37,916 nucleotides of DNA. It comes from Bacillota bacterium (GTDB lineage Bacteria > Bacillota > Limnochordia > Darwinibacteriales > Darwinibacteriaceae). Both the position numbers and the translations under genes were made by a program. Where the stretch lies: positions 1 through 37,916 of the forward strand of contig JAAYOM010000118.1 in the NCBI GenBank assembly GCA_012520315.1, written 5' to 3'. Under the pieces are notes generated by a model, which was not told the origin of the DNA, did not search any database, and saw nothing but the letters and a program-made list of their open reading frames with translations. Position 1 is the first letter of the stretch, and every line of letters begins with the position of its first letter. Shown here one piece after another: positions 1-37,916 of this stretch.

Positions 1-1134
1 CTGACAGGCTTGGATCCTGCAGTAGCTCTGTTTACATCCGGTACTGGTACGCTTATTTTTCAGCTAATTACTAAAGGGAAGGTTCCTGCATACTTAGGAT
101 CCTCTTTTGCTTTTATTGCTCCAATTATTGCCGTAGCTGGGCAGTATGGGCTTCCCTATGCCATGGGCGGCGGGGTTGCTGTAGGTGTCGTCTACGCCAT
201 TGTGGCTCTGCTCATCGCCAGGCTGGGAACGAATTGGGTTGACCGGGTGCTCCCGCCTGTTGTAATTGGGTCTGTCATCATCGTCATCGGAATGGGCCTT
301 GCGGGCACTGCAGTAGACATGGCGGGCTTTGTTGAAGGGAGCTCCTTGGCAAGCCCTGACGTCCGGGTGGCACTGTTTACACTTCTGATAACTGTTGTGG
401 GGACCATGTTTTTTAAGGGTTTCCTCGCTGTAATTCCTATTTTGATTGGAATCGTGGCCGGTTATATTTTCGCAGTTACTCAGGGAGTAGTAGACTTTTC
501 ACCAGTTCGGGAAGCTGCCTGGATTGGTTTGCCTCAATTTATTGCGCCCAAGTTCAACCTGGTAGCCTTGTCAGTGATAGTCCCGGTTGCTCTTGTTTCT
601 ATAACCGAGCACTTAGGGGATGTCATGGTAATCAGTAAAGTTACAGGAAAGGATTATTATCACCAACCTGGCCTGCATCGCACGCTTCTGGGCGATGGAA
701 TCGCTACATCCTGGGCCGGATTGTGGGGCGGGCCGCCTAACACTACCTATGGCGAGAATGTTGGCGTCTTGGCTATCACTGGTGTTCACGATGTCTCAGT
801 AATTCGCACGGCAGCCATTATTGCAGTAGTGCTGTCATTCGTCCAGAAAATAGGAGCACTAATTTCGACTATTCCGACACCGGTTATGGGCGGCGTGTCA
901 ATTGTACTCTTTGGAATCATTGCTGCTTCGGGTTTGAGGACTCTGGTAGAAAGCGGCATCGACTACGGCAATAAACGCAACCTTGTCATTTCCTCCGTAA
1001 TCTTGGTTCTGGGAATTGGCGGAGCAGAGCTGAGCGTTGGTCCGTTAACTCTGCAAGGTATGGGTTTAGCAGCTTTGGTTGGAGTTCTCCTAAACCTCTT
1101 CCTTCCACAGAGGGACAAGCAGTCTGCTAAGTAA
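1..1134 (+). CDS. uraA: Uracil permease / nucleobase:cation symporter-2 (5' truncated)
   Basis: This is a membrane nucleobase transporter of the NCS2 family, most like uracil:H+ symporters (UraA/PyrP). The reading frame is open from base 1 and the first visible residues align at about residue 40 of E. coli UraA, so the true start and the first membrane segment lie upstream of the window. About 377 residues are visible, dominated by hydrophobic segments. Family marks are PAYLGSSFAFIAP near the start, the half-helix motif TEHLGD with its conserved glutamate, and GPPNTTYGENVGVLAITG with the second substrate-binding glutamate. The residue after EHLG is Asp, where E. coli UraA has His. A rho-independent terminator follows 22 bases after the stop. 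Its transcription unit lies outside the window, so regulation cannot be judged. Uracil is the likeliest substrate, but xanthine or another base cannot be excluded. Confidence 0.93.
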   Translation: MTGLDPAVALFTSGTGTLIFQLITKGKVPAYLGSSFAFIAPIIAVAGQYGLPYAMGGGVAVGVVYAIVALLIARLGTNWVDRVLPPVVIGSVIIVIGMGLAGTAVDMAGFVEGSSLASPDVRVALFTLLITVVGTMFFKGFLAVIPILIGIVAGYIFAVTQGVVDFSPVREAAWIGLPQFIAPKFNLVALSVIVPVALVSITEHLGDVMVISKVTGKDYYHQPGLHRTLLGDGIATSWAGLWGGPPNTTYGENVGVLAITGVHDVSVIRTAAIIAVVLSFVQKIGALISTIPTPVMGGVSIVLFGIIAASGLRTLVESGIDYGNKRNLVISSVILVLGIGGAELSVGPLTLQGMGLAALVGVLLNLFLPQRDKQSAK

Positions 1135-1155
1135 ACTGGCATGTCAGCAATAAAC

Positions 1156-1182
1156 AAAGAGGAGCGTTCAGCTCCTCTTTTT
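1156..1182 (+). terminator. Rho-independent terminator of the uracil permease gene
   Basis: A perfect 10-bp stem (AAAGAGGAGC / GCTCCTCTTT) with the 5-base loop GTTCA runs directly into a T run. It lies 22 bases past the permease stop. Confidence 0.9.
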
Positions 1183-1414
1183 CGCGCAGACCAAAGCAAA
1201 GACGGCTCTAGATAGACCCAACAGGCGTCAAATGCTGGCACATGTTTGTGTTGGTCCTCATTCACCAAGCAAGAAACGGAAGGCGAACTCCAGCCTTGCT
1301 CGTAGGCATATTGCTCTGTCTGCGTTTGAATCGTTCCTTCTTGGTTCGTTGGGCTATCTGACTTGCGGAGCTCCGCCTCATTGCTATTATGGGGACTGTC
1401 TCTGGAAAATATAC
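1183..1414. other. Gene-poor spacer, possible dispersed repeat
   Basis: No convincing gene is seen here. One plus-strand frame (1232-1435) is open for 67 codons. Its translation begins MLAHVCVGPHSPSKKRKA, has no ribosome-binding site, and runs into the 3' end of ytaF on the other strand. The composition looks non-coding. The stretch contains a perfect 12-bp palindrome GCGGAGCTCCGC at 1365-1376. I have a weak recollection of similar spurious reading frames recurring in clostridial genomes, so a dispersed intergenic repeat is possible but unproven. Confidence 0.3.
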
Positions 1415-2044
1415 TTATCCAAAAATGATTTTTAATAAACCGACAGCAATTACCAGCGCTCCCGGGAGCCAGCGCAGATCCCGCTTGAAGCGGGGAAGCG
1501 ACGTTAACGCTAAGACAACGCCTGCCTTAAGACCTAAAGCGATAAAGAAATAGCTTCCGATCATGACAGCAATAGTCGTTGACCAGATTGGCAGGCCGAG
1601 CATGGCAGCGCCGAAGCCTGCAGCTGCGGCATCCAAGGCCAAGGCTCCTCCAAGAATAAAGGCTTCCTCGCCAGAAATAGTCTGAGATTGATCACTGTCG
1701 GCCCGGAGAGGTTCCTGCCAAACTTCTATTATGAGACCTAGGACAGGGATACGCCAGTTAACTAGGATGCGAGAGCCTGAAGGGCGATAGCTTCGCCAGA
1801 GTTGATAGAGACCAAGCAGAACAAAGATCAATCCGCCTAATACTGTAGCTAAGCCAGAGCTGATGCGTTGTTCGAAAATCCAGCCCAATACCATGGAAAT
1901 CAATACAGACGAACCAGAGACAATGCTCAAAACGACCTTTGATACCAGGGGGATGGCAATGAAATTCATGCCATAGGTAACTCCGATGGTCAAAGAATCA
2001 AGACTAACTGCTACAGCAAGAAGGATAACGGGTATCCAGATCAA
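1415..2044 (-). CDS. ytaF: YtaF-family sporulation membrane protein
   Basis: This small polytopic membrane protein of the YtaF/MntP-like group is widespread in spore formers. Its molecular function is unknown; MntP relatives export manganese. About 209 residues are encoded. N-terminal helices contain the family pattern AVAVSLDSLTIGVTYG, and a second internal repeat has ALALDAAAAGFGAA, each with an Asp inside the membrane segment. A hydrophilic loop lies between the two halves. I chose the TTG start at 2044. A strong Shine-Dalgarno GGAGGAGG (2060-2053) sits about 8 bases before it. The in-frame ATG at 2062 overlaps that Shine-Dalgarno, has none of its own, and would lie about 5 bases after the predicted transcription start. 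The gene is monocistronic and converges on the uracil permease terminator region. Confidence 0.82.
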   Translation of the reverse strand: MIWIPVILLAVAVSLDSLTIGVTYGMNFIAIPLVSKVVLSIVSGSSVLISMVLGWIFEQRISSGLATVLGGLIFVLLGLYQLWRSYRPSGSRILVNWRIPVLGLIIEVWQEPLRADSDQSQTISGEEAFILGGALALDAAAAGFGAAMLGLPIWSTTIAVMIGSYFFIALGLKAGVVLALTSLPRFKRDLRWLPGALVIAVGLLKIIFG

Positions 2045-2073
2045 AGTTATAACCTCCTCCATATCACACTGAC

Positions 2074-2103
2074 ATTGTATGGTTTAGGTGGGGAGGACGT
2101 GAA
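2074..2103 (-). promoter_or_regulatory. Candidate sigma-A promoter of ytaF
   Basis: Read on the minus strand, TTCACG, an 18-base spacer and TACAAT lie just upstream of ytaF. Placement fits initiation at the TTG at 2044 rather than the upstream ATG. The -35 box is weak. Confidence 0.4.
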
Positions 2104-2133
2104 GTCGTACCAGGAGAATTATCTGTTATACTC

Positions 2134-2162
2134 TTGACATAGGCCCGCAAGAATGGTAATAT
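2134..2162 (+). promoter_or_regulatory. Sigma-A promoter of tRNA-Cys
   Basis: TTGACA (2134-2139), a 17-base spacer and TAATAT (2157-2162) form a near-consensus promoter. The -10 box ends 13 bases before the mature tRNA 5' end. It probably also transcribes the 44-codon gene behind the tRNA. Confidence 0.85.
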
Positions 2163-2175
2163 TTTAATGGCCTGA

Positions 2176-2250
2176 GGCGGCATAGCCAAGTGGTAAGGCA
2201 GAGCTCTGCAAAAGCTCCATTCCCCAGTTCGAATCTGGGTGCCGCCTCCA
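2176..2250 (+). tRNA. tRNA-Cys (GCA)
   Basis: A cloverleaf can be folded by eye. The acceptor stem is GGCGGCA / TGCCGCC. The anticodon stem GAGCT / AGCTC encloses the loop CTGCAAA, giving anticodon GCA at 2208-2210. The T arm has GTTCGAATC. The discriminator is T (U73), a cysteine tRNA identity base, and CCA is encoded at 2248-2250. The gene has its own promoter upstream and a small gene 33 bases downstream. Confidence 0.97.
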
Positions 2251-2283
2251 ATTTTATGTAGATTAGCGAAGGGAGGTCAAATC

Positions 2284-2418
2284 ATGGCTAAAGCAAAAAG
2301 AGGTAAGAATATCAAAACGCTAGGCTGGAGAGGGACCTGCCCTTCATGTAAGAAGACCGGAGTCAAGTTGCTCTGGGAGAAGGACGAGGTTAAAGTTTGC
2401 AAGGCGTGTGGAAAGTAG
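2284..2418 (+). CDS. 44-residue zinc-ribbon protein, unknown function
   Basis: This short gene encodes a 44-residue, strongly basic protein (about 13 Lys/Arg). It has two Cys-x-x-Cys pairs, CPSC at residues 19-22 and CKAC at 40-43, which should form a zinc ribbon. The N-terminus MAKAKRGKNIKTLGWRG is rich in Lys/Arg, like small ribosomal proteins. The ATG is preceded at good distance by GGGAGGT, and a terminator follows directly. It lies 33 bases behind tRNA-Cys with no separate promoter visible, so it is probably made from the tRNA transcript. I do not recognise the family with certainty. A ribosome- or RNA-associated role is inference from size, charge and zinc ribbon only. Confidence 0.75.
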   Translation: MAKAKRGKNIKTLGWRGTCPSCKKTGVKLLWEKDEVKVCKACGK

Positions 2419-2419
2419 T

Positions 2420-2442
2420 AAAACGGCGTGAGCCGTTTTTTT
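2420..2442 (+). terminator. Terminator after the 44-residue zinc-ribbon gene
   Basis: Stem AAAACGGC / GCCGTTTT with loop GTGA runs into a T tract, starting 2 bases after the stop. Confidence 0.88.
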
Positions 2443-2450
2443 CTTGCACA

Positions 2451-2484
2451 AAAATGACCCGGATGCTGCCATCCGGGTCATTTT
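2451..2484 (-). terminator. Terminator of rpsD (potentially bidirectional)
   Basis: A perfect 14-bp stem (AAAATGACCCGGAT and its complement) with a 6-base loop lies 19 bases after the rpsD stop on the minus strand. T runs occur on both sides, so it can also back up the preceding plus-strand terminator. Confidence 0.88.
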
Positions 2485-2503
2485 TTGCATTAATGTTCTG
2501 AAC

Positions 2504-3106
2504 TTATTTTGAGTAGAACTCGACAATTTCAGCTTCGTTAATATCTGGGTTAAGCTCATCTCTGCGAGGCAGACGAAGCAACTCACCAGTACGTGCGTTT
2601 TCGTCATAGCTGAGGTACTCGGGTACACTCGGGCGAACCTCCAAGGCGTCTTCAACGACGACTAGGTTGCGGCTCTTCTCCCTAAGGCCGATTACCTGAC
2701 CTACGCTAACGCGGTAACTTGGTATATCAACCTTCTTGCCGTCCACAGTAATGTGTCCATGGGTGACGAGCTGTCTTGCTCCTGCTCTAGTGCGGGCAAA
2801 TCCCAGGCGGAAGACTAGATTGTCCAAACGGGATTCCAAAAGAATCATGAAGTTTTCACCGGTGATGCCGGGCATCTTGGAAGCTTCCTGGAAAAGATTC
2901 TTAAATTGCTTTTCGCTTAAGCCATAGAGGAAACGTAGTTTTTGCTTTTCCTGTAACTGCAGTCCATAGTTGCTTTGCTTGCGGCGCTGATTTTGACCGT
3001 GCTGCCCAGGTGGGTAAGGACGTTTGCGCAGTTCTTTGCCTGTTTCGCTTAGGGAAAAGCCTAAACGTCGACTGATTTTCCACGTTGGTCCTGTATAACG
3101 TGACAT
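2504..3106 (-). CDS. rpsD: Small-subunit ribosomal protein S4
   Basis: S4 is a primary 16S rRNA-binding protein that nucleates assembly of the 30S body. The 200-residue product has normal length. It starts [16 protein letters not shown] and contains [11 protein letters not shown]. The S4 RNA-binding domain at about 90-150 includes [20 protein letters not shown] and [10 protein letters not shown]. The N-terminal region lacks the four zinc cysteines, so this is the zinc-free (C-minus) form. The gene stands alone rather than in the S13-S11-S4-alpha operon, as in Bacillus subtilis. The leader of about 70 bases between promoter and ATG may carry S4 autoregulation, but I cannot fold a known motif with confidence. 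The Shine-Dalgarno GGAGAG is at normal distance. Confidence 0.97.
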
Positions 3107-3180
3107 GTACTTCTCTCCAATCTCAAACTAGTGTTCTTGTAATTTCCCAAAGCAGCCGCGCCTTGTTAATCTACCTTCCT

Positions 3181-3208
3181 AGAATACCATATTTTCTAAG
3201 ATTTGCAA
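3181..3208 (-). promoter_or_regulatory. Candidate rpsD promoter
   Basis: On the minus strand TTGCAA, a 16-base spacer and TATTCT lie about 75 bases upstream of the rpsD start. TTGCAA is its own reverse complement and may also serve the ku promoter facing the other way. Confidence 0.55.
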
Positions 3209-3232
3209 GGGTAATTTCGCCTCCGATACACT
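3203..3232 (+). promoter_or_regulatory. Candidate promoter of the ku-ligase-polymerase operon
   Basis: TTGCAA (3203-3208), an 18-base spacer and TACACT (3227-3232) lie 28 bases upstream of the ku ATG. The -35 hexamer is palindromic and would be shared with the divergent rpsD promoter. The -10 box matches consensus at 4 of 6 bases. Confidence 0.4.
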
Positions 3233-3260
3233 AAACTAAGCAAAAAGAGGGTGCAAGCCT

Positions 3261-4061
3261 ATGAGAAGCATGTGGAACGGTTCACTTTCTTTTGGCCTAG
3301 TGAACATTCCGGTCAAAATGTATACTGCAACCCAGGCAAAGGATCTGCGTTTTAACCAGTTGCACAGTCTGTGCCATACCCCCATTAAGTACGAAAAGGT
3401 GTGCCCTAACTGTCAGCAGGCGGTGCCAGGAGAGGAAATCGTCCGGGGTTATCAGTATGAACGGGGGCGTTATGTAATCATCGAGGACGAAGAATGGGAC
3501 AGCTTCACCGCAAAATCCAGCCGCACGGTGGATATCCTGCGTTTCGTGGAGCTTAGTGAAATCGATCCTATTTATTATAACAAAACGTATTACCTCGAGC
3601 CGGCAGAAACAGGGGGTAAGGCCTATGCACTTCTCAGTCAGGCCCTGTCCATTTCCGGCAAGATTGCGGTCGCTGAAATTACGGTTCGCTCTAAGCCTTC
3701 GTTAGCTGTAATCAGGGTATATCATGGGATCTTAGCCCTGGAAACGATCTATTACCCCGACGAAATCCGGGAATATGCCCTGCTTTCCCTGCCGCAAGTT
3801 CAAGTCCAAGACAGGGAGCTGGAAATGGCCATGTCTCTAATTAATAGTCTAACCGAGCCCTTTAAACCGGAAAACTACAGTGATGAACGGCGTTTACGGC
3901 TCCAAGATCTTATTCAGGCAAAAATCTACGGGCAAGAGACTGTTCAGGTGGAGAAAAAAGAAGATGAAGTTGCTCCAGTCGACCTCCTAGCCGCTCTGCA
4001 AGCATCCATCCAGGCTCAGCAAGAGAAAATGGGTGACAGCTCTGGAGAGTATAGGCATTGA
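3261..4061 (+). CDS. ku: Ku, DNA end-binding protein of bacterial NHEJ
   Basis: Ku forms a homodimeric ring on double-strand break ends and recruits the ligase. The 266-residue product has normal length for a short bacterial Ku. It opens with the family signature SMWNGSLSFGLVNIPVKMY, followed by the paired-cysteine segment HTPIKYEKVCPNC and GYQYERGRYVIIEDEEW. The conserved YYLEP comes next, and the LINSL...KPENYSDERRLRLQDLI region closes the core. The C-terminal tail is short and acidic/polar, without the long Lys-rich extension of some actinobacterial Ku proteins. The ATG follows AGAGGG. The stop overlaps the TTG start of the ligase gene by 3 bases, so the two are translationally coupled. 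The context of dedicated ligase and polymerase genes makes the assignment very secure. Confidence 0.97.
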   Translation: MRSMWNGSLSFGLVNIPVKMYTATQAKDLRFNQLHSLCHTPIKYEKVCPNCQQAVPGEEIVRGYQYERGRYVIIEDEEWDSFTAKSSRTVDILRFVELSEIDPIYYNKTYYLEPAETGGKAYALLSQALSISGKIAVAEITVRSKPSLAVIRVYHGILALETIYYPDEIREYALLSLPQVQVQDRELEMAMSLINSLTEPFKPENYSDERRLRLQDLIQAKIYGQETVQVEKKEDEVAPVDLLAALQASIQAQQEKMGDSSGEYRH

Positions 4062-4981
4062 GTTTGCACCGCTACCGGCCTATGCTGCCAGTGGATCAGC
4101 CTGCCCCACCTGATGATTTGGAGTTCATTCATGAAATTAAATGGGATGGATATCGGGTATTGGCTTACCTGGACGGAGATGTAAGACTGGAAAGCCGAAG
4201 GGGCCGAAATCTCAATCCTCTCTTTCCATCGGTGGCGGAAAGACTTAGTCAACTGGGTCTGCAAGCGGTCTTAGACGGTGAAGTTGTGGCACTAAACAAG
4301 GAAGGACAGGTTGATTTCTCGCTCCTTCAATCTCGCTGTCCTAAGAAACGCACGTGTTATATAGTTTTTGATGTACTCTTTCTTCAAGGTGAAGATTTTT
4401 GTGAAAGACCCTGGCTGGAGCGGCGGAAGTATCTCGAAAGCGTAATCACTAATCAGGGAACTGTCATGTTATCGCCTCTACTTCCTGGTTCTGCTGCAGA
4501 GAGCCTGTCATTTGCGGCTGAACATCACCTAGAGGGTATTGTCTCTAAAGATCGAAACTCACCCTATTTACCCGGAGTTCGCTCACCCGCATGGAGGAAA
4601 CAGAAGATTAGGCGGAGCCTGGATTGCATAGTGATAGGCGTCAAAATGGGAAAGGGGCGCATTCGTTCCCTGGCTGCTGCGGTGTATCGAAGCGACGGTT
4701 CATTGCTCTACCTAGGCAATGTGGGAAGCGGATTCAGCCTGCGGGAGCTGGACTTTATCCGCAAAGCCATAGACATTCTGCCCAGAACTCCTCGCTGCCT
4801 TTGCACCAATCCTCCAGGCGCGCCGGGTGATTGGCTTTGGTTTAAGCCCCTATTGGTGCTGGAGGTTGAATACACTGAACTGACGCCGGCAAAACGTTTG
4901 CGCCACCCAGTATTTAGACGTTTTCGCTTCGATAAAGAGGCCAAGGATTGCCTGTTGGAGGAAGGTCCAGATGACAACTAA
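4058..4981 (+). CDS. ligD: ATP-dependent DNA ligase (LigD ligase-domain type)
   Basis: This ligase seals nicks at Ku-bound breaks. The 307-residue protein corresponds only to the ligase domain of LigD. The adenylation motif KWDGYR gives catalytic Lys28, and LDGEVV is a second nucleotidyltransferase motif. EGIVSKDRNSPY and WRKQKI are the later motifs. An OB-fold from about residue 190 contains GVKMGKGRI, and VLEVEYTELTP lies near the end. The start is TTG at 4058, overlapping the Ku stop (TGA 4059-4061), with GGAGAG upstream; a second in-frame TTG lies at 4064. The 3' end overlaps the polymerase gene by 11 bases. The phosphoesterase domain of multidomain LigD is missing here and is not encoded nearby. 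Confidence 0.95.
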   Translation: MSLHRYRPMLPVDQPAPPDDLEFIHEIKWDGYRVLAYLDGDVRLESRRGRNLNPLFPSVAERLSQLGLQAVLDGEVVALNKEGQVDFSLLQSRCPKKRTCYIVFDVLFLQGEDFCERPWLERRKYLESVITNQGTVMLSPLLPGSAAESLSFAAEHHLEGIVSKDRNSPYLPGVRSPAWRKQKIRRSLDCIVIGVKMGKGRIRSLAAAVYRSDGSLLYLGNVGSGFSLRELDFIRKAIDILPRTPRCLCTNPPGAPGDWLWFKPLLVLEVEYTELTPAKRLRHPVFRRFRFDKEAKDCLLEEGPDDN

Positions 4982-5864
4982 AAAGATAGTACAGGTGGAG
5001 GGAAAAGAGCTGCAGCTGTCCAATCTAGATAAGGTACTCTGGCCGAAAGCTGGCGTTACCAAGGCCAATTTGCTGGAGTATCATGCACGCCTTTTTCCCC
5101 TCACAAAAAGGCATTGGCAAGGCCGAGCCCTCACTGTCACCCGCTATCCTCACGGCATAGAGGGGGAGTTTTTCTTTCAAAAAAATATCCCTGCCTCAGC
5201 ACCGCCTTGGGTCCAAACTGCTAAGATTGAAGACACGAACTACGTTGTAGCAAATGACCTTGCGACCGTGTCCTGGCTGGCCAATCTGGCAGCAATAGAG
5301 TTTCACCCTTCGACTTATCTGGCTGCTCGCGCCGGGGTACCAAGCTATGCTATAATTGACTTGGATCCAACTGAACCGCAAGGTTATGCTGAGACTGTTG
5401 ATGCAGCCAGGCACTGCCGGGATGTCCTCTGCGAGATTGGTCTGCAGGGCTATCCTAAGCTATCGGGTGCAACAGGTATTCACATCTACATTCCCCTGCA
5501 GGCTCGCTACAATTTTCAGATTACAGCTCAGCTCGTCAAGTTCATCGGGATGACACTGCAGCGCCGCTATCCAGAGAAGTTTACGCTGGAAAGGCTTGTC
5601 AAAAAGAGGCATGGGGTGTATGTTGATTATCTTCAGAACCATCCCAGCAGGACTATTGTTGGCGTTTACAGCCCCAGGCCTACTTTGGAGGCAACCGTCT
5701 CAACGCCGATTCGGTGGGAGGATCTGAGTTATTATGAACCTAGGGACTTTACGGTGCACACTGTGCCGGAGTGGATAAAGGGTAGGGGTGATCTCTTTGA
5801 ACAGGTGTTTAGTCAGCCCCAATCCCTGGAGCACCTGCAAAATCCGGAGATTTTTCAGAAATAA
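4971..5864 (+). CDS. LigD-type NHEJ primase-polymerase (PolDom)
   Basis: This archaeo-eukaryotic primase superfamily polymerase fills gaps, preferentially with ribonucleotides, during bacterial end joining. The 297-residue stand-alone protein begins with the usual VEGKELQLSNLDKVLWP. The metal-binding DLDP motif is at about residues 130-133, and SGATGIHIYIP is at about 165-175 with its conserved His. The segment VYVDYLQNHPSRTIVGVYS with PRPTLEATVSTP holds the third acidic motif and the nucleotide-binding region. The ATG at 4971 lies inside the ligase gene. It is the last gene of the operon and no clear terminator follows; the infC promoter begins 8 bases after its stop. Separate ligase and polymerase genes resemble the split NHEJ sets of some Clostridia and archaea. 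Confidence 0.95.
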   Translation: MTTKKIVQVEGKELQLSNLDKVLWPKAGVTKANLLEYHARLFPLTKRHWQGRALTVTRYPHGIEGEFFFQKNIPASAPPWVQTAKIEDTNYVVANDLATVSWLANLAAIEFHPSTYLAARAGVPSYAIIDLDPTEPQGYAETVDAARHCRDVLCEIGLQGYPKLSGATGIHIYIPLQARYNFQITAQLVKFIGMTLQRRYPEKFTLERLVKKRHGVYVDYLQNHPSRTIVGVYSPRPTLEATVSTPIRWEDLSYYEPRDFTVHTVPEWIKGRGDLFEQVFSQPQSLEHLQNPEIFQK

Positions 5865-5871
5865 TCTTTCC

Positions 5872-5900
5872 TTGACGTTGATGAAATACTATGTTATACT
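5872..5900 (+). promoter_or_regulatory. Sigma-A promoter of infC-rpmI-rplT
   Basis: TTGACG (5872-5877), a 17-base spacer and TATACT (5895-5900) make a near-consensus promoter. It is followed by a structured leader of about 165 bases. Confidence 0.88.
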
Positions 5901-5906
5901 TCAAAC

Positions 5907-6042
5907 GTCAAAGCAGAAGCCACCGCTTCTCACCTTGTGACTGCGTGTTTTCAAGGTTAACCCTGATTAGTTTGCCCCATTTGTTGCGGGGTTCAATTAA
6001 GACGTTTGGGTGAAACGGGTGGCTGCTGCCGTCCGTTTTTTT
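5907..6042 (+). promoter_or_regulatory. L20-type leader with transcription attenuator upstream of infC
   Basis: In Bacillota, ribosomal protein L20 represses its own operon by binding such a leader and promoting termination. Three hairpins are visible before the terminator: AGAAGC / GCTTCT (5915-5930), CCTTG / CAAGG (5933-5956) and CCCC / GGGG (5975-5991). The terminator is ACGGGTGGC / GCCGTCCGT at 6015-6036 with a T7 tail, ending about 30 bases before infC. Competing pairing exists: CCACC (5920-5924) and TCACC (5930-5934) in the first hairpin region can pair with GGTGG and GGTGA in and just before the terminator stem, forming an antiterminator. The assignment to the L20 leader family rests on position and this architecture; a covariance search would settle it. 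Confidence 0.8.
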
Positions 6043-6072
6043 GTTATCACTAATACATGGAGGGGTGACATT

Positions 6073-6633
6073 ATTAGCAAAGAGTTAAGAGTGAATGATG
6101 CAATTCGGGCTCGGGAAGTAAGGGTTGTGGACGCCAACGGAGACCAACTCGGCATTATGAGTGCGCGTGAAGCATTGAGCATAGCCGGCGATCGCGGTCT
6201 GGATTTGGTCGAAGTTGCACCAAATGCCAAGCCGCCAGTCTGCCGAATCATGGACTATGGTAAACACAGATATGAGCAAAGTAAGCGTGACAAAGCTGCC
6301 AAGAAAAAACAGAAAGTCACGAATGTGAAAGAAATTCGCATGAGTCCCAAGATCGATGATCACGATTTTGAAGTAAAGCTCAGGGCTGCTGAACGTTTCA
6401 TTAAAGCTGGGGACAAAGTGAAAGTCTCTGTACGTTTTCGCGGCAGGGAGATTGTCCATTCTGATTTGGCCAAGACCAAACTGAATAAGCTGGCAGAACA
6501 ACTGAAAGATTTTGCCATGGTTGAACGTCCGCCGAAATTAGAAGGCCGTCAAATGATCGCAGTACTAGCCCCTAGAACCGATAGTCAAAAAGCAGAAGCT
6601 TCACACGCTGAAACTAAGGAAGCAAACAATTAG
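6073..6633 (+). CDS. infC: Translation initiation factor IF-3, AUU start
   Basis: IF3 binds the 30S subunit, keeps subunits apart and proofreads the initiator tRNA and start codon. The 186-residue product has the N-domain to about residue 75 ([42 protein letters not shown]). A basic linker (KAAKKKQK) follows, then the C-domain ([27 protein letters not shown]). A frame opens further upstream at a GTG at 6010, but it would start inside the attenuator stem. The conserved N-terminus and the Shine-Dalgarno GGAGGGGTG (6059-6067) point to ATT at 6073. An AUU start is the known autoregulatory feature of infC. A short Ala/Glu-rich tail extends past the usual C-terminus. Confidence 0.95.
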
Positions 6634-6647
6634 GAGGTGTGTTCAGC

Positions 6648-6845
6648 ATGGCAAAAATGAAGACCCACAGGGGTGCCGCCAAACGGTTCAAAGTTACAGG
6701 ATCCGGTAAGGTGATTAAGTTTAGTTCGCATAAGAGCCATATTCTAGAGAAAAAATCTGCAAAACGCAAGCGTCAACTGAGACATGGTCAAACGGCGAGC
6801 AAGGCCGATACCAAACGGGTACGGGACCTTCTGCCTTATAAATAG
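6648..6845 (+). CDS. rpmI: Large-subunit ribosomal protein L35
   Basis: L35 is a small, very basic 50S protein. The 65-residue product [20 protein letters not shown]... matches the family over its whole length, including [19 protein letters not shown] and a C-terminal DLLPYK. The ATG at 6648 is preceded by AGGAGGTG at 6632-6639, which overlaps the end of infC. A GTG three codons upstream (6639) lies within that site and is not used. It is co-transcribed with infC and rplT. Confidence 0.97.
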
Positions 6846-6870
6846 ATTGGTTAATTAGGAGGAAAAGACA

Positions 6871-7218
6871 ATGCCTAGAGTTAAAGGTGGGCCTGCAACA
6901 CGCCAAAGGCGGAAAAAGGTTCTAAAACTTGCCAAAGGTTATTATGGTGATAAAAGTAAAAAGTTTCGCGTAGCTAACCAGGCTGTGATGAAGTCAGGAA
7001 ACTATGCGTACCGTGATCGGAAAGCAAAGAAGCGTGATTTCCGCAGATTGTGGATCACTCGCATTAATGCAGCAGCAAGAATGAACGGTATGTCCTACAG
7101 CACGTTTATCTCCGGCCTCAAAAGAAACGGGGTAGAAGTAAACCGTAAAGTCCTGGCTGACATTGCCGTTAATGATGAAGCTGGCTTTGCTGATTTAGTA
7201 GCTATAGCGAAGCAATAA
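6871..7218 (+). CDS. rplT: Large-subunit ribosomal protein L20
   Basis: L20 binds 23S rRNA early in 50S assembly and is the expected repressor of this operon through the leader upstream of infC. The 115-residue protein starts [20 protein letters not shown]. It has the long basic N-terminal arm with [20 protein letters not shown] and [21 protein letters not shown], then the globular rRNA/mRNA-binding C-domain. AGGAGG lies 8 bases before the ATG. A terminator follows directly and closes the operon. Confidence 0.98.
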
Positions 7219-7232
7219 TTTTTTGTCTCAAA

Positions 7233-7264
7233 TCCCGGGCGGTTGATCCTCCCGGTATTTTTTT
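7233..7264 (+). terminator. Terminator of the infC-rpmI-rplT operon
   Basis: Stem CCGGG-C-GG / CC-T-CCCGG (one mismatch, loop TTGAT) is followed by TATTTTTTT. The Shine-Dalgarno of the next gene begins right after it. Confidence 0.85.
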
Positions 7265-7276
7265 AGGAGGGTTAGG

Positions 7277-8086
7277 GTGGAACCAGGGGCGATCATCACC
7301 AGCAAGAGAAATGAACGAATTCGCGCTGCCAAACGATTACAGCAGAGAAAGATCCGGGACCAGAGGGGGATGTTTTGCCTCGAGGGTGTTCGGGTGGTAG
7401 AAGAAGCCCTTGGTACACCTTTTGTGGAAACCATTTTCTTCGCAGAGCGCCTGACAGAAACCGCCAGGGGAAAAGCTTTGCTGGCACTTGCCAAGCACCA
7501 GGGCGTACCCTCATTCCACTGCAGTGACGATGTCTTGGCAGAGCTGACGGATACTGTGCAATCCCAGGGAGTGGTAGCTGTAGTAAACAAGCCTAGCTGG
7601 CCTAGGGCGATGGACGGCGTCACATTGATTGCAGATGAAGTCCAGGATCCGGGGAACATGGGCACATTACTCCGGACAGCAGTCGGGGCAGGTTGCCGAG
7701 GGCTCTATGTGGTTGAGGGCTCTGTGGATCTGTACAACCCCAAAGTGCTGCGTTCCAGTATGGGTGCAATTTTCTATTTACCTCACTGGCTGGTAACTCG
7801 GAAAGAGATTCTGGAGCTTGTTCAGGAAAGCAACACGGCCTTGGTCATTGCTGATTTGGTAGATTCTGAGAATTTTTGGGCAGTCAGCTACCCCCGCAAC
7901 CTGGCAGTTGTCATTGGCAACGAGGCACGGGGAGTTCATCCAGACTTTCGCAAACATGCGGCTTTGCGAGTGAAGATTCCCCTAGTCGGACCTGTGGAGT
8001 CCCTTAACGCGCCTGTAGCTGCCGGCGTGTTACTGTACGAGATCTTGCGGCAACACCGTTGTAACCATCCCGGTTCTGTGTTATAA
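7277..8086 (+). CDS. SpoU/TrmH-family RNA 2'-O-methyltransferase
   Basis: This SPOUT-fold methyltransferase of the TrmH/RlmB group uses SAM to methylate ribose 2'-OH in rRNA or tRNA. The 269-residue protein has an N-terminal substrate-binding domain to about residue 100 (TSKRNERIRAAKRL, GMFCLEGVRVVEEAL). The catalytic domain shows motif 1 DEVQDPGNMGTLLRTA, motif 2 VVIGNEARGVHPD and motif 3 VKIPLVGPVESLNAPVAAGV, which form the trefoil knot. The GTG at 7277 is preceded by AGGAGGG. The same kind of gene (ysgA) lies next to pheST in Bacillus subtilis, so this is the syntenic counterpart. The target nucleotide is not evident. No own promoter is seen; expression may depend on read-through. The promoter for the next unit overlaps its 3' end. 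Confidence 0.92.
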   Translation: MEPGAIITSKRNERIRAAKRLQQRKIRDQRGMFCLEGVRVVEEALGTPFVETIFFAERLTETARGKALLALAKHQGVPSFHCSDDVLAELTDTVQSQGVVAVVNKPSWPRAMDGVTLIADEVQDPGNMGTLLRTAVGAGCRGLYVVEGSVDLYNPKVLRSSMGAIFYLPHWLVTRKEILELVQESNTALVIADLVDSENFWAVSYPRNLAVVIGNEARGVHPDFRKHAALRVKIPLVGPVESLNAPVAAGVLLYEILRQHRCNHPGSVL

Positions 8087-8087
8087 T
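8059..8087 (+). promoter_or_regulatory. Extended -10 promoter for the yqzL-like gene and pheST
   Basis: TTGTAA (8059-8064), a 17-base spacer and TATAAT (8082-8087), with TG one base upstream of the -10, lie inside the last codons of the methyltransferase gene. I see no better promoter before the T-box, so this one should serve both the small gene and pheST. Confidence 0.8.
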
Positions 8088-8122
8088 CCTTTTAGAAAAC
8101 TGAACGCGTGGGGGGTTTTTTG

Positions 8123-8233
8123 ATGAATCTAACACCACAGGTTGTTTGGCAGATTTTCGTGTCGACAGGTTCGGTAAGCGCTTATCTTCTGTACCGGCAG
8201 TTGCTGGAAATAAGTAATCGTGTACTGCATTAA
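8123..8233 (+). CDS. YqzL-like small protein
   Basis: A 36-residue product, MNLTPQVVWQIFVSTGSV..., matches the YqzL-like pattern of Bacillota: Trp-x-x-Phe, then TGS(V/I), then AYLLY. The function of this family is unknown. The ATG lies shortly after a G-rich ribosome-binding stretch (GTGGGGGG), and the gene has a strong promoter 35 bases upstream. In Bacillus subtilis yqzL lies near recO-glyQ, so its place before pheST differs. It lies upstream of the T-box on the same predicted transcript and should be made regardless of phenylalanine charging. Confidence 0.72.
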   Translation: MNLTPQVVWQIFVSTGSVSAYLLYRQLLEISNRVLH

Positions 8234-8284
8234 GAAGAGCAGTTTCACAATAAATAGCTAAAGGCAATGAAGGAGAATAGTATA

Positions 8285-8521
8285 TCCGCAGCCTCCCCAG
8301 AGAGAGAAGATCACCGGCTGCAAGTCTTCTTGGATGAAAAGCGGATTGAATTCCCTCCTGAGCTGCAAACTGAAATAATAGTAGGTTTAGTCGGATTCCT
8401 CCGTTACAGGATTTGAGATGGGCTGGCTTAAGATGTCCTTAAGATCATGCCAAATAGGGTGGTACCGCGTACTTCTTGCGTCCCTTGCCAAATGTTGGGC
8501 TGGGATGCGAGGAGTTTTTTT
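8285..8521 (+). promoter_or_regulatory. T-box riboswitch for phenylalanine (pheST leader)
   Basis: T-box leaders sense uncharged tRNA and switch off a terminator. Stem I is bounded by GCAGC (about 8288) and GCTGC (about 8364), with the AGAGAG loop-E-like element on the 5' side. Opposite it the specifier candidate TTC (Phe) is at 8351-8353. The canonical T-box AGGGTGGTACCGCG is at 8456-8469; its TGGT bulge pairs with tRNA 3' ACCA, consistent with A73 of tRNA-Phe. The terminator is a 14-bp stem between ACTTCTTGCGTCCC (8471-8484) and GGGATGCGAGGAGT, followed by T7. The downstream genes pheST confirm the amino acid. Confidence 0.93.
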
Positions 8522-8558
8522 GTTTATTGACAGCGAGAAAATGCAAGGGGGTTTTCAT

Positions 8559-9581
8559 GTGCAAGACCAAGTCAGAGGTATTAGAGAACAGGCATTAGAT
8601 GCTTGCAGGCAGGCAAGAACCGTTCAGGAACTTAACGAAGCACGAGTCAAGTTCTTAGGCAAGAAAGGGGAACTGACTCTCATATTGCGAAAAACCGGCC
8701 AATTGCCCAAAGAGGAACGCCCTCATTTTGGCAAACTGGTCAACGAAGTACGCGATGAACTCGAGTCTATCTGGGAGCAAAGGGAACAGGAGCTTTCCTT
8801 GGCAGAAGAGGCAAAGCGTCTCTTGGCGGAGAGCCTGGACATTTCCTTACCCGGCCGCACTGTTGCTCGGGGGACAATTCATCCTGTCACCCGCGTCATT
8901 AATGAAACCAAGAACATATTTATGCAAATGGGTTATGCAGTGGTAGAGGGGCCGGAGGTTGAACTTGACTATTACAATTTTGAGGCTCTAAATATTCCTC
9001 CGGATCATCCAGCCAGGGATATGCAGGACACCTTCTTTATCACTGAAAACCTTCTGCTGAGAAGTCAGACATCACCCGTACAGATTCACACTATGGAGCG
9101 GCAGGAACCGCCTGTGCGCATTGTGGCTCCCGGCAAAGTGTATCGGGCTGATTCTGATGTTACGCATTCACCCATGTTTCATCAAATCGAAGGTTTGGTA
9201 GTTGATGAGGGGATTACCCTTGCCGATTTGAAGGGTACACTGCAGCTCTTTGTTCAGCGAATGTTCGGAGCAGATGTCAAGATTCGCTTGCGGCCCAGTT
9301 ACTTTCCCTTTACTGAACCAAGTGCAGAAGTGGATGTCTCCTGCATTATCTGTTCCGGTTCAGGCTGCCGAGTCTGCAAAGACACCGGTTGGCTGGAAAT
9401 ACTCGGATCAGGCATGGTGCATCCCCAGGTCCTCAAACAGGTAGGGTATGACCCTGAGAAAGTGAGCGGTTTTGCCTTCGGTATGGGTATTGAACGGATC
9501 GCGATGCTCAAATACGGTATTAATGACATTCGCCTCTTATATGAAAATGATGTTCGCTTCTTAGAGCAATTTACCAGCTAG
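8559..9581 (+). CDS. pheS: Phenylalanyl-tRNA synthetase alpha subunit
   Basis: This is the catalytic subunit of the alpha2-beta2 PheRS. The 340-residue product has an N-terminal coiled coil to about residue 85 (tRNA contact, ARVKFLGKKGELTLILRK). The class II core follows, with motif 2 around GKVYRADSDVTHSPMFHQIEG and motif 3 GFAFGMGIERIAMLKYGI, and the typical SYFPFTEPSAEVDVSC. I chose GTG at 8559. GGGGG lies about 8 bases upstream and the N-terminus then matches the family. In-frame starts further upstream (from 8418) would lie inside the T-box terminator. Expression is controlled by the T-box. pheT follows after 11 bases. Confidence 0.97.
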   Translation: MQDQVRGIREQALDACRQARTVQELNEARVKFLGKKGELTLILRKTGQLPKEERPHFGKLVNEVRDELESIWEQREQELSLAEEAKRLLAESLDISLPGRTVARGTIHPVTRVINETKNIFMQMGYAVVEGPEVELDYYNFEALNIPPDHPARDMQDTFFITENLLLRSQTSPVQIHTMERQEPPVRIVAPGKVYRADSDVTHSPMFHQIEGLVVDEGITLADLKGTLQLFVQRMFGADVKIRLRPSYFPFTEPSAEVDVSCIICSGSGCRVCKDTGWLEILGSGMVHPQVLKQVGYDPEKVSGFAFGMGIERIAMLKYGINDIRLLYENDVRFLEQFTS

Positions 9582-9592
9582 GGGGGTCTACT

Positions 9593-11977
9593 ATGTTAGT
9601 GAGCTATAATTGGTTACAAGACTATGTGCAAATTCCCTGGGAGCCGGAGGAACTTGCCCGGCGCCTTACTATGGCGGGGCTCGAAGTGGAAGGGCTGACG
9701 CCATTTGCGCCAGATTTACCGCGTGTCTACATTGGCCTGGTGAAAACGGCAGCCAAACATCCGAGTGCAGACACTCTGCAAGTGTGTTCTGTTGATGTTG
9801 GAGAACAAGGAATGCACAGCATAGTCTGTGGCGCTCCCAATGTGGCCCCGGGCCAGACAGTGGCGGTAGCTCTAGAAGGGGCAAACCTGCCTGGAGGACT
9901 GGAGATTAAGCCGACAGAAATTCGGGGTGTATTGTCCCACGGCATGATCTGCTCCCAGTCAGAGCTTGGGATCGGCGATGATCATGAGGGAATCTGGGTC
10001 TTGCCCGAGGGGCTAAAACCAGGTGTACCCTTGGTGGAAGCTCTTGACTTGGATGACGTGATTCTGGATGTTTCCATCTACGCCAACCGCCCCGATTGCA
10101 TGAGCATGATTGGCATAGCTAGAGAGGTGGCGGCCCTAACAGGCGGAGAATTAAGAATCCCTTCCATAGACTATACTGAACTGGACATTCCCATTTCTAA
10201 AAAAACAAGTGTCACGGTTGAAGATGCAGCACTTTGTCCCCGTTACACTGCTGCCTTGTTAGGGGAGGTTGAACTAAGGGAGTCGCCGCTCTGGATGCAA
10301 CTGCGCTTGAAAGCTGCCGGCATGCGTCCCATCAACAATGTCGTTGATATTACAAACTACGTCATGCTGGAGACAGGCCAACCTCTGCATGCCTTTGACT
10401 ATGAACGCCTAGCTGAAGGGCGTTTAGTGATTCGAACCGCCAAACCGGGCGAGGAGATCGAAACTTTAGACGCGGTGAAGCGCAAACTCACCTCGGAAAT
10501 GCTTGTAATTTGCGATGGGAAAAAGCCGCAGTGCATTGCCGGCGTCATGGGCGGACTTAGTAGCGAGGTTACTCAGAAGACTAACACCATCGTACTGGAA
10601 ACGGCAAATTTCGCTCCGGTGAGTGTACGAAGAACCAGTCGAGCTCTTGGTCTGAGTTCAGAATCTGCAGCCCGTTTTGAAAAGGGAATAGACCCGAGCG
10701 GCACAATGTTTGCTAGCCAAAGGGCATTGCACCTTCTGCAAAACTTAGCTCAGGCAAGTGTTTATGCTGGGCATTTAGATATTGATGCGAGCTCCCGGGA
10801 GGCAACAGAGATTCATCTTCCCTTGACCGAAATCGAGCGCCTCCTTGGTGTTGCCGTTCCCGAACAAACCTGTCGGCAAATTCTAGAGGCCCTCGGATTT
10901 AAGGTTCAGGAGGCAGCACCTGGACATCTCCAAGTCACAGTACCGTCTCATCGCACTGATGTGAAGATCGCAGCGGATTTAGTTGAAGAGGTTGTTCGCA
11001 TCTGGGGCCTGGAAAATGTCCCCAGCACTCTCCCAGCCGACACCTCTACTTCGGGTGGACAGAGCAGACGCTTAAACGCAGCAGACCATCTTAGGCAAGT
11101 CTTGGTTGGGGCCGGCCTGCAGGAAGCTTTGAGCTATTCTTTCGGGCGCATAGACAATAACGACAGACTCTTACGTTTCGATCAGCCTATGATCACATTG
11201 CAGAACCCATTTTCCGAGGATTTGGCTGCTCTGCGTCACAGTTTGCTGCCAGGACTTCTCACCGCTATCAGTCTAAATGCCAGCCGCCAGCAAACCAGAG
11301 TGGCACTGTTTGAGATCGGGGCAAATTATGTGGGAAAAGTACCCTTGGCAGAACAGCCCTTGGAGGAAATGCAGCTATGCCTGGCGCTCTGGGGTCATCG
11401 CAACCCAATTAATTGGGGTCTGGCTGAGGAAAATTATGACTTCTATGACCTAAAGGGAATATTAGAGTTATTGCTGCCTAGTGAGGAGTTAGTCTGGGGA
11501 ACAGGCAGCAATGCGACCTATCATCCTGGCAGGCAGGGGAGCATACGATATCAGGGCAATGAAGCGGTCGTTTACGGCGAAGTGCACCCGGCTGTCTTGC
11601 GGAACTTTAAGGTTCCGGGCAGAGTTTACGCAGCGGAAATTCAACTGGAAAAGATTCTAGATCTCTTTATCACCACACCCATGTTCCGGAATTTGCCGAA
11701 GTTCCCCGCCGTCGATCGAGATCTGGCCTTTGTAGTGGACAGCGGCCAAGAGGTAGGGGCGTTAATCGAGCACCTCAAGGAGCTCGGGGGAGAACTCCTT
11801 AAGGAAGTCACTCTCTTTGACGTCTATGAGGGTAAGCCTATTCCCGCTGATAAGAAGAGTGTGGCCTTCTCCTTGCGTTTTCAGGGAGATCGCACTTTGA
11901 CCGATGAAGAGATTGCTCCTGTGCTGGAACATTGTATCAGTGGCTTGGGCGCAAAATTCGGCGCAGAAATCCGCTAG
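9593..11977 (+). CDS. pheT: Phenylalanyl-tRNA synthetase beta subunit
   Basis: This subunit binds tRNA-Phe and edits mischarged Tyr. The 794-residue product is full length. The N-terminal EMAP-II-like tRNA-binding domain is at about residues 40-150 (GLVKTAAKHPSADTLQVC, VCGAPNVAPGQTVAVAL). The B3/B4 editing domain is at about 205-375 (RPINNVVDITNYVMLETGQP, AGVMGG, RFEKGIDP). The B5 domain is at about 404-475, followed by a class II-like pseudo-catalytic domain. The C-terminal ferredoxin-fold anticodon-binding domain starts at about 698 (PKFPAVDRDLAFVVD). GGGGGT precedes the ATG. It is co-transcribed with pheS. The next gene begins 50 bases later without a clear terminator, so zapA may receive read-through. 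Confidence 0.97.
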   Translation: MLVSYNWLQDYVQIPWEPEELARRLTMAGLEVEGLTPFAPDLPRVYIGLVKTAAKHPSADTLQVCSVDVGEQGMHSIVCGAPNVAPGQTVAVALEGANLPGGLEIKPTEIRGVLSHGMICSQSELGIGDDHEGIWVLPEGLKPGVPLVEALDLDDVILDVSIYANRPDCMSMIGIAREVAALTGGELRIPSIDYTELDIPISKKTSVTVEDAALCPRYTAALLGEVELRESPLWMQLRLKAAGMRPINNVVDITNYVMLETGQPLHAFDYERLAEGRLVIRTAKPGEEIETLDAVKRKLTSEMLVICDGKKPQCIAGVMGGLSSEVTQKTNTIVLETANFAPVSVRRTSRALGLSSESAARFEKGIDPSGTMFASQRALHLLQNLAQASVYAGHLDIDASSREATEIHLPLTEIERLLGVAVPEQTCRQILEALGFKVQEAAPGHLQVTVPSHRTDVKIAADLVEEVVRIWGLENVPSTLPADTSTSGGQSRRLNAADHLRQVLVGAGLQEALSYSFGRIDNNDRLLRFDQPMITLQNPFSEDLAALRHSLLPGLLTAISLNASRQQTRVALFEIGANYVGKVPLAEQPLEEMQLCLALWGHRNPINWGLAEENYDFYDLKGILELLLPSEELVWGTGSNATYHPGRQGSIRYQGNEAVVYGEVHPAVLRNFKVPGRVYAAEIQLEKILDLFITTPMFRNLPKFPAVDRDLAFVVDSGQEVGALIEHLKELGGELLKEVTLFDVYEGKPIPADKKSVAFSLRFQGDRTLTDEEIAPVLEHCISGLGAKFGAEIR

Positions 11978-12027
11978 GAGGAAATGGGTAAGCTAAGTAG
12001 AATTGAAAAGGCGAGGGAGGGACGAGT

Positions 12028-12288
12028 ATGAGTGGAGATCAAGACATGCGTTCAGTTAGGGTACAGATTTTCGGCGAGGATCATATTATCAAGGGTCAGG
12101 CATCGGAAGAGTACATCAGGGATCTCGCTTCCGTAATTGACAGCCGATTACAGGAAGTGCAAAAGCTCAACCCTCGGCTTCCCCGCCATCGTGTCGCTAT
12201 CTTGGTAGCAATAAATCTAGCCAATGAGCTGGAAAAGCTGTCGGCGGAGCATGAAGAGCTGTTAGCCCTGCTGGAAGAAGCAAATTAG
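12028..12288 (+). CDS. zapA: Cell-division protein ZapA
   Basis: ZapA binds FtsZ and promotes bundling of the Z-ring. The 86-residue product has the family N-terminus (VRVQIFGEDHIIKGQASEEYIRDLASVID) and a C-terminal coiled-coil helix (AILVAINLANELEKLSAEHEELLALLEEAN). GGGAGG precedes the ATG. It is followed after 13 bases by a cvpA-type gene, and mutS2 lies downstream. This is the same grouping as yshA (zapA)-yshB-polX-mutS2 in Bacillus subtilis, except that polX is missing and an amidase and a U32 gene take its place. Confidence 0.92.
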   Translation: MSGDQDMRSVRVQIFGEDHIIKGQASEEYIRDLASVIDSRLQEVQKLNPRLPRHRVAILVAINLANELEKLSAEHEELLALLEEAN

Positions 12289-12301
12289 GTGGGGGTTAAT
12301 A

Positions 12302-12862
12302 ATGATTGGAAAGTGGATCGACCTCGTTATTTTGGTGTTCTTGGCCCTCGGTTTGCTGAAAGGTTTCAAGCGGGGACTTGTACGGGAGCTCTTTAGCTTG
12401 CTGGGGGCTATTTTGGCAATCGTCGTTGCCTACCACAGTTATCAGACTGTAGCCTTGAAGCTGCTGGAGCATTACGCGCTGTCTACCTGGCAGGCGCAGG
12501 CAATTTCTTTTGTTGTCTTATTAATAGGCATCAGTCTGCTCGGCGTATTTTTTGGTTATGTGTGGTCGAAGGCCTTAAGTTACACTCCCTTTTCTGTACT
12601 GGATCATATTGGCGGTGCAGCTTTTGGAGTAGCAAAGGTAGGGGTGGTAGTTCTCGTTCTCCTGCTCTTTTTGGGGGCAGCCAATATTAGTTTTGTTGAT
12701 ACTCTGCTCGATGAATCTGTTGTTGTGGAGCAGATTGGCGTGCTGCTGCCCTTTGTGTACGACTATCTTGATCAATATTGGCCTGAACAGTTGCCCAGGC
12801 CAATGTGGCTTTATCCTACCCAAAACCCCGGAGCTGTGGCGGGGTTTTCTTGGGTCTTATGA
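12302..12862 (+). CDS. CvpA-family membrane protein
   Basis: This 186-residue polytopic membrane protein of the CvpA/YshB family has about four hydrophobic segments. The first is WIDLVILVFLALGLLKGFKRG, with the usual Gly-Phe-x-x-Gly turn, followed by RELFSLLGAILAIVVAY. The third and fourth are AISFVVLLIGISLLGVFFG and FGVAKVGVVVLVLLLFLG, preceded by the typical LDHIGGAAFG. Members have been linked to colicin V production and to envelope stress; the biochemical function is unknown. The start ATG follows GGGGG. The last dozen codons coincide with a terminator-like hairpin, so the C-terminus PTQNPGAVAGFSWVL is partly dictated by RNA structure. It is probably co-transcribed with zapA. Confidence 0.9.
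   Translation: MIGKWIDLVILVFLALGLLKGFKRGLVRELFSLLGAILAIVVAYHSYQTVALKLLEHYALSTWQAQAISFVVLLIGISLLGVFFGYVWSKALSYTPFSVLDHIGGAAFGVAKVGVVVLVLLLFLGAANISFVDTLLDESVVVEQIGVLLPFVYDYLDQYWPEQLPRPMWLYPTQNPGAVAGFSWVL
12822..12848 (+). terminator. Terminator-like hairpin inside the 3' end of the cvpA-type gene
   Basis: Stem AAAACCCCG / CGGGGTTTT (9 bp, 9-base loop) ends in TTTTCTTGGG before the stop codon at 12862. It looks like a terminator whose stem is translated, but the T run is short, so efficiency is uncertain. Confidence 0.55.
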
Positions 12863-12903
12863 CTATCCCTGGGAGTCCCACCTAGAGTTGCCTAAAGGGA
12901 TTG

Positions 12904-12940
12904 CCCCTGCTTGCTAGAACTGTTGAAACTAGCAAGGGGG
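12904..12940 (+). promoter_or_regulatory. Hairpin covering the ribosome-binding site of the amidase gene
   Basis: CTTGCTAG (12910-12917) pairs perfectly with CTAGCAAG (12929-12936). The stem extends with CCCC (12904-12907) pairing GGGG (12937-12940) across a 2-base bulge. The GGGG is the likely Shine-Dalgarno for the GTG at 12948. There is no T tract, so translational control is likelier than termination. Confidence 0.5.
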
Positions 12941-12947
12941 TAAGCAG

Positions 12948-13658
12948 GTGAGAAAGCCTATTGTTCTTTATTCCAATCTAGCAGCTACCTTAGCCATGCT
13001 TGGTTTTTTCCTTTTATCTGGTCTGATGGGCACCAAGGTGCCCTTTTTGGCTGATCCGAACCGCTCCCTCGGGACAGAACACCTGCAGGGCAGGGTAATT
13101 GTCCTTGATCCAGGTCACGGGGGCGGTGATCCTGGTACTGTGGGAGTTGGGTCAACTACGGAGGCAGAGAATGTACTGGCCATTGCCTGGGAACTCAAGG
13201 GCTTGCTGGAGAAATATGGTGCCGAAGTAATTATGACGAGGCAAAATGATACCAGTCCATCTGCTGGAACACAATTCTCCGGCCAGAGGAATGGACAGTT
13301 GGCAGCCCGGGTTGCGGCGGGTAATCGCAGCCGCGCTGAAATCTTCATTTCGCTGCACAATGATTGGCATGATGATGGCCAGATACGGGGTACTTCAGTT
13401 CACTACTACAAAGGAGCAGACCTGGCGTTAGCCGAAGCTTTGCAGAGGGGACTGGTCGGTCAGACTAAGGCCCGTGATCTTGGCGTCAAGCGCAGCAATT
13501 TTTACGTACTTCGCAATACGAACATGCCGGCGGCGCTTGTAGAAATTGGGTTTTTGAGCAATGCTGAGGAAGCACGCCTCTTGGCCAGGCCAAGTTACCG
13601 GCGGGAGGTGGCACTAGGCCTCTTGGCCGGTATAAATGCATATTTTGCAGGAAATTGA
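12948..13658 (+). CDS. cwlD: N-acetylmuramoyl-L-alanine amidase, CwlD-like
   Basis: This zinc amidase of the Amidase_3 family cleaves the bond between muramic acid and the stem peptide. The 236-residue length and layout match CwlD, which acts in making muramic-delta-lactam of the spore cortex. An N-terminal signal anchor spans about residues 10-28. The catalytic domain from about residue 48 has zinc ligands H57 in VLDPGHGGGDPG, a Glu at 72 or 74, and H137 in FISLHND. The catalytic Glu is E199 in LVEIGFLSN. There is no SPOR or SH3 wall-binding domain. The start is GTG at 12948. Its Shine-Dalgarno lies in a hairpin, suggesting conditional translation. The cortex role is inference from length, domain layout and the spore genes nearby; a vegetative amidase is the alternative. 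Confidence 0.85.
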   Translation: MRKPIVLYSNLAATLAMLGFFLLSGLMGTKVPFLADPNRSLGTEHLQGRVIVLDPGHGGGDPGTVGVGSTTEAENVLAIAWELKGLLEKYGAEVIMTRQNDTSPSAGTQFSGQRNGQLAARVAAGNRSRAEIFISLHNDWHDDGQIRGTSVHYYKGADLALAEALQRGLVGQTKARDLGVKRSNFYVLRNTNMPAALVEIGFLSNAEEARLLARPSYRREVALGLLAGINAYFAGN

Positions 13659-13673
13659 CAGGGAGGAACGCTT

Positions 13674-15794
13674 GTGGAGTTGTTAGCGCCAGCCGGCTCG
13701 TTTGATGCCCTGCGGGCGGCAGTAGAAAACGGAGCAGATGCTGTCTATTTAGGCGGCAAATCATACAGTGCCAGAGCTTCAGCGGCCAACTTTTCCCCTG
13801 AAGAGTTGCAGAGAGCTCTAGATTATTGTCATATTCGGGGGGTGCGGGTTTACGTTACAGTCAACACCCTCCTGCGCGAGGATGAGCTCGAAGGAGCAGT
13901 TGCCTATCTGGGGGATTTATATCGCTGGGGAGTAGACGCAGTCATTGTGCAGGATCTAGGGCTTATTGCCCTGGCCAGGCATCAAGTGCCAGGTCTGGAG
14001 CTCCACGGAAGTACCCAGATGACGATCCACAACTCCTTGGACTTTCGCGCTATGGAGCATCTAGGTCTGACTAGAGTGGTTTTGGCCCGGGAGCTGGGTG
14101 CCGAAGCTATTAAAGAGATTGGGCAGCAAACCGATGTAGAGCTGGAAGTTTTCGTCCATGGCGCCCTCTGTATCTGTTACTCCGGTCAATGCTTGATGAG
14201 CAGCTTGATTGGGGGACGCAGCGGCAACCGGGGACAGTGTGCACAGCCATGCCGCCAGCCTTATAGTGTAGAAGGCCTGACTGTGCCTGGAGAATATGTA
14301 CTGTCGCCGAAGGATCTGTCACTTGTTTCTGATCTAGACGTGCTGCGTGGTGCAGGAGTGGTCTCTCTGAAAATCGAAGGCAGGCTGAAAAACCCCGACT
14401 ATGTCGGGGTTACAGTACGTACTTACCGGGCTGCCCTAGACGGCAGGCCTTACCAGGCCCAGGATTTACACACCGTATTCAATCGCGGATTCACCAAGGC
14501 TTACCTGCATAGCGACTCCATTTCAGATTTAATCACCTATCAGCCGCCTCTGTATGAAGAAAGAACCGGCAGTGCTGCAGACACCTATCGTTCGCCCCAG
14601 GCTTTCCGCAAAGTCAAAGCTCACCTCTGGGTGGATGTCAGGCACGGAGAGGCTATTGCACTCAATCTCTTAGATGAGGACGACTTCCACGTGCAGACAA
14701 GGGGGACTATAGAAGCAGCGCCATCTAGGGGCAAGGGTCTGGGTGTAGGATTGCTCCGGGAGAAACTCCTGCGCTTAGGCAATGATCCTTTAGAGATAGT
14801 GGAGATGGACGTTAATTTGGAAGCCGACCTCCATCTGCCAATTAGTGAGCTGAACAGGGTCAGGCGCCAACTGGTGCAAGAGTGGGAGGACGTTCGTTTA
14901 AGCCCTTATCGAAACCGGCAACTGGAGCCGATCCAAGCTAATTGGAGGTCTCCAGGGCAGAGAGGTGTAGAAAGAGAACCGAAACTTGCAGTCACAGTCA
15001 CTGATCTGGCGTCAACCAAGGCGGCTCTGGAAGGGGGAGCTCAGCTCATTTATTTTTCCGGACAGGTGTATCAAAGGACTCCCCGCGATCATTTTGCTGA
15101 GCTGACCAAGGCCTGGACCTTGGGGCAGGATGTTGGAGTGCCTGTTTACGCCCATATAGAAAGGATCACAGAGAACCATGTGCTGCCTAAAATCAAGGAT
15201 CTGTTGAGCAAACACCATTTTGACGGGCTCTTGGTGGGAAATTTCGGTTCCTGGGAACTGTTGAAAGAGTTTGAGCTTCCAATTCACACCGATTGGTCAT
15301 TTAATGTGTTCAATTCTGGCTCAGTGGAATTCCTCGCCCACAAGGGAGCCGGCACAGTCACTGCCTCGCTGGAACTTAAGCTCAGTCAGATCCGCGACTT
15401 GTGCCAGTACTCCCCTGTTCCGATCAGCATTGTTGCCCACGGCCCTCTCGAGTCAATGGTGACGAAACACTGCATGTTCAGAGACCAGGGCTGCAGGTAT
15501 CAGTGCCAAAGCGATGCACCCTTGTATCTGCGCGATAAGAAGGGTTTTCGCTTTCCTGTCTATTTTGACAGATGGTGCAATATGCACATCTTCAATTCAC
15601 GGGAACTAGCTTTATTGCCCCATTTAGAACAGGTAAAGGCAAGCGGAGTCAGTTATCTGCGGCTTGAAGGGCGCACTAAGGATGCCGAGTGGATTCGAAA
15701 CGCAGCTGTTCTTTACCGGCGGGGTCTATCTGGAGAAGATGTGGCAATTCAAGGAGAGTTTACCAAGGGTCACTATTTTCGTGGTGTCCTGTAA
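13674..15794 (+). CDS. U32 family protein with DUF3656, RlhA-like
   Basis: This 706-residue protein has the long U32 layout. The N-terminal U32 barrel (residues 1 to about 270) opens MELLAPAGSFDALRAAVENG and contains the cysteine-rich signature CICYSGQCLMSSLIGGRSGN with CAQPC. A DUF3656 middle region and a second half with further cysteines (CMFRDQGCRYQC) follow. Proteins of this layout include E. coli RlhA, which hydroxylates 23S rRNA C2501. The family is historically annotated as peptidase or collagenase, which is doubtful. The cysteines may hold an iron-sulfur cluster. The GTG at 13674 has GGGAGG 7 bases upstream. It sits 15 bases after the amidase and 15 before mutS2, so it is likely co-transcribed. 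Confidence 0.9.
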   Translation: MELLAPAGSFDALRAAVENGADAVYLGGKSYSARASAANFSPEELQRALDYCHIRGVRVYVTVNTLLREDELEGAVAYLGDLYRWGVDAVIVQDLGLIALARHQVPGLELHGSTQMTIHNSLDFRAMEHLGLTRVVLARELGAEAIKEIGQQTDVELEVFVHGALCICYSGQCLMSSLIGGRSGNRGQCAQPCRQPYSVEGLTVPGEYVLSPKDLSLVSDLDVLRGAGVVSLKIEGRLKNPDYVGVTVRTYRAALDGRPYQAQDLHTVFNRGFTKAYLHSDSISDLITYQPPLYEERTGSAADTYRSPQAFRKVKAHLWVDVRHGEAIALNLLDEDDFHVQTRGTIEAAPSRGKGLGVGLLREKLLRLGNDPLEIVEMDVNLEADLHLPISELNRVRRQLVQEWEDVRLSPYRNRQLEPIQANWRSPGQRGVEREPKLAVTVTDLASTKAALEGGAQLIYFSGQVYQRTPRDHFAELTKAWTLGQDVGVPVYAHIERITENHVLPKIKDLLSKHHFDGLLVGNFGSWELLKEFELPIHTDWSFNVFNSGSVEFLAHKGAGTVTASLELKLSQIRDLCQYSPVPISIVAHGPLESMVTKHCMFRDQGCRYQCQSDAPLYLRDKKGFRFPVYFDRWCNMHIFNSRELALLPHLEQVKASGVSYLRLEGRTKDAEWIRNAAVLYRRGLSGEDVAIQGEFTKGHYFRGVL

Positions 15795-15809
15795 TGGGGT
15801 GTTGAACAG

Positions 15810-18164
15810 ATGAATGAAAAGAGTCTGCGAGTGTTGGAATGGCCGAAGATTTTGGAACTTGTTGCAGAAAGGACCAGTTTCTCCCTGAGCCGTGAAGCAA
15901 TCATGGAGCTTGAACCTAAGACAGAGCTTGCTGAAGTGGTCCAAGAACTAAGATTGACCAGTGACGGTGTCCGCCTGCTTTGGAAGCACGGCGAGGCACC
16001 TTTTGGCGGCGCCACTGATGTTCGCCAGGTGGTGGGAAGATCACGCTTGGGGGGCATCCTTGAACCGGACCAACTCTTGCCCATTGGGGATTTTTTGTAT
16101 TGCACCGCACAACTCAAGAAGTATTTAGGCGACGATGAAGGTCCCTTGGCTGAACTGGCCCGCGGACTGACTCCCTTGCCCAGTTTAAAGGCTGAGATCG
16201 AAAGGTGCATTGATCAGGAGGGGTATGTCAAAGATTCGGCATCGCCTGAACTGGCCCGCATCCGGAGTAAGATGCGCACCCTTGCCAGTCGTATTCGCGA
16301 TCGCCTTGACAGTCTGGTACACTCTGCTGCTATGGTCAAAATTCTTCAGGATCCTATTGTCACGGTGCGCAATGGACGTTATGTAGTGCCGGTGAAGGCG
16401 GAGTACCGCAGCAAATTTCAAGGGATCGTTCATGATCAGTCCGGCAGTGGTGCTACATTGTTTATGGAGCCTAGCTTTGCGGTGGAACTTAACAATGATC
16501 TCAATGTGGCAGAACAGCAAGAACAAGCAGAGGTCCAGCGGATACTTAAACGCCTGACTGCACAAGTAGCGGAACAGGGGGAGGTAATCCTCGGCAATCT
16601 GCAAATTGTTACGGATCTGGACTGCATTTTTGCCAAAGCCCGCTACAGCCGGGCAATCGATGCTGTGGAGCCTGTCATGAACGACCAGGGGAGAATTAAC
16701 ATTAAGCAGGGCAGGCATCCTTTGCTAAAGGGCAGCGTTGTGCCAATCGACATTTGGCTGGGGAACGATTTTCATGTCTTGGTAATCACCGGGCCTAACA
16801 CCGGCGGCAAGACGGTAACTCTTAAGACAGTGGGCCTGCTTTCCCTCATGGCGCAGGCCGGTTTACACATACCGGCCGATGAAGGTTCAGAACTCGCGGT
16901 GTTTGAGGGAATATATGCTGACATTGGCGACGAGCAAAGTATTGAGCAGAGCCTAAGCACCTTCTCTTCTCACATGACCACGATCGTAGGAGTTCTTGAG
17001 GATCTCCAGGAAAATTCCCTGGTGCTTTTAGACGAGCTGGGAGCAGGGACAGACCCTACTGAGGGGGCCGCCTTGGCGACAGCCATTTTGGAACACTTGC
17101 GGAGCCGGGGAGTACATACTATTGCCACAACCCACTATTCAGACCTGAAAAGCTACGCCTATACCCATTCTGGAGTGGAAAACGCCAGTGTAGAGTTTGA
17201 CCTGAAGACCCTAAGGCCAACATATCGCCTTTCCATCGGTATTCCAGGCAAAAGCAACGCCTTTGCCATCTCACGGCGGCTGGGCCTTAGCGAAAGTATT
17301 ATCCACACGGCTCAAGCACTGCTGTCTTCAGAGCATATGCAGGTGGAAGACATGATTGGTGAAATGGAAACCAATCGCAGGCAGGCCGAGCAAGATCGTC
17401 TTGCGGCTGAACGCCTCCGTAGGGAGCAGGAAGACTTGAAGAACAAGTACGAGCGGAAACTGGAAGAGTTTGAGGCGGAGCGGGCTGAACTTGTTGATCA
17501 AGCGAGACTTGAAGCCCGGCGCCTGTTAGACGAGACCCAGTCGGAAGTAAACAAGATTTTGGGACAAGTGCGCCGCATGGGCCGGGACGAACTGGAAGAC
17601 AGTGTGAAGGAGTTTCGGGAAGAGCTTGCCTCAAGGAAGGAAGCCTTAGGCAAGCTGCGCAAGGAGAAGCCCAAGACGTCGGGGCCGAGAAATCTTAAAC
17701 CAGGCGAAGAGGTTCGCATTAAGAGTCTCAGGCAGAACGGATTTGTCTTAGAACCGCCTGCTGCCGGCGGCGATGTCCTGATTCAAGCAGGCATTATGAA
17801 GATTACTGTGAAGATCGAAGATGTGGAGCGCATTGAGGCCACAGGCGTCAAAGCTCAGGCTGGATCTAGGAGCTCGGGGACCAGCAGGGGTCATCTGGCT
17901 AAGAGCCGTACAATTCGCAGTGAAATTGATCTAAGGGGAAAGACTGTAGAAGAAGGTCTAACTATTGTTGACAAATACCTGGATGACGCTTTCTTGTCGT
18001 CTCTTGGGCGGGTGCAGCTGATTCACGGCAAGGGAACCGGCGCCCTCGGTGAGGCGATCCATCAGTACCTCAGCACTCACCCCCATGTGCAGGATTTTCG
18101 CTATGGGGCTCCCAACGAGGGAGGGCATGGGGTTACAGTTGTAGACATTCACCTCCCTAGTTAA
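15810..18164 (+). CDS. mutS2: MutS2, Smr-domain MutS homologue
   Basis: MutS2 acts on branched DNA and, in Bacillus, rescues collided ribosomes; it does not serve mismatch repair. The 784-residue product lacks the MutS mismatch-recognition domain. It has an N-terminal core and clamp to about residue 320, and an ATPase domain with Walker A GPNTGGKTVTLKT (about 328-340) and Walker B VLLDELGAGTDP (about 404). The family segment THYSDLKSYAY lies beyond. A charged coiled coil follows at about 510-620, then a KOW-like linker region. The C-terminal Smr nuclease domain (about 704-784) has EIDLRGKTVEEG and LIHGKGTGALGEAI. The ATG follows GGGGTG at slightly long spacing. Confidence 0.96.
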   Translation: MNEKSLRVLEWPKILELVAERTSFSLSREAIMELEPKTELAEVVQELRLTSDGVRLLWKHGEAPFGGATDVRQVVGRSRLGGILEPDQLLPIGDFLYCTAQLKKYLGDDEGPLAELARGLTPLPSLKAEIERCIDQEGYVKDSASPELARIRSKMRTLASRIRDRLDSLVHSAAMVKILQDPIVTVRNGRYVVPVKAEYRSKFQGIVHDQSGSGATLFMEPSFAVELNNDLNVAEQQEQAEVQRILKRLTAQVAEQGEVILGNLQIVTDLDCIFAKARYSRAIDAVEPVMNDQGRINIKQGRHPLLKGSVVPIDIWLGNDFHVLVITGPNTGGKTVTLKTVGLLSLMAQAGLHIPADEGSELAVFEGIYADIGDEQSIEQSLSTFSSHMTTIVGVLEDLQENSLVLLDELGAGTDPTEGAALATAILEHLRSRGVHTIATTHYSDLKSYAYTHSGVENASVEFDLKTLRPTYRLSIGIPGKSNAFAISRRLGLSESIIHTAQALLSSEHMQVEDMIGEMETNRRQAEQDRLAAERLRREQEDLKNKYERKLEEFEAERAELVDQARLEARRLLDETQSEVNKILGQVRRMGRDELEDSVKEFREELASRKEALGKLRKEKPKTSGPRNLKPGEEVRIKSLRQNGFVLEPPAAGGDVLIQAGIMKITVKIEDVERIEATGVKAQAGSRSSGTSRGHLAKSRTIRSEIDLRGKTVEEGLTIVDKYLDDAFLSSLGRVQLIHGKGTGALGEAIHQYLSTHPHVQDFRYGAPNEGGHGVTVVDIHLPS

Positions 18165-18230
18165 CTGCAGATACCCAGGTTTTAACAGGATGATTCGAAA
18201 GCTGTCAAAGAATGCATTAGTGGAATTGAG

Positions 18231-18743
18231 GTGGACAAGGTGAACTGGTCTTGGTTGTGGAGAGAATGGATTAGGCCCCTGGGCGGCGCTGTTGTTCTGG
18301 CCCTTTTCATCATTGTGTTTGTAGCACAGTCTTTTAAAGTTGATGGGGCCTCGATGGAAAACACATTGGTTCATGGCGAACGGCTTATGGTTGACAAGCT
18401 GACTTACCGCTTCAGAGAACCTCGGCGCGGGGAAATTATCGTGCTGAACGTACCAGGAGCCAGGTTCATCAAGCGGATTATTGCCGTGGGAGGAGACACG
18501 ATCGAGGAGCGCGATGGTGTGATCTTCGTTAACGGAACAGCCGTTGATGAACCTTATGTGGATAACAAAACGAGAATGAACTGGGGACCTTATTTGGTGC
18601 CGGAGGGTCATGTCTGGGTGATGGGAGACAATCGGCCCAGGAGCAATGACAGCCGGGGAACAGTAGGCTTCTTGCCGGTGGAAAACATTGTAGGGAGAGC
18701 AATCTTCAGATACTGGCCTTTGAACCGAATCAGCAGGGTCTAG
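18231..18743 (+). CDS. lepB: Type I signal peptidase
   Basis: This membrane-anchored serine peptidase removes signal peptides from exported proteins. The 170-residue protein has one N-terminal membrane helix (about 17-33, GGAVVLALFIIVFVAQSF). The catalytic Ser41 lies in GASMENTL and the Lys81 general base in FIKRIIAVGGD. The box GHVWVMGDNRPRSNDSR lies near the end. It is Gram-positive SipS-like in size. The GTG at 18231 has only a weak site upstream. A second in-frame GTG at 18240 lies 5 bases after GAGGTGG and may be the real start, removing three residues. A strong terminator follows. Confidence 0.94.
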   Translation: MDKVNWSWLWREWIRPLGGAVVLALFIIVFVAQSFKVDGASMENTLVHGERLMVDKLTYRFREPRRGEIIVLNVPGARFIKRIIAVGGDTIEERDGVIFVNGTAVDEPYVDNKTRMNWGPYLVPEGHVWVMGDNRPRSNDSRGTVGFLPVENIVGRAIFRYWPLNRISRV

Positions 18744-18758
18744 AGAAATTAGATCAGG

Positions 18759-18803
18759 AAAGGGAAGCAGAGTGCCTATTTGGCCAGCTGCTTCCCTTTT
18801 TTT
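18759..18803 (+). terminator. Terminator of lepB
   Basis: Stem AAAGGGAAGCAG / CTGCTTCCCTTT (12 bp) with a 17-base loop is followed by a T7 run. It lies between convergent lepB and the penicillin-binding protein gene and may slow transcription from both sides. Confidence 0.88.
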
Positions 18804-18810
18804 GTCCTAA

Positions 18811-20832
18811 TTAGCGCTGCAAGAACGGTATGCTTTGCCACCAAGGCTGCGAGCAGCGGGGCGATACCTCGGTCGGTTCGGTACCTGCAATGAAGATCTC
18901 ACGCCGAACCTCGTCGGGAGGAAGGTTGCAGTCATCCGTCACCAGGAGTCCGGTTTTGGTATCGATCAACACACCTTCGACCAGACCGCTTGGTTTAGGG
19001 AAGTCCCTGATGGGAGTGTCTTTCAAAGCCTCGCGCATAAAGTTGCCCCAGATTGTGGCGGCATTCCAGGAACCATAGCGAACTCCTCCGTAAACCATGC
19101 GGCGGGGTGTGTCTTCGCCGAACCAGACTACACTGACTAAGTCAGGCGTATATCCCACAAACCATGCATCCTGGTAGTCGGAATGGGTTCCGGTTTTCCC
19201 GGCTGCCGGGCGTCCGATATTGGCGTTCTTGCCAGTACCTCTTTCTATTACGCCCCGCAGGAGATCAGTCATGATGTAGCTTGTTTGCTCACTGAGCACA
19301 ACCTCTAAACGGGGACTGTTTTGTTCCAAGACATTCCCATGGGCATCTGTGACTTTGAGGATAGAGAGGGGTTCGACCTTAATACCTTGGTTTGCCAGAA
19401 CTCCGTAGGCTGTTGCCAGTTCTAACAGGCTGACCCCCTTGGTCATGCCTCCCAGGGCTAGGGGAGCGAGGCCAACATCATTAACCCGGCCTTGTTCCAC
19501 AAAGGTAGTGATTCCCATCTTTTTCGCATAGTCAATGACCATTTGAGGACCGAGCTGATCCACAACTTGAGCGGCTATAACGTTCAAGGAATCCTCTAAT
19601 GCATCCCGAACAGTCACTTCGCCGGCGAATGTTTCATAGTAGTTGCGGGGCGACCACACTTCGCCTGTTATGGTCACAAAATCTGTCGGTTCATCCATGT
19701 ATACATCTGCCACAGTGATGCCATTGTCAATTGCCGCTGTGTACGGGAAGATTTTAATGGCAGATCCTGGAGAGCGCAGGGCTTGCACACAGCGGTTAAA
19801 GCTGTCCTCGCCGCGGCCTCCCACCATAACCCTAATTTCCCCTGTCTGAGGAACCAAAGCCAATGCTGCGCCCTGGGGCTGGGTGAGGGAACCTTCTGCG
19901 GCAGGATTGCGGGGCAAACCTTCAGCCAACGCCTTTTCGGCGGCCCTTTGCATATCAAGGTCGAGGGTGGTATAAACGCGCAGACCGCCGCTGAATACTT
20001 CAGCTTCGCCATACCTCTCAATTAGTTGACTAATTACATAGTCCACAAAATAGCTAGCTTCCACAACGCGCTGTCTGCGCTCAGCCAAGTTCAAAGGTTC
20101 CGCTTTGGCCGCAGCGGCTTCAGCAGATGTTATGAAGCCCACTTCTTCCATGCGGCTGAGGACAAAGTTTCGCCTGTCTATGGCAATGTCGGGATTTACA
20201 AAGGGAGAGTAACGGGTGGGCCAGCGAATCACTCCTGCGATCATGGCTGCTTCACTCAGTGTCAGATCCTTTGCTGATTTACCAAAAAAGGTGCGCGCGC
20301 CGGCCTCAATACCGTAGGCGCCATGGTTTAGGTAGAACTCGTTGAGATAAGCTTCTAGAATTTCATCCTTGGAATACTTCCGTTCAATTTGCACCGCCCA
20401 CAGGAATTCCTCTAGTTTGCGCATGATGGTCTTCTTCTGTGTTAAGAACACATTGCGGGCGAGCTGCATCGTGATTGTTCCTCCGCCCTGGCTGAAACTC
20501 CAGTCCCTGATGTTAACCAAAATGGCACGTCCGAATGCAATAAAGTTAATGCCATGATGATTGTAGAATTGGTCGTCTTCGATGGCCACAACCGCGTCCT
20601 TGACATGATCAGGAAGTTCATTAATATCCACGGGGATTCTGTTTTCTTTATACAAATCCGTGATTAAACGACCATTGGTATCATAGATGTAAGTAGTAAA
20701 GTTCTGATGAATATTTACCTGGTCGAGGCTGGGAGCGCTCTTCAGGTAGGCGGCAAGGACACCGACGCCTGCTCCTAGCAAAGTTGATCCTAGAATCACT
20801 AGTACATATATAAGAATGGTCTTTCTCTTCAC
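18811..20832 (-). CDS. Class A penicillin-binding protein (PBP1A family)
   Basis: This bifunctional peptidoglycan synthase polymerises glycan strands and cross-links peptides outside the membrane. The 673-residue protein has a membrane anchor at residues 5-30. The GT51 glycosyltransferase domain carries catalytic EDDQFYNHHG (E85) and GGGTITMQLARN. The transpeptidase domain has SxxK at S357-K360 (GSAIK), SLN at 415-417 and KTGT at 546-549, so both activities look intact. The tail after the transpeptidase contains a cysteine pair and ends WWQSIPFLQR, without PASTA or fibronectin modules. The start is GTG, with GGGGGTG 6 bases upstream on the minus strand. It stands alone. Confidence 0.94.
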   Translation of the reverse strand: MKRKTILIYVLVILGSTLLGAGVGVLAAYLKSAPSLDQVNIHQNFTTYIYDTNGRLITDLYKENRIPVDINELPDHVKDAVVAIEDDQFYNHHGINFIAFGRAILVNIRDWSFSQGGGTITMQLARNVFLTQKKTIMRKLEEFLWAVQIERKYSKDEILEAYLNEFYLNHGAYGIEAGARTFFGKSAKDLTLSEAAMIAGVIRWPTRYSPFVNPDIAIDRRNFVLSRMEEVGFITSAEAAAAKAEPLNLAERRQRVVEASYFVDYVISQLIERYGEAEVFSGGLRVYTTLDLDMQRAAEKALAEGLPRNPAAEGSLTQPQGAALALVPQTGEIRVMVGGRGEDSFNRCVQALRSPGSAIKIFPYTAAIDNGITVADVYMDEPTDFVTITGEVWSPRNYYETFAGEVTVRDALEDSLNVIAAQVVDQLGPQMVIDYAKKMGITTFVEQGRVNDVGLAPLALGGMTKGVSLLELATAYGVLANQGIKVEPLSILKVTDAHGNVLEQNSPRLEVVLSEQTSYIMTDLLRGVIERGTGKNANIGRPAAGKTGTHSDYQDAWFVGYTPDLVSVVWFGEDTPRRMVYGGVRYGSWNAATIWGNFMREALKDTPIRDFPKPSGLVEGVLIDTKTGLLVTDDCNLPPDEVRREIFIAGTEPTEVSPRCSQPWWQSIPFLQR

Positions 20833-20864
20833 ACTGACACCCCCGGGGGATATTTCATGGTCTT

Positions 20865-20894
20865 ATTATAACATATAACTTCGCCAAATAATCA
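20865..20894 (-). promoter_or_regulatory. Candidate extended -10 promoter of the PBP gene
   Basis: On the minus strand TGTTATAAT (reverse complement of 20865-20873) gives a consensus -10 with the TG extension. The -35 at 17-18 bases is poor (TGATTA). Confidence 0.5.
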
Positions 20895-20943
20895 GAATCA
20901 CCTAGGGTCATCGCCCAAAGTTGTGAACACTTGTGAGAGGTGA

Positions 20944-21618
20944 ATGTCCGTGATAAAATTTACTTGGCGCACCTACGCAGGCCTGGTGCTATTTATTTTT
21001 GTCCTGTTTTCGGTCTTAGCATTAATGATTGCAGAGGGACGCCTAGCACCTGTTTTGCGTACCTGGGCCCAAACCAGGGCTGTCAATCTGGCAACACGGG
21101 CCATTAATGTGGCGGTGGAGGAAATGATGGCTGCAAGTCTAAGTAGTACAACTATGGCACATCTGATTCGGGACGGCGAAGGCAATTTGCAGGCAATCCA
21201 GTATGACATGGGGGAAGTAAACCGGGTGAGCAGTCAGGCTACCCACAAAATATTGCAGACACTCAATAACATGGGCGAAGAAGTTTTCCCCATCCCCCTC
21301 GGTCAACTCACAGGCCTTGATTTCTTGGCTTCCTGGGGACCTGGCATTCCGGTGCGCATGATTCCTGTCGGCGGATTGACCACCACGCCGGTGGCCAGTT
21401 TCGAAAGCGCCGGAATCAACCAAACCTGGCATCGCGTTCTTTTGGATATACAAGTTATTATGCGGGTTGCAGTACCTTTAGTGTCAGAAGAAATCCTGGT
21501 TTCCACGCAAGTTCCCATCTTGGAAGAAGTTTTCATCGGGTCTGTGCCCACTTGGTATTTCACTGGCCAGGAGAACCTTTTAGGTTCGGATGGTCGCTTA
21601 GAATTCCCCCTAAAGTGA
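20944..21618 (+). CDS. yunB: Sporulation protein YunB
   Basis: YunB is a membrane-anchored protein of spore formers, made in the mother cell in Bacillus and needed for full sporulation; its biochemistry is unknown. The 224-residue product has one N-terminal membrane segment (about 12-30). The body is typical of the family, with RAINVAVEEMM and a conserved segment around LTGLDFLASWGPGIPVRMIPVG. It ends near EEVFIGSVPTWYF. GAGAGGTG lies only 3-4 bases before the ATG at 20944. A GTG at 20950 has better spacing (9 bases) and may be the real start. The LeuRS-like gene begins immediately after its stop, suggesting translational coupling. Confidence 0.88.
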   Translation: MSVIKFTWRTYAGLVLFIFVLFSVLALMIAEGRLAPVLRTWAQTRAVNLATRAINVAVEEMMAASLSSTTMAHLIRDGEGNLQAIQYDMGEVNRVSSQATHKILQTLNNMGEEVFPIPLGQLTGLDFLASWGPGIPVRMIPVGGLTTTPVASFESAGINQTWHRVLLDIQVIMRVAVPLVSEEILVSTQVPILEEVFIGSVPTWYFTGQENLLGSDGRLEFPLK

Positions 21619-22410
21619 GTGAACAGCATGTTGCGCTACAATCATGGCATGATCGAAAAGAAGTGGCAGCAAAATTGGAAGAAGGGTTCCAGATTGACGG
21701 GCGAGCCTCTGCGGGCTTGCACGCTGCTCATTCCCCATGCAGGCGGGGATCTGGGTTTAGAAAATGCCCGACTATTGCTCCTCACTGATTTTCTCTGCCG
21801 AAAAGGGCGGGGAAGGGAGTCAGTGATCGCCCTGCTAAGTCAGGCAGAAAGTTGGCTGGAAGGAGCACGCTCCCTTGGTCTTAGCGTGCAGGCCGCCTCG
21901 GATACCCAGGTCTATGATGTGGCTGTAGTGCCCCGGGACTATGGGCAGACCTTCGGAATGACCTTTAAGGCCAGGGAGTCTTTCTCCTGTGGACGTCTGT
22001 TAGAAACCGAGGACTATACTTTGTCTGAGCTCATAGACGATTTCGGAATAGATGCTTTGCGCATGTATTTTTTATATATGGGGCCTCCAGCGAGGGACTA
22101 TCGATTCCGCTGGCAGGGGCTGGTCAGCTCCTATCGTTTCGTAGAAAGGCTTTGGCGGCTGGCGCAGCACCCAGCTGGCGATCTGGAGCGATCGGGCCTA
22201 TTAGATCTGCACGCCCAGGTGCAGGCTCGCTTAGCGCAAGGAAAACCCCATACAGCTTTGGCAGCTGTTATGGGGTATGTTAAGCTGAAGGAAATGCTTG
22301 CAGTCAGGGAGATTGAGGCAATTGCTATATTACTTCAACCCTACGCCCCGCATCTCAGTGCCGAGTTACTTGAGCTTATGGCGGCGATCCAGAATGATGA
22401 TGGCAGGTAG
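21619..22410 (+). CDS. Reduced leucyl-tRNA-synthetase-like protein with degenerate motifs
   Basis: This 263-residue protein looks like a leucyl-tRNA synthetase shrunk to about a third. Residues 4-18 (LRYNHGMIEKKWQQNW) match the LeuRS N-terminus. PHAGGDLGLENA stands where PYPSG and HIGH should be, and LLTDFLCRKGRG stands for the following helix. From about residue 130, DDFGIDALRMYFLYMGPP, then SYRFVERLWRL and LLQPYAPHLSAELLEL, match the LeuRS region after KMSKS and the anticodon-binding helices. The editing domain, most of the catalytic core and the C-terminal domain are absent. HIGH and KMSKS (MTFKARES at the expected site) are both lost, so aminoacylation is very unlikely. The GTG at 21619 directly follows the yunB stop; ATG at 21628 is an alternative. 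The last 45 bases overlap lgt on the other strand. The function is unknown. Confidence 0.8.
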   Translation: MNSMLRYNHGMIEKKWQQNWKKGSRLTGEPLRACTLLIPHAGGDLGLENARLLLLTDFLCRKGRGRESVIALLSQAESWLEGARSLGLSVQAASDTQVYDVAVVPRDYGQTFGMTFKARESFSCGRLLETEDYTLSELIDDFGIDALRMYFLYMGPPARDYRFRWQGLVSSYRFVERLWRLAQHPAGDLERSGLLDLHAQVQARLAQGKPHTALAAVMGYVKLKEMLAVREIEAIAILLQPYAPHLSAELLELMAAIQNDDGR

Positions 22411-23100
22411 GGTAATTAGGCAAATCAAAAGGGCAATGATTTGGCTAAGCACAAAGGGGCCATAAAGTGTACTGTGTTGGCGGATGAAGTCCAGAAAAAA
22501 CCTGACCGCTGAATGCACAAAGAACGTGCGTAAAAAGGCATAGCCGTGGTATTTTGGATTTTTTGCCCACTTCCAGGCAAAGGGCAGAATGATGATCGAT
22601 GCCAAGACTTCGTAGAGCTGCGTTGGATGAACTGGCACCAAGCTGCTGGGAAACTCCACAGCCCATGGAAGATCGGTGGGCGGTCCATATAACTCACCGC
22701 TGAGAAAGTTCCCTGTGCGTACGAAGATGTGGCCCACAGACAAAATTGGGCCTGCAAAGTCAGCTATTTGCCAGTAGTTCAACTTGTGTTTGCGGACGTA
22801 GAAATAGCCGACGATCATGATGGCGATAATGGCTCCGTGGGAGGCCATGCCGGCCCGCGAAAAGATTTCTAGAGGATGCGCGACAAAATAGCGCCAATTG
22901 GGCAGTACCGCCCCGAGTCGGCTGCCGATCACGCCAACCACACCGGAGATAAAAAAGAGGTTCTCGATCTTCTGTTCGTCTACACCATGGAGACGGGCAA
23001 AGTAGCGGGCGATCAGGTATGCAGAGCCAAGGGTGCAGGCCATCAGGATCCCATACCAGTAGATGTCGATAGAACCAATACTAAATGCAATAGGATACAT
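22366..23100 (-). CDS. lgt: Prolipoprotein diacylglyceryl transferase
   Basis: Lgt transfers diacylglycerol from phosphatidylglycerol to the lipobox cysteine of lipoproteins. The 244-residue integral membrane protein has about seven hydrophobic segments. MASHGA carries the essential His, and the signature VRTGNFLSGELYG keeps the essential Arg, Asn, Glu and Gly. HPTQLYE and RFFLDFIRQ follow. In the last segment the usual Glu is Asp. GQ-x-x-GR is replaced by GHIFVR and HGG by HGA, so the protein is somewhat divergent. The ATG is preceded by GAGGTG. Its 3' end overlaps the LeuRS-like gene on the other strand by 45 bases. It is divergent from murG. Confidence 0.93.
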   Translation of the reverse strand: MYPIAFSIGSIDIYWYGILMACTLGSAYLIARYFARLHGVDEQKIENLFFISGVVGVIGSRLGAVLPNWRYFVAHPLEIFSRAGMASHGAIIAIMIVGYFYVRKHKLNYWQIADFAGPILSVGHIFVRTGNFLSGELYGPPTDLPWAVEFPSSLVPVHPTQLYEVLASIIILPFAWKWAKNPKYHGYAFLRTFFVHSAVRFFLDFIRQHSTLYGPFVLSQIIALLICLITLPAIIILDRRHKLK

Positions 23101-23178
23101 AAGATCACCTCGCGAGTTGTCTGAGGAGTAATTTCCACCCTAGGCAGAAAATACCTGCACAGAACAGGAGGCTTTTTC

Positions 23179-24240
23179 ATGAAGAAGATAGTGCTCACTG
23201 GCGGAGGCACCGCCGGACACGTTAATCCTCATTTTGCACTGATACCGCATTTGCAGAAAAGCGGCTGGGAGATTCACTACATAGGCACCAAAGACGGCAT
23301 TGAAAGGGAGCTGATAGAACCCCACCTTCCCTATAATCCTATTAGCGCGGGCAAACTCAGGCGTTATTTTGACTTGAAGAACCTAAGTGATCCTTTCCAG
23401 GTCTTGAAAGGCATTTTGGAGGCGCATCGCGTTTTGCGGCGAATCAGGCCCCGGGTTGTATTTAGCAAGGGCGGCTTTGTATCAGTGCCGGTTACGATTG
23501 CCGCTTGGCTCCTGCGAATCCCGGTTGTGCTGCATGAATCGGATTTGACGCCAGGTTTGGCCAACAAGCTTAGTCTGCCTTTCGCAAGGGAACTTTGTTT
23601 AACTTTTCCAGACTCTCTAAGATATGTGAAGGGTAAGGGGACAGTGACAGGCACACCTATTCGCGCCGATCTGCTGGAAGGGGATAAAAGTGAAGGACTC
23701 CGTCTCTGCCGCTTCACTGCGGATCATCCTACCTTGCTTGTCATGGGTGGGAGCCAGGGGGCAGGCATTTTTAACCAAATCGTGCGTGAAAACCTCACAG
23801 CCCTTGCCAGACGTTACCAGATTATCCATCTTTGCGGCAGGGGCAACGTTGTTCCAACTATTACCCACCCCCGTTACTGCCAAGTGGAGTATGCCAAGGA
23901 TGAACTGGCCCACCTGCTGGCTGCTGCTGACTTCGTTCTCTCCCGGGCTGGTGCCAATGCCATTTTTGAGCTCCTCGCCCTGGCTAAACCGCACATTCTG
24001 GTCCCTCTCTCGAAAAAGGCGAGTCGGGGGGATCAAATCCTGAACGCCGAATCCTTTGCGAAACAGGGGTTTAGCTTGGTGATTCAAGAGGAGGAGTTCA
24101 ATTTGCAGTCTTTGCAGGATAATCTGTCCCATCTTGAGGCAAACCAAGAAGAGTTCATAAAGAAAATGCAGACTTCGCAGGTGAAGGACGGGGTCAAAAA
24201 TGTGCTGTGCATTATAAACCGGGCAGCAACAAGAAACTAG
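23179..24240 (+). CDS. murG: MurG-type UDP-GlcNAc transferase (lipid II synthase)
   Basis: MurG adds GlcNAc to lipid I at the inner face of the membrane. The 353-residue GT-B protein starts MKKIVLTGGGTAGHVNPHFAL, the family glycine loop. It continues with FSKGGFVSVPV, HESDLTPGLANK and TVTGTPIR. The C-domain has VMGGSQGAGIFNQIV and SRAGANAIFELLALAKPHILVPL with the donor-binding Glu, then RGDQILNA. It belongs to the clostridial subtype with KLRRYFD, and lies outside a division/cell-wall cluster, next to lgt and wrbA. AGGAGG precedes the ATG. Whether this is the only murG of the cell cannot be seen from this window. Confidence 0.92.
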   Translation: MKKIVLTGGGTAGHVNPHFALIPHLQKSGWEIHYIGTKDGIERELIEPHLPYNPISAGKLRRYFDLKNLSDPFQVLKGILEAHRVLRRIRPRVVFSKGGFVSVPVTIAAWLLRIPVVLHESDLTPGLANKLSLPFARELCLTFPDSLRYVKGKGTVTGTPIRADLLEGDKSEGLRLCRFTADHPTLLVMGGSQGAGIFNQIVRENLTALARRYQIIHLCGRGNVVPTITHPRYCQVEYAKDELAHLLAAADFVLSRAGANAIFELLALAKPHILVPLSKKASRGDQILNAESFAKQGFSLVIQEEEFNLQSLQDNLSHLEANQEEFIKKMQTSQVKDGVKNVLCIINRAATRN

Positions 24241-24269
24241 TTGCCAACGCAGACAAAATATGGTTAAAT
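24241..24269 (+). promoter_or_regulatory. Candidate promoter of the wrbA-type gene
   Basis: TTGCCA (24241-24246), a 17-base spacer and TTAAAT (24264-24269) lie 46 bases upstream of the chosen ATG. Confidence 0.5.
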
Positions 24270-24315
24270 GATAAGTGAAAAACTAATAAAAATGATTCCG
24301 ACAGGAGTGAATGAA

Positions 24316-24924
24316 ATGTCAGTGAAACTTGCTGTGATTTACTATAGTTCGACGGGCACCAACTATCAATTGGCTAAATGGGCTGAGGAAGGCGCGAAAG
24401 AATTAGGGGCGGAAGTACGAGTGTTGAAAGTTCCTGAGTTGGCACCACAGGAAGCAATTGATTCCAATCCGGCCTGGAAGGCCCATGTTGAAGCCACCAA
24501 GGATGTTCCTACAGTTACTCTAGATGATTTAGAGTGGGCTGATGCCTACATTTTTAGCGTACCTACCCGCTTTGGAAACATGGCTGCCCAGATGCGACAA
24601 TTCTTGGATACAACAGGCGGTCTCTGGTTCCATGGCAAGCTGGCTAATAAGGCAGTCAGCGGCATGACTTCGGCCCAAAACCCCCATGGTGGACAAGAAG
24701 CAACCATTTTGTCTCTATACACAAATATGTACCACTGGGGTGCCATTGTAGTGGCCCCTGGATATACCGATCCTGTGCTTTTTGGAGCAGGCGGGAACCC
24801 CTACGGGACAAGTGTGAGTGTTGATCAAGAGGGTAAGATGGTAGAAGATGTGAAAGAAGCCGCCAAGTATCAGGCAAAGCGTACTGTAACCGTGGCAAAG
24901 TGGATTAAAGAAGGCAACAAGTAG
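24316..24924 (+). CDS. wrbA: WrbA-type NAD(P)H:quinone oxidoreductase
   Basis: This flavodoxin-like FMN enzyme reduces quinones by two electrons and is tied to oxidative-stress defence. The 202-residue product has the phosphate-binding loop YYSSTGTNYQLA at residues 9-20. PTRFGNMAAQMRQFLD is the WrbA insertion/flavin site, and SAQNPHGGQEATILSL and MYHWGAIVV come near the dimer interface. I chose ATG 24316: AGGAGTGA lies at good distance and the next residues match the family, while the frame extension upstream to 24268 has no ribosome-binding site and no similarity. A superoxide reductase gene faces it across a shared terminator, which suggests an oxygen-defence pair. Confidence 0.92.
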   Translation: MSVKLAVIYYSSTGTNYQLAKWAEEGAKELGAEVRVLKVPELAPQEAIDSNPAWKAHVEATKDVPTVTLDDLEWADAYIFSVPTRFGNMAAQMRQFLDTTGGLWFHGKLANKAVSGMTSAQNPHGGQEATILSLYTNMYHWGAIVVAPGYTDPVLFGAGGNPYGTSVSVDQEGKMVEDVKEAAKYQAKRTVTVAKWIKEGNK

Positions 24925-24940
24925 GTCACACTGCCGCCAA

Positions 24941-24990
24941 AAGAAAAAAGGGCCAAGCCTCAGGAAAGTTCCTGACGCTTGGCCTCTCTT
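24941..24990 (-). terminator. Bidirectional terminator between wrbA and superoxide reductase
   Basis: GGCCAAGC (24951-24958) pairs with GCTTGGCC (24977-24984), extended inside by TCAGG / CCTGA. On the minus strand it is followed by CTTTTTTCTTTT, a good T run for the reductase gene. On the plus strand the run (TCTCTTATT) is weaker. Confidence 0.85.
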
Positions 24991-24991
24991 A

Positions 24992-25387
24992 TTAGTCGGC
25001 GTTAACTGCGATTGCTTTACTGTTTTCCCAGAGCCCGTGAATATTGCAGTAACTGAGTGCTATCAGGGTGCCGCTTTCCTTTAGTCTTACAGTTACTTTG
25101 GCAAAGGGATCTGTATAGACAGGTCCTTCGTGTCCGCCTTTGAGCCCTTCTCCGTGACCGGCCAGCTGGATATCTGCCAGTTCAAAGGTGAAACCTTCTG
25201 TAGGCTGAAAGAGAAGCTTAATCCAGCGGATATGGTGTTCTGCGGTATTTGGATGGGGGTTGTCTGCACCTATGCTGACTCCAATTTCCACCGGCTGATC
25301 TGCTTGAACGCTGTCTGGGGCTTCGATAACCGGGACATGTTTCTCGTTTTTCCAATCCCCGCTTCGCAACAGTTCACCTAACTTCAT
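24992..25387 (-). CDS. Superoxide reductase (neelaredoxin, class II)
   Basis: This non-heme iron enzyme reduces superoxide to peroxide without making oxygen, typical of anaerobes. The 131-residue protein has the single catalytic iron site: E15-K16-H17 in NEKHVP, H45 in HPNT, H51/H52 in EHHIRWI, and C114 with H117 in YCNIHGLW. The rubredoxin-like domain of class I desulfoferrodoxins is absent, so this is the one-iron form. AAAAGGAGGT lies at good distance before the ATG on the minus strand. Electron donors are not encoded nearby. It is convergent with wrbA and shares its terminator. Confidence 0.94.
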   Translation of the reverse strand: MKLGELLRSGDWKNEKHVPVIEAPDSVQADQPVEIGVSIGADNPHPNTAEHHIRWIKLLFQPTEGFTFELADIQLAGHGEGLKGGHEGPVYTDPFAKVTVRLKESGTLIALSYCNIHGLWENSKAIAVNAD

Positions 25388-25508
25388 GAAACTACCTCCT
25401 TTTGTATTTTTTTCCTAACCTTATTGTTCTCGATCTGGTGCATTTGTCCTGCTCAATATGTTCATGGAAAGGTCCACAATGGCACACCCTAATGGCGAGG
25501 TGATTTTT

Positions 25509-25709
25509 ATGGTACGGTGTCCATTTTGCAATCAGCCGATGGTGAGCATGGAGATGGAAGCAGATGCGCCCTTTGCCGACCTATATCGCTGCGGGGCCTG
25601 CCAGGTTCAGCAGGCCGTCCACTGGGGGCACGGGGAAAGGATTTTGGTCGCGGAACAAGACCAGGAACCGGGCTATGCTCCACAGACAGATGCTGAACCT
25701 GATGAATAG
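25509..25709 (+). CDS. 66-residue zinc-ribbon protein, unknown function
   Basis: The product MVRCPFCNQPMVSMEME... has the pairs CPFC (residues 4-7) and CGAC (about 29-32), a short zinc ribbon, followed by a His/Trp patch and an acidic tail rich in Glu, Asp and Pro. The ATG at 25509 has GAGGTGA at 25497-25503 and fits best; an in-frame ATG at 25458 lacks a site. The next gene, a PrsW-family protein, begins 15 bases later, so the two should be co-transcribed. I do not recognise the family, and no function can be assigned. Confidence 0.7.
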   Translation: MVRCPFCNQPMVSMEMEADAPFADLYRCGACQVQQAVHWGHGERILVAEQDQEPGYAPQTDAEPDE

Positions 25710-25724
25710 CGAAGAGGTGATGCA

Positions 25725-26384
25725 GTGCTGGCAGCCTTTTTCGCTTCTCTAGTTCCGGGCTTGTTTTGGCTGTGGTATTTTAATCGTTATGACACAGGTG
25801 ATAAAGAGCCAGTTGGCAAACTCGCCCTGTGCGTATTCTTTGGGGCCTTGGCGGTGATTCCTGCTTTGGTGTGGGAGGCGCCCTTTCGCGACCTTCTGCA
25901 GACTTCAAAATCACTGGGAGTGCAGCTGGCCCTGTCTTTTTTAGTAGTTGGTTTGGGGGAGGAGTTTTTTAAGTTAATGGCTGCTTACTTTGCGGTGTAT
26001 AAGTCGGATCATTTTAACGAGCCCATGGACGGAATTATCTATGCAATTGCAGCTAGTATTGGCTTTTCGGCGGTGGAAAACATGCTGTACATTTCCGCTT
26101 TTGGCTTGGTGGTTGCCCCTCTCCGGGGTACAGTTGCCAGCTTGGCCCATATTGCCTTTTCGGGACTGGCAGGATATTTTCTCGGCAAGGCCAAGTTTTC
26201 GCCGAGACCTTTGAGGCAAGTTTCGCAAGGACTCACTGCGGCAGCCTTTGCCCATGGTCTTTATGACTTTCTCCTCATTACCCAGCTGGCTTCCCCCTTA
26301 GTGCTGGTCTTCTTGATCCTTGGTTTGCAGTACGTCCTGTTCATGGCTATTCGAAATGCGGCTAAGTCCTCCCAGAACAGGTAA
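25725..26384 (+). CDS. PrsW-family intramembrane protease
   Basis: PrsW proteins are membrane metalloproteases of the CPBP type. Bacillus PrsW cuts the anti-sigma factor RsiW. The 219-residue product has about seven or eight hydrophobic segments. The family motif EEFFK begins at about residue 79 (E79-E80). DGIIYAIAASIGFSAVENMLY follows, and HIAFSGLAGYFLG and AHGLYDFLL supply further conserved His residues. It starts at GTG 25725 with GAGGTGA upstream. No anti-sigma or sigma gene is adjacent, so the substrate is unknown. In several spore formers a PrsW-like protein is linked to germination or the envelope; for this one that is only a possibility. Confidence 0.88.
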   Translation: MLAAFFASLVPGLFWLWYFNRYDTGDKEPVGKLALCVFFGALAVIPALVWEAPFRDLLQTSKSLGVQLALSFLVVGLGEEFFKLMAAYFAVYKSDHFNEPMDGIIYAIAASIGFSAVENMLYISAFGLVVAPLRGTVASLAHIAFSGLAGYFLGKAKFSPRPLRQVSQGLTAAAFAHGLYDFLLITQLASPLVLVFLILGLQYVLFMAIRNAAKSSQNR

Positions 26385-26387
26385 TCC

Positions 26388-26416
26388 TTGTCTCTCAGGA
26401 GCTGCTGTGCTAGAAT
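26388..26416 (+). promoter_or_regulatory. Extended -10 promoter of yebC
   Basis: TTGTCT (26388-26393), a 17-base spacer and TAGAAT (26411-26416), with TG one base upstream, lie just after the PrsW-type gene and 22 bases before the yebC ATG. Confidence 0.7.
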
Positions 26417-26438
26417 GGGGAGGAAAGGACGTGACACT

Positions 26439-27164
26439 ATGGCAGGACATTCCAAGTGGGCTAATATCAAGCATAAGAAGGCCAAAGAAGATGCGAAGCG
26501 GGGCCAAATCTTTACCAAGGCAGGTCGTAAAATTACTGTAGCGGCCAAAGAAGGTGGACCTGATCCTGAAATGAATGTCAGGCTGCGCTTAGCAATTGAA
26601 GAAGCCCGTGCGGTCAACATGCCAAACGATAATATTGAAAGGGCTATTGCCAGGGCTGTGGGAGGTCTGGAGGGAGCAACATACTCCGAGGTGTTCTACG
26701 AGGGTTATGGACCTGGCGGTGTAGCTATCATGCTCGATACCCTGACAGACAACCGCAACCGCACCGCAGGGGAGGTACGGCATCGCTTTTCAAAGTACGG
26801 CGGCAACTTGGGGGAAAGCGGCTGCGTAGCCTGGATGTTCGAACGTCGCGGCCTGCTGGTTGTGGAGAGAGAAGGGGCAGACGAGGACGAAGTCATGCTG
26901 TTGGCTCTGGAGGCGGGAGCAGTTGATGTGGTCACTGAAGGAGATGTGATCGAAATCCACACTGATCCAAGCGATTTTATTGCCGTCAAAGAGAATTTAG
27001 AGGAGCAGGGACTGAAGTTCCTGGGTGCAGAAATCAGCTTCATCCCCCAAAACACTGTGGCGATTTCTGAGGATCAAGTTGAAACTGTAGAAAAGCTGAT
27101 CGAACTCCTCGAAGAACTAGACGAGGTTCAAGAGGTCTATTCCAACTATGTAGTGGAGGGCTAA
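26439..27164 (+). CDS. yebC: YebC/PmpR-family protein
   Basis: Members of this family act as transcription regulators in some bacteria. More recently a member has been shown to help ribosomes through proline stretches, similar to mitochondrial TACO1. The 241-residue product has the strongly conserved N-terminus MAGHSKWANIKHKKAKEDAKRG. The middle has NMPNDNIERAIARA and YEGYGPGGVAIMLDTLTDNRNRT, with KYGGNLGESGCVAWMF beyond. The C-terminal domain ends LEELDEVQEVYSNY. ATG 26439 matches the family start; codons upstream to 26388 overlap the promoter. yebC next to ruvC is a usual arrangement in bacteria. Confidence 0.96.
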   Translation: MAGHSKWANIKHKKAKEDAKRGQIFTKAGRKITVAAKEGGPDPEMNVRLRLAIEEARAVNMPNDNIERAIARAVGGLEGATYSEVFYEGYGPGGVAIMLDTLTDNRNRTAGEVRHRFSKYGGNLGESGCVAWMFERRGLLVVEREGADEDEVMLLALEAGAVDVVTEGDVIEIHTDPSDFIAVKENLEEQGLKFLGAEISFIPQNTVAISEDQVETVEKLIELLEELDEVQEVYSNYVVEG

Positions 27165-27217
27165 AGTTTGGCATACTGATCCGGACCTGGGGCATACTCT
27201 TCCTAAGGGGGAGATTT

Positions 27218-27328
27218 ATGCGTCGAATCTGGGTTCTGATTGTGATCGGCCTTGTCTGTTTTGTTCTAGCCTATATGGTGAGCTACACCGTCTTCACTAT
27301 GCTTGCCTCCGCAAACAGTGTCTTTTAA
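27218..27328 (+). CDS. 36-residue single-pass membrane peptide, unknown function
   Basis: The frame MRRIWVLIVIGLVCFVLAYM... encodes a positively charged start, one hydrophobic segment of about 20 residues and a short polar C-terminus (ASANSVF). GGGGGAG lies 3-6 bases before the ATG. It sits alone between yebC and ruvC, followed by a terminator. Its shape is that of a small membrane protein rather than a signal peptide with a mature domain. I do not recognise it. Coding is supported only by ribosome-binding site, clean membrane topology and terminator placement. Confidence 0.55.
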   Translation: MRRIWVLIVIGLVCFVLAYMVSYTVFTMLASANSVF

Positions 27329-27354
27329 TGAGCAGATGATCAAGTGACAAGGGC

Positions 27355-27391
27355 AGCCTCAACCGAGAATTGGGATTGGGGCTTTTTCTTT
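27355..27391 (+). terminator. Terminator before ruvC
   Basis: AGCCTCAA (27355-27362) pairs with TTGGGGCT (27376-27383) with one G-T pair, followed by TTTTTCTTT. It ends the yebC / small-peptide unit. Confidence 0.75.
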
Positions 27392-27463
27392 GCTCAGAAC
27401 CTTGGGCAAGGACTTGCTTTGACTCTTGTCGAATAAGGGGACGTAGAAGGTTGGTGGAAAATC

Positions 27464-27952
27464 ATGATTATCATGGGTGTTGATCCTGGCACGGCCCTAA
27501 CCGGCTACGGTCTGGTGAAAAAAGACAATAACAGGCACATTGTCTTAGGCTATGGGGCCATTCGCACCTCGGCTGAGCAAAGTACAGCAGCACGCTTAGA
27601 GACAATTTACACTGAGCTGAAAAAGCTGATTGCTGAGTTTCAGCCTCACTGCTTAGCAGTTGAAGAACTTTTTTTCAACAAGAATGTCGCAAGCGCGCTG
27701 GCAGTGGGACAAGCACGGGGAGTGGCTATTTTGGCTGGCGCCCATGCGGGGCTGCCCGTAGCTGAATACACGCCCCTTCAGGTGAAAATGGCGGTCACCG
27801 GTTACGGCCGGGCCAGTAAGGGGCAAGTTGCTTATATGATCAAGACCCTCCTCGGGCTTAGTGAGGCCCCTAAACCCGATGATGTAACAGACGCACTGGC
27901 AATCTGCCTGTGCCATGGACATAATGTCAACAACTGGGGGAGAGTGAAATGA
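27464..27952 (+). CDS. ruvC: Holliday-junction resolvase RuvC
   Basis: RuvC is a homodimeric endonuclease that cuts Holliday junctions symmetrically. The 162-residue product has normal length and the RNase H fold acids: D7 in GVDPGTALTGYG, E67 in AVEELFF, and D140 and D143 in KPDDVTDALAICLCHG. The ATG at 27464 has a GGTGG site upstream; ATG at 27473 is possible. Its stop overlaps the ruvA start by 4 bases (ATGA), and the ruv genes are coupled through to recO. No clear promoter was found between the preceding terminator and the start. Confidence 0.97.
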   Translation: MIIMGVDPGTALTGYGLVKKDNNRHIVLGYGAIRTSAEQSTAARLETIYTELKKLIAEFQPHCLAVEELFFNKNVASALAVGQARGVAILAGAHAGLPVAEYTPLQVKMAVTGYGRASKGQVAYMIKTLLGLSEAPKPDDVTDALAICLCHGHNVNNWGRVK

Positions 27953-28587
27953 TAGTCTCATTAACCGGGCGCCTCGTGGAAGTTAGGGACATTGCTGTGG
28001 TCCTTGATGTACAGGGGGTTGGTTATGAAGTGAATGTGACCTCGTCAGTGCTGGAGAAGTTACCGGCAGTAGGACAGGAACTGCATCTCCAGACCTACCT
28101 GCAGGTACGGGACGACGCATTTGTCCTCTATGGTTTTGCTTCATCTGAAGAACGGGATCTTTTTCACAAAGTGATTGGAGTAGCCGGAATCGGGCCTAAA
28201 CTTGGCATCGGCATATTATCGAACATCAGGCCGCTGGAGTTTATGGAGGCTGTCCAAAGGCAAGATTTGACCACATTGACCAAGATTCCTGGCATCGGAA
28301 AAAAAACTGGCGAACGCATCTTGCTTGAGCTGAAGGATAGTTTTAAGGACATGGACTGGGAAGAAAGTGTGGAAGAGCAGGATCTGCCCATTGTTTCAGG
28401 CAGCGTCTTTGATGATGCGGTTGAGGCCCTGCAGGCACTTGGTTTTCATGGCAGCGAGGCGGAGCGCATGGTCCAGATGGCCAAGCCGCACTTAAAGGAA
28501 AACTATAATCTGCAAGAGTTACTGAAGGTAGCGCTGGCACAGAACCGCCAGCAAAGGAGTGAGCGTACTTGGAGACGGAACGGATAG
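27949..28587 (+). CDS. ruvA: Holliday-junction DNA helicase subunit RuvA
   Basis: RuvA binds the four-way junction and loads RuvB for branch migration. The 212-residue protein has the N-terminal OB-fold ([28 protein letters not shown]). Two helix-hairpin-helix motifs follow ([32 protein letters not shown]). The C-terminal RuvB-binding domain ([18 protein letters not shown]) follows an acidic linker. The start overlaps the ruvC stop, and its end overlaps ruvB by 19 bases. Confidence 0.97.
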
Positions 28588-29591
28588 TGAGCGCCTGGAA
28601 AAGGCCTGATGACTGGGAGGCGGAGGTATCGCTCAGGCCCCGTACCCTCAACGAGTATATTGGACAGGATAAGGTCAAGGAGCACATGGATCTGTTCATA
28701 ACTGCTGCTAAGCAGCGGGGGGAGCCTCTAGATCACGTGCTGCTCTACGGTCCTCCCGGACTTGGCAAAACAAGCCTGGCCCATATCATCGCTACTGAAC
28801 TGGGAGTGGGCATTCATACCACATCAGGTCCAGCAATTGAGCGGCAGGGGGACTTGGTGGCCATTCTCACCAGCATGCAAAGTAATGATGTGTTGTTTAT
28901 TGACGAAATCCATCGCCTGAGCCGCTCGGTAGAAGAAGTGCTCTATCCCGCTATGGAAGATGGAGCGGTAGATATTGTCATCGGCAAGGGACCGGGGGCA
29001 AGGTCAGTTCGCATTGATCTTCCGCCCTTCACCCTAATTGGCGCCACAACAAGGGCCGGCATGCTCACTTCTCCTTTGAGAGACCGCTTTGGGGTGATGA
29101 GCCGCTTAGAGCTGTACGAGGCCAAGGATTTGCAGTCCATTGTTATTCGGGCAGCCGGCATATTAGGAGTAGCCATAGACGAGGACGGTGCGGGCGAAAT
29201 TGCTAAACGTTCCCGAGGCACGCCCAGGGTTGCTAATCGTCTGCTGAAGCGGGTGCGGGACTATGCCCAGGTACGTGCTGACAACCATATTACCTGTGAG
29301 GTGGCTTCAGAAGCACTAAGTCTTTTCGAAATTGATGACAAAGGCCTTGATCACCTCGATAGGCGCATCCTGCTGACAATTCAAAGGGTCTTTGGCGGGG
29401 GTCCGGTAGGTATTGAGAGCCTGGCGGCAGCCATCGGGGAAGAAGCTGATACAATTGAAGATGTTTATGAACCTTTTCTGTTGCAGCTAGGTCTGGTGCA
29501 GCGTACCGCCAGAGGCCGCTGTATAACTTCTTTGGGTTATCAGTATTTAGGCCTCACACCCCCTGAAGAAATGGCGGGTGAGCCTCAGTGA
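28569..29591 (+). CDS. ruvB: Holliday-junction DNA helicase motor RuvB
   Basis: RuvB is the hexameric AAA+ motor of branch migration. The 340-residue product has [17 protein letters not shown] and Walker [13 protein letters not shown] (K67). Walker B is LFIDEIHRL (D112, E113), sensor 1 is [11 protein letters not shown], and the arginine region is SPLRDRFG. The C-terminal winged helix has [17 protein letters not shown] and [15 protein letters not shown]. The start is TTG at 28569 with AGGAGTGAG about 8 bases upstream; the alternative GTG at 28587 would remove six residues. Its stop overlaps the recO GTG by 4 bases. Confidence 0.97.
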
Positions 29592-30337
29592 CCTGGAGAA
29601 CCGAAGGTATTGTACTGAGGGTGCGTAACCTTGGGGAAGCAGATCGGATTGTTACGATTTACACTAAGGAGCGGGGGAAGCTAAATACAGTTGCCAGAGG
29701 CGCCCGCAGGATTAGAAATCGCCTGCTCAGTCCGACGCAAGTTTTTACCCACGGACGTTATATAATTTTTCCCGGCAAGGGTCTGCATAACCTTAGTCAG
29801 GCTGAGATTATCCGCAGCGGTCAGGCTATCCGGGACGACCTCGAGAAGTTTGCCTATGCTTCCTACATAACCGAGCTAGTGGACTCCCTGACAGCTGAGG
29901 AAGATCCCACAGAACAGATCTTTCCCCTGTTGGCTGGCGCGCTGTCCCTTGGCGAGGCAGGCCGCTTTAGGTTGGCGGTGCGGGCCTTTGAGATCAGGCT
30001 AATGAAGGAGCTTGGCTATGAACCAGAACTGTACCAATGTCTCCATTGTCGCGAACCTTTAAGGGACAGTGTTTTCTTTACAGAGCAAGGGGGAACTCTC
30101 TGTGAAAAATGTGTTGGGCATGTGCCTGGCAGCATGCCCCTGACCAATGGAACCTGGGAATTGATGAAAAGACTGTTAGAGTGGGAGTTCTCCAGGCTCA
30201 CGGTGTTGCACCCTGCCGCCAGCAATGAGGTTGAACTGAGGCGTGTGATGAGAAGATATCTAGACTATCGCTTGGAATATCCTTTAAAATCGCTGGAGTT
30301 TTTAGAGACGCTGCAGGCATTGGGGCCAGAAATATGA
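29588..30337 (+). CDS. recO: DNA repair protein RecO
   Basis: RecO anneals single strands and loads RecA with RecR in the RecFOR pathway. The 249-residue product has the N-terminal OB-fold ([31 protein letters not shown]). A helical domain follows with a zinc site of four cysteines, C151/C154 (CLHC) and C172/C175 (CEKC), and a long C-terminal helix region. The GTG start overlaps the ruvB stop (GTGA). In Bacillus recO lies next to glyQS, as here. Direct fusion of ruvCAB and recO into one coupled unit places junction processing and RecA loading together. Confidence 0.94.
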
Positions 30338-30348
30338 AACAGCGCTGA

Positions 30349-30377
30349 TTGACAATAAGTGGTCAATTTGATATACA
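30349..30377 (+). promoter_or_regulatory. Promoter of glyQS with an overlapping inverted repeat
   Basis: TTGACA (30349-30354), a 17-base spacer and TATACA (30372-30377) make a strong promoter. TTGAC (30349-30353) and GTCAA (30362-30366) form an inverted repeat overlapping the -35, which suggests an operator. No T-box is present here, although glyQS is T-box-controlled in many Bacillota. Confidence 0.8.
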
Positions 30378-30427
30378 TGAAACAGACGAAATCTACTGTC
30401 CCAAACGGGCAAAGTGAGGGTGGAACA

Positions 30428-31306
30428 ATGAATCTGCAGGAGATGATCTTGAAACTACAGACCTATTGGGCTGAGCATGACTGCATTATCTATCAGCCCT
30501 ACGATCTGGAAGTTGGGGCTGGGACAATGTCGCCAGCCACTTTTTTAAAGGCTCTAGGGCCCGAACCCTGGAATGTTGCTTATGTGCAGCCATGCAGAAG
30601 GCCTACAGATGGACGATATGGTGAAAATCCCAACAGGGTGCAGCACTACTATCAGTATCAAGTAGTGTTGAAACCTTCCCCCGACAATGTTCAGGATCTG
30701 TACTTGGGGAGCTTGGAGGCGCTAGGGCTTGATTTGTTAAAGCACGATGTGCGTTTTGTAGAAGATGACTGGGAATCCCCAACCCTGGGAGCCTGGGGTC
30801 TAGGTTGGGAAGTATGGCTTGACGGTATGGAGATTACCCAGTTTACGTATTTTCAGCAAGTGGGGGGCATAGATGTAAAGCCCGTTGCAGCTGAAATCAC
30901 CTATGGAATTGAACGTATCGCCATGTTTATCCAAGGAGTGGACAGTTTTTTTGACCTAAAATGGGTTGGCGATGTCACCTATGGCGATGTATTTATGCAA
31001 AATGAGGTGGAGTTTTCTAAATTCAACTTCGAAGCCTCCGACGCAGACATGTTGTTCACTCTTTTTGATTTATGCGAATCTGAGGCCAAACGTCTGATTG
31101 AAGCTGGTTTGGTTCTACCAGGCTATGACTTTGTCTTGAAGTGTTCTCATACTTTTAACTTGCTTGACGCCCGGGGCGCCATTTCGGTGAGTGAGCGAAC
31201 ACGCTTTATCGGCCGTGTGAGAACATTAGCCCGCATGGCGGCCCAGGCTTACCTGGCTGAAAGGGAAAGACTAGGGTTTCCCATGCTCAAAAGGGGGCGT
31301 GAATAA
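30428..31306 (+). CDS. glyQ: Glycyl-tRNA synthetase alpha subunit
   Basis: This is the catalytic class II subunit of the bacterial alpha2-beta2 GlyRS. The 292-residue protein starts [20 protein letters not shown]. It carries [26 protein letters not shown], the motif-2 region [18 protein letters not shown], and [13 protein letters not shown] with [16 protein letters not shown] (motif 3). The ATG at 30428 has GAGGGTGG upstream and matches the family. In-frame starts at 30359 and 30377 lie inside the promoter and are rejected. glyS follows with no spacing. Confidence 0.97.
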
Positions 31307-33370
31307 ATGCAGGACTTTTTGCTGGAAGTAGGTTTTGAGGAGCTGCCCGCACGCTTTGTCAACAGGGCTTTAAGTCAACTGTCCGAAGCTGTCACCGCAA
31401 AACTGACCAAGGAGAGGCTTGACTACGGCAGGGTGCATGAGTATAGTACACCTCGCCGCCTAGCCCTTCTGATTGAAGATCTGCAAGAGGAACAGGCAGA
31501 TTTGGTGGAAGAGGTGAAAGGCCCGCCCCTGAATATTGCCCAGGACAAGGATGGAAACTTAACCAAGGCCGGTCAGGGATTTTTGCGCTCCCAGGGTGTA
31601 GAAGCGGATGCAGTCATTGTGAAGCAGTTTCAGGGAGCAGACTACATGTACGTTAAGAAGGAAGTGCCTGGTCTAAAGACCAGGGATTTACTAAAACCCC
31701 TTTTGGAGGATGTCCTTGCCCATCTGCATTTCCCCAAGAATATGCGCTGGGGCGACTATGAACTGCGCTATGCTAGGCCCCTGCGCTGGATGATTGCCCT
31801 GTTTGGAGACGAAGTAATCCCAGTTCAAGTAGGGCAAGTTCGGGCCGGCAGCACAACATTTGGCCATCGGCAACTGAGTTCAGGTGCTGTGATGATCAGC
31901 CGCCCGGGGGAATATGAGCGTATCATGCGTGAACACTACGTTATCGTTGATGCGGAAGAGAGACGTTCAGACATTTGGAAGCAGATTCAGGATCTAGCCG
32001 CCAAAGAGGGCGCACAGATTCTGGAGGATCAGCGTCTTTTGGATGAAATTACCAATCTTGTCGAATACCCCACAGCATTTTGCGGCACTTTTGCTGCTGA
32101 TTACTTGGAAATGCCGGCAGAAGTGTTAATTACGTCTATGAAGGAACACCAGCGCTACTTTCCGCTTTACGATGGTGAGGGCAATCTGGCTGCCAAATTC
32201 ATAGGCGTACGCAATGGAGAAAGCAATCATCTCGACAATGTGATCAGGGGTAACGAGAAAGTGTTAGCCGCCCGCTTGTCTGATGCTAAGTTCTTCTACG
32301 CTGAAGACCTGCAGGTTGACTTGGAACAGAATTTGGGCAGGCTCGCAGGCGTGGTCTTCCAAGACAAACTAGGTACTATGGGCGATAAAGTCAGGCGTAT
32401 TCAGGAGTTAGCAGGGAAATTAATCGAGCAATTAGGGCATGTTGATCACAGGGAGACTGTTATGCGCACAGCGCTGCTTGCCAAGTGTGATCTTGTATCC
32501 CAGATGGTCTATGAGTTTCCTGAGCTCCAGGGCATCATGGGCGAGAAGTATGCTTTGGCCCAGGGGGAAGTTCCTCAGGTTGCAGCAGGAATTCGCGAGC
32601 ACTATCTGCCGCGTTTTTCTGGTGACGCCCTGCCAACGACGGCGGAAGGAACAGTTGTTAGTCTGGCAGATAAGCTCGATACCTTGGTCGGCTATTTCGC
32701 GGTAGAAATGATCCCCACAGGATCGCAGGATCCTTTTGCCTTGCGCAGGCAGGCCCAGGGGATTGTGCAGATTCTGCTCCAGGGTGGTTATGATGTTTCA
32801 TTGTCATCCGTGATTGGACTGGCAGAAGAGGGTTACAAGGATGTAGTGATAGGCGCGGAGACCAGACAGGCTCTGCTCGAGTTCTTCTTGGCCAGACTGC
32901 GGGTATTGCTCACTGATCAGGGCTATGCTTATGATATAATCGATGCGGCCATGGCCTTGGGAGATGATCGCCTGGTCAGTCTGCTCGGCAAGGTGAGAGC
33001 GTTGACCCGGATTAGAGCAGAAGACGGGTTTGAAGATTTGATGACTGGCTTTGAACGGGTCGCAAACCTCGCTGCTAAATCCGAGAGTGACTACTTGGAT
33101 CCTAGCGCCTTTAACCAGGCTGATAAAGCCTTCCACACAGCTTTAGGGGGGCTAGAACAGGTCTGCCAGGGTCTGTTAGAGGAACAGGACTATCTCGGCA
33201 TTCTGCACGCTTTAAGCGGATTTCGAGCCACGGTTGACCGTTTCTTTGCAGATGTGATGATCATGGATCCGGATCCGGCTGTGCGCAGCAACCGTTTGGC
33301 ACTTTTGACGAATGCACTTGGCTTGTATAGTTTGTGTGGGGATTTACGCCAAATTGTTGTAAATAAGTAA
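31307..33370 (+). CDS. glyS: Glycyl-tRNA synthetase beta subunit
   Basis: The beta subunit carries tRNA-binding modules, including an HD-like domain and an anticodon-binding domain. The 687-residue protein starts MQDFLLEVGFEELPARFV. It contains YSTPRRLALLIEDL, PKNMRWGDYELRYARPLRWMIAL and MKEHQRYFPLYDGEGNL. The central HD-like part has LLAKCDLVSQMVYEFPELQGIMGEKYA with PLSLADK-like VSLADKLDTLVGYF. The C-terminus (DVMIMDPDPAVRSNRLALL) is the DALR-type anticodon-binding part. The start immediately follows the glyQ stop, so translation is coupled. Confidence 0.96.
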   Translation: MQDFLLEVGFEELPARFVNRALSQLSEAVTAKLTKERLDYGRVHEYSTPRRLALLIEDLQEEQADLVEEVKGPPLNIAQDKDGNLTKAGQGFLRSQGVEADAVIVKQFQGADYMYVKKEVPGLKTRDLLKPLLEDVLAHLHFPKNMRWGDYELRYARPLRWMIALFGDEVIPVQVGQVRAGSTTFGHRQLSSGAVMISRPGEYERIMREHYVIVDAEERRSDIWKQIQDLAAKEGAQILEDQRLLDEITNLVEYPTAFCGTFAADYLEMPAEVLITSMKEHQRYFPLYDGEGNLAAKFIGVRNGESNHLDNVIRGNEKVLAARLSDAKFFYAEDLQVDLEQNLGRLAGVVFQDKLGTMGDKVRRIQELAGKLIEQLGHVDHRETVMRTALLAKCDLVSQMVYEFPELQGIMGEKYALAQGEVPQVAAGIREHYLPRFSGDALPTTAEGTVVSLADKLDTLVGYFAVEMIPTGSQDPFALRRQAQGIVQILLQGGYDVSLSSVIGLAEEGYKDVVIGAETRQALLEFFLARLRVLLTDQGYAYDIIDAAMALGDDRLVSLLGKVRALTRIRAEDGFEDLMTGFERVANLAAKSESDYLDPSAFNQADKAFHTALGGLEQVCQGLLEEQDYLGILHALSGFRATVDRFFADVMIMDPDPAVRSNRLALLTNALGLYSLCGDLRQIVVNK

Positions 33371-33486
33371 AGAAGCACGTTTCGTGCAGGAAAACAAAGT
33401 GCTGTACAGAATACTGACCGTTGGTCAATTGGATGTACTTCCCAATTGGGAAATATAGAAAACAAAGTCAAGAAGGAGGCTACTTA
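33371..33486 (+). promoter_or_regulatory. Upstream region of ppdK with stacked palindromes
   Basis: Between glyS and ppdK lie a GCACG-TTT-CGTGC hairpin (33375-33387), the inverted repeat TGACC-GTT-GGTCA (33415-33427) and the perfect palindrome TTCCCAATTGGGAA (33439-33452). The 19 bases at 33422-33440 match 16 of 19 with 30360-30378 in the glyQ promoter. No clean -35/-10 pair is seen. The palindromes look like regulator sites. Confidence 0.5.
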
Positions 33487-36117
33487 ATGACAACTAAATG
33501 GGTTTATTTCTTTGGTGATGGCCAAACAGATGGTCAGCAGCATGACAAAAATCTCGTTGGCGGCAAAGGTGCCAACCTCGCTGAAATGGTCAGCCTTGGT
33601 ATCCCAGTTCCGAGTGGTTTTACCATCACAACAGAAGCTTGCGTTCAGTTCTACCATAATGGTGAAAAATGGGTGGAGGGACTCGAAGAGCAGGTTAAGG
33701 AGAACCTTACCCGTGTTGAACAGGCTATGGGTGCCCAGTTTGGCGATACTGAAAATCCATTGTTATTGTCTGTACGCTCTGGTGCTCGTGTATCGATGCC
33801 AGGCATGATGGATACTGTTTTGAATCTTGGTCTAAACGATGTGACTGTAGAGGCCTTGGCCAATAAGTCGGAAAATCCCCGCTTTGCCTGGGACTCCTAT
33901 CGTCGCTTTTTGCAGATGTACGGCGATGTAGTTATGGGAGTAGAACATGACCTCTTCGAAGCCGCTTTGGCTGCAAAACGTGAAGAACAGGGTGTAAAGC
34001 TTGATAACGAGCTTAGCTTAGAAGCTCTCCAGGAACTTGTAGCAGAGTATAAGGATATTATTCAAAAATCCGCCGGCAGACTGTTCCCAGACGATCCCTT
34101 CGAGCAGCTGCGCGGAGCAATTGATGCTGTATTCCGCTCCTGGAACACAGCCCGTGCTATTCGCTACCGCCAGATCAATCATATCCCTCATGAGTGGGGT
34201 ACTGCAGTTAACGTGCAGGCTATGGTCTACGGTAACATGGGTGCCAACTCCGGTACCGGTGTAGCCTTTACCCGTGATCCTTCCACAGGTGAAAATGTCT
34301 TTTACGGCGAGTACTTGATGGATGCTCAAGGTGAAGACGTAGTAGCTGGAATTCGCACGCCTCATCCGATCTCTGACTTAGAGGAAGAGATGCCCCATGT
34401 ATATACTGAGTTGGTAGAGATCTACAAGCTCCTCGAGAACCATTACAAGGATATGCAGGACGTGGAGTTCACTATCCAAGAGGGCAAATTATACATGCTG
34501 CAAACCCGTGCAGGCAAACGGACAGCTACAGCTGCAGTACGCATTGCAGTTGAGATGGTGAAAGAAGGTCTCATCGACAAGGAGACGGCTGTTTTGCGGG
34601 TTGAACCCGAGCAGTTAGATCAGCTCCTCCATCCGATGATCGATCCCAAGGCCAAGTATGAGGTAATCGCTACCGGCCTGCCCGCCTCTCCCGGCGCTGC
34701 AGCAGGACGTATTGTCTTTACCGCTGAAGAAGCTGAAGAGTGGAAAAACCGCGGCGAGCAAGTGATCTTGGTTCGCAACGAAACCTCCCCGGAAGACATT
34801 GGGGGCATGGATGTTGCTGAGGGTATCCTAACGGCCCGCGGCGGAATGACTTCTCATGCAGCCGTTGTAGCTCGCGGTATGGGTAAGTGCTGTGTAGCAG
34901 GTTGTGCCGCCGCCCAGATCAGCGAAGCTAACAAGACCTTGACCTTTGGAGATACAGTCCTCAATGAAGGTGACTGGGTCACACTCAACGGTACCGCCGG
35001 TGAAGTAATCGTCGGCAAGGTAGACATGATCGAAGCGGAAGTGGCCGGTGATTTTGCCACCCTCATGGAATGGGCAGATGAGTTCAGGGCGCTCGGCATC
35101 AGAACCAACGCCGACACCCCCCATGACAGTCAGACCGCTCTAGACTTCGGTGCTGAGGGCATCGGCCTCTGCCGAACTGAGCATATGTTCTTTGAAGGCG
35201 AGCGCACTTCGCTGGTACGCCAGATGATCTTTGCTAACGACTCTGCCGGACGGGAAGCTGCTTTGGCTAAACTGCTTCCTTTCCAAAAAGGTGACTTCAT
35301 TGGCATTTTCAAGGCGATGGAAGGACTGCCTGTGACGGTTCGTCTCTTGGATCCTCCTTTGCATGAGTTTGTACCTCACGATGAGGAAACCATCAAGAGG
35401 CTGGCTGCCGACATGGGTCTTAGCGTAGATACGCTGAAGGCTCGCATAGAGGCTCTAGAGGAGATCAACCCCATGCTTGGCCATCGCGGCTGCCGCCTTG
35501 GGATCACCTATCCTGAGATTTATGCTATGCAAGCCAGGGCTATCTTTGAGGCTGCTGCAGAGTTGACCAAAGATGGCGTCAAGGTGTTGCCTGAGGTCAT
35601 GATTCCCTTAATCGGTACAGTCGAAGAACTGAAGCTGATGAAGGAAGTCTGTGTTGAAGTTGCAGATCAAGTGATGGACGAAATGGGAGTCAAGTTTGAG
35701 TACCTAGTAGGTACCATGATGGAAATTCCCAGAGCTTGCGTGGTAGCAGATGAGGTTGCCAGCGAAGCAGAATTCTTCTCCTTCGGAACCAACGATCTGA
35801 CTCAGATGACCTTTGGTTACAGCCGTGACGACGCCGGCACATTCCTGCCTGAATACGTCGAAAAAGGCATCTTGGAGCGCGATCCATTCCAATCTCTAGA
35901 TCAGGTTGGCGTGGGCGCTCTGGTGCAGATGGGTGTTGAAAAGGGTCGTTCGGCCAAGCCCAATTTGAAGGTCGGTGTCTGTGGTGAACATGGCGGAGAT
36001 CCAGCCTCCATTGACTTCTTCCACAGGGTTGGCTTGGATTATGTGAGCTGCTCTCCATATCGCGTGCCCATTGCCCGCCTAGCAGCGGCACAGGCCAACA
36101 TCCGCAATCCTCGCTAA
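33487..36117 (+). CDS. ppdK: Pyruvate, phosphate dikinase
   Basis: This enzyme interconverts pyruvate + ATP + phosphate with PEP + AMP + pyrophosphate, and is used in clostridial glycolysis or gluconeogenesis. The 876-residue protein is full length. The N-terminal ATP-grasp domain has [17 protein letters not shown] and [16 protein letters not shown]. The swivelling phosphohistidine domain has [15 protein letters not shown] with H457. The C-terminal PEP/pyruvate barrel has [10 protein letters not shown] and the catalytic Cys in [11 protein letters not shown] (C832), with [15 protein letters not shown] at the end. ATG 33487 follows GAAGGAGG; codons back to 33421 cover the palindromes and are rejected. 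The PDRP regulatory kinase gene often near ppdK is not in this window. Confidence 0.97.
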
Positions 36118-36130
36118 TCAGAAGTCTCGA

Positions 36131-36149
36131 AACGTCAGATAGGGAGGAA
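36131..36149 (+). repeat. Small hairpin after ppdK
   Basis: AGGGAG (36131-36136) and CTCCCT (36144-36149) form a 6-bp stem with a 7-base loop, just before the stronger ppdK terminator. Its role is unclear. Confidence 0.5.
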
Positions 36150-36166
36150 AACACTCCCTTGTGGGG

Positions 36167-36199
36167 AACCCATACTATAAAGGTGTGGGTTCTCTTTTG
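36167..36199 (+). terminator. Terminator of ppdK
   Basis: AACCCATAC (36167-36175) pairs with GTGTGGGTT (36183-36191) with one T-G pair and is followed by CTCTTTTG. The T run is interrupted. Confidence 0.7.
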
Positions 36200-36223
36200 T
36201 TCCCTTAAGATCTCAAGGAGGTG

Positions 36224-37916
36224 ATGGGCATAGCTCGCTTTCCAGATGAATGGATTGAACATGTTAAGTCATCTGTTGATATTGTCGAAGTTATCAGTAG
36301 ACGGGTTGAATTGAAACAGAGCGGACAGAATTACATGGGACTGTGTCCATTTCACAGTGAGAAAACCCCTTCTTTTTCCGTTAATCCCGACCGGCAGTTT
36401 TATCACTGTTTTGGCTGTCAGAGCGGGGGAAACGTGATCAACTTCATTATGGAAACGGAAAACCTCTCCTTCCCTGAAGCTGTAACGAAATTGGCTGAGG
36501 AAAAGGGAATTCCTATTCCCGCCATTTCTGCCCGGGACCAGAAAAGGGAAGCACGGCATGAACAGCTCCGGGGAGCCAATGAACTGGCCGCCCGCTACTA
36601 TTATCGTAATTTGCGCTCTCCCACTGGGAGCGCGGCCCGGGCCTACTTGCAGGACCGGGGAATCGATGAGGAGTTAGCCCGCCACTTCTATCTGGGCTAT
36701 GCCTCCGAAAACTGGGATGGTCTGGTACGTTTTTTGCAGGCTGAAGGCTTTGATTTAGAGCTGGCTCAGGGGGCAGGACTGATCACCAAATCTAAGCGAG
36801 GTTATATTGATCGTTTCCGCGGCCGCCTGATGTTTCCCATTTGCGACCATATGGGCCGTTTTCTGGGCTTCGGGGGGCGCAGCACAGGTGACGGCCGTCC
36901 GAAGTACCTTAATACAGGGCAGACCGAGATTTTTAACAAGAGCTATACCCTGTACGGCCTGAACTGGTCGAAAAATGAAATCAAGTCCCATGATGAAGTG
37001 GTGATAGTTGAGGGTTACACCGACCTGATCTCTCTCTTTGCTGTCGGTGTCAAAAATGTTGTGGCTTCACTGGGTACAGCATTTACCCCGGCCCATGGAA
37101 AGTTGCTGAGACGTTTCTGTTCGCGGGCCATTATTGCCTTTGACGGGGACAGCGCCGGTCAAAGGGCAGCCCTGCGGGGGATGGAAATTCTCCATAATGC
37201 TGGCCTGATGGTGCGTGTAGCGGTTTTGGACGAGGGACAGGATCCCGACAGCTATGCACGGAGGGCTGGAGCCGACAAGGTAGATGAGTGGCTCAAGTCA
37301 GCCAGACCCTTTAGAGAATACCAAATCGACAGAATTATTTCCCAGCACGATGTAGAAACTAGAGAAGGAAAACTGCGTGCCTCTACAGAACTTGTAACAT
37401 TACTTGCAGGACTGGGTAGCTCTTTGGAGCGAGATGAATATACTGGCTATGCCGCCCAGCGTCTTGGAGTCTTGGAACGTTCCCTGGCGGAGGAAGTCAG
37501 GGGAAAGCTGGGAATAGCCAGACCTAAGCGAACGCACAATAGGCATAATGTAAATTTAGCACCCTTAGAGGCAGGGGAAGAGCTGAGAGAAAGGGAAATA
37601 GTCAGGTGTCTCTTACACAGCCCAGGCCACTTGGGGGAATTACAGGCCCTGGGTATCACTGCCAGAGACTTTGAGCATCCTGATTATCGCCGCATCTTTG
37701 AATCACTGGGCGACAACAGCTCCGATTCAGAAACGGCGGCTGCGGCAGGGCGATTGTTATCGCTGCCGGGGCCGGTCCCAGGCTGGGAGGATTGTTTACG
37801 ATCATTTCATGCAGTTTTAACGCGGCGAAGATTGCAGAAGATAGAGGAAAAACTTTCCCTTTTGGAGAATGATAGGAAAGGTTTTGATATTCGTATGGAA
37901 TTATATCAGTTATTAA
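36224..37916 (+). CDS. dnaG: DNA primase (3' truncated by window end)
   Basis: DnaG makes RNA primers for replication. About 564 residues are visible and the frame runs off the window. The CHC2 zinc ribbon has C41, H44, C62 and C65 (GLCPFHSEKTPSFSVN, FYHCFGCQSGGN). The Toprim catalytic core has VIVEGYTDLISL and IIAFDGDSAGQRAA, with FRGRLMFPICD and GFGGRS just before it. The start of the C-terminal helicase-interacting region is also present. I chose ATG 36224 by family similarity, but AAGGAGGTG ends at the base before it, which is unusually close. No in-frame upstream start exists beyond 36209, where a stop precedes. ppdK-dnaG is a common clostridial order, usually followed by rpoD. Confidence 0.95.
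   Translation, partial: MGIARFPDEWIEHVKSSVDIVEVISRRVELKQSGQNYMGLCPFHSEKTPSFSVNPDRQFYHCFGCQSGGNVINFIMETENLSFPEAVTKLAEEKGIPIPAISARDQKREARHEQLRGANELAARYYYRNLRSPTGSAARAYLQDRGIDEELARHFYLGYASENWDGLVRFLQAEGFDLELAQGAGLITKSKRGYIDRFRGRLMFPICDHMGRFLGFGGRSTGDGRPKYLNTGQTEIFNKSYTLYGLNWSKNEIKSHDEVVIVEGYTDLISLFAVGVKNVVASLGTAFTPAHGKLLRRFCSRAIIAFDGDSAGQRAALRGMEILHNAGLMVRVAVLDEGQDPDSYARRAGADKVDEWLKSARPFREYQIDRIISQHDVETREGKLRASTELVTLLAGLGSSLERDEYTGYAAQRLGVLERSLAEEVRGKLGIARPKRTHNRHNVNLAPLEAGEELREREIVRCLLHSPGHLGELQALGITARDFEHPDYRRIFESLGDNSSDSETAAAAGRLLSLPGPVPGWEDCLRSFHAVLTRRRLQKIEEKLSLLENDRKGFDIRMELYQLL

Follow-up and report, generated by a model that had tools for sequence, protein, structure and literature searches.

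A short open reading frame lies between the sporulation gene yunB and lgt in a genome of the Bacillota, and both of its ends resemble leucyl-tRNA synthetase (LeuRS). Where did such a gene come from, and is it still kept for something? The frame, called X here, was studied in the window, the whole stretch of 37,916 nucleotides that was analysed, and in related genomes. The answer put forward is that X is the in-place remnant of the native leuS, left after a foreign leuS had replaced it and kept by purifying selection. The probability of this reading is put at about 0.9, a figure that covers origin and selection, not function.

The features of the locus are the following.

18811 to 20832, minus strand: penicillin-binding protein gene, divergent from yunB, a marker of the locus in sister families too
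20944 to 21618, plus strand: yunB, a sporulation gene whose stop abuts or overlaps the start region of X
21619 to 22410, plus strand: X, a LeuRS-derived protein of 263 residues, probably non-catalytic (motifs, profile and family matches)
21625 to 21810, plus strand: X residues 3-64, with the N-terminal RYNHxxxEKKW helix, the first strand and the former HIGH helix
21811 to 22017, plus strand: X residues 65-133, a divergent middle with predicted strands and helices that complete a small domain of alternating strands
22018 to 22383, plus strand: X residues 134-255, the DALR/GPP segment of LeuRS and a helical bundle of the anticodon-binding type
22366 to 23100, minus strand: lgt, convergent to X; the 3' ends of the two genes overlap by 45 nt

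The frame of X is intact and follows yunB without a gap, as the preliminary description had stated: the yunB stop (TGA, 21616-21618) directly abuts the annotated start, GTG at 21619. The true start may be ATG at 21628, giving 260 residues, to judge from the position of the Shine-Dalgarno motif and from the orthologues, most of which begin at the equivalent position (M-x-RYNH) and not at the GTG.

Homology to leucyl-tRNA synthetase

The preliminary description took X for a LeuRS-derived gene and proposed a profile-profile search and a structure prediction. Both found LeuRS similarity, and profile, family and fold searches all point the same way. X matches the NCBIfam model leuS_bact (TIGR00396) with E 5e-12 and 44.7 bits, which is below the curated cut-off of 548.4 bits, and the model is matched by 20 of the 20 complete copies in the window's family. 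A PDB sequence search matches LeuRS 3ziu (E 3.5e-8); a search of Pfam alone gave nothing significant (E 0.08). Profile-profile comparison with LeuRS of the same order finds significant homology over two segments, residues 134-255 (E 2.3e-20) and residues 3-64 (E 1.9e-6). They cover only stretches 5-72 and 592-720 of the 803 positions of LeuRS. Within the second segment of X, KPHTALAA corresponds to KLNTAVSA of the order's LeuRS.

AlphaFold2 models of two orthologues (pLDDT 90, pTM 0.88) predict two parts, a compact domain in which strands and helices alternate and, after it, the helical bundle of LeuRS. LeuRS entries head the Foldseek lists for both models (E 2e-7). Because the query-normalised TM-scores to LeuRS are only 0.38-0.52, the models match core parts of the enzyme rather than all of it. 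The similarity is far beyond chance, and the derivation of X from LeuRS is confirmed.

Lost catalytic and editing features

The HIGH signature reads HVGH in all ten LeuRSs of the order that were compared. In X it is xLEN (GLEN in the window copy), as had been noticed; E48 and N49 are invariant, as are R51 and L52 of the same segment. The KMSKS motif, kept in the same ten enzymes, is deleted: in the joint alignment the KMSKSKGN loop is missing between CGRLLET and the DFGxDALR helix. The loss of KMSKS in the preliminary description therefore stands, while the joint alignment speaks against MTFKARES as its equivalent. No residues of X correspond to the CP1 editing domain, also reported as gone, or to the C-terminal domain.

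In class I synthetases the glycine and the second histidine of HIGH take part in ATP binding. Since both are replaced in X, adenylation by this protein is very unlikely, and its motifs support a non-catalytic role. The earlier statement that most of the catalytic fold is gone was too strong, as a confident strand-helix domain is predicted before the bundle. The middle of X has an invariant G87, R106-D107 (PRD) and G125-R126 (CGR). Its sequence alignment to the LeuRS core is unreliable, so its homology is putative and the continuity of a full Rossmann core is taken from the predicted fold only.

Distribution

The window's family is represented by 23 genomes in nine genera, and X is present in 22 of them, from eight genera. 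Twenty copies are complete, with 247-284 residues; the other two are split over two contig ends (G004) or cut by one (G007). Named records include the metagenome-assembled genomes Peptococcaceae bacterium 1109 and Firmicutes bacterium UBA5493, and the lineage otherwise consists of uncultured Bacillota. No X-like short gene was found among the relatives searched outside the family. A survey of homologues for linkage to yunB had been suggested, and it places X between yunB and a convergent lgt across these eight genera. X lies downstream of yunB in 21 of 22 genomes, the exception being G021, where yunB was not reported by a simple open reading frame caller.

One genome (G013, assembly about 75% complete) has lost X cleanly: yunB and lgt are direct neighbours there, with overlapping 3' ends (L219, 3031-4565). 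It keeps yunB and sigma-E. X is therefore not generally required and is dispensable in this genus, which disfavours an essential role.

Selection and new constraint

The dN/dS of X is about 0.26 (CI 0.17-0.37). The eight least saturated pairs give 0.20-0.27, no bootstrap reaches 1, and the value is unchanged when the end that overlaps lgt is omitted. In comparable pairs, the neighbouring genes have 0.03-0.21 and leuS has 0.03-0.06. Nonsynonymous sites change about 2-10 times faster in X than in its neighbours, so the constraint on X is relaxed. The copies share 29 invariant residues, among them several that LeuRS does not have. Of the sites that are fixed in LeuRS of the order and aligned to X, 33 persist in X, 73 are gone and 14 have been swapped to another near-fixed residue. 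Four of the swaps (G48>E and H49>N in HIGH, N211>H and H245>F) affect positions at which every LeuRS compared has the same residue. Near-fixed swaps at such universal sites indicate a new constrained role and not a vestigial LeuRS activity.

Could X instead be a dying pseudogene of the displaced leuS, still open through its overlap with lgt and its coupling to yunB? Fast evolution, large deletions, the clean loss in G013 and the 3' overlap with lgt would fit. This is very improbable in view of the 20 complete copies, which persist despite synonymous sites that are largely saturated across the family, the low dN/dS with or without the overlapping end, and the invariant residues that LeuRS does not share. 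A neutral simulation over the distance of the closest pair leads to about 8-10 expected stop codons, and together with dN/dS it rejects the pseudogene. The judgement that X is selected rather than decaying is thus upheld.

Probable origin from the native leuS

In four sister families (f2 to f5) a full-length leuS lies between the penicillin-binding protein gene and lgt, the place that X occupies in the window's family (f1). The order yunB-leuS is seen in seven genomes of f3, one of them cut by a contig end, and yunB-leuS-lgt in f4 (G025). In f2 (G023) leuS adjoins the penicillin-binding protein gene, and no yunB was seen at that locus. In f5 (G026, G028) leuS lies between lgt and a gene for tyrosyl-tRNA synthetase (TyrRS). 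This TyrRS gene has its own T-box and occupies, next to the native leuS, the place that yunB has in other families (L066, 9308-10645); a second f5 locus has an open frame of TyrRS size with a T-box at the same place (L068, 8244-9566).

The family has another leuS as its housekeeping gene. That a full-length copy should exist elsewhere in the window's genome was a check put forward earlier, and it is there (G000:C55). Every family genome but G020, a draft about 91% complete, has a separate leuS, which makes 22 of 23; one of these is a fragment. These copies share 76-93% identity with that of the window's genome. The family's leuS is 71% identical to LeuRS of a distant family (G263) and only 51-55% to the order-native LeuRS. 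In a tree of full-length LeuRSs it nests, with starred support, inside the foreign clade of that distant LeuRS; the clade of the order-native LeuRSs stands apart and has starred support too. One genome (G314) has a 510-residue LeuRS fragment with 73% identity to the f1 leuS (C4:115354-116883) and a full-length LeuRS of another type (C5:23679-26123), a pair that is possibly a displacement in progress.

X itself resembles the native enzyme. An X profile scores all ten order-native LeuRSs at 93-109 bits, no other LeuRS above 88 and the f1 leuS at no more than 75; mean identity, too, places X nearer to the order-native LeuRS than to the f1 leuS. A joint tree constrained to keep X beside the order-native LeuRS fits slightly better than an unconstrained one; constraining X to the f1 leuS costs 20 lnL, which is no formal rejection (p 0.14). 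The AU p values are 0.56 and 0.14, and the branch of X is long. As the tree does not place X firmly, synteny and profile scores are also needed to support its origin. The native leuS at the X locus in sister families, the likeness of X to native LeuRS and the presence elsewhere of an f1 leuS from a different clade together show that a foreign LeuRS displaced the native one. The foreign gene would have been gained once on the stem of the family, the native leuS shrinking in place.

That X is a duplicated and diverged paralogue of the present f1 leuS, inserted beside yunB, is hardly credible even though both are LeuRS-derived and the joint tree tolerates their pairing, since mean identity and every profile score bring X nearer to the native enzyme and synteny puts it exactly at the native place. 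The preliminary description, which had compared X with known synthetase paralogues, is corrected on this point by the synteny and profile scores.

Regulation

T-box leaders were called with Rfam. They precede leuS at 6 of 11 order-native loci and at all 17 loci of the replacement leuS in the window's family; at X none was found in the 14 loci tested. Elsewhere in the window, a T-box leader lies upstream of pheS (8258-8488), and genes for Ku, an ATP-dependent DNA ligase and a LigD primase-polymerase stand side by side at 3261-5864, a split LigD set for non-homologous end-joining.

In nearly all copies measured, the start of X falls within a stretch from 4 nt upstream to 28 nt downstream of the yunB stop. 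In G009 the longest frame begins further inside yunB, probably through a miscalled start. Motifs like GAGG or GGAGG, of Shine-Dalgarno type, overlap the yunB stop at X loci. X is probably translationally coupled to yunB. An AT-rich block is conserved in the alignment upstream of yunB, for which no sigma-E assignment is claimed; sigma-E is present in the five family genomes tested. In C. difficile, yunB is tabulated among the compartment-specific sporulation genes (PMC3789822). X would be expressed alongside yunB, in the mother cell of the sporulating bacterium. The proposed link to sporulation draws its support from gene order and coupling geometry only, and a general need for X is contradicted by G013.

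Proposed history and function

The family's ancestor would have acquired, at a separate place in its genome, a LeuRS from a different lineage, which took over leucyl-tRNA synthesis and today has a T-box leader of its own. The native leuS between yunB and lgt would then have shed the editing and C-terminal domains, the ATP-binding motifs, the KMSKS loop and also its T-box, and the shrunken gene would have become translationally coupled to yunB. X may later have gained conserved residues of its own, both in the helical bundle and where the active site had been, to be retained by purifying selection. Its product would act through the retained bundle as a non-enzymatic binding factor; tRNA(Leu) or a different RNA is the most plausible partner, followed by a protein or a small molecule, and this proposal is tentative and weakly held. 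As a best guess, X binds tRNA or protein as a non-catalytic factor made during sporulation. The broader idea, that a displaced essential synthetase was turned in place into a non-catalytic, sporulation-linked regulator or adaptor, with yunB coupling in place of a tRNA-sensing T-box as its control, falls a little short of even odds.

One possible, if somewhat doubtful, role is a translation-related one. With tRNA(Leu) or the new LeuRS as its binding partner, X might serve as chaperone or competitor or, like DALRD3, as an adaptor for a modifying enzyme. The DALR segment and the helical bundle are its best-kept part, with 53-57% mean identity compared with 20% in the linkers. The homologous segments carry a net charge of about +1 in X and about -5 in native LeuRS, a positive shift that mildly favours nucleic acid binding. 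The C-terminal domain of LeuRS contacts tRNA(Leu), and its absence from X, along with that of the editing domain, weighs against this role, as do the lack of a linked gene for a tRNA-modifying enzyme and the loss in G013. There are precedents in degenerate LeuRSs that still bind tRNA(Leu), according to the review PMC9437257, and in DALRD3 with tRNA(Arg) (PMC7237682).

It is unlikely, though worth weighing, that X is instead a sporulation factor that binds a small molecule or protein in the former active-site cleft, by means of E48-N49, R106-D107 and G125-R126. Coupling to yunB would suit such a factor, and these invariant residues fall at the former HIGH segment, by alignment, and at the GGxEH and QGM(I/V) segments by predicted topology, the middle being inferred. 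The new residues may, however, merely make salt bridges that close the emptied cleft.

Comparison with known systems

Horizontal replacement of synthetases is well known and, to our knowledge, a replaced gene normally leaves no trace. Here about 20 descendants of the leftover gene can be read together with the replaced gene, the gene that took its place and the ancestral locus as kept in sister families. What becomes of a discarded essential enzyme can thus be traced residue by residue. The findings suggest that it was given a new job in a family of uncultured spore-formers. A search of mostly open-access literature found no description of an X-like protein.

Bacterial LeuRS (TIGR00396) shares with X its sequence, its fold core and, in sister families, its genomic locus. 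It has about 800 residues compared with 263, and X is without its HIGH and KMSKS motifs and its editing and C-terminal domains. HisZ, PoxA and others resemble X as truncated or altered synthetase folds recruited outside charging, as covered in the review PMC9437257; in its consulted passages no non-charging LeuRS paralogue is given among such proteins. No partner or pathway genes of the kinds known for them are linked to X. DALRD3 also has a synthetase anticodon-binding domain and no charging role, and X is likened to it by description only; it differs in being mammalian, in its ArgRS-type domain and in its partner METTL2 (PMC7237682).

Further parallels in the same review (PMC9437257) are LeuRS-I of Sulfolobaceae, which still makes leucyl-adenylate and binds tRNA(Leu), and halobacterial LeuRS2, which retains low aminoacylation. 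Like X, each is a second LeuRS-derived protein with lost or poor aminoacylation. Unlike them, as they are presented there, X has no adenylation motifs and descends from the displaced native gene rather than from an added duplicate. X thus adds to the synthetase-like proteins a LeuRS-derived, apparently adenylation-dead member that offers a clear target for experiment.
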